Origin: Bacteroidia bacterium Ga0077558
GTDB taxonomy: Bacteria; Bacteroidota; Bacteroidia; Chitinophagales; Chitinophagaceae
Assembly: GCA_001464625.1 (NCBI GenBank)
Contig: LNFJ01000067.1
Span: forward strand, 1 to 45,624
Direction of reading: 5' to 3'
Length of the DNA stretch: 45,624 bases
The translations under genes and the position numbers were made by a program. Of the stretch, positions 1-45,624 are shown in pieces. Every line of letters starts with the position of its first letter. Within the stretch, counting starts at the first letter, position 1. Under the pieces are notes generated by a model. The model was not told the DNA's origin. It made no database searches and saw only the letters and a list, made by a program, of their open reading frames with translations.

Positions 1-903
1 CTTCTTTCTACTGTTGAAGATCTTTTTAAATGGCACCAGGCTGTACATTCTTACAAACTCGTAAAGAAAGAAATACTCGATAAAGCATTTGTTTCTTCCA
101 AACTTGTAAATGGAAAATCAACTAACTATGGATATGGATGGTTTATGGGCAATCTGCAAGGCAGTCCTACTATTGAACATGGTGGAGGTATAAATGGCTC
201 ACTCACCAATGCTATTTATTTGCCTAAAGAAGATGTGTTTGTAACAGTATTTTCTAATTGCACCTGCAAGCCCCCTTCAGAGGTATCAACTAAAATAGCA
301 GGTCTGCTTATTAATAAACCATTTGGTGAACATAAAGAAATTACATTAACTGGTGTTGACTTAAATAAATATACCGGAGTATATGAGAATGAAAATGGCG
401 AACAAAGAATTATCCGTAATGATAGTAACAAATTAACTTCTCAGCGGAGCGGAGGTACATTGTATAACATTAAACCTTACGCAAAAAATAAATACTTCTT
501 TGAAAACAGTATGTCGTTGCTGGAATTTACAGAAGATGCCAATGGTATAATTACTGGTCATAAATTTTCAGCCGGCACAGAGCCAGAAACATATTGGAAG
601 AAGACAAATAAATCAATTACAGCACCAAAAGAAATACAGGTAAACGAAAAGATATTGAAATCCTACGTTGGCGAATATGAATTGCAGCCTAAATTTATTA
701 TTACTATAACCAATGAAGGCAATAGATTATTTGCGCAAGCAACCGGACAAGAAATATTTGAATTATTTGCCACTACCGAAACAGAATGGTTTTTAAAAGT
801 GATAGATGCAAAAGTTGAATTTGTAAAAGACGAAACAGGAAAAGTTTTAAAACTCATATTGTACCAGGGCGGACAAAAAATGGATGGCAAAAAAATAAAA
901 TAG
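1..903 (+). CDS. Serine hydrolase, beta-lactamase class C-like (5' truncated)
   Basis: The frame is open from base 1, so the gene begins outside the window and the N-terminal part with the SxxK nucleophile motif is missing. The visible part has the YGYGW stretch (about 123-137) and an HGGG motif (about 178-189), which occupies the place of the KTG/HTG box of penicillin-binding-protein-like hydrolases. After it comes a beta-rich C-terminal extension of about 200 residues, as seen in many Bacteroidota serine hydrolases annotated beta-lactamase or D-aminopeptidase-like. Substrate is unknown; a periplasmic location is likely from family habit. An ATG at 145 is internal and is not the true start. 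A second, separate member of the same superfamily lies at 24158-25315. Confidence 0.85.
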   Translation, partial: LLSTVEDLFKWHQAVHSYKLVKKEILDKAFVSSKLVNGKSTNYGYGWFMGNLQGSPTIEHGGGINGSLTNAIYLPKEDVFVTVFSNCTCKPPSEVSTKIAGLLINKPFGEHKEITLTGVDLNKYTGVYENENGEQRIIRNDSNKLTSQRSGGTLYNIKPYAKNKYFFENSMSLLEFTEDANGIITGHKFSAGTEPETYWKKTNKSITAPKEIQVNEKILKSYVGEYELQPKFIITITNEGNRLFAQATGQEIFELFATTETEWFLKVIDAKVEFVKDETGKVLKLILYQGGQKMDGKKIK

Positions 904-915
904 TAGTGAAGAAAT

Positions 916-2373
916 TTATCGGATAATAGTCACTAGTCCCTTAATAGTTGGCCTTTTATTCTTAAAAGTGATAAGATAAACGTAAGAGCCGGAGGGTTGT
1001 TCTATTCCATCAACTTTCCCATCCCAATCTACCCTGCCACTTTCGATGTGATAAACAATTTGACCTTGCCGGTTGTAAACAGACACCGTTGCGTTTAGCG
1101 TGGGGTCGAGGTAAGGAATTTGCCAGCGGTCATTCTTACCATCATTATTAGGAGTAAAAGCTGTAGGCACAAAAATTCCGGCCACTACTTTTACCATCAC
1201 TTCATCCTCATTGGTACAGCCATAAGCTGATACAGCTTCTAGAATATATTTTATATCTGATAAGGGGGTTACAGATGGCGTTAAGGATGATGAGTTGGAC
1301 AAATACTGTGTTGGTGACCAGGTATAAGATGGAGTTTCTCCTGTTACCTTTCCATTTAATATGATACTATCGCCGGCTATAACTGTTCTGTCGGATCCTG
1401 CATTTACAACCGGCTTGGGTCGAACATTAATGATAACAACATTAGATGAAATACGGCAATTAGGCAATGAAGCATTTCCGCTTTCTGCAACAGTCAGTCG
1501 ATACCAAAAATTACCGGTAGCAGTTGGCTGTCGTAAATAAGTAAGGTTGTTAGCACCCGGAATGTCGGTCCACACTTTTCCTGAGTCACTGGTTACTTGC
1601 CATTGAAATACAGGAATTATAAAACCGGGTGAAACTGTAGCATCGAAAGTATAATTCAATTGCTGATCGCTGCACATATTTACCGTATCGCTATTTCCAT
1701 TTGCCTGTATTGAAGAGGTAATGGCCGGGCCGCAGGGACGAAAAGTAATATCATCCAAACCAATATCATTTCCTATTCCGCCGGGAGCATTATTTCTGAG
1801 TCGTAAAACAATGGTTGGATTACCAGCAGTTGTTGTGAAGAAAAAGCCATACTGTTTCCATAAAGGATTGGCTGTAGCTGGAATACCACCCGTATTGAAT
1901 GTATTTAAAATAACCCCTGCCGGAGTTTCAATTGTAAAAGTAAGATCAGGTTCTATTCCGGTTGTAGAAATCAATACATTCATTATCCAAGCTGCAAACT
2001 CATATGTAGTGTTGGGGCAGAGACCTGTTACTGTTGTAACAAAAAAATCACCCGGTGTATATGACGCATTAACCAGCATAAACGAACCACCCCCTGTATG
2101 ATCAGATGAAACAGTATGCCAGGCGTTCCCAAAACAACCTGAGGTAGAGTTAGTGATGGTATAAAATCCATCGTTAGGGCAACTGTTATTTACATAAGTA
2201 TAAGCACTGGGAGGAGTAAAATTAACATCAGGCGTATTAGCCGTTCCAAATGTGATATTAACTACCGGGTCGCCAAGACTTCCAGTACACAACTGAGCTT
2301 TTGCGAAAAAGGAAAGCAGGATTGAAAAAGCTGTTAAAAATATTCTATTTGCAAGCACTGCTTTTGTTGACAC
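916..2373 (-). CDS. Secreted protein with gliding-motility/type IX type B sorting C-terminal domain
   Basis: The 485-residue product starts with a signal peptide ending near FAKAQ (about 25). A cysteine-rich beta domain follows (about 30-215), then an Ig/PKD-like segment (about 220-390). The last 85 residues hold VPTAFTPNNDGKND, a YNRQG segment and WDGKVDG, the hallmarks of the gliding-motility-associated C-terminal (type B) sorting domain. In Bacteroidota this domain directs cargo through the type IX secretion system to the cell surface. The start is a GTG at 2373, because a TAA lies immediately upstream in frame. The protein is probably a surface adhesin or matrix protein; its ligand cannot be told. 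The gene stands alone and converges with the serine hydrolase, with 12 bases between them. Confidence 0.85.
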   Translation of the reverse strand: MSTKAVLANRIFLTAFSILLSFFAKAQLCTGSLGDPVVNITFGTANTPDVNFTPPSAYTYVNNSCPNDGFYTITNSTSGCFGNAWHTVSSDHTGGGSFMLVNASYTPGDFFVTTVTGLCPNTTYEFAAWIMNVLISTTGIEPDLTFTIETPAGVILNTFNTGGIPATANPLWKQYGFFFTTTAGNPTIVLRLRNNAPGGIGNDIGLDDITFRPCGPAITSSIQANGNSDTVNMCSDQQLNYTFDATVSPGFIIPVFQWQVTSDSGKVWTDIPGANNLTYLRQPTATGNFWYRLTVAESGNASLPNCRISSNVVIINVRPKPVVNAGSDRTVIAGDSIILNGKVTGETPSYTWSPTQYLSNSSSLTPSVTPLSDIKYILEAVSAYGCTNEDEVMVKVVAGIFVPTAFTPNNDGKNDRWQIPYLDPTLNATVSVYNRQGQIVYHIESGRVDWDGKVDGIEQPSGSYVYLITFKNKRPTIKGLVTIIR

Positions 2374-2522
2374 TTATTCCGGGTTATTTAATTGCATGCT
2401 AAATTATTACATTGTTTTTTCATTTACTAATCAATCTGCTATTATTAACAGGCTTACAATAAAATAATTCGATATATAAGATTTGTCATCATTTCATATA
2501 TTCGAATACACAACATTAAAGC

Positions 2523-4517
2523 ATGAAACTGAATCAAACTTCTCTTTTCGTTATAGCTATTTGTTTATTTCCGTTGGTTAGTTTAGGTCAAATACCCAAA
2601 AGAACTATACTCCCCGGCGATATTTACAAAATGAAAAATACTGGTGATGCACAAATTTCTCCAGATGGTAAGTGGGTAGCTTATACTCTAACATCAATTG
2701 ATTCGGTAAAAGACCGGCGCAATACAGACATCTGGATGATGAATTGGGAAGGAACAGAATCTGTACAATTAACCAGTAGTCCCGAAGGTGAGAGCAGCCC
2801 CAGGTGGAGCCCTGATGGAAAATATATTTCGTTTACAGCATCCCGTGGCGGTGGAACTCAGGTGCATATTTTAAACAGGCTTGGTGGTGAAGCCATTAAA
2901 CTTACAGAGATAAAAGGTGATTTGAATGATTATGCATGGTCACCCGATGGAAAGAAATTATTATTAACCATTCGGGACTTTGAAGATACTGCCGGTAAAA
3001 AAGGAAATAAGCCGTATGTAATTGATAGATATAAATTCAAACAAGATGTAAGCGGCTATCAATACGATAAACGTAATACACATCTTTATTTATTTGATGT
3101 TGCTACTAAAAAAACTGATACTCTTACAAAAGGCGATTATAATGAAAGTGGGGCACAATGGAGTCCTGATGGTTCTGCCATAGCTTTTGTAAGTAATCGA
3201 ACAGAAGACCCTGATAAAAATAGCAACACCGACATTTTTGTTATTTCTGCAAAAGCAGGTTCAGTTGCAAAACAATTAACTACCTGGAAAGGAAGTGACG
3301 GATCTCCGCAATGGAGCCCTGATGGAAAAACCATTGCTTATTTACGCAGTACATCAGATGCTGATTATATAATGTACGACCAGGCGATCTTAGCTACCAT
3401 CCCTGCTGCCGGAGGCGAAGCAACTTTATTAACTAAATCACTCGACAGACCTGTATCAACTCCCCGTTGGAATAAAGAAGGAACTGCCATAGCTGCGTTA
3501 GTTACTGATGACTGCGAACGTTACGTTGCATCTTTTAATGCCAGCAATGGGAAAATGAATAAGATAGCCGGAGGTGCCCGATCTTTTAATTCATTAGAAC
3601 GACATCCCAATGGCAGTTGGGTAGCATCCATGACAGAACCAACACTTCCTTCAGAATTTTATGCAATTGAAAATAGCAACACAAGAAGGTTAACCAAAAT
3701 CCAGGACGATTTTGTAGCAAACTTATCATTAGCGACTGTTGAAAAATTTACATCGAAAAGTAAAGATGGTGCCACAGTTTCCAATATTTTATACTTGCCA
3801 CCCAATAGAACGGTATCAGAAAAATTACCTGTGATATTCTTTATACATGGGGGCCCGGTGGGCCAGGATGATTTTGGTTTTGATCTCACAAGGCAAATGC
3901 TTGCAGCCGGTGGTTATGCCGTTGTAGCTGTTAATTATCGGGGAAGCAATGGCCGGGGATTAGATTATTGCAAAGCAATTTATGCAGATTGGGGTAATAA
4001 AGAAGTATTGGATATTCAAGGCGCCGCAGATCATTTAATAAGTAAAGGCATTGTGGATGGCAATAAGATGGGTATTGGCGGATGGAGCTATGGTGGAATA
4101 TTGACAGATTATACTATTGCAAAAGATACTCGTTTTAAAGCCGCAATAAGCGGTGCCGGCAGTGCCTTGCAACTATCATTATATGGAGTTGATCAGTACA
4201 TTTTGCAACTCGACAATGAGTTAGGTCAGCCCTGGAAAGATAAAAATTATGAGAAATACCTGAAACTCTCTTACCCTTTTTTAAATGCTGATAAAATTAA
4301 AACGCCAACTCTCTTTATGACAGGGGAAAAAGATTTTAATGTACCGGCAGTTGGCAGCGAACAAATGTATCAGGCATTACGTTCCATCGGCACACCTACC
4401 GAACTGATTATTTATCCCGGCCAATTTCATGGAATATCAGTACCGGCTTTTCAAAAAGATCGGTTTGAAAGATACCTGAAATGGTTTGATAAATATTTAA
4501 AACTAAAAGGTTTTTAA
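2523..4517 (+). CDS. S9 family prolyl oligopeptidase with beta-propeller
   Basis: The 664-residue protein has a signal peptide (1-22), a WD40/TolB-like propeller made of repeated 'WSPDGK' blades (about 45-350) and a C-terminal alpha/beta-hydrolase domain (about 390-660). The catalytic triad can be placed: Ser522 in GGWSYGG, Asp604 in GEKDFN and His636 in QFHG. The HGGPVGQ stretch near residue 442 would give the oxyanion hole. The family cuts peptides in the periplasm, usually after proline or small residues; actual specificity is not readable. The length is normal for S9 peptidases. It is divergent from the type IX cargo gene with a 149-base AT-rich gap, and transcribed in the same direction as the following small membrane protein. 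Confidence 0.93.
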   Translation: MKLNQTSLFVIAICLFPLVSLGQIPKRTILPGDIYKMKNTGDAQISPDGKWVAYTLTSIDSVKDRRNTDIWMMNWEGTESVQLTSSPEGESSPRWSPDGKYISFTASRGGGTQVHILNRLGGEAIKLTEIKGDLNDYAWSPDGKKLLLTIRDFEDTAGKKGNKPYVIDRYKFKQDVSGYQYDKRNTHLYLFDVATKKTDTLTKGDYNESGAQWSPDGSAIAFVSNRTEDPDKNSNTDIFVISAKAGSVAKQLTTWKGSDGSPQWSPDGKTIAYLRSTSDADYIMYDQAILATIPAAGGEATLLTKSLDRPVSTPRWNKEGTAIAALVTDDCERYVASFNASNGKMNKIAGGARSFNSLERHPNGSWVASMTEPTLPSEFYAIENSNTRRLTKIQDDFVANLSLATVEKFTSKSKDGATVSNILYLPPNRTVSEKLPVIFFIHGGPVGQDDFGFDLTRQMLAAGGYAVVAVNYRGSNGRGLDYCKAIYADWGNKEVLDIQGAADHLISKGIVDGNKMGIGGWSYGGILTDYTIAKDTRFKAAISGAGSALQLSLYGVDQYILQLDNELGQPWKDKNYEKYLKLSYPFLNADKIKTPTLFMTGEKDFNVPAVGSEQMYQALRSIGTPTELIIYPGQFHGISVPAFQKDRFERYLKWFDKYLKLKGF

Positions 4518-4545
4518 ATAAAAGCCGTAACTTAAAATAAAAAAA

Positions 4546-4797
4546 GTGGCCAGATCACATCATCGCAAAAAGCACAAAGAGCATCTTCGCCAGTTTAAAA
4601 CTTCGAATGATACAGGAAAAATCTCCTCTTCTTCCAAGATAAAAACAACCGGCCTATTCTCCTTATTAGGTGCCGCAACGGGTTTTGCTATCAGTTATTT
4701 TGCTACGGGCTTTAATATTATTTGGGCTTCAATAAGTGTAATAGCAGGAGGAATTGCCGGCTATTATATTGGTAGAACAATCGACAACGATAAATAA
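4546..4797 (+). CDS. Small membrane protein with glycine-rich helices
   Basis: This 83-residue protein begins with a basic, histidine-rich segment (about 1-15). Two hydrophobic glycine-rich helices follow (about 36-55 and 58-76), the second with GGIAGYYIGR, a glycine-zipper-like pattern. The start is a GTG at 4546, 28 bases after the S9 peptidase stop; no in-frame ATG would preserve the hydrophobic segments plus the basic head. It is likely an inner-membrane protein of unknown role. I do not recognise a named family. Confidence 0.6.
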   Translation: MARSHHRKKHKEHLRQFKTSNDTGKISSSSKIKTTGLFSLLGAATGFAISYFATGFNIIWASISVIAGGIAGYYIGRTIDNDK

Positions 4798-5054
4798 TAT
4801 TACATTATTTCGTATAACAAAAAAGGTAACCCTTATCGGTTCTAAAATTTTTATACTTGTATTCCAAAAAAGTAGGATACTTTTTCCCTTTTACATATCG
4901 AACATCTAGTTTGTTAAAAGGATGCGTCCCTAAATAGCTTACTGCTAGCTGTTTAATTATAGCATGTTTACTTATTTAACATTCAATAATTCTTTGGCAT
5001 CCTTTCTGTCTAATGGGTACTGTGGTTTATTTATTCATCCTAAAATCTACAGTT

Positions 5055-5510
5055 ATGAAAAAAACATTTACTTTATTGACAATCGTTACTTCAATTGCAG
5101 TTTTATTTGCCGCATGTAAAAGGGGAGCAAGCACAACACCTGTTTCTACTGAAGATACAGTTGGCTTTGCAGCATTTAAACAATTGAAACTTCAACAAGA
5201 GCAAGAAGCAGCTGCGGCACTATATGCAAAATCAATGGCGGCAAATATTACTGTAGCTAAGAAAAACAGCTCTACCAGCGGTACTATGAGTTCTACTTCT
5301 ACTAACAATGCAAAAGTAGAAACCAGGAAAAAAGGTATGAGTAAATCTGCTAAATATGCCATAATTGGCGGTACTGGTGGTGCAGTATTAGGTGCAGTAA
5401 TTAATAAGCGTAACCGTGTTGCCGGTGGTGTGATTGGTGGTGTATTAGGCGGAGGTCTTGGTTATGGCATCGGTCGTAAGCAGGATAAGAAAGACGGTCG
5501 TATTGAATAA
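5055..5510 (+). CDS. Lipoprotein with glycine-zipper (YMGG-like) domain
   Basis: The start is set at the ATG at 5055, giving 151 residues. This places the lipoprotein signal MKKTFTLLTIVTSIAVLFAAC first, with Cys18 as the lipidation residue; the upstream in-frame start at 5013 would put 14 extra residues ahead of the signal. A low-complexity linker (about 60-95) leads to a C-terminal glycine zipper (about 100-140) with repeated GGxxGG spacing, like the YMGG/OmpA-related zipper proteins of the envelope. Such domains pack as membrane-associated helix pairs; a role in the envelope is likely, but nothing more specific can be said. A hairpin terminator follows at 5535. Confidence 0.75.
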   Translation: MKKTFTLLTIVTSIAVLFAACKRGASTTPVSTEDTVGFAAFKQLKLQQEQEAAAALYAKSMAANITVAKKNSSTSGTMSSTSTNNAKVETRKKGMSKSAKYAIIGGTGGAVLGAVINKRNRVAGGVIGGVLGGGLGYGIGRKQDKKDGRIE

Positions 5511-5534
5511 TTTTAATTCCATACTATGATTTAC

Positions 5535-5565
5535 AAAGGGTCTTGTTATACAAGGCCCTTTTTTT
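5535..5565 (+). terminator. Rho-independent terminator
   Basis: The stem AAAGGGTCTTG pairs with CAAGGCCCTTT around a TTATA loop, with one mismatch, followed by a run of T. It closes the glycine-zipper lipoprotein gene. Confidence 0.8.
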
Positions 5566-5605
5566 ACATTTAAAACTGATTGCTTATCTTTCTAAAAATA
5601 GATGA

Positions 5606-6166
5606 ATGCTAAAACAAATCCTCTTTTTAACAGCAGTATTTCTATCAACTACCGTGGTTGCACAAAAAGGAAATGAAGTTTTTTGGAGTAACCTGAAAAA
5701 GCATTGTGGAAAGTCATATGAAGGTGTAATTGTTGAAGCCCCTGCTAACGACGATTTCAGGGGAAAAAAATTAGTAATGCATGTACGGTCCTGCGATAGT
5801 AATAGAATTCGTATTCCCTTTTTTGTAGGGGAGGATAAATCGAGAACATGGGTACTAACTAAAAATACAGACCGTATTTTATTAAAGCATGATCACCGGC
5901 ACAGTGATGGCAAATCAGATTCCATTACCATGTATGGGGGTTATACCAGCAGTACCGGATTATCGGGCATACAAGTTTTTACCGCAGACCAGGAAACCGC
6001 TAATCTAATTCCGGCAGCTTCTTCTAATGTTTGGTGGATTACAATTGATGATACTTCATTTACGTACAACCTGCGTCGCATTGGCACCGCAAGAGTTTTT
6101 ACTGTAAATTTCGATTTAACAAAACCCATTGACACACCTGATGCTCCATGTGGTTGGAAAGATTGA
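5606..6166 (+). CDS. Secreted hypothetical protein
   Basis: The 186-residue product has a clear signal peptide (1-19, ending VVAQ) and a soluble domain with three cysteines (33, 62 and near the C-terminus in PCGWKD). No catalytic motif is visible. It contains WWITIDD followed by a beta-strand-rich tail, so a small beta-sandwich is plausible. Similar short exported proteins are common in Chitinophagaceae with no known role. The gene lies 14 bases before the AraC-type regulator, so the two may be cotranscribed. Confidence 0.65.
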   Translation: MLKQILFLTAVFLSTTVVAQKGNEVFWSNLKKHCGKSYEGVIVEAPANDDFRGKKLVMHVRSCDSNRIRIPFFVGEDKSRTWVLTKNTDRILLKHDHRHSDGKSDSITMYGGYTSSTGLSGIQVFTADQETANLIPAASSNVWWITIDDTSFTYNLRRIGTARVFTVNFDLTKPIDTPDAPCGWKD

Positions 6167-6180
6167 TTTAATTTAAGATA

Positions 6181-6996
6181 ATGGATTACCAGGTTTATAC
6201 TCCCTCACCAGAGCTTCAACCTTTTATTAAATGTTTTTGGACATTAGAAGATGAAGGCAATAAGGAAACCGTTCGCCAACGGGTAGTCCCTGATGGATGC
6301 ATGGAAATGATCTTTCATTATGGCGATAACTACAAGCAATATTTTGAAGATGGCAATTTTATTATTCAACCCAAATGTTTTGTATTTGGACAAATAACTA
6401 ATTATTTAGAAATAGAACCTGTTGGAACAACAGGAATAGTAGCAGCAAGGTTCAATCCCGAAGGACTTATTCCATTTATTTCAATACCAATTAATGAATT
6501 AGAAAATAAAGCGGTCGAAATCAGTTATGTATTTGGTGAAAAAGGAATTCAACTGGAAAAAGAAGTTTTTGCTGCCATTGATAATTCAGAACGCATAAAA
6601 ATTATTGAAACATTCCTATTATCCTTGTTAACTGATCCCAACATCATACATACAATTACCAAATCATGCGTAGAAGCAATTCTACAATCCCAAGGTCAAT
6701 TAAGTGTAATAGAGTTGGCAGATAAAATAAATGTAAACCGCAGAAATTTAGAAAGAAAGTTCAATACTGCAATTGGTATGAGCCCCAAACAACTTTCAAG
6801 AGTGGTGCGTTTACAAGCAGCTATTAAAATGATGGAGCAAGATGGATTTACCAATCTTACCTCTCTGGCTTATGAAAGTGGCTACTATGACCAGGCGCAT
6901 TTCATCAAAGATTTTAAGGAATTCACCGGCATTAGTCCCCGCCAATTTTTTACAGGCAATTTGAAATTAGCCGCATTATTTGCTGCCTCCGAATAG
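6181..6996 (+). CDS. AraC-family transcriptional regulator
   Basis: The 271-residue protein has an N-terminal sensor-like domain (about 1-150) with RVVPDGCMEMIFHYGD, a stretch characteristic of AraC regulators carrying the DUF6597-type N-terminal domain. The C-terminal double helix-turn-helix is at about 160-260; the second helix-turn-helix carries the family signature YYDQAHFIKDFKEFTGISPRQF. It would bind DNA in the nucleoid and answer an unknown ligand. The following lipoprotein gene (7069) is the nearest downstream candidate target, separated by 72 bases. Confidence 0.88.
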   Translation: MDYQVYTPSPELQPFIKCFWTLEDEGNKETVRQRVVPDGCMEMIFHYGDNYKQYFEDGNFIIQPKCFVFGQITNYLEIEPVGTTGIVAARFNPEGLIPFISIPINELENKAVEISYVFGEKGIQLEKEVFAAIDNSERIKIIETFLLSLLTDPNIIHTITKSCVEAILQSQGQLSVIELADKINVNRRNLERKFNTAIGMSPKQLSRVVRLQAAIKMMEQDGFTNLTSLAYESGYYDQAHFIKDFKEFTGISPRQFFTGNLKLAALFAASE

Positions 6997-7068
6997 GCCT
7001 GTCGCATTTTTACAATTCCAGTTTAATCACTAACCCTATTTTGCAGTCATTAAAATAATTAACCAGAT

Positions 7069-7596
7069 ATGAAACTCATCCAACAACCAATTGTATTGCT
7101 CGCTATTGTAATTGCAGCAGGCGCAACATCCTGTAATAGTTCAAGCGAAAACAAAACTGAAACGGATACAACAAAAGCTGAAACAACAAAACCGGTTACT
7201 GAAAATGTTTTTGACAAAATGCTTGGCACCTGGCAAAGTGAAGATGGTAATAGTTTTGAAACATGGAAAAAGAATGATAAAGACGGTTATACCTCAGCAG
7301 CATACAGTGTAAAAGGAAAAGATACATCTTGGAATGAACAAGCTACTATTTACTTAGAAAACAGCAACTGGGTTTTTGAAAACACGGTGAAAGGACAAAA
7401 TGATGGAAAAGTAGTGAAGTTTATTTCTTCTGTGCTGCAACCCAATACCGTACAGTTCAGCAACCCTGCACATGATTTTCCTACTGATATTAATTACACC
7501 GTTACTGATGCAAATACATTAAATGCATTTATAGTTGGGCCAAATAAAAATGGAGGAAAGGATACAATTCCTTTTAGTTATAAAAGACTGAATTAG
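7069..7596 (+). CDS. DUF6265-like lipoprotein
   Basis: The product is 175 residues with a lipoprotein-type signal (about 1-22, ending GATSC) and a Thr/Lys/Glu-rich linker. The domain beginning FDKMLGTWQS (about 48) and continuing with NPAHDFP (about 145) matches the pattern of DUF6265-type proteins, small lipocalin-like or beta-barrel folds. The role is unknown, with a periplasmic or outer-membrane-anchored location inferred from the lipobox. It follows an AraC regulator and is closed by a hairpin at 7628. Confidence 0.7.
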   Translation: MKLIQQPIVLLAIVIAAGATSCNSSSENKTETDTTKAETTKPVTENVFDKMLGTWQSEDGNSFETWKKNDKDGYTSAAYSVKGKDTSWNEQATIYLENSNWVFENTVKGQNDGKVVKFISSVLQPNTVQFSNPAHDFPTDINYTVTDANTLNAFIVGPNKNGGKDTIPFSYKRLN

Positions 7597-7627
7597 TTTT
7601 TCCCAACATAGCGTAACATGACATAAG

Positions 7628-7662
7628 GGTACCACAGAGGCCGGCAATTTCTCTGTGGTACT
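7628..7662 (+). terminator. Hairpin, probable terminator
   Basis: GGTACCACAGAG (7628-7639) pairs with CTCTGTGGTAC (7651-7661). The loop is about 11 bases. The U-tract is weak (TGTTTC), so termination is likely but not certain. Confidence 0.5.
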
Positions 7663-7706
7663 CCCTGTTTCAAAAACTCTGTGTTGAAAAAGTTATCTTT
7701 ACTGCC

Positions 7707-8888
7707 ATGAGTTACTACACTACTGTGGCGCCGGTTACCATCACATGTCATAAACGCATTGCACCGTATCTTGAACAGGAAGTAAAAGACCTTGGTTTCA
7801 TAATTGAAGAATCATTTATTACCGGAGTTCGGATTAAAGCCTCCATCAACGATTGTATAAAACTGAATCTGAACCTTCGTTGCGCCAGCCAGGTATTATA
7901 TAGTTTAAAGAAATTTGAAGCCCGCAACGCAGATGATGTTTACAACCATGCAATTGGTTTTCCGTGGGAAAATGTATTAACTGACGATGGTTATTTTTCT
8001 ATTACCAGTAATGTTCATAATGATACGATCAACAATAGCATGTTTGCTAACCTCCGGGTAAAAGATGGCATTATAGACCGGCTGCGTGACATTCGGGGCA
8101 ATCGTCCATCAACAGGTGCAGAATTAAAAGGTGCTGTCATTCATTTGTTCTGGAAGAATGAGGATGCTGAAATTTTCATTGATACAACAGGTGATTCATT
8201 AGCCCGTCATGGCTATCGGAAAATTCCCGGACTTGCTCCTATGCTGGAATCATTAGCCGCCGCTACCATTTATGCAACCCGCTGGGACAGAAAATCACCC
8301 TTTGTAAATCCGATGTGTGGCTCCGGAACAGTTGCTATTGAAGCTGCCATGATTGCTACGAACAGAAGACCGGGTTTGTTCAGAACCAATTATGCTTTTA
8401 TGCATTTGCAGGGATATGATGAAACTATTTATCTGCAAGAAGATGCTTTATTGGAAGAACAGATCATCGATGTTCCCCAACTAAAAATAATTGCGACTGA
8501 CTATGATAACAGGGCTGTTGAAAATGCAAAAAAGAATGCTATAGCTGCCGGCGTTTTAAATTTGATTGATTTTGCCGTTTGTGATTTTGCAAAAACTGAA
8601 GTACCCGAAAATGTGTCGGGGATTTTTTATGTCAACCCTGAATACGGGGAACGTTTAGGAGACATTAAAGAATTGGAAGAAACCTATGCCCGTATTGGTG
8701 ATTTCATGAAACAAAAATGCAAAGGCTACTTCGGATATATATTTACCGGCAATATGGACTTAGCTAAAAAGATTGGACTGAAAGCTAATCGAAGAATTGA
8801 ATTTTATACCAGCACTATTGATTGCCGCTTACTGGAATATGAGTTATACAGTGGTAGCAAAACAAAAACAGTTGAAATAAATTCCTAA
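7707..8888 (+). CDS. THUMP-domain RNA methyltransferase (RlmL/RlmK-type)
   Basis: The 393-residue protein has an N-terminal ferredoxin-like/THUMP part (about 1-150) and a C-terminal Rossmann methyltransferase domain. Motif I is present as NPMCGSGT (about 198-205). The catalytic NPPY-type motif appears as NPEYGERLG (about 310). Enzymes of this type put a methyl group from S-adenosylmethionine on a guanine base, commonly G2445 of 23S rRNA for the E. coli RlmL domain; the exact target is inferred, not shown. The Pro-to-Glu change in NPEYG is, from memory, usual in Bacteroidota members. A MazG gene follows 25 bases later, probably in the same transcript. Confidence 0.88.
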   Translation: MSYYTTVAPVTITCHKRIAPYLEQEVKDLGFIIEESFITGVRIKASINDCIKLNLNLRCASQVLYSLKKFEARNADDVYNHAIGFPWENVLTDDGYFSITSNVHNDTINNSMFANLRVKDGIIDRLRDIRGNRPSTGAELKGAVIHLFWKNEDAEIFIDTTGDSLARHGYRKIPGLAPMLESLAAATIYATRWDRKSPFVNPMCGSGTVAIEAAMIATNRRPGLFRTNYAFMHLQGYDETIYLQEDALLEEQIIDVPQLKIIATDYDNRAVENAKKNAIAAGVLNLIDFAVCDFAKTEVPENVSGIFYVNPEYGERLGDIKELEETYARIGDFMKQKCKGYFGYIFTGNMDLAKKIGLKANRRIEFYTSTIDCRLLEYELYSGSKTKTVEINS

Positions 8889-8913
8889 CCGATAACTAAT
8901 ACATTACAGCACC

Positions 8914-9180
8914 ATGGAAATCTCTGCTCTACAAAAAATAGTTCGGGACAGGTATTTTGAAAATGATTCCAAACGAGGCATCTATCATACCGCCTTATGG
9001 TTTCATGAAGAAGTAGGCGAACTATCATCAGCCATTGCCAGTGGCAATATTGAAAATGCCAAAGAAGAGTTTGCTGATGTGCTGATGTGGCTGCTTACCA
9101 TGGCCAATATTATGAATATTGATATGGAAGAAATCATTACAACCTATCTCAATAATCCCGGCAAACTTCCTGCTAAGTAA
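8914..9180 (+). CDS. MazG-like nucleotide pyrophosphohydrolase
   Basis: This 88-residue all-alpha protein has the metal-binding pattern of the MazG superfamily: HEEVGELSSAI (about 31-41) and EEFADVLMWL (about 51-60). The family hydrolyses NTPs or dNTPs to the monophosphate and pyrophosphate with Mg2+, cleaning the nucleotide pool. Many relatives of this size carry a cysteine pair tail; here the protein ends at NPGKLPAK and has none. It is probably cotranscribed with the upstream rRNA methyltransferase. Confidence 0.85.
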   Translation: MEISALQKIVRDRYFENDSKRGIYHTALWFHEEVGELSSAIASGNIENAKEEFADVLMWLLTMANIMNIDMEEIITTYLNNPGKLPAK

Positions 9181-9219
9181 GTAGTTACCTGTATATTCAT
9201 TTTAAACAAAGAAGTTCTG

Positions 9220-9227
9220 TACATTTG
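9220..9227 (+). promoter_or_regulatory. Bacteroidota -7 promoter box
   Basis: TACATTTG fits TAnnTTTG exactly, 16 bases before the RRM gene start. No convincing -33 box was seen. Confidence 0.55.
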
Positions 9228-9243
9228 TACAAATTAAGGACTC

Positions 9244-9621
9244 ATGAATTTGTTTGTAGCTGGTCTCCCCTATGATCTCGATGATGCTGAATTAGAAGAA
9301 ATTTTCGAGAAGTTTGGAAAAGTAGTTTCTGCAAAAGTTGCCATGGATAAAGAAACGGGCAAAAGCCGTGGTTTTGGTTTTGTGGAAATGGAAAATGATG
9401 CCGAAGGCAAAGAAGCAATTGAACACCTCAATGATATATCTCTCGGCAAAAAACCTTTAGTGGTAAAACAAGCTGAAGACAGACCTGGTGGCGGCGGCGG
9501 TGGAAACCGTGGCGGTGGTGGTGGTTATCGTGGTGGAAGTGGCGGAGGCGGTGGCTACCGTGGTGGTGGTGGAAACAGCGGAGGTGGCGGTGGCTACAAC
9601 AGAGACCGAAATCGTTATTAA
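9244..9621 (+). CDS. RNA-binding protein: RRM plus glycine-rich tail
   Basis: The protein is 125 residues. The single RRM (about 1-78) has RNP2 as LFVAGL and RNP1 as SRGFGFVEM, with the aromatic residues that stack on RNA. The tail (about 80-125) is almost only Gly with Arg, Tyr and Asn, an RGG-like region. Bacterial RRM proteins of this type occur in Bacteroidota and Cyanobacteria and bind single-stranded RNA broadly; a role in cold response or global RNA regulation is inferred. The gene has its own promoter box and terminator, so it is probably monocistronic. Confidence 0.92.
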   Translation: MNLFVAGLPYDLDDAELEEIFEKFGKVVSAKVAMDKETGKSRGFGFVEMENDAEGKEAIEHLNDISLGKKPLVVKQAEDRPGGGGGGNRGGGGGYRGGSGGGGGYRGGGGNSGGGGGYNRDRNRY

Positions 9622-9640
9622 TTCCCCTCAATATTTTTCT

Positions 9641-9675
9641 GCAAAGCTCCATCAGTAAAATCTATGGAGCTTTGC
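9641..9675 (+). terminator. Terminator hairpin after the RRM gene
   Basis: GCAAAGCTCCAT (9641-9652) pairs perfectly over 12 bases with ATGGAGCTTTGC (9664-9675), with an 11-base loop. It ends only 16 bases before the next gene start. Confidence 0.7.
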
Positions 9676-9691
9676 TATTCGTATATGTGCA

Positions 9692-10663
9692 GTGAACCTG
9701 CATATCCTTAAAATTATAGTGTCTTTTTCCTTATCTATTAGTTGTGCTGTTAGTTCAGCCCAATTAATAGACAATAGTTCTTCATTAAAGAATGTTTCGG
9801 CAACAAACTACCTACGCTTCAATTACGAGAATGATTTTTTTACTGGCACAGATTATTATTATTCGCAGGGAATAACTATTGAATATGCAAATCCCGTCTT
9901 AAAGAAAAATCCTATTAATAAACTGCTGCTATTCTCGCAGCATGATAAAAGTAAATATGGGATCAGCTTCAATATTTTTGGCTACACGCCTACCACAATA
10001 GAAAGTGATGAAGTATTGCTCAACGACAGGCCTTTCCAGGCAAATATGTTGTCAAAATCATTTGTATTGAATATAGATAGTATCAAAAAACAACGAATAG
10101 CCTCATCAGTCAGTGTTGGCATAATGGGTCCTGCAGCTCTCGGTAAAGAAATTCAAACAGTTATTCATAAACAAACAGGTGATGCAATTCCAAAAGGCTG
10201 GCAACATCAAATTAAGAATGATATTATTTTGAACTACCAGCTCAATTATGAAAAAGCTATTGTAAGAGCAGGTAGCAATTTGCTTGTAAATGGTATTGCT
10301 GAAGCCAAAGCAGGCACCCTACACAATAAACTTAGCAGCGGGATAAATTTTATAGCGGGAAGTTTTACTGACCCATATTCATTTTCGCCTGCAAAAAAGA
10401 AACTCAATTTTTATTTATACGGACAGGGACTTATTACATTCGTAGGCTATGATGCCACAATGCAAGGCGGCTTATTTAACCGAAAAAGTGTTCATAAAAT
10501 TTTGGCAAACGAATTTGAAAGAGTTGTTTTCCGGGCTGATATGGGCATCATGCTCAATATCAAAAAAATTTACCTCAGCTATTCACAATCTTACCTGTCA
10601 AAAGAATTTAAAAAAGGGCTTGATCATAGTTGGGGTGGATTAAGCCTTGCGGTGGCTTTTTAA
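9692..10663 (+). CDS. LpxR-like outer-membrane lipid A deacylase family protein
   Basis: The 323-residue product has a signal peptide (about 1-24) and a beta-barrel-type sequence. Near residue 45 it carries NDFFTGTDYYYSQGI, which resembles the conserved N-terminal motif of the LpxR/DUF2219 family, whose E. coli and Salmonella relatives remove the 3'-acyl chains from lipid A. The start is a GTG at 9692; the ATG at 9685 is out of frame. Activity is not proven by the motif alone, and Bacteroidota members are poorly characterised. The length fits the family. Confidence 0.72.
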   Translation: MNLHILKIIVSFSLSISCAVSSAQLIDNSSSLKNVSATNYLRFNYENDFFTGTDYYYSQGITIEYANPVLKKNPINKLLLFSQHDKSKYGISFNIFGYTPTTIESDEVLLNDRPFQANMLSKSFVLNIDSIKKQRIASSVSVGIMGPAALGKEIQTVIHKQTGDAIPKGWQHQIKNDIILNYQLNYEKAIVRAGSNLLVNGIAEAKAGTLHNKLSSGINFIAGSFTDPYSFSPAKKKLNFYLYGQGLITFVGYDATMQGGLFNRKSVHKILANEFERVVFRADMGIMLNIKKIYLSYSQSYLSKEFKKGLDHSWGGLSLAVAF

Positions 10664-10688
10664 AATAAAATCGTAACAGTCTTCCCTG

Positions 10689-10696
10689 TACTTTTG
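10689..10696 (+). promoter_or_regulatory. Bacteroidota -7 promoter box
   Basis: TACTTTTG fits TAnnTTTG exactly, 22 bases before the SET-domain gene start. Confidence 0.55.
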
Positions 10697-10718
10697 CCTT
10701 TCTTAATTTATACGTTAC

Positions 10719-11144
10719 ATGCCGTACAAAAAATTATTGCAACAGTTACGAACCGAAACCTATGTTGCACTGAAAGGTTCACCTATCCATGGGATTGGTG
10801 TATTTGCCATACAGCCTATTCCAAAGGGTAGCCGTAATATATTTTCCAAAGGAATGGGTGAATGGATAAAAGTACCTATCAGTGAAGTAGAAGCCTTGCC
10901 AGAGCATTCACGGTCATTAATTGAAACCTATTGCCTGTTTGACGAGGAAAATTATTTTGTTCCGGAATATGGATTTAAAATGATCGATCCTGTTATTTAT
11001 CTTAATCATTCTGCTACCCCTAATATTATTTCAATTAATGATGGCGAAGAGTTTGAAGCTATTGTTGATATTGCTGTGGGGCAAGAGCTACTTGTTAACT
11101 ATGGGCATTTGGTGGATGGTATGGAGAGTTATGAAGAGAAATAA
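10719..11144 (+). CDS. SET-domain protein
   Basis: The 141-residue protein is a bare SET domain. It has the GIGVFA start motif (about 26-31), NHSATPN (about 95-101) and the closing LLVNYGH (about 127-133), which together form the S-adenosylmethionine and lysine pockets. SET domains methylate lysine side chains; in bacteria the targets are mostly unknown. No post-SET zinc cysteines are present. The gene converges with a DEAD-box helicase, with a shared hairpin between them. Confidence 0.9.
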   Translation: MPYKKLLQQLRTETYVALKGSPIHGIGVFAIQPIPKGSRNIFSKGMGEWIKVPISEVEALPEHSRSLIETYCLFDEENYFVPEYGFKMIDPVIYLNHSATPNIISINDGEEFEAIVDIAVGQELLVNYGHLVDGMESYEEK

Positions 11145-11146
11145 AA

Positions 11147-11170
11147 AAAGTCATTCCGGAGAATGACTTT
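11147..11170. terminator. Bidirectional terminator
   Basis: AAAGTCATTC (11147-11156) and GAATGACTTT (11161-11170) pair perfectly around CGGA, with A's before and T's at the end. It lies between the stops of two convergent genes and could serve both. Confidence 0.8.
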
Positions 11171-11193
11171 GAAATATAAGTTGGTATCAAAAA

Positions 11194-12513
11194 TTAATAC
11201 GAGTTACTAAAACTTCTTCTTCTCTCCCCTCTAAAACCATTTGCATTCTGGCTATTACCATTTCTGCTCCCACTACGATTACCGTTTCCGTTACCGTTGC
11301 TGTTTGGTCTCTTCTGAAATGAAGGACGTTGCGATGCCCGTTGAGCAGGTCGTTGTGACTGTTGATTGTTATTCGCCATTACATACGGATGCTCTTCAAT
11401 AACCGGAATTGTTTTGCTGATGACCTTTTGAATATCCTTCAGGTATGCTTTTTCTTCATGATCGCAGAATGAAATGGCAATACCGCTTGCACCTGCCCTG
11501 CCTGTACGGCCAATGCGGTGTACATAAGTTTCAGGAATATTGGGCAGATCATAATTCACTACATGGGTCAACTCATCAATATCAATACCACGGGCCGCAA
11601 TATCAGTTGCTACCAACACTCTAGTTTGACGGGTTTTGAAATTATGCAAAGCAGACTGTCTTGCATTTTGAGATTTATTTCCATGTATAGCTTCTGCACG
11701 GATGCTATTGCGATTTAATTCTTTTGCAACTTTATCAGCACCATGTTTGGTTCTCGCAAATACCAATACCGTTTTAATATCTGCATCAGCTAAAATGTCT
11801 TTTAGTAGTGCATTCTTATTTTGTTTGTCAACAAAATAAATCGACTGCTGTATGATTTCTACCGTTGAAGAAACAGGTGTTACGGCTACTTTAACCGGGT
11901 TGGTTAATAATACATTCGCCAGTTGTTGAATTTCCGGTGGCATGGTAGCAGAGAAAAACAACGTTTGTCTTTTTGCAGGCAACTTTGCGATCACTCTTTT
12001 TACATCATGCACAAATCCCATATCCAGCATTCTGTCTGCTTCATCGAGTACGAAGAAGTTAATATCACGCAAGGAGATATGACCTTGATTCATCAGGTCT
12101 AATAAACGACCGGGAGTAGCTACTAAAATATCAATACCACGGCGCAATGCATTTACCTGGCTAAATTGATTAACACCACCAAAAATTACCAGGTGTTTTA
12201 AATCGAGATACTTTCCATAAGCATTGAAGCTTTCTTCAATTTGAATGGCAAGTTCACGGGTTGGAGTTAATATCAACGCTTTGATATTACGTCTTCCATT
12301 GGGTGATTGTTGTTGCTGCTGGTGCATCAGTTGCAAAATAGGAATTGCAAATGCTGCTGTTTTACCAGTGCCTGTTTGGGCACAGCCCAGCAGGTCTTTT
12401 TGTTCTAAAATTGCAGGAATTGCTTGCTGCTGAATAGGTGTAGGCGTAGTGTAGCCCTCATGGACTAACGCCTTGAGCACAGGCTCAATGAGCTGTAAAT
12501 TGTTAAATGACAA
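11194..12513 (-). CDS. DEAD-box RNA helicase (RhlE-like)
   Basis: The 439-residue ATPase has all core motifs: Q motif (PTPIQQQA, about 22-29), Walker [13 protein letters not shown] in [16 protein letters not shown] in FFSATMP and motif [12 protein letters not shown]. The C-terminal tail (about 375-439) is basic and rich in Asn, Gln, Arg and Gly, as in RhlE-type helicases that remodel rRNA and mRNA structure. The start is a TTG at 12513, since an in-frame TAA occurs five codons upstream and no ATG lies between. A candidate promoter at 12653 would give an untranslated leader of about 130 bases. Confidence 0.94.
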
Positions 12514-12842
12514 TTGAATAAAATATTAAATTAAAAATGTGGTAAGGCTATCAATTCCGAATCTGATACTTTACCTGCCTTACGTTAAGCCATCACGGCA
12601 TTTGAGTAGTACGGAGACATACAAACTGAGTGAGAAATAACATACAAGAGTGCAAATATAGGAACTAAAATGGAAAATGAAAGTATTAATAGTAAAATGC
12701 TTTGTTATAAAGAGTTGCGATGGGAAATTTTATGTAACCAGCTGAATTGCTACAAGCATCTTCGTTGCGTCGCACACTTCATCGTTCGGTAATTCTACTC
12801 CCCATTTGCTAAGCTGTTGCATTTTTTTGTAGAAATCATTTA
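12514..12842. other. 329-base gap: helicase leader and a short dispersed-repeat-like segment
   Basis: No gene was found. The part up to about 12646 is probably the 5' leader of the helicase. At about 12754-12788 there is a stretch reading CTTCGTTGCGTCGCACACTT and on, which from memory resembles a short repeat dispersed in Chitinophagaceae genomes. Nothing else stands out. Confidence 0.5.
12653..12660 (-). promoter_or_regulatory. Candidate -7 promoter box of the DEAD-box helicase
   Basis: CAAATATA on the plus strand reads TATATTTG on the minus strand, an exact TAnnTTTG. It lies about 140 bases upstream of the TTG start. Confidence 0.4.
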
Positions 12843-14816
12843 TTATTCACTTGAAAAAATCATACAACTATAAGGATTCAATGTTAATTTATTGTCCAGT
12901 TTCATTATACCATCAACTAATGTATTATTCAATATGACAGGTTTAAAAGTTTTTCCCATCTCTACTAAAGTGGACATATTGCTCCCATTAATCATAACCA
13001 TTATATTATTCCAATTATCGCCAACAGCCTTCCCGTGTATTGAGTAGTAAATATGGGCACTAGCGGATATTTCAAGAAATTTAATATTGGCCGCAATATC
13101 TTTTGTATTCGTCATTCTAAACGCCGGATGATCTTTTCTCAGTTTTATTAATGCTTTGGTGTAATCAAACACTTCCTTGTTTATCGTTTTCAAATCCCAG
13201 TTAATTGCATTGATACTATCAGGTGAGTTATATGAATTTTCTACTCCCTTCTTACTCCGCAAAAATTCTGTTCCCGCATGTAAAAATGAAATGCCTTGTG
13301 ATGTCAATACAATTGATAATGCTAGTTTATGCATATTGACTCTCTCCTCTTCTGTTGCATCAGTAGCAGAAATTTTCAGTTTGTCCCACAGCACATGATT
13401 ATCATGGCACTCAGCATAAGTAACAGTTTGAAACGGTTCCTTGGAATATGGTGCTTTGGAATAATTAACTTTACTATAATCAATCTGAGGATGTTTTACA
13501 GAAGCTACAATTCCAAATTGTATACTTTCTTCCATTCCTCGCTTACCACTGGCAAAGCCTTTGTCCTTATGATCGAACACAGAACCTTTAATTCCATCTC
13601 TTATATCATCACTAAAAACAGCAATGCGGTCGAGTTTATGTGCATTTGCTTTTAATGCCCGTAATGAATCCGGCAATGGCGATGTACCAGCTGTCCATCC
13701 TTCTCCATAAATAAGTATATCCGGTTTTATCTTATGCAGTTCTCTTGAAATCAGATTCATTGTTTCAATATCATGCACTCCCATCAGGTCAACCCGAAAA
13801 CCATCTACATGATATTCCTGCACCCAATACTTCATCGATTCCAGCATAAATTTCCGGAACATGGGTCTTTCACTGGCCGTTTCATTACCACAAGCCGTAG
13901 CGTCGGAGAATTTACCATCTTTTGTTTGCCGGTAATAATAGCCCGGCACTAATTGATTGAAATTGGAAGTTTCTGTCAATGCCGTATGATTATACACCAC
14001 ATCCATTACAACCCGTAATCCATCTTCATGAAATGCTTTTACCAGTTGTTTGAATTCTTTAATCCTTGTTACCCCATCATAAGGATTGGTGGAATAAGAT
14101 CCTTCCGGCACATTGTAGTTCAGCGGATCATATCCCCAGTTGTATTTACCGTCAGGTTTTGTTTCATCTATAGAATTAAAATCATAGAAAGGCAGTAAGT
14201 GTACATGAGTAATGCCTAGCTCTTTAATATGATCAAGCCCTGTTGATTGACCGGCTGCATTTTTTGTTCCTCTCTCTGTCAGTCCTAAAAATTTTCCTTT
14301 ATTCTTTATACCTGATGTTGGTGATATACTGACATCTCTTACATGCAATTCATAAATGATAGCATCTGTTTTATTTTTAAATGCAGGACTTTTGTCTTTT
14401 TCCCATCCTGTTGGATTGGTTTCTTTCAAATCAACAACCATTGCTCTTTTGCCATTAACACCAACAGCTTTTGCATAAGGATCAGGTACTTCATCTGATT
14501 CCTTTCCTTTAATAATAGTGGTAAATGTATATAACAGACCCTTTTTGTCACCCGTTAAACTTGTTACCCAGGTACCGTTCTTATCTTTTTTCATAGTGTG
14601 TAGCTCAGTAAAAAGCTTATGATCGGCATTACTGTATAGCTTTAAATGAACCTCCTGGGCAGAAGGTGCCCATATACGAAACGTAGATTTTTCTTTTGTA
14701 TAAGTAAGACCTAAATCATTACCTGCATAAACAGGATACTTATTAAAATCACTTAGCTGTGCCTTCACTGAAAATAGTTGTGTTATAAAACTCAGCAGCA
14801 TAAGGTAACTCTTCAT
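12843..14816 (-). CDS. pulA: Type I pullulanase
   Basis: The 657-residue secreted enzyme has a signal peptide (1-19), an N-terminal carbohydrate-binding/Ig-like domain of CBM48 type (about 30-120) with TFRIWAPSAQEV, and a GH13 TIM barrel. The type I pullulanase signature YNWGYDPLNY is present. The catalytic nucleophile lies in GFRVDLMG, the acid/base in IYGEGW, and the third Asp in ECHDNH. The enzyme cuts alpha-1,6 branch bonds in pullulan, amylopectin or glycogen. The N-terminal signal suggests periplasmic or surface action, but there is no SusC/SusD pair nearby. The gene stands alone and is divergent from the GMC oxidoreductase. Confidence 0.93.
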   Translation of the reverse strand: MKSYLMLLSFITQLFSVKAQLSDFNKYPVYAGNDLGLTYTKEKSTFRIWAPSAQEVHLKLYSNADHKLFTELHTMKKDKNGTWVTSLTGDKKGLLYTFTTIIKGKESDEVPDPYAKAVGVNGKRAMVVDLKETNPTGWEKDKSPAFKNKTDAIIYELHVRDVSISPTSGIKNKGKFLGLTERGTKNAAGQSTGLDHIKELGITHVHLLPFYDFNSIDETKPDGKYNWGYDPLNYNVPEGSYSTNPYDGVTRIKEFKQLVKAFHEDGLRVVMDVVYNHTALTETSNFNQLVPGYYYRQTKDGKFSDATACGNETASERPMFRKFMLESMKYWVQEYHVDGFRVDLMGVHDIETMNLISRELHKIKPDILIYGEGWTAGTSPLPDSLRALKANAHKLDRIAVFSDDIRDGIKGSVFDHKDKGFASGKRGMEESIQFGIVASVKHPQIDYSKVNYSKAPYSKEPFQTVTYAECHDNHVLWDKLKISATDATEEERVNMHKLALSIVLTSQGISFLHAGTEFLRSKKGVENSYNSPDSINAINWDLKTINKEVFDYTKALIKLRKDHPAFRMTNTKDIAANIKFLEISASAHIYYSIHGKAVGDNWNNIMVMINGSNMSTLVEMGKTFKPVILNNTLVDGIMKLDNKLTLNPYSCMIFSSE

Positions 14817-14940
14817 TAATTACAGATATTTTATTAAAGATACTGAAATGAAAGTGTGAGGAAATTCCTGCTAAAAATTTCGGTAGCACAACTTCAATCC
14901 TGTAAATTGTTGCTTTATTACCAAAACGGCTATTGGAAAT

Positions 14941-16683
14941 ATGGGAACTCTCCAGGTTAAGAAACAAGCAAAAAAGTATGATGCAGTAATAGTAGGCTCT
15001 GGTGCCGGTGGTGGTATGGCAGCATATATACTGGCCAAAGCAGGATTAAAAGTTTGTATCGTAGAAGCTGGCTTCTATTATGATCCCGATAAAAACATTA
15101 CCCAATTAAAAAATCCGTGGGACTCTCCCCGTCGTGGCGCAAGTACCAAACTTCGTCCCTTTGGAGATTTTGATGCCTGCTACGGCGGTTGGTCATTGGA
15201 AGGTGAACCATTTACCAAAGAAAGTGGTACCGACTGGAGTTGGTGGCGGGCAAGAATGTTGGGAGGAAGAACCAATCACTGGGGAAGAATATCATTGCGC
15301 TTCGGCCCAAAAGATTTTAAAAGAAAAAGTATTGATGGATTAGGCGATGACTGGCCTATTGGCTATGAGGATGTAAAACCCTTTTACGATAGAGTAGATA
15401 AACTCATTGGTATTTTTGGCACCAATGAAGGTTTGGAAAACGATCCCGATGGTTTTTTCTTAAAACCTCCCAAACCAAGATTGCATGAACTGTTTATAAA
15501 AAATGCAGCCACTCAGGCAGGCGTAAAAGTTATTCCTTCCCGTCTTTCCATTCTTACAGAAAAATTAAATGATGAAAGAGGTAAATGCTTTTTCTGCGGA
15601 CAGTGTAGTCGTAACTGTAGTATGGCAAAAGCCGACTTCTCTTCTCCCAATGTATTAATTAAGCCAGCATTAAAAACGGGTAATCTTGATATTATTGCGA
15701 ATGCAATGGCCAGAGAAGTGTTGACAAATAAAGATGGATTAGCAACCGGTGTTTCCTATATCAATAAGGATGATATGATGGAATACCAGGTAGAAGGCAA
15801 AGTGGTGATTGTTGCAGCCAGTGCCTGTGAAAGTGCAAGATTATTACTCAATTCAAAATCTGACCGCCATCCAAATGGATTAGCAAATAGCAGCAATGTG
15901 GTTGGTAAATATTTACATGATTCTACGGGTGCTGCTTTGGGTGGTGTACTTCCGGAATTATTCGATAGGAAAAGATACAATGAAGACGGGGTTGGAGGTA
16001 TGCATATCTATTCTCCCTGGTGGTTAGATAATAAAAAATTAGATTTCCCAAGAGGCTATCATATTGAATATTGGGGTGGCATGAGCCAACCCTCCTATGG
16101 CTTTAGTTGGGGAATTGAAAACCTGAATGGAAAATATGTTGTGAATGGAAAACAGAAAGAAGGCGGTGGTTACGGTGCTTCATTAAAAGAAGATTATCGT
16201 TATTTCTATGGTTGTGGAGTGGGTATGGCGGGCCGTGGTGAAGCTATTCCACTGGAAAGTAATTATTGCGAAATTGATTCAAATACCGTTGATAAGTTTG
16301 GTATACCCGTTTTAAAGTTTAATGTAAAATGGAGTGAGCATGAAATAAACCAGGCCAAACACATGAAAGAAACGTTTAAAGAAGTAATGCATAATATGGG
16401 TGCAGTTATTACCTGGGGCGGTGATGACAATGAAAAAAATCAATGGGGCTTAGCTAAGCCCGGCGAAATAATTCATGAAGCTGGTACCGTAAGAATGGGT
16501 AATGACGCCAAAAAATCGGCCTTGAATAAAATGAGTCAGGCGCATGATTGTAAAAATTTATTTTGTGTAGATGGCGGGCAGTTTGTTTCGCAGGCTGATA
16601 AAAATATCACCTGGACGATACTTGCATTAAGTATGAGAGCCAGCGAATATATTATTGATGAAATGAAAAAACAAAATTTATAA
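14941..16683 (+). CDS. GMC-family oxidoreductase with a CxxCxxCxxxC cluster
   Basis: The 580-residue flavoprotein has an N-terminal FAD-binding motif GSGAGGGMAA (about 19-28), an Arg-Thr-Asn-His-Trp stretch (GGRTNHWG, about 105) for FAD contact, and the GMC C-terminal part HEAGTVRMG and VDGGQFVS with a closing NITWTILAL segment. Cysteines at about residues 219-229 are spaced CxxCxxCxxxC. It probably oxidises a sugar or polyol and passes electrons to the respiratory chain, as in gluconate or sorbitol dehydrogenase complexes. There is no signal peptide on this subunit; export could depend on the partner encoded 40 bases downstream, which has an RR-type leader. Confidence 0.92.
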   Translation: MGTLQVKKQAKKYDAVIVGSGAGGGMAAYILAKAGLKVCIVEAGFYYDPDKNITQLKNPWDSPRRGASTKLRPFGDFDACYGGWSLEGEPFTKESGTDWSWWRARMLGGRTNHWGRISLRFGPKDFKRKSIDGLGDDWPIGYEDVKPFYDRVDKLIGIFGTNEGLENDPDGFFLKPPKPRLHELFIKNAATQAGVKVIPSRLSILTEKLNDERGKCFFCGQCSRNCSMAKADFSSPNVLIKPALKTGNLDIIANAMAREVLTNKDGLATGVSYINKDDMMEYQVEGKVVIVAASACESARLLLNSKSDRHPNGLANSSNVVGKYLHDSTGAALGGVLPELFDRKRYNEDGVGGMHIYSPWWLDNKKLDFPRGYHIEYWGGMSQPSYGFSWGIENLNGKYVVNGKQKEGGGYGASLKEDYRYFYGCGVGMAGRGEAIPLESNYCEIDSNTVDKFGIPVLKFNVKWSEHEINQAKHMKETFKEVMHNMGAVITWGGDDNEKNQWGLAKPGEIIHEAGTVRMGNDAKKSALNKMSQAHDCKNLFCVDGGQFVSQADKNITWTILALSMRASEYIIDEMKKQNL

Positions 16684-16684
16684 C

Positions 16685-16716
16685 TAGCTGATAGCTCGTA
16701 GCTAAAAGCTCATAGC
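16685..16716. repeat. Short TAGCT-type intergenic repeat
   Basis: The stretch between the GMC gene and its partner is made of TAGCTGATAGCT, CGTAGCT and AAAGCTCATAGC, near-identical small steps. From memory it resembles a low-complexity repeat family common in Bacteroidota intergenic DNA. Confidence 0.5.
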
Positions 16717-16723
16717 ATTTTAT

Positions 16724-17398
16724 ATGGACAGACGTAAATCACTCAAACTAATCGTTACCGGTGCAGTTGCTACTCCCCTCGCTATTGCCAGTTGTAAAAC
16801 AGACGATAAAAAAACAACCGGCTCCAGTATCGAAGAAGCTAAATTCAATCTCGATCGCAATCCAGATGAGTTAAAGTATGAGAAAGAAATTCTTGCCAAA
16901 GAAAAATTCTTTACCGAACATGAAATGGCAACTATTACCATATTAGCCGATATCATTATTCCAAAAGATGAAGTAAGTGGTAGTGCCAGCGAAGCTAAAG
17001 TGCCGGAATTTATTGAGTTTATTGTAAAAGATATGCCGGCACACCAGGTGCCGATGCGTGGTGGATTACGTTGGTTAGATATGCATTGCCTGAAGAAGTA
17101 TGAAAAGTCATTTAAAGATTGCAATCAGCAGCAACAAATGGAATTGATTGATGTGATTGCTTATCCCGGTAGAGTAAAAGACAAATCCCACTTAAAACAA
17201 GGAGCCGCATTTTTTAGTTTGATGCGTAATCTTACGGCTACAGGATTTTACACCTCTGAAATTGGGGTAAAAGATATTGGCTACGCTGGTAACAAACCTA
17301 ATGAATGGAACGGTGTGCCAGCAGATGTATTGCAGCAATACAAATTAGCCTACACCGAAAAAGAATTAAAGGAATGTATTGGATTTGATAGTAAATAA
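16724..17398 (+). CDS. Gluconate 2-dehydrogenase subunit 3 family protein
   Basis: The 224-residue product begins MDRRKSLKLIVTGAVATPLA, a twin-arginine-like leader, followed by a Cys (about 24) that could be a lipidation site. The domain has FFTEHEMATITILADIIIPKDE (start about 62), typical of the gluconate 2-dehydrogenase subunit 3 family. In known three-subunit dehydrogenases this small subunit supports export and assembly of the FAD subunit. Here it follows the GMC gene by 40 bases, which supports a two-subunit complex. No cytochrome c subunit is encoded in this window. Confidence 0.88.
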   Translation: MDRRKSLKLIVTGAVATPLAIASCKTDDKKTTGSSIEEAKFNLDRNPDELKYEKEILAKEKFFTEHEMATITILADIIIPKDEVSGSASEAKVPEFIEFIVKDMPAHQVPMRGGLRWLDMHCLKKYEKSFKDCNQQQQMELIDVIAYPGRVKDKSHLKQGAAFFSLMRNLTATGFYTSEIGVKDIGYAGNKPNEWNGVPADVLQQYKLAYTEKELKECIGFDSK

Positions 17399-17460
17399 AG
17401 TTTCCGTGCAGGTAAATGTTTCTTAACTTTCTTATCCCACAACCATTAAACATAAACCTT

Positions 17461-18687
17461 ATGCACCCAAAATTATTATCTGTAATGCTGCTATTATCAA
17501 TGCAGCTTTTTTCTGCAGCACAGAATTATGTAACCTTACATGAACAGTGTAATTATTCCGGCAGGCAATACACATTAGAACCAGGCAATTACAAAGCATA
17601 CCAAATGAAGATTGGGAATGATAAACTCAATTCCTTCCAGGTTCCTTCCGGTTTTAAGATCACTCTTTATGAAAATGATGATTACAAAGGCAAGTCAAAA
17701 ACTTTTTATGCCAGCGAAAACTGTCTTGGGCCTGAGTGGCGTAGTGCTGCTTCTTCTATTGTTGTAGAAGGCCCTTATGGTTATCAGCAACCCGGAGGTG
17801 GCGGATATGGTAATGAATACATCACCTTTTTTGCAGATTGTTATTCCAAGGGATATTCACAAAGTTTACGGCCCGGTACTTATAGTGGCAATCAATTAGG
17901 AGCTCTGAAGTACGCCATTTCCTCATTTACCATTACAGGTAATCTCCGCCTCAGGGTTTATCTTAATAATGAAAATGCTGCCGGCGCATCTGCAACCTTT
18001 GAAACCAGCCAGACCTGCTTTGGCAGTACTTACAACGATAGAATTGGATCGCTGGCTATCGAATACAAATCAACTACACCCACCTACCCCACTAATCCCG
18101 GAGGTGGTAATTACAACAGTGACTTCTATGCAACTCTTTACTCCGAATGCAATTATAATGGAAATGCAATCCGGCTAATGCCTGGTACCTACCAGGGAAA
18201 TCAGTTAGGATTGATGAAATACAATATTTCGTCTATCAATTTAGGAAGCAACCTTAGAGCCAGGGTGTACCTCGACAATGAATATGTATCAGGTTCCTCC
18301 TACCCAATAAATACCGATATAAGTTGCATGAACAGCAATATGCGCAACCGGATTGGCTCCATTATCATTGAGGAAAAATGGGGTAATAACCCAGGCTACA
18401 CACAACCAGGTGGGGGTACTGGAGATATGGTAATCATATACACAGACGGCAATTACAAGGGACAAGCAGCATCATTGTTACCGGGCACTTATCGTACTAT
18501 GACAGAAGCCGGAGGCTTCCCCAATAAAGCACTTAGTTCATTACAATTACCAGCAGGATTCAGGGTTGTATTGTATGAAAATGAAAATTTCGGAGGGAAA
18601 AGTTATACAATTACAGAATCAAAAACAGGGTTTAGTATATCCGGATGGAACGACCGAACCTCTTCCATAGCTGTGTACCGGAATTGA
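17461..18687 (+). CDS. Secreted protein with four beta/gamma-crystallin domains
   Basis: With the start at the ATG at 17461 (the upstream frame start at 17416 adds 15 residues before the signal) the product is 408 residues. It has a signal peptide (1-20, ending FSAAQ). Four domains of about 80 residues follow, each beginning with an aromatic-rich strand, a 'Cys/Gly-Asn-Tyr-x-Gly' bend, a PGxY turn, and ending in a strand like SSIVVE, SLAIEY, SIIIEE or SIAVYR. Linkers are Gly/Pro/Tyr-rich (about 105-115, 204-218, 302-320). Microbial members bind Ca2+ at N/D-N/D-x-x-S/T-S sites; SSFxVP and ISS elements are visible but canonical Ca2+ sites are not clearly complete. The role is probably structural at the cell surface. 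Confidence 0.82.
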   Translation: MHPKLLSVMLLLSMQLFSAAQNYVTLHEQCNYSGRQYTLEPGNYKAYQMKIGNDKLNSFQVPSGFKITLYENDDYKGKSKTFYASENCLGPEWRSAASSIVVEGPYGYQQPGGGGYGNEYITFFADCYSKGYSQSLRPGTYSGNQLGALKYAISSFTITGNLRLRVYLNNENAAGASATFETSQTCFGSTYNDRIGSLAIEYKSTTPTYPTNPGGGNYNSDFYATLYSECNYNGNAIRLMPGTYQGNQLGLMKYNISSINLGSNLRARVYLDNEYVSGSSYPINTDISCMNSNMRNRIGSIIIEEKWGNNPGYTQPGGGTGDMVIIYTDGNYKGQAASLLPGTYRTMTEAGGFPNKALSSLQLPAGFRVVLYENENFGGKSYTITESKTGFSISGWNDRTSSIAVYRN

Positions 18688-18758
18688 ACTAGTTATTAAC
18701 AAGTGTTTAAAACTCATTTTTCATAGGGAAAATCAGTTTTTTGTATAAGAAAGTACCC

Positions 18759-18766
18759 TATATTTG
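18759..18766 (+). promoter_or_regulatory. Bacteroidota -7 promoter box
   Basis: TATATTTG fits TAnnTTTG exactly, 45 bases before the SWIB gene. A TTG at 18741-18743 could be a -33 element, though the 15-base spacing is on the short side. Confidence 0.6.
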
Positions 18767-18811
18767 ATTTGGTAATACTTATACCCATTAACATTCTAAA
18801 TTAAAAACAAC

Positions 18812-19207
18812 ATGGCAACAAAGAAAAAAGCAGCCAAAAAAGCGGCAAAGAAAGCAGCTCCAAAAAAAGCAGCTAAGAAAGCAGTAAAGAAAGCAGCTCC
18901 AAAAAAAGCAGCTAAGAAAGCGGCTCCAAAAAAAGCAGCTAAGAAAAAATCAACCCGCAAGCCTAATGCAGCATTCATGAAAGCACTTACTCCAAGTGCA
19001 GATTTAGCAGCAGTAGTTGGTAGTAAACCATTAGCTCGTACGGAAGCAGTTAAAAAAATATGGCAGCACATTAAAGCAAACAAATTGCAAGATTCTAAGA
19101 ATCGCCGTATGATCAACAACGATGCTAAATTAAAAGTTGTATTTGGTGGTAAAGCTCAAGTATCAATGTTTGATGTAGCTAAAGTTTTATCTAAGCATTT
19201 GAAATAA
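18812..19207 (+). CDS. SWIB-domain protein with histone H1-like Lys/Ala tail
   Basis: The 131-residue protein has a highly basic N-terminal half (2-50) of repeating KKAAPKKAAKK units, as in histone H1 tails. A SWIB/MDM2-type domain (about 52-131) follows, with FMKALTPSADLAAVVG, KIWQHIKANKLQD and a final FDVAKVLSKHL. It is expected to bind DNA and compact the nucleoid; SWIB plus basic tails are known from Chlamydia and Bacteroidota. The tail is encoded by near-perfect DNA repeats, so its length may vary between strains. It has its own promoter box and a strong terminator, so it is probably a highly expressed single gene. Confidence 0.9.
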   Translation: MATKKKAAKKAAKKAAPKKAAKKAVKKAAPKKAAKKAAPKKAAKKKSTRKPNAAFMKALTPSADLAAVVGSKPLARTEAVKKIWQHIKANKLQDSKNRRMINNDAKLKVVFGGKAQVSMFDVAKVLSKHLK

Positions 19208-19228
19208 GCTAAGACTTTCTTATACCTT

Positions 19229-19256
19229 AAAGGGCATCATTGTGATGCCCTTTTTT
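19229..19256 (+). terminator. Strong Rho-independent terminator
   Basis: AAAGGGCATCA pairs with TGATGCCCTTT around a three-base loop, followed by more T's. It closes the SWIB gene. Confidence 0.9.
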
Positions 19257-19448
19257 ATTGTTATCGTAAAAGATATAACAACGTTTTTTGAAGTGACCGA
19301 AAAATTTCTTCGTAATTGTTCTATTTGACAAATAAACTAATTCGTTTAAAATGTAACAGTACTGTTATATTTTATTAATAAAAAAAAATGCGCAGAGGTT
19401 ATTGATAAATTAAAAATAATAAGGCATACTAATTGCCTTTTGCCATAC

Positions 19449-19823
19449 ATGGCAAAAGTGGTAACAGCAATGATCATCGACGATGATGAAGACATAGGAA
19501 TTTTAATGACGTCCCTGCTAAAAATTCGTAAGATTTATTGCTTAACGGTACAAACTCTTTCTGAAGCTAGAGAATACCTTCAGAAACTTAAGCCTACTGT
19601 TATTTTTCTTGATAATAGTTTTCCGGAAGGACTAGGTATAAACTTCATACAGGTCATTAAATCAGCGGATAAGGATATTAAGATTATTATGCTTACTGGT
19701 GATAATTCTCCATGGATTGAGCAAAAAGCCTCCGATGAAGGTGTAGACTATTTTCTACGAAAACCAGTAAATGCGCAGATCATAAACGAAGTATTAGATG
19801 AAATGAATTTTATCCGTCAGTAA
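19449..19823 (+). CDS. Single-domain response regulator
   Basis: The product is 124 residues from the ATG at 19449; an upstream TTG at 19440 is a weaker choice. It is a bare receiver domain: acidic pocket DDDED (about 10-14), phospho-acceptor Asp in IFLDNSF (about 53), switch Thr in MLTGD and the conserved Lys in FLRKPV. There is no output domain, so it would act by protein contact or as a phosphate relay. No histidine kinase gene is in the window. The leader holds a small hairpin (AAGGCA/TGCCTT, 19421-19439) directly before the start. Confidence 0.88.
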   Translation: MAKVVTAMIIDDDEDIGILMTSLLKIRKIYCLTVQTLSEAREYLQKLKPTVIFLDNSFPEGLGINFIQVIKSADKDIKIIMLTGDNSPWIEQKASDEGVDYFLRKPVNAQIINEVLDEMNFIRQ

Positions 19824-19889
19824 GCTAATACAACTTCCAGCAGCTACGAAAATGATAAATAAAGAAACTATTTATTAATTTCATTTGCT

Positions 19890-20666
19890 ATGGATGTGTT
19901 ACTTATCACCCTCATTATAATTGCAGCAGTAATACTTTTTCTTTCATTATTGTTCAACCAAAAAAGTAAACTATCTGTCATTGTACCGATGCCGGAAGCA
20001 GATAAGCAATTGCTCACACAACATGTAATTTTCTATCAACAACTGGGTGATTCTAAAAAAAGGGAATTTGAAAACAGGGTGCAACAGTTTTTGGGCCAGG
20101 TAAAAATTACAGGAGTAAAAACTGTTGTAGAAGATATTGATAAAATACTAGTAGCAGCCAGTGCCATCATACCCATTTTCAATTTCCCTGGGTGGGAATA
20201 TGTGCAACTGAATGAAGTACTCCTGTACCCAGACAACTTTAATCATGACTTTGAACAAGAAGGCAACAATCGCAGTGTATTGGGTATGGTAGGGAACGGT
20301 GCTATGAATGGAGTAATGATCTTATCCCAGCATGAATTACGGCAAGACTTCATCAATAAAACCGGGAAGGATAATGTTGCCATCCATGAATTTGTACACT
20401 TGGTTGATAAAACAGATGGTGCTATAGACGGCGTACCTGCTTTTATAATGGAGCAGCATTATATACAGCCATGGCTGCAGTTAATGCATCAGAAAATAAA
20501 ATTGATGAAAGAAGAAAAATCAGATATTGATATTTATGGTGCTACCAACGAAGCCGAATTTTTTGCAGTAGTATCAGAATATTTTTTTGAACGACCGAAG
20601 CTCTTAAAAGATAAACATCCGGATTTATATACATTGCTGGAAAAAATTTTTAAAAGAACTGAGTAA
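19890..20666 (+). CDS. MtfA-like zinc metallopeptidase
   Basis: The 258-residue protein has one N-terminal membrane helix (about 2-24) and a cytoplasmic-type peptidase domain with HEFVH (HExxH; about 170) followed by DGAIDGVP, and a downstream glutamate in NEAEFFAVVSEYFFERP (about 230). This arrangement is that of MtfA (DgsA anti-repressor) peptidases. E. coli MtfA lacks the N-terminal anchor; anchored forms are common in Bacteroidota. The substrate is unknown here. The gene converges on csbD with a shared hairpin. Confidence 0.88.
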   Translation: MDVLLITLIIIAAVILFLSLLFNQKSKLSVIVPMPEADKQLLTQHVIFYQQLGDSKKREFENRVQQFLGQVKITGVKTVVEDIDKILVAASAIIPIFNFPGWEYVQLNEVLLYPDNFNHDFEQEGNNRSVLGMVGNGAMNGVMILSQHELRQDFINKTGKDNVAIHEFVHLVDKTDGAIDGVPAFIMEQHYIQPWLQLMHQKIKLMKEEKSDIDIYGATNEAEFFAVVSEYFFERPKLLKDKHPDLYTLLEKIFKRTE

Positions 20667-20698
20667 TTGAGCTAAAAGTTGTGTAAAAATGAGAAAAA

Positions 20699-20740
20699 AA
20701 TTACCCATACAATTATTCTAAATAATTAATACGGGTAATT
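20699..20740. terminator. Bidirectional terminator hairpin
   Basis: AATTACCC (20699-20706) pairs with GGGTAATT (20733-20740), with an inner stem AATTATT/AATAATT. It lies between two convergent genes and is flanked by A- and T-rich runs. Confidence 0.7.
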
Positions 20741-20769
20741 AAATTTAAGCGAGATTCAGTAAATAGAAA

Positions 20770-20958
20770 TTATCCGAGTCCTTTCAACCACTTCACCAGG
20801 TCATCTTTCACCTTACCAGTTTTCTGCTGTATCCTCCCCCATAATTCATCTTCTTTACCTTCCTCATACGTCACGTCATCATCAGTAAGATCAGCGTATT
20901 CCTGTTTTAGTTTTCCTTTCCATTCATTCCATTTACCTTTTATTTCCATCTTGTCCAT
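20770..20958 (-). CDS. CsbD-family stress protein
   Basis: The 62-residue protein begins [19 protein letters not shown] and continues with ADLTDDDV, the usual start of CsbD-like proteins, small charged helical proteins induced by general stress in many bacteria. Molecular activity is unknown. It lies beside two other small stress-like genes (21099 and 21393). Confidence 0.9.
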
Positions 20959-21098
20959 AAATAATAATTTAGATTAATAATTAATTACCGGTAAAGAAAA
21001 AGACAAAACTGTGCCAAATACAGTCACTTGAAAACCTACCAGAAATAAATAGCGGCCTGAAATTTGAATTTTCAACTAAATACTAAATTTTAAATATC

Positions 21099-21305
21099 AT
21101 GGCTAATAACACAGACGACAAAAAGAAAAATACCGACAAGGACAATGCCCTGAAACCTGATCCGGAAACACTAAACAAAACTGATCCGCAGGATAATATG
21201 AAAGGGCCATTATCATCGGTTGTGCAAAGTGTAAAAGAGACAGTTGAAGAAAATGATACTGAATCTAAAGAGGAAGCAGATGAAAAAAAAGATAAGAACA
21301 CTTAA
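21099..21305 (+). CDS. Small highly charged hypothetical protein
   Basis: The 68-residue product is rich in Asp, Glu, Lys and Asn and poor in hydrophobic residues, so it is probably disordered, like hydrophilin-type stress proteins. It lies between csbD and another small gene and has a terminator directly after its stop. No family is recognised. The opposite-strand frame here is only a shadow. Confidence 0.65.
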   Translation: MANNTDDKKKNTDKDNALKPDPETLNKTDPQDNMKGPLSSVVQSVKETVEENDTESKEEADEKKDKNT

Positions 21306-21315
21306 ATAAAAAATC

Positions 21316-21356
21316 CCGCAAAGTTTAACCAGTAGTTAAAACTTTGCGGAAAAATT
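21316..21356 (+). terminator. Terminator hairpin
   Basis: CCGCAAAGTTT (21316-21326) pairs perfectly with AAACTTTGCGG (21339-21349), followed by A and T runs. It lies between convergent genes (21099 and 21393), so it may work in both directions. Confidence 0.8.
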
Positions 21357-21392
21357 TTTATTACTTAAAGCAAACTGTGCTACAATTTACCT

Positions 21393-21764
21393 TTAATTTA
21401 ATTTTTCAGTAAAAAAGGTCAGCAGTTTTTCATCACTCATTTTATTGGAAGTACACTCCTTGGTTTTTACATTTTTAAATTGGGGAGTGTCTGCCAGGTA
21501 ATGAATAAACTGTTCCTGCACCTGTCCTGTGCCTGTAACATGTAAGTGAGTGGCGTTCTGAAGGTGTGTGGCAATTTCTTTAAAGTATTTTGCCTGCAAA
21601 GTCCGCTTTTCGTTATTTTGACTCTTTTCGTTGCTGTTATTTACAACACCCTCTCCTTTTACATGAGCAACTATTACGATTGCGCCATCTTCGGAATTTT
21701 CTTTTCCTACTATCGTGGCATGCTCTGTATCCATCCATACCCCAAACTGTTTTTGCTGACTCAT
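21393..21764 (-). CDS. Hypothetical small protein, possibly eRF1-domain-like (baeRF)
   Basis: The 123-residue protein starts with KQFGVWMDTEHATIV (about 5-19), a pattern of short proteins in which a strand with 'W-x-D' is followed by a variable charged stretch. Its C-terminal half has HLHVTGTGQVQEQF (about 83-96), like the strand-loop-helix of bacterial eRF1-type domains linked to translation stress. The likeness is remembered rather than tested. It sits in a group of small stress-type genes, which fits but does not prove such a role. Confidence 0.5.
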   Translation of the reverse strand: MSQQKQFGVWMDTEHATIVGKENSEDGAIVIVAHVKGEGVVNNSNEKSQNNEKRTLQAKYFKEIATHLQNATHLHVTGTGQVQEQFIHYLADTPQFKNVKTKECTSNKMSDEKLLTFFTEKLN

Positions 21765-21884
21765 ATTAATATAATTTAGTTAGCAATGTAGTTCAATAAC
21801 CGAGCCTTAAATATGATAAAAGTCAATAAGTGATATGAGAACCCTTCAAATAATATATTTCATGAATAAACAGTATAACAGGAT

Positions 21885-22403
21885 TTATTTTATAAACAGA
21901 AGAACAATAGTTAGAAGAAACCCGGCAATAGCATAGTACAACCCTTTTTTAAAAATACTGGTTTTGGGCAAAAACATCCAGAAAGAGGAGAGCACAAAGA
22001 ATAGTAATGATAAGCCAAAGAAAATGTTCAGGTAATACAACGGATGGGTAGTATTGGCTTTATGCAAATGAGTTAGTTTTTCCATTACAATAGGCAATGC
22101 CTTCACGGTATATTTAGCATGGCCGGTAAGTTTATCATAAAAGCCCTGTGCAAAGAATATCGTATCGCCATTTTCAGAACTTGTTTTCAAGTCACGCAAC
22201 TTAATCGCTTTACCCACTTCGTCAATCGGCAGATTCACCTCTAGTTTCTTTTCCGTTATTTTATCATATTTCAAAAAATCGGTATTACGAAAAATAAGCA
22301 CCACACCACTGATCGCATACACAGCCATAATGCCGGCCAGAAAAAAACCCAGGTATCGATGCCAAATTCTCATTTGGTTGCTCATAGTTGCTTTGCTTGC
22401 CAT
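21885..22403 (-). CDS. PepSY-type membrane protein
   Basis: The 172-residue protein has an N-terminal helix with RIWHRYLGFFLAGIMAVYAISG (about 12-35), the usual first segment of PepSY-associated transmembrane proteins. A periplasmic part (about 45-115) follows, then two more helices (about 120-142 and 150-171). In that group similar helices sit beside siderophore receptors or bind haem-like cofactors through histidines; here there is no receptor gene next door. The gene is divergent from the second DEAD-box helicase. Confidence 0.75.
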   Translation of the reverse strand: MASKATMSNQMRIWHRYLGFFLAGIMAVYAISGVVLIFRNTDFLKYDKITEKKLEVNLPIDEVGKAIKLRDLKTSSENGDTIFFAQGFYDKLTGHAKYTVKALPIVMEKLTHLHKANTTHPLYYLNIFFGLSLLFFVLSSFWMFLPKTSIFKKGLYYAIAGFLLTIVLLFIK

Positions 22404-22533
22404 TAATTGATTTTTTTAGATGGCAAAGAGAATGTTTACACAATCAAATAGGTATCGCAAAACGGAGAGAATTTTTATATAATCGGGAAAATCCACACAA
22501 CGGAACAGATGATTCTGGCTGGCAATTAAAAAC

Positions 22534-22541
22534 TACTTTTG
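22534..22541 (+). promoter_or_regulatory. Bacteroidota -7 promoter box
   Basis: TACTTTTG fits TAnnTTTG exactly, 19 bases before the helicase start at 22561. Confidence 0.55.
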
Positions 22542-22560
22542 CTGCTTATTAATTACCAGT

Positions 22561-23895
22561 ATGACATTTGACGAACTGAACTTAAACACCCCCCTCCTCA
22601 ATGCACTGAATGAGTTAGGATACATCACTCCCACTCCTATTCAGCACCGGGTTTTCTCCACCGTAATGTCGGGACGGGATGTATGTGGTATTGCACAAAC
22701 CGGAACCGGCAAAACATTAGCTTATTTACTTCCTTGCCTGCGTCAATGGAAATTTAGCAAGGATAAAGCGCCGCAAATACTCATCCTTGTACCAACCAGA
22801 GAACTGGTAACACAAATTGTCGACACCATAAAAACATTAACCCCATATATGAGTGTTATCGCAATGGGTGTATATGGTGGTGTAAATATCAATACACAGC
22901 AGATTGAAGTGATGAAAGGGGTAGATGTATTAGTAGCAACACCGGGCCGTTTTTACGACCTGGCCATGAATGGTGCTTTTAAAACCAAAACCATCAAGAA
23001 ACTGGTTATTGATGAAGTAGATGAAATGCTCAATCTCGGATTTCGTACCCAAATAAAAAATATTCTGGATTATTTGCCACCAAAGAGGCAGAACCTTTTA
23101 TTCTCCGCCACCATGACGGAAGATGTAGAAGCTCTAATAGATACTTATTTTAATGATCCTGTTCGGGTAGAAGCAGCACCAACCGGTACACCTTTGGAAA
23201 ATATTTCACAAGTCGGTTACCAGCTTCCAAACTTTAATACCAAAGTAAACCTGTTGGAATTATTATTGGCTGAAGATGAAACCATGACCAAAGTATTGGT
23301 GTTCGCTGCTACCAAACAATTAGCCGACCAGTTGTATGAAAAGTTAGAAGCTACATTTCCCGGCACTGTTGGAGTAATACATTCCAATAAAGAACAGAAC
23401 TATCGTTTTAATACGGTTAAACAATTTAAAGAGGGAAATTTCCGGCTTATCATAGCAACAGATATTGTTGCAAGAGGAATTGATGTGGCAGAAGTGAGCC
23501 ATGTCATCAATTTTGATGTGCCGGAAGTACCTGAAAATTATATCCACCGTATTGGCCGTACCGGCAGAGCCGATAAAAAAGGTATTGCGATCACCTTTAT
23601 TACTGAAAAAGAAAAACCCTCGTTGGCTGCTATTGAAACGTTGATGAAATACGAAATACCGGTTGCTGATTTACCGGCTGATCTTACTATTTCTGATGAG
23701 CTAACAGAAGATGAAAAGCCAAAAATATTTATGAAGACCGATGCTATAAAACCAAAAAAGAAAGAAGAAGCAGGTCCGGCCTTTCATGAAAAATCAGCGA
23801 AGAATAGTAAAGTAAATGTAATTGTCAGGCATAAGGATAGAATGATGCAGAAATATGGCAAGCCAATTAAAAGAGGTGCTAAGAAAAAGAAATAA
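22561..23895 (+). CDS. DEAD-box-family RNA helicase with DEVD motif II
   Basis: The 444-residue protein has Q motif PTPIQHR, Walker A AQTGTGKT, motif SAT (LLFSATMT) and motif [11 protein letters not shown]. Motif II reads DEVD in VIDEVDEMLNLGF rather than DEAD, a conservative change that keeps the metal-binding acidic residues. The C-terminal 50 residues are Lys-rich. Like the helicase at 11194 it should unwind short RNA duplexes; the basic tail differs from the Asn/Gln/Gly tail of that paralogue, so they probably have different RNA targets. VF530 follows after 3 bases. Confidence 0.93.
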   Translation: MTFDELNLNTPLLNALNELGYITPTPIQHRVFSTVMSGRDVCGIAQTGTGKTLAYLLPCLRQWKFSKDKAPQILILVPTRELVTQIVDTIKTLTPYMSVIAMGVYGGVNINTQQIEVMKGVDVLVATPGRFYDLAMNGAFKTKTIKKLVIDEVDEMLNLGFRTQIKNILDYLPPKRQNLLFSATMTEDVEALIDTYFNDPVRVEAAPTGTPLENISQVGYQLPNFNTKVNLLELLLAEDETMTKVLVFAATKQLADQLYEKLEATFPGTVGVIHSNKEQNYRFNTVKQFKEGNFRLIIATDIVARGIDVAEVSHVINFDVPEVPENYIHRIGRTGRADKKGIAITFITEKEKPSLAAIETLMKYEIPVADLPADLTISDELTEDEKPKIFMKTDAIKPKKKEEAGPAFHEKSAKNSKVNVIVRHKDRMMQKYGKPIKRGAKKKK

Positions 23896-23898
23896 CCA

Positions 23899-24126
23899 AT
23901 GCTCCCATCTAAAGATCCATTGCACGGCAAAACATTAGAGGCAATCGTAACCGAATTGCAGGAAAATTATGGCTGGGAAGAACTGTACCAAAAAATCAAT
24001 ATCAATTGTTTTAAAAGCAACCCTAGTGTAAAATCAAGTCTTACCTTCTTACGCAAAACAGATTGGGCAAGAAAGAAAGTGGAAAGCCTTTATTTGTATA
24101 TGCTCAGGAAAAATAAAAGTTTGTAG
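23899..24126 (+). CDS. VF530-family DNA-binding protein
   Basis: The 75-residue protein has [16 protein letters not shown] (about 6-21), then GWEELYQKI and [20 protein letters not shown], the conserved series of the VF530/DUF2132 family, named for a Vibrio protein with a DNA-binding fold. It begins 3 bases after the stop of the DEAD-box helicase, so the two are almost surely cotranscribed and translationally coupled. The biological role is not known. Confidence 0.9.
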
Positions 24127-24157
24127 TTTTTGGGATGATGCTAGCTTATTTAATTTC

Positions 24158-25315
24158 TCATTTCTTATTTTCTATAAAGCTCTCATACAAACAATTCACT
24201 GTTTTCTTTATCACTGCATTAAATCCATCTGAATACGATGGGTGACAGCCATTGGAGATTACAACGATTCCAAATTTCTCTTCCGGGTGAAAGAACATTG
24301 CACTAAATAGTCCATAGGCCGAACCGGTATGCCCTTTCATTGTTTTTCCGGCAATAAGTTTTTCTGTTGTCATGATGGCTAGCCCATACCCTTCTTTGTC
24401 AGATAATTTTGTTTGCATTTGCTCAGCACTTGCTTTTGAAATTATTCTTTTGCCTTTATGCTTGCCCTGGTTCATGTGCATGATCATGTAGGCAGCAAGA
24501 TCGGATGCAGAAATTTTCATACCGCCGGTAGGAGAAAATATAGGCGTACTGTAGCCCATGGTGTAATTATTTATTTCTTCGCTGCGGGGTGCATAGGCTG
24601 CAGGTGCAGCAATAAATTTTTTCAGCGAATCATTGTATTCATAAATTGTAGCGAAACGGGTTTTGTCTAATGAGTCCACACAATAGCCGCCATACAATTT
24701 CAAAGGGTCCAGAATATGATGTTTTACATATTGGTCAAACCGTTCGCCGGATATTTTTTCAATGATGGTGCCGATCATATTATAATTGAGATTGCAATAT
24801 TGGTAACCGGTGCCGGGTTCATAATCATTATAGCATTTTGCCCAATCTTTATTTTTATCCGGGTTAATTGCATCAAGCGTAAAATACCCTTGCCGGTCGT
24901 TGATAGAACTACGGTGCGACATTACCATTCTAAGTGTGATAACCGTTTCAGGAAATTTTGGGTTTCTAATTTTAAAGCCAACGAGTGAACTGATATCATC
25001 TTCAAGGGATAGCTTCTTTGCTTCCACTAATTGCATAATGGAAGTAGCAGAAAATGATTTGGAGATTGAAGCGATACGAAACAGATCATTATCACTTAGT
25101 AGGGTGTTCGTTTCTATATTCTTGCTGCCGAATGAATGAGTATAGATTGTTTTATTGTTTTTCACTACTGCTACCGAAAGCCCGGCTACTGCCGATTGCT
25201 GCATGATGTTGTTGATGCAGTCTTCAGCTTTTGATGATTGTGCTGAACTTTGTAGCAAGAAGCTAATTGAAAGAAGGAATGTAATTGATGATTTGAAAAG
25301 TTTGGAGCGAAACAT
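24158..25315 (-). CDS. Secreted serine hydrolase, beta-lactamase class C-like
   Basis: The 385-residue protein has a signal peptide (1-25) and all three active-site boxes of the superfamily: S83-I-S-K86 (SxxK), Y173-C-N175 (YxN) and HTG in KGHTGSAYG (about 335). It is the right length for a single-domain class C-like hydrolase or D-amino-acid peptidase. Substrate cannot be inferred; true beta-lactamase activity is not implied. It shares the superfamily, but not the C-terminal extension, with the truncated gene at the left end. It converges on VF530 with only about 30 bases between stops. Confidence 0.9.
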   Translation of the reverse strand: MFRSKLFKSSITFLLSISFLLQSSAQSSKAEDCINNIMQQSAVAGLSVAVVKNNKTIYTHSFGSKNIETNTLLSDNDLFRIASISKSFSATSIMQLVEAKKLSLEDDISSLVGFKIRNPKFPETVITLRMVMSHRSSINDRQGYFTLDAINPDKNKDWAKCYNDYEPGTGYQYCNLNYNMIGTIIEKISGERFDQYVKHHILDPLKLYGGYCVDSLDKTRFATIYEYNDSLKKFIAAPAAYAPRSEEINNYTMGYSTPIFSPTGGMKISASDLAAYMIMHMNQGKHKGKRIISKASAEQMQTKLSDKEGYGLAIMTTEKLIAGKTMKGHTGSAYGLFSAMFFHPEEKFGIVVISNGCHPSYSDGFNAVIKKTVNCLYESFIENKK

Positions 25316-25345
25316 TTAAGTAGAATTAGTATCTAAATATAAGCG

Positions 25346-25487
25346 AAGAGTTTGCAGCTCACACAAATCCCTCTTATTATTTTCACAATATTCGGAGTCT
25401 CCGCCCTCCCCTTGTAAAGAGTTTGCAAACAATTGCACACCCCCCTTGTAGATTTCACAATACTCAGACCCTCCGCCTTCCCCCTTG
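25346..25487. repeat. Tandem imperfect 71-base repeat, two copies
   Basis: Copy 1 (25346-25416) and copy 2 (25417-25487) share AAGAGTTTGCA at the start, TTTCACAATA in the middle and CTCCGCC with a C-rich end. They lie directly downstream of the DUF559 nuclease gene. The frame that reads through them on the minus strand (25316-25531) is low-complexity and is not called as a gene. Confidence 0.75.
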
Positions 25488-25497
25488 CAAGGGGGAA
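25478..25497. repeat. Perfect 20-base palindrome
   Basis: TTCCCCCTTGCAAGGGGGAA is a perfect inverted repeat without a loop. It sits at the end of the second 71-base repeat copy and 42 bases from the stop of the DUF559 nuclease gene, for which it may also serve as a terminator. Confidence 0.8.
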
Positions 25498-25539
25498 TGT
25501 AAGTAGCTGGCTCCATAAAGAAATTATTCAAAGGGGGAT

Positions 25540-25917
25540 TTACTTACCTCTCCCATCAATCCCAATAATAAAATCTTCAATCTCCTTTAAAACAGTTTCA
25601 ATATCGCTTATTACCTGCTCCTCCGTAAACCGAAGAAAATGCAATCCCTTTAACTGTAGTATAGCCTGCCGTTCTTTATCCTTAATTATTTGTTCCGGTT
25701 CAAAATGATAACCTCCATCTATTTCTATAACCAGGTTTAATGGCTTGCAGTAAAAATCTACAATATAACGATCCAATGGTTTTTGACGATTGAATGTATA
25801 ACCCCGTATACTCCCGGCCCTGAGTTTTTTCCACAGAGCAATTTCGCCGGCAGTAGAATTGTTTCTCAATTGCCGGGAAAATTCCTTCAGATTTCTATCA
25901 TACGGAATAAACCACAT
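25540..25917 (-). CDS. DUF559 (Vsr-like) endonuclease-fold protein
   Basis: The 125-residue protein matches the DUF559 pattern: NSTAGEIALWKKLRAG (about 19-34), GYTFNRQKPLDRYIVDFYC (about 38-57) and LVIEIDGGYHFE (about 61-72), then a final 'FLRFTEEQV'. The Asp and Glu in D-x-x-I-V-D-F and V-I-E-I-D would be the metal site of the PD-(D/E)xK-like fold shared with Vsr mismatch endonucleases. Nuclease activity is inferred from the fold. It lies next to tandem repeats and a palindrome, and apart from any restriction or repair operon. Confidence 0.88.
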   Translation of the reverse strand: MWFIPYDRNLKEFSRQLRNNSTAGEIALWKKLRAGSIRGYTFNRQKPLDRYIVDFYCKPLNLVIEIDGGYHFEPEQIIKDKERQAILQLKGLHFLRFTEEQVISDIETVLKEIEDFIIGIDGRGK

Positions 25918-26014
25918 TACCTAAAATTACCGAACAACTTTTTTCAAATTGAAATCCCACCTCCATTTTTTCTCATCAATTTGTTCTTATCTTAACCCAT
26001 TAAACCAACCAACT

Positions 26015-26758
26015 ATGCAGTGGCAAAAAACGATCACCGTTATTACCGGTGCCAGTTCAGGAATTGGAAAAGCAACGCTTGATTTATTAAGAGCCGAAGG
26101 AAGTATTGTTTACAATCTCGACAAGCAGCAACCTACTGAGCCTGATCCTTATTTTATTCTTTGCGATGCTGGAAACAAAATAGAAATTACCAATGCCATC
26201 CGCACTATACATGAAAAAGAAAAACGAATTGACTTTGTTTTTGCCAATGCAGGTATGCACTTGTTTGCAACGTTGGAGGAAACAAGCGATGAACAAGTAG
26301 AAACTTTGGTAGCTACAAACCTGCTCGGCCCTTTTTATTTATTACAAGCTGTAATACCAATAATGAAGCAACAACAAAAAGGAAGTATTGTACTAATGGG
26401 TTCCGACCAGGCATTGGTTGGTAAAGGCAGCAGCTCCGTATATGGCATGACCAAAGGAGCAATCGGCCAGCTCACAAAAAGTACAGCTATTGATTATGCA
26501 CCCTTTAATATCCGGGTTAATTGTATTTGCCCCGGCACTATTCAATCTCCTTTGCTGGATCGAGCCGTGCAGCAATTTGTAGCAAAAAGCGGCGATGCTA
26601 CCGAAGCAGTATTTACCTCTCTGGATAAAGCACAGCCTATAGGCAGAATAGGCCAGCCGGAAGAAATTGCAAAAGCCGTTCGGTTTCTATTATCAGATGA
26701 TAGCTCCTTTACTACAGGCAGCCTATTTGCAGTAGATGGTGGATATACTTGTCAATAG
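26015..26758 (+). CDS. SDR-family oxidoreductase
   Basis: The ATG at 26015 gives 247 residues and puts the nucleotide-binding TGASSGIG at residues 11-18, the normal place; the upstream frame start at 25949 adds 22 residues with no domain. Other classical SDR marks are NAG (78-80), Ser130, Tyr143-x-x-x-Lys147 and NCICPGTIQSP. The end FAVDGGYTCQ is typical. It is an NAD(P)(H)-dependent alcohol or ketone oxidoreductase with unknown substrate. The gene stands alone, divergent from the DUF559 gene. Confidence 0.92.
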   Translation: MQWQKTITVITGASSGIGKATLDLLRAEGSIVYNLDKQQPTEPDPYFILCDAGNKIEITNAIRTIHEKEKRIDFVFANAGMHLFATLEETSDEQVETLVATNLLGPFYLLQAVIPIMKQQQKGSIVLMGSDQALVGKGSSSVYGMTKGAIGQLTKSTAIDYAPFNIRVNCICPGTIQSPLLDRAVQQFVAKSGDATEAVFTSLDKAQPIGRIGQPEEIAKAVRFLLSDDSSFTTGSLFAVDGGYTCQ

Positions 26759-27211
26759 ATCTACTCCATTTTGATGTGGTTAATCTCATAAAATCACTAT
26801 CATTTTTCTCAACTTGTGTGTATGTTAAAAAACACAGCAGCCAATCTCCCGGTCAATAAAATTGAGTATCTTCAAGCTTCATGAACAGGTTTTCAAAATA
26901 TACAACTTCATTGTTTCCCGGGGCGGTAATTACCGACCTCACGGATTCTTATACTTGTTCTTTTACAGAGTTCATGCCCTTCTGTAATCATCTTTTTTAT
27001 TTTTCCAATTACAAAGACTTTAAGCAGCTACACCCGGCCTCTTAATACAGACCGGGGAGAATGTTGTCTGCTGCGGTATCGCAGGCGGGTTAATGGTCTA
27101 TGCATGTTATAATGCATTCCATTGACTATAACCTTCATGTTTTACCCAGGCAGTGTTAACGGGTTTCCATTTCTGGTAAACCTATTACTTTAATTTTTTT
27201 AATTGACTAGT
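26759..27211. other. 453-base gap with one possible small ORF
   Basis: There is no convincing gene. The only frame worth noting is 26881-27045 (+), an ATG with 54 codons and no recognisable domain; it may be chance. GC-rich patches near 27030-27080 (CCGGCCTCTTAATACAGACCGG) could form weak hairpins. The last 50 bases are AT-rich and probably hold the promoter of the next gene. Confidence 0.5.
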
Positions 27212-27430
27212 ATGAACAATCAAACTGTTTCTATAAGTGGAATGCTTACAGTAGCACTACTGTTGATAAATGCCGTAATACTTGAAACCGCTGTTGTAAA
27301 AAATGCAGACTGGTATAAAGCACTCTGGGTAACATTGCCTTTATTGGCCATTGCCCTATACAAGGTTAAAAAGAAAAAAATACCGGCAGAAAAAACTCCT
27401 GCTGATACTTCATTAATTCTTAAAAAATAA
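27212..27430 (+). CDS. Small two-helix membrane protein
   Basis: The ATG at 27212 gives 72 residues; a TTG three codons earlier is a weaker option. There are two hydrophobic helices (about 8-27 and 36-52) and a basic, Lys/Pro/Thr-rich C-terminus. No family is recognised. It ends 2 bases before the Rnk/GreA-like gene, so the pair is probably one transcription unit. Confidence 0.6.
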   Translation: MNNQTVSISGMLTVALLLINAVILETAVVKNADWYKALWVTLPLLAIALYKVKKKKIPAEKTPADTSLILKK

Positions 27431-27432
27431 AA

Positions 27433-27828
27433 ATGAATACTACAAAACAACCGGTCCTGCTTTCAAAGCAAGACCATTCTGCAATATTGTATCACCTGCG
27501 TAATCATCCAGTCCACAATGCAGCAGACCGTCAATCAGCCAATGCTCTACAACAAGAATTGAAAAGAGCCCGGTTGATGGAGGAGAACCAGTTGCCGCCT
27601 GGAATGGTGCGGCTGGGCAGCCGGTTAAAAGTGAGAGACAAAGCAACTAATGCCCTCATGGATTTAATGATCGTAACTCCAGACGAGGCGAACTGGAAGG
27701 AAAAGAAAATATCGGTGCTGTCGCCATTAGGAACTGCCCTTATTGGTTTTTGTGCTGGTGTCACCGTCAACTGGATGATGCCGGCCGGCGAAAAATTATT
27801 TTTTATTGAAGAAGTAAATAATGAATGA
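27433..27828 (+). CDS. GreA/GreB-family (Rnk-like) factor
   Basis: The 131-residue protein has an N-terminal helical part (about 10-50) and a C-terminal FKBP-like GreA/B domain (about 58-131) with GSRLKVRDKATNALMDLMIVTPDEA and VSPLGTALIG-type sequence (here LSPLGTALIGFCAG). Rnk and short GreA/B-like proteins bind RNA polymerase in its secondary channel. The N-terminal part is too short for a full GreA coiled coil, so transcript-cleavage activity is unlikely; a Rnk-like regulatory role is the better guess. Confidence 0.82.
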   Translation: MNTTKQPVLLSKQDHSAILYHLRNHPVHNAADRQSANALQQELKRARLMEENQLPPGMVRLGSRLKVRDKATNALMDLMIVTPDEANWKEKKISVLSPLGTALIGFCAGVTVNWMMPAGEKLFFIEEVNNE

Positions 27829-27843
27829 AAAACCAAACTTTAT

Positions 27844-27882
27844 AATTGTGCTGAGTAGTTTACTCAGCACAATTACATTTTT
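27844..27882 (+). terminator. Rho-independent terminator
   Basis: AATTGTGCTGAGTA (27844-27857) and TACTCAGCACAATT (27861-27874) form a perfect 14-base stem with a 3-base loop, then ACATTTTT. It closes the Rnk-like gene. Confidence 0.9.
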
Positions 27883-27968
27883 AACGGACTATATAGGCTT
27901 CCTTCTAATTCAGCAATGCTGAAAAAGAAGTATAATATGTAAACAAATAGATATACCTTACAAAGGCA

Positions 27969-28160
27969 ATGATAAATCTACAAACCTTACTTACCGAAGA
28001 TCTTGTAACTATGCTGGCAAAGCATACCGATGCTCATCTTAACTTAACAAAGCAGGTTATACAAAGTAATTTAGATATAATCGAACTCAAGAAATTAATA
28101 GAATGGCGTAATTTAACCGCTACAACTGTTATGCCTCCCATTATTAATCTAGGCGACTGA
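27969..28160 (+). CDS. Small hypothetical protein
   Basis: The 63-residue frame encodes a mainly helical, Leu-rich product (LQTLLTEDLVTMLAKH, then LDIIELKKLIEWRNL). No family is known to me. It follows a terminator, so it needs its own promoter; none is obvious. It converges on the DUF2784 gene 13 bases away. It could be real or chance. Confidence 0.45.
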   Translation: MINLQTLLTEDLVTMLAKHTDAHLNLTKQVIQSNLDIIELKKLIEWRNLTATTVMPPIINLGD

Positions 28161-28173
28161 GCTTCTCATAAGA

Positions 28174-28560
28174 TTAGCCTCTACTTTTCCTCCTCCAATC
28201 CCGGATGTTGAGACCCACACTTAATAAAGCCGTAAGCAAAAAGATGCTCAGCGTAACTGTATCTACCAATTGCTTAGTAAAATTGATGCCCGTAAGTTGC
28301 AACAACAGAAAATGAATATAAGAATCAGACCGGTCATGATAACCCAACGCATCTCTTACCTGCCAGTGCCAGTCGGTGCAGGCACAATAGCCCCAGCCAT
28401 ACCAAATGCCCAATACAAACCAGGAGAAAGCAGTAAGCAGTATCGTTATCAAATGCAGCTTCCTTGTTTTTGGAAAAGCCCAGCCCACAACATTAAACAA
28501 TGTAAACGCAGTATGAAAAACAAAGAAGAAGATATTGAGGAACTCGTACCACATCCTCAA
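28174..28560 (-). CDS. DUF2784-like membrane protein
   Basis: The 128-residue protein has four hydrophobic segments (about 5-27, 36-55, 80-92 and 97-117) with FHTAFTLFNVVGWAFPKTRKLH near the start and WYGWGYCACTDWHW (about 53-66) in the middle. This pattern, including the two Cys, belongs to the DUF2784 family of small inner-membrane proteins of unknown role. Its start overlaps the end of the upstream gene by 4 bases (28557-28560), showing translational coupling. Confidence 0.8.
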   Translation of the reverse strand: MRMWYEFLNIFFFVFHTAFTLFNVVGWAFPKTRKLHLITILLTAFSWFVLGIWYGWGYCACTDWHWQVRDALGYHDRSDSYIHFLLLQLTGINFTKQLVDTVTLSIFLLTALLSVGLNIRDWRRKSRG

Positions 28561-29090
28561 AACTTTTTTAACTGCTCTGCAATAATTGTTCTTCCTTTTT
28601 CTTTAAGCGGATAATCAAATGACCCCATGGAAGATTCAATGCGTATCTCAGCAATGGTTCCGTTCTTTATTGTTTCGATAGCATTAGCCGGTAAGGTATA
28701 AAAAGCAAAAAGCCAGCAGCCATACCCCATTGAAGATTTTTTTGAATTATAATCAGCACGGCTTGTCAAACTGATTGCTGATCCGTCACCCATTATTAAT
28801 TTGGCCACCTGCCCTTTATAAATTGAAAAACTATTACTGCGCCCGGTTTGTATTGCAAACTCCAAGGCAAAACCGGTGGTATATTTTAATATGGTGCTTT
28901 TCAGGTAATCGCCTACGGTGCTTCTTTTATCCCGCCCTGAACCATAGGTATCACCGGCTGAAATAAAGAGCCGTTCTTCACTGGTATAAAACACCGTGTC
29001 GCCGCTTTCTTTAATAATATCATATTTTAATTTTCGCTGGGCAAAGGCGGTTGTTTGTACCAGCAGTAAAATAATTAGCAGGCATTTCAT
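28557..29090 (-). CDS. Secreted hypothetical protein
   Basis: The 177-residue product has a signal peptide (1-17, ending TAFAQ) and a domain with TVFYTSEERLFIS and GDYLKSTILKYTTGFALE. A C-terminal part follows with EKGRTIIAEQLKKF. There are no obvious catalytic residues. It forms a two-gene unit with the DUF2784 gene that overlaps its end. I do not recognise the family. Confidence 0.65.
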   Translation of the reverse strand: MKCLLIILLLVQTTAFAQRKLKYDIIKESGDTVFYTSEERLFISAGDTYGSGRDKRSTVGDYLKSTILKYTTGFALEFAIQTGRSNSFSIYKGQVAKLIMGDGSAISLTSRADYNSKKSSMGYGCWLFAFYTLPANAIETIKNGTIAEIRIESSMGSFDYPLKEKGRTIIAEQLKKF

Positions 29091-29335
29091 GCGGAAGGTT
29101 TTGTTTGTTAAAGGTAGGAATGAATTCTATACGCCGTGGTTAATGAATGATTTCCGGGAGCTTTGTGTTTTCCTGTACTTCTTACTATCCGGTATCTTGT
29201 TATACCGACTAAGGTGGTATCTCAAACTTCTACTCACTTCTTATTATTGTAAACTGTTGTGGATTTCATATTCCGATGCGTGGATACAACACATCGGGGC
29301 AATTTTTTTTACGGACACGAACCAAAGCGAAGGCT

Positions 29336-29641
29336 TTAAAAAAGTTCCTGCGGATAAATTTTATCAAAATCCCTTTTAATTAGAAATTCTAATTGCGAAA
29401 AGATGCTATTGAGCAAAACCGGAAATCCTTTATCTAAAGGGATAGCTTTTGGTTCTAAAACTTTCCAACGAACTCCCCGTTTTGAATTGGTGAACCTAAT
29501 ACCAGGGTAATCGTTCTGCAATAACAAGGCACTTTTAGAACCTTGCACACTTATTCTAAGTATCTGCTTGCTTTTATACTCCACTTTCGCTTTTTGTATA
29601 AACTTCGTTTTATTATACGCTAAATGTAAATCCCATTCCAT
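29336..29641 (-). CDS. Hypothetical protein coupled to SRAP
   Basis: From the ATG at 29641 the product is 101 residues; a GTG one codon earlier (29644) would add one. Its ATG shares one base with the SRAP stop (TGATG), a sign of translational coupling. The sequence is basic, with beta strands in the first half (QILRISVQGSKSALLL) and WKVLEPKAIPLDKGF in the middle. No family is recognised. The pairing hints at a job in DNA damage handling together with SRAP, but this is inference from position only. Confidence 0.6.
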   Translation of the reverse strand: MEWDLHLAYNKTKFIQKAKVEYKSKQILRISVQGSKSALLLQNDYPGIRFTNSKRGVRWKVLEPKAIPLDKGFPVLLNSIFSQLEFLIKRDFDKIYPQELF

Positions 29642-30402
29642 CACAATGCAATATCTAAAGGTGGTAAATCTTCATACTCAAAAGGCTCTAACGGATCGGG
29701 TGCAGTTTTAAAATCTTTCCTGATCGTATAAGCATTCATAAACTCCGATGGAAATTGATAGGAAGCCAGTTCTTTTATTTCTGGCTCTGTCAGCTCTTCC
29801 ATTATCCAACGCCAGGCCAGATCGTCGGGCAATATGGTAGGCATTCTCTTTTTATGGTTATGCACTTCCGCCATCAGATCATTGGCAGCAGTAGTTACTA
29901 TTGCAAAACTTTCTAACACCACCCCGGTATCTTCATTAACATAAGTATTGTATATACCGGCCATATAGAAATATTCAGCATCTGCCACTTCAATAGCATA
30001 AGGATATTTGTTTTCTTTTTTTGCGCCTTCTGGTTTATAGGCTCTCCATTCGTAAAAGTGAGAAGCTAAAACCAAACATCTTCTATTCAATGCAGCATCC
30101 CGGAACATTCTGCTGGAAAGAATAGTTTCACTTCTTGCATTGAGCCAGGGAATGCCTTGTTTTCTTGCTTCTTCTAATTGTTTAACGGAAGTAACCCAGG
30201 TAGGAATAAACTCCCAATGCATAGACACTATTTCAAAATCATTGTGAGCTGATTTGCGGAGTACAGGAGCATTGCCATACTCAAAACCACTACGCAAAAC
30301 CTGTAATTCATTAAGGGCAGCAATAGTTCCAAATTCTTTTTCTATTGGTTTGAGCCGTATAAACTCAATGCGGCTTACTTTATGACCATAGAAGTTACAC
30401 AT
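29641..30402 (-). CDS. SRAP-domain protein (YedK/HMCES-type abasic-site shield)
   Basis: The 253-residue protein has the catalytic Cys2 directly after the initiator Met (MCNFYG), then WLNARSET (about 93), FYEW (about 117) and HKKRMPTILP (about 182-191), which are the conserved Cys, Asn, Glu and His positions of the SRAP fold. YedK and human HMCES form a covalent thiazolidine link to abasic sites in single-stranded DNA to protect them. The length is slightly above that of E. coli YedK. It is cotranscribed with the 101-residue gene described above. Confidence 0.93.
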   Translation of the reverse strand: MCNFYGHKVSRIEFIRLKPIEKEFGTIAALNELQVLRSGFEYGNAPVLRKSAHNDFEIVSMHWEFIPTWVTSVKQLEEARKQGIPWLNARSETILSSRMFRDAALNRRCLVLASHFYEWRAYKPEGAKKENKYPYAIEVADAEYFYMAGIYNTYVNEDTGVVLESFAIVTTAANDLMAEVHNHKKRMPTILPDDLAWRWIMEELTEPEIKELASYQFPSEFMNAYTIRKDFKTAPDPLEPFEYEDLPPLDIAL

Positions 30403-30760
30403 TCACCATTCGTTTAATAACTAAAACTATAAAAAAGAGGGGATTTTGAACTGCAAATCAGACAGAAGATTTTTAATTAACTTATCATAATCGGTTGGTG
30501 AAGAAAACACCAACCGAGGCGTGTTACTTTTATCGAACACCCGCCAAGGCGGAAGAAAACACCAACCGAGGCGTGTTGCCTTTATAGAACACCTGCCAAG
30601 GCGGAAGTAAAGGAAGTGAAGTGTTTTTGTATTGGCTCCGAGCCGGGTCGAGAAATTCTTTTTATTCAATGATACTCCTGACCCAGACTTCGGCTTAGAA
30701 GCTTTTGTGGGTGTAGACTCGGCGGGGAAGAAATCGGCCACGAACAAAGGCGAAGCATTT
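30403..30760. repeat. 358-base gap with tandem 52-base repeats and hairpins
   Basis: Two tandem copies (30500-30551 and 30552-30603) share GAAGAAAACACCAACCGAGG, CGTGTT and GCCAAGGCGG. Just before, TCGGTTGGTG (30491-30500) pairs perfectly with CACCAACCGA (30508-30517). Each copy also has a CCGCC/GGCGG type mini-stem (CCTGCC in copy 2). A minus-strand frame (30427-30747) reads through, but its product is repetitive and lacks any domain, so it is not called. Confidence 0.7.
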
Positions 30761-31111
30761 TTATGGGAGAAGTTTCCACGTATTTAATGAGGCTAAAACA
30801 ATTCTATCACTATCTTTCTTAAAAATAGCTTTAGATAGTCCCCAGTAAAAAAAATATGTTGTTCCGCCATCACTATTTTTAGCTTCTGATTCATTCCCAT
30901 TTTTGGTATACAATACAATTCTATCGTTAACTTTTACTTCTTGTGGAGTAAACCAGTAGGCGTCTTCACTTATATGTGCAAAACCATTAGCAGTTTTTTC
31001 TGTCCTAAAAACCAAAAAGTATTTAAGTTCACAATCTTTGAGAACTTTAAATCCAATACGTTCATTATTAATATCCCCTTTGTCTCCTATACTTGATAAT
31101 ATTATTTCCAT
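30761..31111 (-). CDS. Unrecognised beta-rich small protein
   Basis: The 116-residue protein has no signal or membrane helix. It contains NNERIGFKVLKDCELKYF, AYWFTPQEVKVNDRIVLYT (about 51-69) and TTYFFYWGLSKAIF (about 83-96), read as alternating beta strands that may form a small barrel. I have a vague memory of stand-alone bacterial proteins with a similar 'YFFYWGL' end, but cannot name a family. Its start overlaps the end of the coiled-coil membrane gene by 10 bases, so the two are coupled. Confidence 0.65.
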   Translation of the reverse strand: MEIILSSIGDKGDINNERIGFKVLKDCELKYFLVFRTEKTANGFAHISEDAYWFTPQEVKVNDRIVLYTKNGNESEAKNSDGGTTYFFYWGLSKAIFKKDSDRIVLASLNTWKLLP

Positions 31112-31554
31112 TGCACTGCTTTTGTTATAATTCCCCCAATAATTAAAAACATACCGATACCTAAAAAGATTTCACCTAAACCTTTGTCCCAAACAGCTTT
31201 TGCAAAGCCTATTATTACAGAACCTGCTGCTAGGCAAAATGAATATAAAATTTCTTGTGACTTTGATTTTTTTAATTTTTCGTCCAAAATAGCTTTCTCT
31301 TTATCTCGTGTTTGATAAATGGTATTCAAATCATCATATTTAGTATCTTTTTGCTGTAGCATATCTTCTAATAATAATGACCTATTTTCTAGTTTATCAA
31401 CTTCTCCCAATAAAATACGCTGAACTGCAGGAGATTTTAAATCCTCTTCAGTAATTTCTCTTTTTAGATTTGAATAAGGGCTGCTTGGAATACTATTACT
31501 CTTTCCTTGAATAATTTTCGCTCCTACATCCTTTTGTACTTCTTCCTGCATCAT
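31102..31554 (-). CDS. Coiled-coil membrane protein, tail-anchored type
   Basis: With the start at the MMQ pair (ATG at 31554) the product is 150 residues; the in-frame extension to 31659 adds 35 residues and would overlap the divergent gene region. Residues 45-100 are charged and heptad-like (a coiled coil). Residues 101-122 and 127-148 are membrane helices (SFCLAAGSVIIGFAKAV; IFLGIGMFLIIGGII). The N-terminus (about 1-40) is polar. The bulk is thus probably cytoplasmic, held to the membrane by the C-terminal hairpin. No family is recognised. Confidence 0.65.
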   Translation of the reverse strand: MMQEEVQKDVGAKIIQGKSNSIPSSPYSNLKREITEEDLKSPAVQRILLGEVDKLENRSLLLEDMLQQKDTKYDDLNTIYQTRDKEKAILDEKLKKSKSQEILYSFCLAAGSVIIGFAKAVWDKGLGEIFLGIGMFLIIGGIITKAVQWK

Positions 31555-31665
31555 TTTAAATTTATAATGGCTTGTTCTGCTAATCGCAAAGTAAGGAAAT
31601 AAGACAAAGTGACAGAAAAAATCTATTGGCATAAATTTTACAATATCCACACTAAACAACTTATT

Positions 31666-32187
31666 ATGGGAAAATTTTTAGGGTTAGATGGAAATTATCA
31701 TGAAGAAGGTAGCTTCCTTGGTCTTGATGGTAAATACCATCCCAAAGGATCATTTCAAGGACTTGATGGGAGGTATTATCCTAGAGGTTGGTTTCAAGGC
31801 TTAGATGGAAAATACCATCCCGGCAAATCTTTTCAAGGGTTGGATGGTTTATATCATGGTGAAGGATCTTTTCAAGGCTTAGATGGTAAATATCATCCTA
31901 AGGGTTCATTTCAAGGCTTAGATGGGAAATACCATGAACAAGGGTCGTTTCAAGGACTTGATGGTAAATATCACCCCAAAGGGTCGTTTCAAGGATTAGA
32001 TGGAAACTATCATTTTAAAGGTTCGTTTCAAGGAATAGATGGAAAGTATCATCTTGAAGGAAGTTTTATGGGAGTTGATGGTAAATACCATCCAAAAGGT
32101 TCATTTATGACAGCATCAGGAAAATATGAAGAACCTGCTGGATTGGCACAGAAAGAAAAAGAAAATCAAGGTAATGTAGTTTCCTAA
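31666..32187 (+). CDS. Protein of twelve tandem 13-residue repeats
   Basis: The 173-residue product, from the ATG at 31666, is MGK, then twelve repeats in register (residues 4-159), then a 14-residue polar tail. The consensus is FQGLDGKYHPKGS; Phe1, Gly3, Asp5, Gly6 and Tyr8 are nearly invariant, and the twelfth copy is degenerate. The DNA copies use different codons, so the repeat is held by protein-level selection rather than by recent duplication. There is no signal peptide or membrane helix. The D-G turn and alternating aromatics suggest a beta-hairpin array or solenoid, somewhat like MORN or cell-wall-binding repeats but of different length. It lies 11 bases before the next gene and is divergent from the 31102 gene. 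Confidence 0.8.
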   Translation: MGKFLGLDGNYHEEGSFLGLDGKYHPKGSFQGLDGRYYPRGWFQGLDGKYHPGKSFQGLDGLYHGEGSFQGLDGKYHPKGSFQGLDGKYHEQGSFQGLDGKYHPKGSFQGLDGNYHFKGSFQGIDGKYHLEGSFMGVDGKYHPKGSFMTASGKYEEPAGLAQKEKENQGNVVS

Positions 32188-32198
32188 TTCATTTTATA

Positions 32199-32969
32199 AT
32201 GACCACTACTTCAACCATAATACTGCTGTTTTTAATTGCTCTAATAGGATTTAATATTTGGAATGCAGTTACACTTAAAAGATTAATTAATCGTCCTTTA
32301 AGAAATGACCAACTTAATGATAAAAATTATTGGGAATTAAAATATAAAATGCAGTACATGGTAACTGTATTTTCTGTTTTAATTGCTATAGCTGCTTATT
32401 TAGGTTATAATACAATAGATAACGCCAAGGAATCTGTAAGAATGGAATTCCAATCAAAACTAGATTCTACTCAAACCAATATGGCTTTAATTGATAGCCA
32501 AATAAAAAAATCAAAATTATTTTTCGATTCAAAAATTGCTAACACAGATTCTTTACTGAATACATATCAAAATATGTTGTTAGGGCTATCTAATAGAACA
32601 GAAACAGTAAAAAAATCTATTTCAATATCCGATAAAGAATTAAATGATTTTAAAGGAAGGATTGCTGAAATCAATTCTAAAAACATTATTCAACAAAATA
32701 TTTATATAGTTGATAACATTTCATACTCTCCAACAGAAGTAGATCAAGACACTTACACTAAAAAAGTTTTTTTTACAAGTCTAACAACAATTTCTGGAGA
32801 CAAGCTCCCAGTTTTTAAGAAGCCCCCATTTATTTTAGTAGTTTCAAATGATGGTGCTGATTATCTCGTAACAAAAGTCACTTCTACTTCTTTCGAACTT
32901 CAACCATTTTCTTATCCCGGCGATGCAAAGATTTTAAAAGCTACTTTGTTTATTACTGAAAATCCTTAA
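32199..32969 (+). CDS. Two-helix coiled-coil protein with C-terminal beta domain
   Basis: The 256-residue protein has two membrane helices (about 5-22 and 52-70), a long charged heptad-like segment (about 75-165) and a beta-rich end (about 166-256) with KPPFILVVSNDGADYLVTKV. The membrane anchor plus coiled-coil stalk plus terminal beta domain is the architecture of a surface or periplasmic sensor or of an envelope-spanning fibre; it is the same kind of part as in the 31102 gene, in reverse order. It starts 11 bases after the repeat-protein gene, so they form an operon. No family is recognised. Confidence 0.68.
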   Translation: MTTTSTIILLFLIALIGFNIWNAVTLKRLINRPLRNDQLNDKNYWELKYKMQYMVTVFSVLIAIAAYLGYNTIDNAKESVRMEFQSKLDSTQTNMALIDSQIKKSKLFFDSKIANTDSLLNTYQNMLLGLSNRTETVKKSISISDKELNDFKGRIAEINSKNIIQQNIYIVDNISYSPTEVDQDTYTKKVFFTSLTTISGDKLPVFKKPPFILVVSNDGADYLVTKVTSTSFELQPFSYPGDAKILKATLFITENP

Positions 32970-33085
32970 CCAGCTATTATTTCCAAAATTTCAAGTTTCA
33001 GAATAATAATATCTCTCTACTTCAACTTCTTCTTAAAATCTAAATCGTTTGCCTGTAATCTTTCTTCTGCGGCCTCACCCTCCCG

Positions 33086-33106
33086 TCCCTCTCCTTCAGA
33101 GAGGGA
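33086..33106. terminator. Hairpin between convergent genes
   Basis: TCCCTCT (33086-33092) pairs with AGAGGGA (33100-33106) around a 7-base loop. It sits 3 bases beyond the hutU stop and could end transcription from both sides; there is no T-run, so the call is modest. Confidence 0.45.
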
Positions 33107-33108
33107 AG

Positions 33109-34884
33109 CTACTTCATCAATCTATCAGCTAAATTTAAGTTATGGGCTTTTGCAGTTTCATTGGCGAGATCATAGCCAGCATCCGCATGCCTGATCACTC
33201 CCATACCGGGATCGTTTCTTAATACACGGCGCAATCTTGCTTCGGCATCATCCGTACCATCGGCAACAATTACCATTCCAGCATGTATGCTATAACCCAT
33301 GCCTACCCCACCGCCATGGTGCAGGCTTACCCAACTGGCGCCGCCTGCTGTATTTACCAATGCATTTAAAATAGGCCAGTCGGCTACGGCATCGCTACCA
33401 TCCAGCATGGATTCTGTTTCCCGGTTGGGACTGGCTACGGAGCCGGTGTCTAAATGATCCCGCCCAATTACGATGGGTGCTTTTACTTTTCCGGTACGAA
33501 CAAGTTCATTAAATGCAAGACCGGCTTTTTCTCTTTCGCCCTGCCCGAGCCAGCAGATGCGGGCCGGTAATCCCTGGAAGGCAATTTTTTCTTTGGCCAT
33601 CTTCATCCAACGGAGCATGCCTTTGTTTTCGGGAAACATATTCATGATGAGTTCGTCGGTAACTGCAATATCATTAGGATCGCCACTGAGGGCTGCCCAA
33701 CGGAAAGGGCCTTTGCCTTCGCAAAATAAGGGACGGATATAGGCGGGGACGAAACCAGGAAAAGAGAATGAGTCGGTAGTCTTTAGGCTGGAGTCGGGAG
33801 ACATTCGCATTTCATGCTCTCTTGCTCTTGCACGGATGTTGTTTCCATAATCAAAAACGATGGCACCCATATCCTGCAGGTCTTCCATCAGCGATACATG
33901 ATAGTAAATGCTTTCGTAACTGCGTTCGAGGTATTCGGTTGGATTTTTTTCTCTTAATATATTTGCCGCTTCATTGGTCAATGTGTTGGGAATATATCCA
34001 TACAGCGGATCATGTGCTGAGGTCTGGTCGCTGAGAGTATCCGGTACTACTTCTCTTTTGATAAGGCGTTGTAATAATTCCACTGCATTACAAAGCACAC
34101 CGATGCTTACGGCTTTGCCTTCTGCTTTATATTTTACGGCAGCATTGATGGCTTCATCAATGTTGGTATATTTTTCATCGAGATATTTTGTTTCGATGCG
34201 TTTGTCGATACGCCACTCTTCTACTTCTGCAATGAGTGCTACGCCTTCGTTCATGGTAATAGCCAATGGCTGTGCGCCACCCATGCCACCGAGGCCGGCG
34301 GTTACATTGAGTGTTCCTTTCAATGTTCCATCATAGGCGGCGGTTTCAATAATCTCGTCGTCATTGGCATCATATTTTTTCTCCGTTGGTTTGGTGGAGA
34401 AATGTTTGGCGGCTACGGCGGCGTATGTTTCGTAAGTGCCTTGTACAATTCCCTGGCTGCCGATGTATATCCAACTACCAGCCGTCATTTGGCCGTACAT
34501 CATCAATCCTTTTTTTTCCAACTCATCAAAATGCTCCCAGTTGGCCCAGTTGGGTACCAGTTGCGAATTGCTGATGAGTACCCGTGGGGCATCTTTATGT
34601 GTTTTTAATATGCCTACGGGTTTGCCGGATTGAATGAGGAGTGATTCATCATTCTCTACTATTTTGAGTGCAGCGATAATATTATCGAGTGCTTCAAAAT
34701 TGCGGGCAGCTTTGCCACGGCCTCCATATACTATTAAATCATCCGGACGTTCGGCAACTTCAGGATCGAGGTTGTTGAGTAACATTCTTAATGCAGCTTC
34801 CTGTATCCAGCCTTTGCAACTAATGGTTGAGCCGGTGGGGGTTTTATACTTGATGGCGTCGTAGCGCCTTGTGAGTGTACTCAT
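33109..34884 (-). CDS. hutU: Urocanate hydratase
   Basis: The 591-residue enzyme converts urocanate to imidazolonepropionate, the second step of histidine degradation, using NAD+ as a bound electrophile. Signatures seen: [17 protein letters not shown] (about 84-100), [12 protein letters not shown] (NAD+ contact, about 200), [13 protein letters not shown] (about 375) and the [14 protein letters not shown] active-site region (about 445), then [14 protein letters not shown]. Residues about 363-374 carry an extra segment beside the FPGF motif, encoded by a sequence like an intergenic repeat (33769-33802). hutH is 2 kb upstream; hutI and the formiminoglutamate enzymes are not in the window. Confidence 0.95.
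33769..33802. repeat. GAGTCGGGAG-type repeat inside hutU
   Basis: TGAGTCGGTAGTCTTTAGGC and the following GGAGTCGGGAG form the same kind of sequence as the intergenic stretch at 39704-39732 (AGTCGGGAGTTTAGAGTCGG and on). Read on the minus strand it adds about ten codons ([12 protein letters not shown]) to hutU without breaking the frame. Confidence 0.6.
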
Positions 34885-34892
34885 ATTTATAT

Positions 34893-34921
34893 GTTGAATT
34901 TTGAATGTTGAATGCTGAATA
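34893..34921. repeat. TTGAATGTTGAATGCTGAAT-type short repeat
   Basis: Steps of TTGAAT repeat several times just upstream of the hutU start, with a partial inverted match (AACATGCAACATTTAGCATT) beyond the 16-base palindrome at 34930. The same style of sequence is, from memory, common between Bacteroidota genes. Confidence 0.45.
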
Positions 34922-34929
34922 AAACTGTA

Positions 34930-34945
34930 TTAAACAATTGTTTAA
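34930..34945. promoter_or_regulatory. Perfect 16-base palindrome between divergent hutU and deoD
   Basis: TTAAACAATTGTTTAA is a perfect, loopless palindrome 45 bases upstream of hutU and 87 bases upstream of deoD. It has the form of a dimeric repressor site, but no regulator gene is adjacent, and AT-rich palindromes also arise by chance. Confidence 0.4.
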
Positions 34946-35032
34946 AATACAACATGCAACATTTAGCATTAGTGCTACAAAAGTCGTTATTATCCGATAA
35001 AAAAGTTAACTTAAAATATTAAACCAACTGCT

Positions 35033-35740
35033 ATGAGTATTCACATTAGTGCAAAAAAAGGAGAAATTGCACCCATCGTATTAATGCCGGGTGATCCGCT
35101 TCGGGCAAAATACATTGCCGGCAACTTTTTACAGGATGCAAAATTGGTAAGCCAGACCCGCAACATCTTTTACTATACGGGAACGTATAAAGGCAAGGCC
35201 ATTACCATCGGTGCCAGTGGTATGGGCTGCCCATCTATCGGTATCTATTCGTTTGAATTGTTTAATGAGTATGATGTGGAAACGATCATCCGCATTGGTA
35301 CCTGCGGTGCTTATACGACCGATCTTAAATTATTTGACCTGATCAATGTGGACAGGGCTTATAGCGAATCTACGTATGCATTGCATGCATTTGGTTATAA
35401 CAACGATCATTTATACCATGAAGGAAAAGCTTATGCTGTTATTAATGATACGGCTGAACAATTGGGGATGAAAGTGCAGGCAGCTGCAATTCATAGCAGC
35501 GATGTTTTTTACCGGGCCGAACAAGTCACCCCGGAAATTGCTGCTATCAATAATTGTGTGGCGGTGGAAATGGAGGCCTTTGCATTATTTGCGAATGCGA
35601 AGTATTTGAAAAAGTCGGCAGCTACTTTATTAACGGTGTCGGATATTATTCCTACGCATGAACAGATTTCGTCGGAGGAGAGAGAAAAGGCGTTGTTGCC
35701 GATGATGGAGTTGGCGTTGGAGAGTGCGGGAAGACTGTAA
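35033..35740 (+). CDS. deoD: Purine-nucleoside phosphorylase, DeoD type
   Basis: The 235-residue enzyme cleaves purine nucleosides with phosphate to the base and (deoxy)ribose 1-phosphate. The family marks are present: MPGDPLRAKYIA (phosphate site, about 19-30), GASGMGCPSIGIYSFEL (about 62-78), GTCGAY, VEMEAFALF (ribose and base contacts, about 178) and VSDIIPTHEQISSEERE with the catalytic Asp. Length and layout match the hexameric bacterial enzyme. It separates hutU from hutH on the other strand, and its 3' end runs into the palindromic repeat array. Confidence 0.95.
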   Translation: MSIHISAKKGEIAPIVLMPGDPLRAKYIAGNFLQDAKLVSQTRNIFYYTGTYKGKAITIGASGMGCPSIGIYSFELFNEYDVETIIRIGTCGAYTTDLKLFDLINVDRAYSESTYALHAFGYNNDHLYHEGKAYAVINDTAEQLGMKVQAAAIHSSDVFYRAEQVTPEIAAINNCVAVEMEAFALFANAKYLKKSAATLLTVSDIIPTHEQISSEEREKALLPMMELALESAGRL

Positions 35741-35753
35741 TTTTCGGAGTCTT

Positions 35754-36429
35754 TGTCATGCCGAGGAACGAGGCATCTCAGAGATTTAAACTGATTGCTA
35801 CTGTTTTAAAATTTTACCTATAATTTATTATTCTTGAGATACCTCCTTCGTCGGTATGACAAGAGTCGTTCTTCATTCGGAGTCTTTGTCATGCCGAGGA
35901 ACGAGGCATCTCGGAGATTAAATCCATTGTAAACAAAACGTTTGAGATACCTCCTTCGTCGGTATGACAAGAGTCGTTATTCATTCGGAGTCTTTGTCAT
36001 GCCGAGGAACGAGGCATCTCAGAGATTAAATCCACTGTAAACAAAACGTTTGAGATACCTCCTTCGTCGGTATGACAAGAGTCGTTCTTTATTCGGAGTC
36101 TTTGTCATGCCGAGGAACGAGGCATCTCGGAGATTTAAGCCTGAGTGCTTACTGTATTAAAAATGTTTCCTGCAATCTATTACTATTGAGATACCTCCTT
36201 CGTCGGAATGACAAGATTCGTTCTTCATTCAGTGTCTTTGTCATGCCGAGGAACGAGGCATCTCAGAGATTAAATCCATTGTAAACAAAACATTTGAGAT
36301 ACCTCCTTCGTCGGTATGACAAGAGTCATTCTTCATTCGGAGTCTTTGTCATGCCGAGGAACGAGGCATCTCAGAGATTAAATCCACTGTAAACAAAACG
36401 TTTGAGATACCTCCTGCGTCGGTATGACA
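35754..36429. repeat. Array of six palindromic repeat units (ABB-ABB)
   Basis: Each unit has a 26-base left arm with core GCCGAGGAACGAGGCATCTC, a spacer, and a right arm with core GAGATACCTCCTTCGTCGGT that is its imperfect inverted copy. Left arms start at 35754, 35887, 35995, 36103, 36239 and 36347; right arms at 35836, 35944, 36052, 36188, 36296 and 36404. Spacers are long in units 1 and 4 (56 and 59 bases) and 31 bases in the rest. Units 2 and 5 share ATCCATTG, units 3 and 6 share ATCCACTG. Thus a block of three units was duplicated with a period near 350. It fills the space between the 3' ends of deoD and the GIY-YIG gene. Confidence 0.92.
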
Positions 36430-36443
36430 AGAGTCACTTACAC

Positions 36444-36791
36444 TCATTCTCTTTTAATCACTTCTTCAGGAGGCCAACCACCACAAACAGAAGGATTAAG
36501 AAATGTCCAGTCTGGATTGGTTGTATTAATTAAATCTAGTTTCTTTTGTCTTCTCCAACCTTTTATTTCTTTTTCTCTTGCAATAGCATTGTTGATGTAT
36601 GGAAAGTATTCAAAGTAAATAAGATTGTAACAATAATATTTTCCTGCGAATGTTTGAGGCTGCCCTCTATTTGCCCAATGCTCTATTAAACGTTGAGGAA
36701 GATTATTGGTAACACCAGTGTATAGAACTGTTCGTTCGGGATTAGTTACAATGTAGATGTAATAATGGTGCTGTTTGTAGATGAATACCAT
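36444..36791 (-). CDS. GIY-YIG nuclease domain protein
   Basis: With the start at the ATG at 36791 the product is 115 residues; the extension to 36869 runs through repeat DNA. The GIY-YIG core reads YYIYIVTN...LYTGVTNNLPQRLIEH (about 10-41), with Arg in the LPQRL position, a helix EKEIKGWRRQKKLDLI (about 75-90) carrying the conserved Glu, and a final NPDW. This is the small stand-alone (YhbQ/UPF0213-like) form, close in size to 100 residues. It would cut DNA with a metal ion. It is flanked by repeat units on both sides: the array at its 3' end and a lone half-unit before its start. Confidence 0.9.
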   Translation of the reverse strand: MVFIYKQHHYYIYIVTNPERTVLYTGVTNNLPQRLIEHWANRGQPQTFAGKYYCYNLIYFEYFPYINNAIAREKEIKGWRRQKKLDLINTTNPDWTFLNPSVCGGWPPEEVIKRE

Positions 36792-36815
36792 AATTTTCTC
36801 AAGGTTATGGTCTTT

Positions 36816-36842
36816 GAGATACCTCGCTTTGCTCGTATGACA
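36816..36842. repeat. Orphan half-unit of the palindromic repeat
   Basis: GAGATACCTCGCTTTGCTCG with TATGACA is a diverged copy of the right arm of the array units, lying 25 bases upstream of the GIY-YIG start. A further trace (CGGAGTCATTGTTATGACAAG) follows at 36860-36880. Confidence 0.7.
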
Positions 36843-36886
36843 AAAAAGTCGTTTTACTTTCGGAGTCATTGTTATGACAAGAAACC

Positions 36887-38452
36887 CTAATGATCAGAAA
36901 ATCCTTCAAATCCGCTGTTCAACGATATTCCTTTGCTTGCTGCAAATTCATTCACCTTCTCTACAAACGAAAAATCTTTGATGATGCCGGATACTTTGTT
37001 GATGTCGTCGGCAAAAATTCTGTCTTCGCTGGCGAAGCCTACGAACTGCCGAACATAATCATGCGCAAATTCTAATAACGCCGAACTTTTTAACGGGCTG
37101 CGGAATTCTATGGCCTGGCAGGCCGATAATAATTCAATGGCCATGATGTACTCCAAATTATCTAATACCCGATTTAATTTTCTGCCGCTGATGCTGCCCA
37201 TACTTACATGGTCTTCCTGTCCTAACGAAGTGGGAATACTATCCGCACTGGCAGGGAAGCATAAAGTTTTATTTTCTGTAACGAGTGCAGCGGTGGTGTA
37301 TTGCGGAATCATAAAGCCGCTGTTCAATCCAACATCTTTCATTAATAACATTGGTAAGCCCCATTTTCCTTCGAGTAATAAATAACAACGACGGTCGCTG
37401 ATGTTACCTATTTCTGCGGCAGCAAAACAGCAATAGTCTAATGGTAATGCCATTGGTTGCCCGTGGAAATTGCCACCACTGATGGTATCCTGTGCATCAA
37501 AAATGATCGGGTTATCGGTAACGGCGTTCAATTCTATTTCTGTCAGTTCTTTTAAATGTAGCCAGGCATTGCGGCTTGCACCATGCACTTGCGGCATGCA
37601 ACGAAGGCTGTAAGGGTCTTGTACTCTCCCACAATCCATATGACTTTGCATGATGGCGGAATCTTGTAATAACAATCTTAATCGTTGTGCTACTAATTTG
37701 TTTCCGGTAAATGGCCGCAGGTTATGTAATCGTTCATCAAAAGGAGCTTTGGTACCGGTCAATGCTTCTAAACTCATGGCACCAATTATGTCTGCTGCTT
37801 CCAAACAATTGTGCATTCGCTGCACTGCTTTTACGGCAAAGGATAAAATGAATTGCGTACCATTGATGAGTGCTAATCCTTCTTTGGGGCCGAGTTGGAT
37901 GGAGGATAAACCAAATTGTTCAAGAACATCTTGTGCCTTGCTTCTTGTGCCTTTATAAAAAACTTCCCCTAAACCAATAAGCGGTAAGAATAAATGTGAT
38001 AAAGGTGCCAGATCACCACTGGCTCCTACACTTCCCTTTTCTGGCACCACCGGAATTACATCGTTTTCAATATGCCAGACAATTCTTTCCAGTGTTGAGA
38101 GTTGTACGCCACTAAAACCTTGTGCCAGTGCATGCACTTTGGTTATGAGCATCAGTTTGGCCACTTCAACCGGAATCGGATCACCCACTCCTACACTATG
38201 GCTTTGTAAAATTTTATATTGCAGCGTAGCGGTATCTTCTTTTGAGATTGCTGTATTGGCCAATATGCCGAAGCCGGTGTTTACACCATAAACGGTTCTG
38301 CCTTCATCCACAATTTGCTGCACCGATTGCTGGCTGGCTTTAATGGCTTGAATAGCTTTATCGTTGAGTACAGCTTTTAATTTGCCCGCAGCAATTGCAA
38401 GCACTTTAGTAACCGTAAGGGTATCAATTCCGTAATTAAAAGTTGAGGGCAT
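36887..38452 (-). CDS. hutH: Histidine ammonia-lyase
   Basis: The 521-residue enzyme removes ammonia from L-histidine to give urocanate, the first step of histidine use. The residues that form the MIO cofactor are A144-S145-G146 in GSVGASGDLAPLSHL. YGVNTGFG (55-62) and QDPYSLRCMPQVHG (about 285) are also typical, with FHGQPMALPLD. The length is normal. It is on the same strand as hutU but 2 kb away, with deoD, the repeat array and the GIY-YIG gene in between, so a simple hutHU operon does not exist here. Confidence 0.95.
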   Translation of the reverse strand: MPSTFNYGIDTLTVTKVLAIAAGKLKAVLNDKAIQAIKASQQSVQQIVDEGRTVYGVNTGFGILANTAISKEDTATLQYKILQSHSVGVGDPIPVEVAKLMLITKVHALAQGFSGVQLSTLERIVWHIENDVIPVVPEKGSVGASGDLAPLSHLFLPLIGLGEVFYKGTRSKAQDVLEQFGLSSIQLGPKEGLALINGTQFILSFAVKAVQRMHNCLEAADIIGAMSLEALTGTKAPFDERLHNLRPFTGNKLVAQRLRLLLQDSAIMQSHMDCGRVQDPYSLRCMPQVHGASRNAWLHLKELTEIELNAVTDNPIIFDAQDTISGGNFHGQPMALPLDYCCFAAAEIGNISDRRCYLLLEGKWGLPMLLMKDVGLNSGFMIPQYTTAALVTENKTLCFPASADSIPTSLGQEDHVSMGSISGRKLNRVLDNLEYIMAIELLSACQAIEFRSPLKSSALLEFAHDYVRQFVGFASEDRIFADDINKVSGIIKDFSFVEKVNEFAASKGISLNSGFEGFSDH

Positions 38453-38537
38453 AGCAGGCAGTTAAAGGCTGCAATTTAAAAGATTTGAAGCACTGTCTTT
38501 ATAATAATAAATGGTGCAACCAAATAGAGATAGCGTT

Positions 38538-38545
38538 TATCTTTA
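38538..38545 (+). promoter_or_regulatory. Candidate -7 promoter box
   Basis: TATCTTTA differs from TAnnTTTG in the last base, 33 bases before the gene at 38579. Confidence 0.4.
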
Positions 38546-38578
38546 CACTCTAATCCACAACCAAGAAAAAAAATTACG

Positions 38579-39115
38579 ATGCGCCAACTCTTACTACTGC
38601 TCCTGGTTAGTTACTTCTCTATAACCAGTATTGCACAATCCCCTGCTAAAGAATCAAACAAAGCAGCCAAAGAAACTGCTAAAGAAGAAAAAGAAGCCAA
38701 CAAGCAAGCCGCCAAAGTCGCCATCAGTGGTACAGGCTGTACGGTGGAAGTATTTTGTTTTCCCGGCCGTTTTGATGCCTATGAACTGGAAGATGGTGCT
38801 ACGGTATATGCGGATGATTGCGTTAAAGATGGAATTACATGGGGTATTTATCTGGTAAAATTAGTTGCGCCGGTTAACAATTTAGATGCAGCAGAAGATA
38901 CGGTTATTACCTACCTCGATTTTATGAAATTGGATAATGGAACGACAAGGGGTGTATATGATAAATGGGAAGATGTAGATAAAGAGAAATGGGAAGTGAA
39001 GGCCTGGACCAATGGAAAATTTATCGGTGTACTATATGTACATAGTGCCAAAGAGTTACCGGAGAAAAAAGTAGAACTGTTTCTGGAAGGTTTACGTTTC
39101 CCCGGAATGAAATAA
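38579..39115 (+). CDS. Secreted hypothetical protein (paralogue 1)
   Basis: The 178-residue product has a signal peptide (1-19), an Ala/Lys/Glu-rich linker (about 20-48) and a domain of about 125 residues with TWGIYLVKLV, DKWEDVDKEKWEVKAWTNG and a final FPGMK. The next gene encodes a clear paralogue. Compared with it this copy lacks about 17-19 residues after the ITYLDF strand, so it may have lost a loop. The function is unknown. It is divergent from hutH. Confidence 0.7.
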   Translation: MRQLLLLLLVSYFSITSIAQSPAKESNKAAKETAKEEKEANKQAAKVAISGTGCTVEVFCFPGRFDAYELEDGATVYADDCVKDGITWGIYLVKLVAPVNNLDAAEDTVITYLDFMKLDNGTTRGVYDKWEDVDKEKWEVKAWTNGKFIGVLYVHSAKELPEKKVELFLEGLRFPGMK

Positions 39116-39160
39116 TTAATAATCTTAACAACTGTTTTCTGTTTCCTTTTACCTGAATCC

Positions 39161-39168
39161 TATTTTTG
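39161..39168 (+). promoter_or_regulatory. Bacteroidota -7 promoter box
   Basis: TATTTTTG fits TAnnTTTG exactly, but lies only 4 bases before the ATG at 39173, so the transcript would be leaderless or nearly so. Confidence 0.45.
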
Positions 39169-39172
39169 CAGC

Positions 39173-39694
39173 ATGTTCAAGCATAAGACGATCTTACTTC
39201 TTTCTTTTCTAATCTGTAGTGTTACTGCTTATAATCAAAGCCTGAAAAAATATACGATCAGCAAATCAGGTTGTTCGCTTTATAATTATTGCGAAATGAA
39301 ATTTGAAATGGCGAAGAGCCAGGATTCATCGGTTGTATATACAGGAGAATGTGTGAACGAAGGAGTTACCTATGGCATTATCTGCGTTAAATTATTAAAC
39401 CCCCTTACTGATCTTGCTGCTGCGGAAGATTTGCTTATTTCCTATTCTGATTACCTGAAAGAAGGTTTTGAAATTATAAAAACAACCGGCTATGGCCGTG
39501 GTCATTTTTTAAATAATGATCAAAACACCCGTGGTATAATCGACTATTGGGAAGACAAGAAAAAAAACTTCTGGAAAATAAAAGCCTGGACGGATGGAAA
39601 GATCATCGGCTTTTTATATGTGTTCAGTAAAAAAGAATTGCCCGAAGGAAAAGTGAATGTGTATCTGGACAGTTTCAGGATGCCGGGAATGTAA
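39173..39694 (+). CDS. Secreted hypothetical protein (paralogue 2)
   Basis: The 173-residue product has a signal peptide (1-21) and a domain that aligns along its whole length with the preceding gene: GCSLYNYC against GCTVEVFC, TYGIICVKLLNPL against TWGIYLVKLVAPV, DYWEDKKKNFWKIKAWTDGK against the equivalent stretch, and RMPGM against RFPGM. Three Cys (in SGCS, NYCE and GECV) are shared and could form disulfides outside the cytoplasm. It has a longer loop (residues about 103-122). The pair arose by tandem duplication; role unknown. Confidence 0.72.
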   Translation: MFKHKTILLLSFLICSVTAYNQSLKKYTISKSGCSLYNYCEMKFEMAKSQDSSVVYTGECVNEGVTYGIICVKLLNPLTDLAAAEDLLISYSDYLKEGFEIIKTTGYGRGHFLNNDQNTRGIIDYWEDKKKNFWKIKAWTDGKIIGFLYVFSKKELPEGKVNVYLDSFRMPGM

Positions 39695-39703
39695 GGCGAA
39701 GAG

Positions 39704-39732
39704 TCGGGAGTTTAGAGTCGGAAGTCGGGAGG
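39704..39732. repeat. Intergenic AGTCGGGAG-type repeat
   Basis: Three near-identical steps (AGTCGGGAG, AGAGTCGG, AAGTCGGGAG) directly follow the paralogue 2 gene. It resembles the segment found inside hutU at 33769-33802. Confidence 0.55.
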
Positions 39733-39780
39733 CAAGACAAAAAAGGTCGTTTTTTAGTTCGCCAAAAAGCATATATCCCC

Positions 39781-39788
39781 TATCTTTG
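39781..39788 (+). promoter_or_regulatory. Bacteroidota -7 promoter box before the tRNA remnant
   Basis: TATCTTTG fits TAnnTTTG exactly and lies 13 bases upstream of the tRNA-like sequence, a normal distance for a tRNA promoter. It may now drive ung. Confidence 0.55.
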
Positions 39789-39801
39789 CCGCCTCTTAAA
39801 A

Positions 39802-39846
39802 GGCCCGGTAGCTCAGCTGAATAGAGCACAAACCTTCTAAGTTTGG
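39802..39846 (+). pseudogene. Truncated tRNA-Arg(UCU) remnant
   Basis: From 39802 the sequence folds as the first half of a tRNA: acceptor 5' strand GGCCCGG, TA, D-stem GCTC/GAGC with a nine-base loop, and anticodon stem CAAAC/GTTTG around loop CTTCTAA, with anticodon TCT. After about 39846 there is no T-arm (no GGTTCGA-type loop), no CCGGGCC to close the acceptor, and no CCA. It is thus a 5' half only and cannot be a working tRNA. The break point runs straight into the leader of ung. Confidence 0.75.
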
Positions 39847-39882
39847 GTACGGCTTCGCTTTTTTACTTTTACCGAAATTTCA

Positions 39883-40560
39883 ATGGCAATGGACGTTAAG
39901 ATCGATGAAAGCTGGAAGAATGTACTAAAAAGCGAATTCAGCAAACCTTATTTTCCGCAGATTCCGTTGCATATCAAAACAGAAAAATCACAAGGGAAAA
40001 CGATCTATCCACCAGGCAGTTTGATCTTTAATGCCTTTAATACAACTCCTTTTGACAAAGTAAAAGTGGTAATTCTTGGGCAAGACCCTTACCATGGAAA
40101 AGGACAGGCCCATGGACTTTGTTTTTCGGTACAACATGGAGTGCCGCCTCCTCCATCGCTGCTCAATATTTTTAAAGAATTGCAGGATGATATTGGGATT
40201 GAAATTCCCAACCATGGTAATCTTACCCATTGGGCTGAGCAGGGAGTGTTTCTTTTAAACGCATCCTTAACTGTACGGGCAGGTGAACCCATGAGCCATG
40301 CAAAAATTGGCTGGGCACAATTCACCGATACAGTTATTAAAACGATCTCTGCACAAAAAAAGCATGTGGTGTTTTTATTATGGGGGAAATTTGCGCAGGA
40401 GAAAAGAGTGCTGATCGATGAATCGAAACATTTGATATTACGATCAGTGCATCCCTCTCCCCTTTCAGCTTACGGAGGATTTTTCGGATGCAAACATTTC
40501 TCCAAAACAAATGAGTATTTATCAAGCAAGGGCATTGACCCGATAGATTGGTCTTTATAA
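39883..40560 (+). CDS. ung: Uracil-DNA glycosylase (family 1)
   Basis: The 225-residue enzyme (223 if the second ATG at 39889 is used) removes uracil from DNA as the first step of base excision repair. The water-activating motif is GQDPYHG with catalytic Asp68, and the DNA-minor-groove motif is [17 protein letters not shown] (about 189-205) with the catalytic His. [10 protein letters not shown] and LLNASLTVR are also family-typical. Its leader is short and carries a TACTTTTA box near 39864, behind the tRNA remnant. Confidence 0.96.
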
Positions 40561-40573
40561 TTAAATAAATGTT

Positions 40574-41167
40574 ATGCTGATCCCCCATGATTTAATATTG
40601 GAAACAGACAAAGTGTTGTTGCGGCCTATTGAAGAAAATGATTATGCAGCTTTTCTTGCATTAGCGAAACAAGATTATGATATGTGGTATTATTTCTCCT
40701 ACCACCTTGGTGATGAAGCACAATTAAAAACCTGGATGGAGATGGCTTCTGCAGATAAGAAAGCAGAAACCCGTCGCCCATTTACCATTATAGAAAAAGC
40801 TACGGGCAACATTGCCGGTAGCAGCAGCATCGGCAATATCTCTTATCATGATCTGCGTTTTGAAATCGGCTGGAGCTGGCTTGGCCAAGACTATCGCAGC
40901 AGCGGCATCAACCTCCATGCTAAATTTTTAATGATGAACTATGCGTTTGAAAAATTAAACTTTGAACGGGTAGAATTTAAAACAGATGTAGAAAATGCAA
41001 GAGCCAGAAAAGGATTAGAGAAAGTGGGTGGCAATGAAGAAGGCATTTTGCGCAGCCATATGACCATGTGGAATAATCGCCGCCGTACTTCCATTTATTA
41101 CAGCGTATTAAAAAATGAGTGGCCGCAATTAAAACAAACTATTTTTAGTGATATAAAAAATTTATGA
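40574..41167 (+). CDS. GNAT-family N-acetyltransferase
   Basis: The 197-residue protein is of the RimJ/RimL-like type: LRPIEENDYAAF (about 16-27), FEIGWSWLGQDYRSSGIN (about 96-113, covering the acetyl-CoA loop with a variant of Q/RxxGxG/A), and NFERVEFKTDVENARARKGLEKVG (about 130-152). It moves an acetyl group from acetyl-CoA to an amine of unknown identity. Its stop overlaps the next gene's start by 4 bases (ATGA), and it begins 13 bases after ung, so the three form an operon. Confidence 0.88.
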   Translation: MLIPHDLILETDKVLLRPIEENDYAAFLALAKQDYDMWYYFSYHLGDEAQLKTWMEMASADKKAETRRPFTIIEKATGNIAGSSSIGNISYHDLRFEIGWSWLGQDYRSSGINLHAKFLMMNYAFEKLNFERVEFKTDVENARARKGLEKVGGNEEGILRSHMTMWNNRRRTSIYYSVLKNEWPQLKQTIFSDIKNL

Positions 41168-41901
41168 CCATCCTAAAAAATATATTCGGACGCATTTGGG
41201 CAGTATGGGGCATACTAAGTTTTGTTGGTACATTCCTTATTGTTTTTATTCCAACGATGTGCACTTACCTGATACCCGATCCAAAAGGTTCCGACATCTT
41301 TATTAAAATGTCGAGAATATGGATGCGGGTCTGGCTCACCTTAGTTGCCTGCCCGTTGACAGTAAAAGGCCGTGAAAATTTTGCTACAGGTAAAGCCTAT
41401 ATCGTAACCTGTAATCATAATTCATTATTGGATATTCCTATTTCCTGCCCTTTTATTCCCGGGCCAAATAAAACCATTGCTAAAACATCATTTACAAAAG
41501 TGCCCTTGTTTGGTTGGTTTTATAGAAAGGGCTCTGTGTTAGTAGATAGAAAAAGTGAAATAAGCAGGCGAAAAAGTTTTGAGGAAATGAAACAGGTATT
41601 AGCAATGGGTATGCACATGTCTATTTATCCCGAAGGCACCCGCAACAGAACAAAAGAGCCATTAAAGAAATTCTATGACGGAGCTTTTAAATTAGCCACT
41701 ACTACGGGCAATGCTGTTATACCTGCTGTGATCTTTAACACCAAAAAAGCATTGCCGGTAAATAAACCGTTCTACTTTTTGCCACATAAATTAGAGATAC
41801 ATTTTCTTGGACCCATTGAAACAGGAAATTTAAACTCCGACCAATTAAAAGAAATTGTATTTACAACTATGCAGAATTACTATCTGCAACATCAACCTTA
41901 A
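41164..41901 (+). CDS. 1-acyl-glycerol-3-phosphate acyltransferase (PlsC-like)
   Basis: The 245-residue membrane protein has an N-terminal helix (about 12-36). The PlsC acyltransferase block carries the catalytic NHNSLLD (HxxxxD, about 79-85), the FYRKGSVLVDR region (about 118) and YPEGTRNR (substrate binding, about 157-164). It makes phosphatidic acid from lysophosphatidic acid in phospholipid synthesis; other acyl acceptors are possible within the family. It is translationally coupled to the acetyltransferase. Its stop shares the TTAA at 41898-41901 with the stop of lptD on the other strand. Confidence 0.92.
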   Translation: MTILKNIFGRIWAVWGILSFVGTFLIVFIPTMCTYLIPDPKGSDIFIKMSRIWMRVWLTLVACPLTVKGRENFATGKAYIVTCNHNSLLDIPISCPFIPGPNKTIAKTSFTKVPLFGWFYRKGSVLVDRKSEISRRKSFEEMKQVLAMGMHMSIYPEGTRNRTKEPLKKFYDGAFKLATTTGNAVIPAVIFNTKKALPVNKPFYFLPHKLEIHFLGPIETGNLNSDQLKEIVFTTMQNYYLQHQP

Positions 41902-44621
41902 AAGTTGGTGAAGAAACGGGTACGGTTGATTCTTAGATCCTGTAGCACCGATGCTTTAGGACTGATCGTAAAATTGAAGGAACGATACAAACCAATTGGT
42001 GTAACATTGATTGACATTTGCCAGCAGTGCATTTCCCTGTTTATCGACATTTGGAATGTTTGTAGTTTGCGGGTATCAAAATCGTAATAACCATTCATGG
42101 TAAAATTCCATTTAGGCGTTAAACTAAAACTGCCACTGAAGTTTACGTTAGAACTTAAATCTTTATCAAACCTTCCAAGTTGCGGATCAAAACGATTGGA
42201 GAAGAATAATGAATAGCCCAATGTTACGGACCAGGGTACATTAAAGTCAACAAACTCAGAAGGATTTTGCTGCATATAGTTCAGCAATTGTTGTTGGTCT
42301 GCCACGAGGTTCGGATCATCCAGCATGGCTTCGGCATCTTTTTTTCGCTGCTCTTCTTTGGCAGCATCTCTTGGTTTACTTTTAAAACTGGTACTTACAG
42401 AAACACTTGCTGATGACAACCGCCCTATATTGAATTTTCCATCCTGCCAAACAAACTTGTTAATATCAATACCATTTGCATTTACCTGGTACGGTGTTAA
42501 TATACCTTGCGCTGTGATATTTATTTTTTCAAATAAGGTAGAGCGGATATATAAATTGAACGGATATAGCCTCATTGAATCCTGCAAAAAATTATAGCCG
42601 CTATTGAAACCATAACCGTCAATTAACCTGATTTTCTTGATGGCATTTTCACCAGTATCTTTTTTAGATCGCCATTTCATTTCAACATTGTTATCCACCC
42701 CAAAACTGATACCACCTGTTCTTCCCTCTGAATAACCGGGATATAATGCCCCGCTATATTGAGAAAAACGGTAAGCAACTCCAGGAGCAACGGTGTCTGT
42801 AAAGTAATTGCCCTTAGAAAGATCAGGACGATAATTAAAGCTAAGCGATGGTCGTATTACATGTCGCAATGCAATGATCCTTGATTTTTTAAACTGATAG
42901 GTTCCAAAAATAGCTGTGTTGAAACCTAAGGAGAATCCAACCTGGTGATCGGTATAAAATCCTTTGGTAATAGTAGTATCTGCTTTTTGAGTAGCCGTAT
43001 TCCATTTGCGACGAAACTTCTGCGCTATCCAAACACTTGAATACGAAATAGAAGGTGCAACTATTATAGCACCACCCAATATTGGGGGCAATGATAAAGT
43101 GATCGGGAAATTATGTTGTGCCCCCCATTGCAAAGTATCGATCAATCTTTTAAATGAAAATGCGGTGTCGTAAAAAGAAAATTGATTTCTGAAATTACCG
43201 TTGTAACCAACACCTAATTTTTCATACCATTTTGGAGTGCCTGCACCATTTTTTCTTTCAAACGGATATAAGGTACTTACGGTAAAACCTGCATCCGGTA
43301 AGCTTACACTTATTAAACGCAAAGCATTATTCTGATTATGGTTTGCACTCAGCGTAAGATTATACGGTTTACCCGCCCATGTTTTTGAATACGCTATTGA
43401 TGAACCTAATAAATTTTGAAAATTCTGTTGCGCATTATTGGTGATTAGTTCATTATACCGGGTTGACTGTGCCTGCACATTCGCTGTAAAAGTGGTTCCC
43501 GGTCTTGCCTTACTATCAACCGAGTGATTCCAGTTAATAGAAAAATTATTGCTTTTGCGAAAATCCGGATCGCCTTTAAAATTTTGTTTAGAATTTAATA
43601 GGCCGATATTAAAGGCACCGCTGTACCGGTATCGTTTTCTATACGTTGGATTAAGATTTAACGCCCAACCACCATATGAGTATATATTTCCGTACACTTT
43701 TGCATCCCAATACTCACTTAATACTTTATAATAACCTAAGCCTTCTAATCCCAAACCAAACTGTTCACTTACGGCAAATCGTGGCGGTAATAACCCGGAA
43801 TGGCGGCCCTGGCTCAACGGATAAAAACCAAATGGCAGATAAATAGGAATAGGTACATCTTCAAACTCAAGATGTGCCGGTCCGGATACCGCCAGTTTTT
43901 GATTGATCACTTTCATTTTTGGCGTTACAATAGAAAAGTGAGGGTGATCGAGATTACAAGTGCTAAACCTTGCTCTTTTAATAAAAGTAGTATTGGCATC
44001 CACCTTTTTTGCAGTCTCTCCAAAAACTATAAATTCCCCCTGCGAAGTATAGGTATTCTTTGTAAGCCCCACCTGTGATTTAAAATTGTAGCGAATCGTA
44101 TCGCTGGTAAATTCACTTTCACCACTTTTAAATCGGGCTTCCTCCTTAATTGCTCCTGTACTGTCTTTTGCATTTACGGCTGTTACTATTTGTGTCGCCT
44201 GATCCACTTCTACTTTTGGAGCGGTAAGTGTAATGTCCTGGTATTCCGTTTTTGTTTTTCCATACAAGATGATTTTCTTTTCCTGTACCAATGCCACGGC
44301 AGAATCTTCTGCAGCATATTTTAATGGTGCGGCTAACGAATCCTTCGAGATTTTTAAATTAAAAGTGTCGGTTTTTTGAATCGTGGTGCTTGAATCAGGT
44401 AGTGGCAATTTTGTAGTATCTGCATTCGTTAAGGGTGTGGGGCGTAGCGTATCTTTTTTAGGAAGCGGCTTGGTAGTATCTGAAGCAGTTGTTAAAAGAC
44501 TGCGAAAATCATGGCCACTGATACCGTTAGCAGCTATTTTCCACGTCAATGTGAAAAATAACAGTGCAGTCAGTATCCCGTATAAGAAGATTTTTGGCCT
44601 AAATTTGTACAGTTGCATCAT
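41898..44621 (-). CDS. lptD: LPS-assembly protein LptD, Bacteroidota type
   Basis: The 907-residue outer-membrane protein has a membrane or signal segment at the start (about 10-32) and a Thr/Pro/Lys/Asp-rich linker (about 40-90). An OstA/LptA-like beta-jellyroll (about 105-230) follows, with ILYGKTKTEYQDITLTAPKVE. The C-terminal barrel of about 650 residues begins at FEDVPIPIYLPFGFYPLSQGRHSGLLPPRF. It inserts lipopolysaccharide into the outer leaflet with LptE, which is not in this window. It is encoded divergently from the amidase gene and convergent with the PlsC-like gene. Confidence 0.9.
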   Translation of the reverse strand: MMQLYKFRPKIFLYGILTALLFFTLTWKIAANGISGHDFRSLLTTASDTTKPLPKKDTLRPTPLTNADTTKLPLPDSSTTIQKTDTFNLKISKDSLAAPLKYAAEDSAVALVQEKKIILYGKTKTEYQDITLTAPKVEVDQATQIVTAVNAKDSTGAIKEEARFKSGESEFTSDTIRYNFKSQVGLTKNTYTSQGEFIVFGETAKKVDANTTFIKRARFSTCNLDHPHFSIVTPKMKVINQKLAVSGPAHLEFEDVPIPIYLPFGFYPLSQGRHSGLLPPRFAVSEQFGLGLEGLGYYKVLSEYWDAKVYGNIYSYGGWALNLNPTYRKRYRYSGAFNIGLLNSKQNFKGDPDFRKSNNFSINWNHSVDSKARPGTTFTANVQAQSTRYNELITNNAQQNFQNLLGSSIAYSKTWAGKPYNLTLSANHNQNNALRLISVSLPDAGFTVSTLYPFERKNGAGTPKWYEKLGVGYNGNFRNQFSFYDTAFSFKRLIDTLQWGAQHNFPITLSLPPILGGAIIVAPSISYSSVWIAQKFRRKWNTATQKADTTITKGFYTDHQVGFSLGFNTAIFGTYQFKKSRIIALRHVIRPSLSFNYRPDLSKGNYFTDTVAPGVAYRFSQYSGALYPGYSEGRTGGISFGVDNNVEMKWRSKKDTGENAIKKIRLIDGYGFNSGYNFLQDSMRLYPFNLYIRSTLFEKINITAQGILTPYQVNANGIDINKFVWQDGKFNIGRLSSASVSVSTSFKSKPRDAAKEEQRKKDAEAMLDDPNLVADQQQLLNYMQQNPSEFVDFNVPWSVTLGYSLFFSNRFDPQLGRFDKDLSSNVNFSGSFSLTPKWNFTMNGYYDFDTRKLQTFQMSINREMHCWQMSINVTPIGLYRSFNFTISPKASVLQDLRINRTRFFTNF

Positions 44622-44632
44622 CAGGTAGGTGG

Positions 44633-44640
44633 CAAAACTA
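44633..44640 (-). promoter_or_regulatory. Bacteroidota -7 promoter box of lptD
   Basis: CAAAACTA on the plus strand reads TAGTTTTG on the minus strand, an exact TAnnTTTG, 11 bases before the lptD start. The leader would be very short. Confidence 0.5.
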
Positions 44641-44680
44641 TTTGTGAATATTCCGGCAACCCATTAAAAAAGGAAAAACC

Positions 44681-45624
44681 ATGATTAAACGAACCGTTCT
44701 CTTCTTTCTGGTAGCTGCATTTTGCCTGAGCTTTTTTTCGTTCGATAAAACAAGCCCTGACAGGATACAACAAAAAGCTATCAGAACAATAGTAATTGAC
44801 CCCGGCCATGGGGGATCTGATGCCGGAGCAAAAGGTCAATACTCCTACGAAAAAGATATTTGCCTTGATGTTTCTCTAAAAGTTGGGGCGATGATCGAAA
44901 AGCAGTTCCCTGATATCAAAGTTTTATATACCCGCAAAACAGATACATACCCTGCATTACATGCCCGGGCCAATTTTGCTAATGAAAACAAAGGAGATCT
45001 TTTTCTTTGCATCCACGTTAACTCTGCACCTATGAAAAGGGTATCAGAACAAATAGGCACCAAAAAAGTGACCTATTATGTTGGCAAGGGTAAAAACAGG
45101 AAGAAAAAAACAAAAGACGTTCCCCAATATCGCTATTACAATTTACCCAGCACTGCCAAAGGAACAGAAACCTATATATGGGGAGCTGGTAAAACAGACG
45201 ATAAAGAACTCGCCGTTCGGGAAAATGCTTCCATGCTTACGGAAGAAAATTACAAAGAAAAATATGGTGAGCTTGACCCTACCTCACCGGAGTTTATTGC
45301 TCTCAGTTTATTAAAAACAAAGCAATACTTTAAGCGTAGCGCTACGCTGGCTGGCTATGTACAAGATGAGTTTGTAAAAGTGGGCCGTGTAGACAGGGAT
45401 GTGAAACAACGTCCGGTTGGTATTTGGGTATTACAAGCTACTGCCATGCCGAGTGTTTTGGTAGAAACAGGATTTATCTCCAACCCGGAAGAAGAAAAAT
45501 ACCTGAACAGCGAAGAGGGACAAAAAGAACTTTCTACTTGTATTTTAGAAGCATTAAAAAAATACATTGCCTGGCTGGAAGAAAAACAGGAAACGGATAT
45601 AAAAGACAGCAATACACAAAGCAG
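44681..45624 (+). CDS. N-acetylmuramoyl-L-alanine amidase (3' truncated)
   Basis: The 314 codons visible from the ATG at 44681 include an N-terminal signal-type segment (about 5-20) and the Amidase_3 domain. The zinc ligands appear as VIDPGHGGSDAGAKG (His, about 46), the Glu in YEKDICLD (about 61) and CIHVNSAP (His, about 113). The catalytic Glu lies in PSVLVETGFISNPEEE (about 267). It cleaves the amide bond between N-acetylmuramic acid and the peptide stem in peptidoglycan. A Lys-rich insert (about 131-148) sits between the second and third elements. The frame runs out of the window. It is divergent from lptD with a 59-base gap. Confidence 0.92.
   Translation, partial: MIKRTVLFFLVAAFCLSFFSFDKTSPDRIQQKAIRTIVIDPGHGGSDAGAKGQYSYEKDICLDVSLKVGAMIEKQFPDIKVLYTRKTDTYPALHARANFANENKGDLFLCIHVNSAPMKRVSEQIGTKKVTYYVGKGKNRKKKTKDVPQYRYYNLPSTAKGTETYIWGAGKTDDKELAVRENASMLTEENYKEKYGELDPTSPEFIALSLLKTKQYFKRSATLAGYVQDEFVKVGRVDRDVKQRPVGIWVLQATAMPSVLVETGFISNPEEEKYLNSEEGQKELSTCILEALKKYIAWLEEKQETDIKDSNTQS

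Follow-up and report, generated by a model that had tools for sequence, protein, structure and literature searches.

Between deoD and hutH, the window (the whole stretch of 45,624 nucleotides that was analysed) carries an array of palindromic units and a gene for a small GIY-YIG nuclease. The six units were delimited by reading and a repeat search, the nuclease by its Pfam match and an alignment of homologues, and the half-unit beyond it by direct reading.

35033-35740: deoD, neighbour on the side of the array
35754..35861: unit 1 (A, long spacer; left arm 35754-35779, right arm 35836-35861)
35887..35969: unit 2 (B, short spacer, ATCCATTG)
35995..36077: unit 3 (B, short spacer, ATCCACTG)
36103..36213: unit 4 (A, long spacer)
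36239..36321: unit 5 (B, short spacer, ATCCATTG)
36347..36429: unit 6 (B, short spacer, ATCCACTG)
36444..36791, minus strand: small GIY-YIG nuclease, 115 aa from its likely start
36816..36842, minus strand: half-unit, a lone right arm past the nuclease
36844..36885, plus strand: degraded copy of the unit leader and left tag (79% to a leader copy)
36887-38452, complement: hutH, neighbour beyond the half-unit

The left arms of the six units start at 35754, 35887, 35995, 36103, 36239 and 36347. The 42-nt leader recurs at spacings of 133, 108, 108, 136 and 108, with a further degraded copy at 36844 found in the repeat search, so that the long-short-short order, twice over, given in the first-pass annotation is correct. 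Its account of six inverted-repeat units between deoD and the GIY-YIG gene, with a half-unit beyond, was likewise borne out. So were the single-base markers: ATCCATTG distinguishes units 2 and 5, and ATCCACTG units 3 and 6. A microRNA match from Rfam inside the array was below threshold (29.7 bits, for a gathering score of 86) and was taken as chance.

Each window arm consists of a TGTC tag and its own hairpin, made up of ATNCC, a G-A/A-G mismatch pair, a closing pair and a GNA loop. As in REPs of the CGTC type, a tag (CGTC, TGTC or CCTC) precedes a hairpin with a stem starting AT, and head-to-head dimers predominate. In place of the 8-9 bp stem, 4-5 base loop and tail near CCA of that type, the window arms have a 5-bp stem, a tandem G-A mismatch, a GNA loop and a TCTC tail; long perfect stems with CCA tails are found at plasmid loci L149, L152 and L153. 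Folded as DNA, a 97-nt unit, whose sequence is a composite of neighbouring units and not an exact copy of any of them, is much more stable than its shuffles (z -5.2); single arms fold weakly by standard parameters (z -0.8 and -0.1). As a Watson-Crick outer stem in REPs picked by the detector follows from the detector itself, covariation was read from 205 distinct sequences selected irrespective of pairing, and from the inner loop-closing pairs. Stem positions in these 205 sequences are Watson-Crick in 187, 192 and 199 cases (expected 31, 53 and 51%), and the ends of the middle segment in 188 (expected 44%). Such covariation suggests that pairing of the REP hairpin is under selection.

The window nuclease matches PF01541 with 57.8 bits, well beyond the Pfam cut-off of 22.6, and no family was found for it in NCBIfam or PHROGs. 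The open reading frame of 141 aa, with an ATG further up and extending to 36869, begins inside the half-arm; the homologous part, from 36791, comprises 115 aa. Residues Y13, Y24, G26, R34, H38 and E73 are invariant in an alignment of 13 homologues, and include the conserved Tyr, Gly, Arg and Glu of the GIY-YIG superfamily. The protein encodes no HUH or DDE strand-transfer chemistry. Its fold model (mean pLDDT 88.8) is best matched by 1zg2, yet no fold match reaches E 0.001: the closest solved protein belongs to UPF0213 (sequence E 1.5e-12; fold E 0.003), and the next-closest fold is that of Slx1, a nuclease of branched DNA according to PDB titles (fold E 0.03). From this likeness of fold to Slx1 and UPF0213, together with the retained catalytic residues, we propose that the nuclease may cut extruded REP hairpins or cruciforms.

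A search of the full genome for the arm, as suggested in the first-pass annotation, yielded 13 copies at up to 3 mismatches in the 4.08-Mb source genome (93% complete), located at the window and on seven other contigs, and none for a reversed control pattern. There were 20 matches to the REP pattern, fewer than the usual REP level of more than 100 per genome; other genomes have up to 251. PF01541 occurs at six places in the source genome, two of them long UvrC-like frames (607 and 510 aa) and four of them small, and three of the four small nucleases lie in palindromes. The window nuclease (contig C67) adjoins the array, that on C15 sits between two arms of one palindrome, and that on C30 has a different palindrome (TCCGGGCTTGACCCGGA) on both sides. 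The fourth, without palindromes, is a broken frame with one TGA (G000:C84:36258-36398), and by eye lies close to a likely tRNA gene. Dispersal of the C30 type of REP is unproven, with nine matches genome-wide, six of them at C30 and one dimer at C22, for four in the control.

This arrangement is widespread. A profile built from the 13 aligned homologues was scanned over 84,980 species genomes, and the best 80 loci, of at least 562 relatives, were kept. Their hosts include Bacteroidota, Balneola, Ignavibacteriales, Anaerolineaceae, Clostridia and Granulicella, as well as Verrucomicrobiia, Elusimicrobiota, Alphaproteobacteria, Falkowbacteria and Uhrbacteria. REP hairpin density at these best 80 loci is 4.17/kb within 250 b of the gene and 1.10 at 250-500 b, followed by 0.51 and 0.25/kb in the next bins and 0.12, 0.08 and 0.09/kb beyond 2 kb; in reversed-sequence controls it is 0 to 0.044/kb. 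In non-ORF DNA alone, it is 5.42/kb near the nuclease and 0.46-0.49 elsewhere. An even spread of the repeats, with no enrichment near GIY-YIG genes, had been set beforehand as a point that would speak against a partnership; the enrichment observed is about 40-fold when all DNA is counted, and about 11-fold when the count is limited to non-ORF DNA. A count of perfect hairpins (stem of at least 8) gave just a weak excess near the gene (0.81 vs 0.50 per kb), since G-A mismatches are present in most of these REPs.

The same association emerges from a motif-free test, in which a 14-mer was common to the 500 b upstream and the 500 b downstream of 64/80 genes, vs 12/503 control places of the same geometry situated 4-8.5 kb away from nucleases (p 3e-57). 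Of 29 further Bacteroidota loci, 21 also have a 14-mer common to both sides of the gene. A REP is found within 1 kb at 63/80 loci; of the 17 loci lacking a strict REP at that distance, 14 have repeated 13-mers and three (L084, L120, L136) none. Among 14 close homologues in relatives, some without strict REPs, related repeats were seen by eye at L036, L023 and L024 and none at L026; the sequence of L027 is interrupted by N.

Moreover, the association is restricted to one clade. With the domains of all retrieved loci classed by profile score, a strict REP lies within 400 b of 115/177 clade nucleases (and is absent at that distance from the other 62) vs 1/23 other GIY-YIG domains. At 19 UvrC-type control loci, two loose hairpins were detected, neither of them REP-like, and at 16 weak GIY-YIG homologues in relatives three hairpins, each more than 1 kb off. 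A tblastn search of plasmids returned 32 records, including Rhizobium, Sinorhizobium, Sphingobium, Novosphingobium aromaticivorans, Azospirillum lipoferum and Neisseria, taxa that are named as CGTC carriers in the text of Di Nocera (2013). Strict REPs occur near the gene in 6 of the 9 plasmid records fetched; by eye, CCTC-tagged pairs lie downstream of it at L148, and CGTC-tagged arms with GC or AC stems on both sides at L151 and L155. On plasmid p1 of Planktothrix agardhii (L154), the nuclease and its REPs are situated between a gene for an MmeI-type restriction enzyme and the DISARM gene drmA, that is, in a defence cluster.

The type of REP also varies with the type of nuclease, as the first-pass annotation had thought worth examining. 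Nuclease distance and REP-hairpin distance are correlated across 99 non-redundant loci (r 0.40; largest of 999 permutations 0.147), and also among pairs below 55% nuclease identity (r 0.34). In 23 of 31 comparisons from 8 genomes, which are not independent (p 0.011), a REP is nearer to that of a closer nuclease in a foreign genome than to that of its own genome. REPs more than 2 kb away resemble the near REPs of their own locus over those of other loci in 41/54 cases (80 loci). REP subtype thus appears to tend to follow nuclease lineage over genome, a pattern that could stem from flanking REPs travelling with the gene.

The history of the array was followed in relatives. The hutH gene adjoins deoD in 14 of 18 relatives inspected, and in 10 of these 14 no strict REP lies within 900 b, the deoD-hutH gap being 23-339 b in nine and about 1 kb in G244. 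One hairpin is present at the site in G238, and REPs with the nuclease in G242. In G247, a sister species aligning with the window over 648 b at 96.6%, the site holds the same nuclease and half-unit (the hairpin TGTCATACCGAGAAAAGCGAGGTATCTC) and two units (A, B) vs the six of the window. The array has therefore apparently either grown since the two species separated or shrunk in G247. The history proposed earlier, in which a block of three was duplicated, fits this comparison: the array would have grown by ordinary tandem duplication, from A B to A B B, with a subsequent doubling of the block. In G022, which carries 14 matches of the window REP subtype and no close nuclease, a single REP dimer (L381) lies at the 3' end of deoD, with no nuclease motif there. 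Its arms are identical to those of the window, though deoD is just 69% identical, which may reflect repeated insertion at one spot or strong homogenisation. The empty sites of relatives do not align with the window locus at base level. On these comparisons, the process visible at the window palindromes is most simply read as tandem duplication, and the mobility suspected in the first-pass annotation was demonstrated for nuclease cassettes, with no instance of it among the window's own palindromes.

Such cassettes are present or absent at orthologous sites. In Azospirillum lipoferum 4B, a REP dimer, the nuclease and a second REP dimer lie between sufB and sufC, and the cassette is absent from 11 other Azospirillum records in which both flanks are found in two pieces, of which 3 were aligned. 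Under the strict rule, the 49.5 kb around the A. lipoferum 4B cassette contain three CGTC hairpins, each of them at the nuclease, and three relatives have none; the REP-free empty sites of these relatives indicate that the cassette came with its REPs. Between gltA and lpxB, Sinorhizobium meliloti Ak57 has, amid REPs, the nuclease and the C-terminal part of another copy, and Sinorhizobium K101 has REP remnants with no nuclease alignment. Matches to the nuclease profile number 13 to 19 per genome in G090, G185, G102, G200, G103 and G225, which suggests that the nuclease gene itself multiplies. Nuclease-free REP insertions were not caught among the comparisons made, and none of 32 clean indels in five syntenic 80-kb blocks of related genomes holds a strict REP.

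In the genus of G200, three dispersed copies of a nuclease element are about 94% identical over 525 b. The element is a 530-b unit enclosing the cassette, with ends TGTAGATG...CATCTACA. At one of its sites, G091, G063 and G137 lack the element and have an intact REP; in G200, the insertion divides this host REP immediately behind the tag and is bordered by an exact 5-b duplication. The same point of the REP is occupied by two more copies and by one nuclease-free form, each with a 5-b duplication that contains one mismatch. Nuclease-free forms with the same ends comprise four copies at two orthologous sites; these 150-b elements (L320-L323, in G200 and G091) carry a perfect REP palindrome in place of the gene. 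A separate dispersed repeat of about 98 b, unrelated to REPs, adjoins the nuclease element at L266 (2528-2626, G200) and occurs at many places in the genus. The 5-b duplications were initially read as the product of a nuclease cut; TGT...ACA ends make another transposase equally possible, and the mechanism proposed below is for this reason not built on them.

REPs and the nuclease do not always occur together. A strong nuclease (E up to 1e-15) is present in 100 of 198 Bacteroidota, and REPs are commoner in these genomes (median 4 vs 1, p 3e-6), with at least 20 REPs in 28/100 of them vs 12/98 of the others. No nuclease match was found in these 12 REP-rich genomes, and a GIY-YIG search of them retrieved just long UvrC-like frames in 11 and, in G057, a small broken frame as well. 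In the complete genome G039, REPs number 251, are highly uniform (125 forward, 126 reverse) and occur without any small GIY-YIG gene, which makes this genome a candidate for a different mover or for recent loss of the nuclease. Across the 12 genomes, REPs may outlive the nuclease, or something else may move them. The first-pass annotation had suggested a repeat-partner system like that of REPs and RAYT: enrichment, restriction to one clade and subtype tracking support a partnership, yet the other point set beforehand against it, repeat-rich genomes that lack the nuclease, did turn up in these 12/198 genomes, one of them with 251 REPs, so that strict dependence on the nuclease, and with it an obligate partnership, is not supported.

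Taken together, we consider it probable that the locus in the window is one instance of a cassette found widely, in which the GIY-YIG nuclease is the dedicated partner of TGTC/CGTC REPs; the nuclease with its flanking arms would be the autonomous form, nuclease-free palindromes would be non-autonomous derivatives, and the nuclease would be responsible for cutting and spread. A REP pair would extrude as a hairpin or cruciform, the Slx1-like nuclease would introduce a break at the unpaired GTC tag or close to it, and repair of that break would copy the REP, or REP-nuclease-REP, to a new place. It is tempting to go further, and we do so tentatively, with appreciably less assurance: a nuclease of 95-120 residues that cuts extruded palindromes and in this way mobilises both itself and its cognate CGTC-type hairpins, with host repair doing the copying and no transposase chemistry, may constitute a minimal mobile element of a new class, and be the missing enzyme of the CGTC REP superfamily across many phyla.

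Alternatively, the nuclease could be a selfish gene of the homing type that lands in existing REP palindromes and is copied between their arms, REPs being spread by another process that does not need it. The existence of REP-rich genomes without nuclease, the C15 nuclease between two arms of one palindrome, the single nuclease-free dimer at deoD-hutH in G022 and the element inserted inside a host REP in G200 would all follow naturally from this, as would tags pointing outward on both sides in 22/45 two-sided loci vs 25% expected (p 8e-4). Nevertheless, we regard it as unlikely, given that the sufB-sufC sites of the three relatives examined, empty and free of REPs, indicate a joint arrival of the gene and its REPs, and that many nucleases have a whole dimer on each side rather than one split dimer. 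A third explanation treats the nuclease and REPs as cargo of a MITE-like element moved in trans by an unrelated transposase. In the G200 genus, the 530-b element and its nuclease-free forms do have what defines a MITE, namely ends in common with an autonomous element and a target duplication (exact at one site, with one mismatch at three). Such ends and 5-b duplications recall DDE transposons. The 530-b unit may indeed be a MITE that depends on some other transposase and has the cassette lodged within its central REP; as a general account, the explanation is improbable, since these ends were seen in the G200 genus alone, where the REP-nuclease-REP core at one locus (L270) lacks them, and cassettes free of such ends are found in many phyla. 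Least probable, and already disfavoured, is the absence of any functional link, with REPs and small mobile genes gathering in tolerant intergenic DNA or REPs serving as terminators or regulators of the gene: REPs are intergenic, REPs and nuclease are both patchy, and a part in repair has been attributed to small COG2827 genes, one of which has an SOS box in Caulobacter (2007 study, PMC1839093, in its passage on these genes), but the enrichment persists in non-ORF DNA alone, other GIY-YIG families are without it and REP subtype tracks nuclease lineage.

Preference for the dedicated-partner reading matters because the text of Di Nocera (2013), in which CGTC repeats "apparently lack a dedicated transposase", closes on the open question of what moves them. 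The superfamily as described there spans at least five phyla, Bacteroidetes included, with Neisseria dRS3 and Rickettsia RPE-4/RPE-6 among its members, and thus long-known repeats of Neisseria, Rickettsia and Wolbachia. Judged from sequence comparisons, the nuclease is a strong candidate for the role of the partner, hitherto missing, in the movement or maintenance of CGTC-type REPs. No paper linking GIY-YIG nucleases to REPs was found among the matches listed in the open-access literature, and GIY is not mentioned in RepRanger 2025 according to a text search; the passage of the Caulobacter study that lists three small COG2827 genes gives their role as unknown (PMC1839093). If the partnership is true, it provides a concrete, testable protein as the mover of CGTC REPs, implies that unrelated enzymes gave rise to repeat-partner systems on more than one occasion, and gives a role to many small genes annotated just as "GIY-YIG nuclease family protein" and so far read as possible repair genes.

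Several known systems resemble the cassette in part. It has a catalytic domain and selfish behaviour in common with GIY-YIG homing endonucleases, and differs from them in having no intron or intein and no separate DNA-binding domain within its 115 aa. With Slx1 the likeness is one of fold, the window protein being the nuclease domain alone. Slx1 itself has a second domain and a partner protein. The best match in both sequence and fold is to the small UPF0213/COG2827 proteins (1zg2, 1ywl), which consist of a single GIY-YIG domain; their structure records, compared as records only, name no repeat partner. The window arms fit none of the four CGTC families as worded in the text of Di Nocera (2013), given their TCTC end instead of CCA, 5-bp stem and G-A mismatches, and agree with the superfamily in tag type (CGTC/TGTC/CCTC), AT stem start and head-to-head dimers. 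The closest parallel in organisation is the REPtron, i.e. REPs with RAYT (TnpA-REP, an IS200/IS605-like HUH enzyme): in both, tagged and dispersed palindromes, often head-to-head, flank one dedicated gene, and repeats persist also without it. The partner there is an HUH tyrosine transposase and the tag GTAG, whereas here the sole Pfam family in the repeat-flanked partner is GIY-YIG, and the tag is TGTC in the window and TGTC/CGTC in the cassettes at large.
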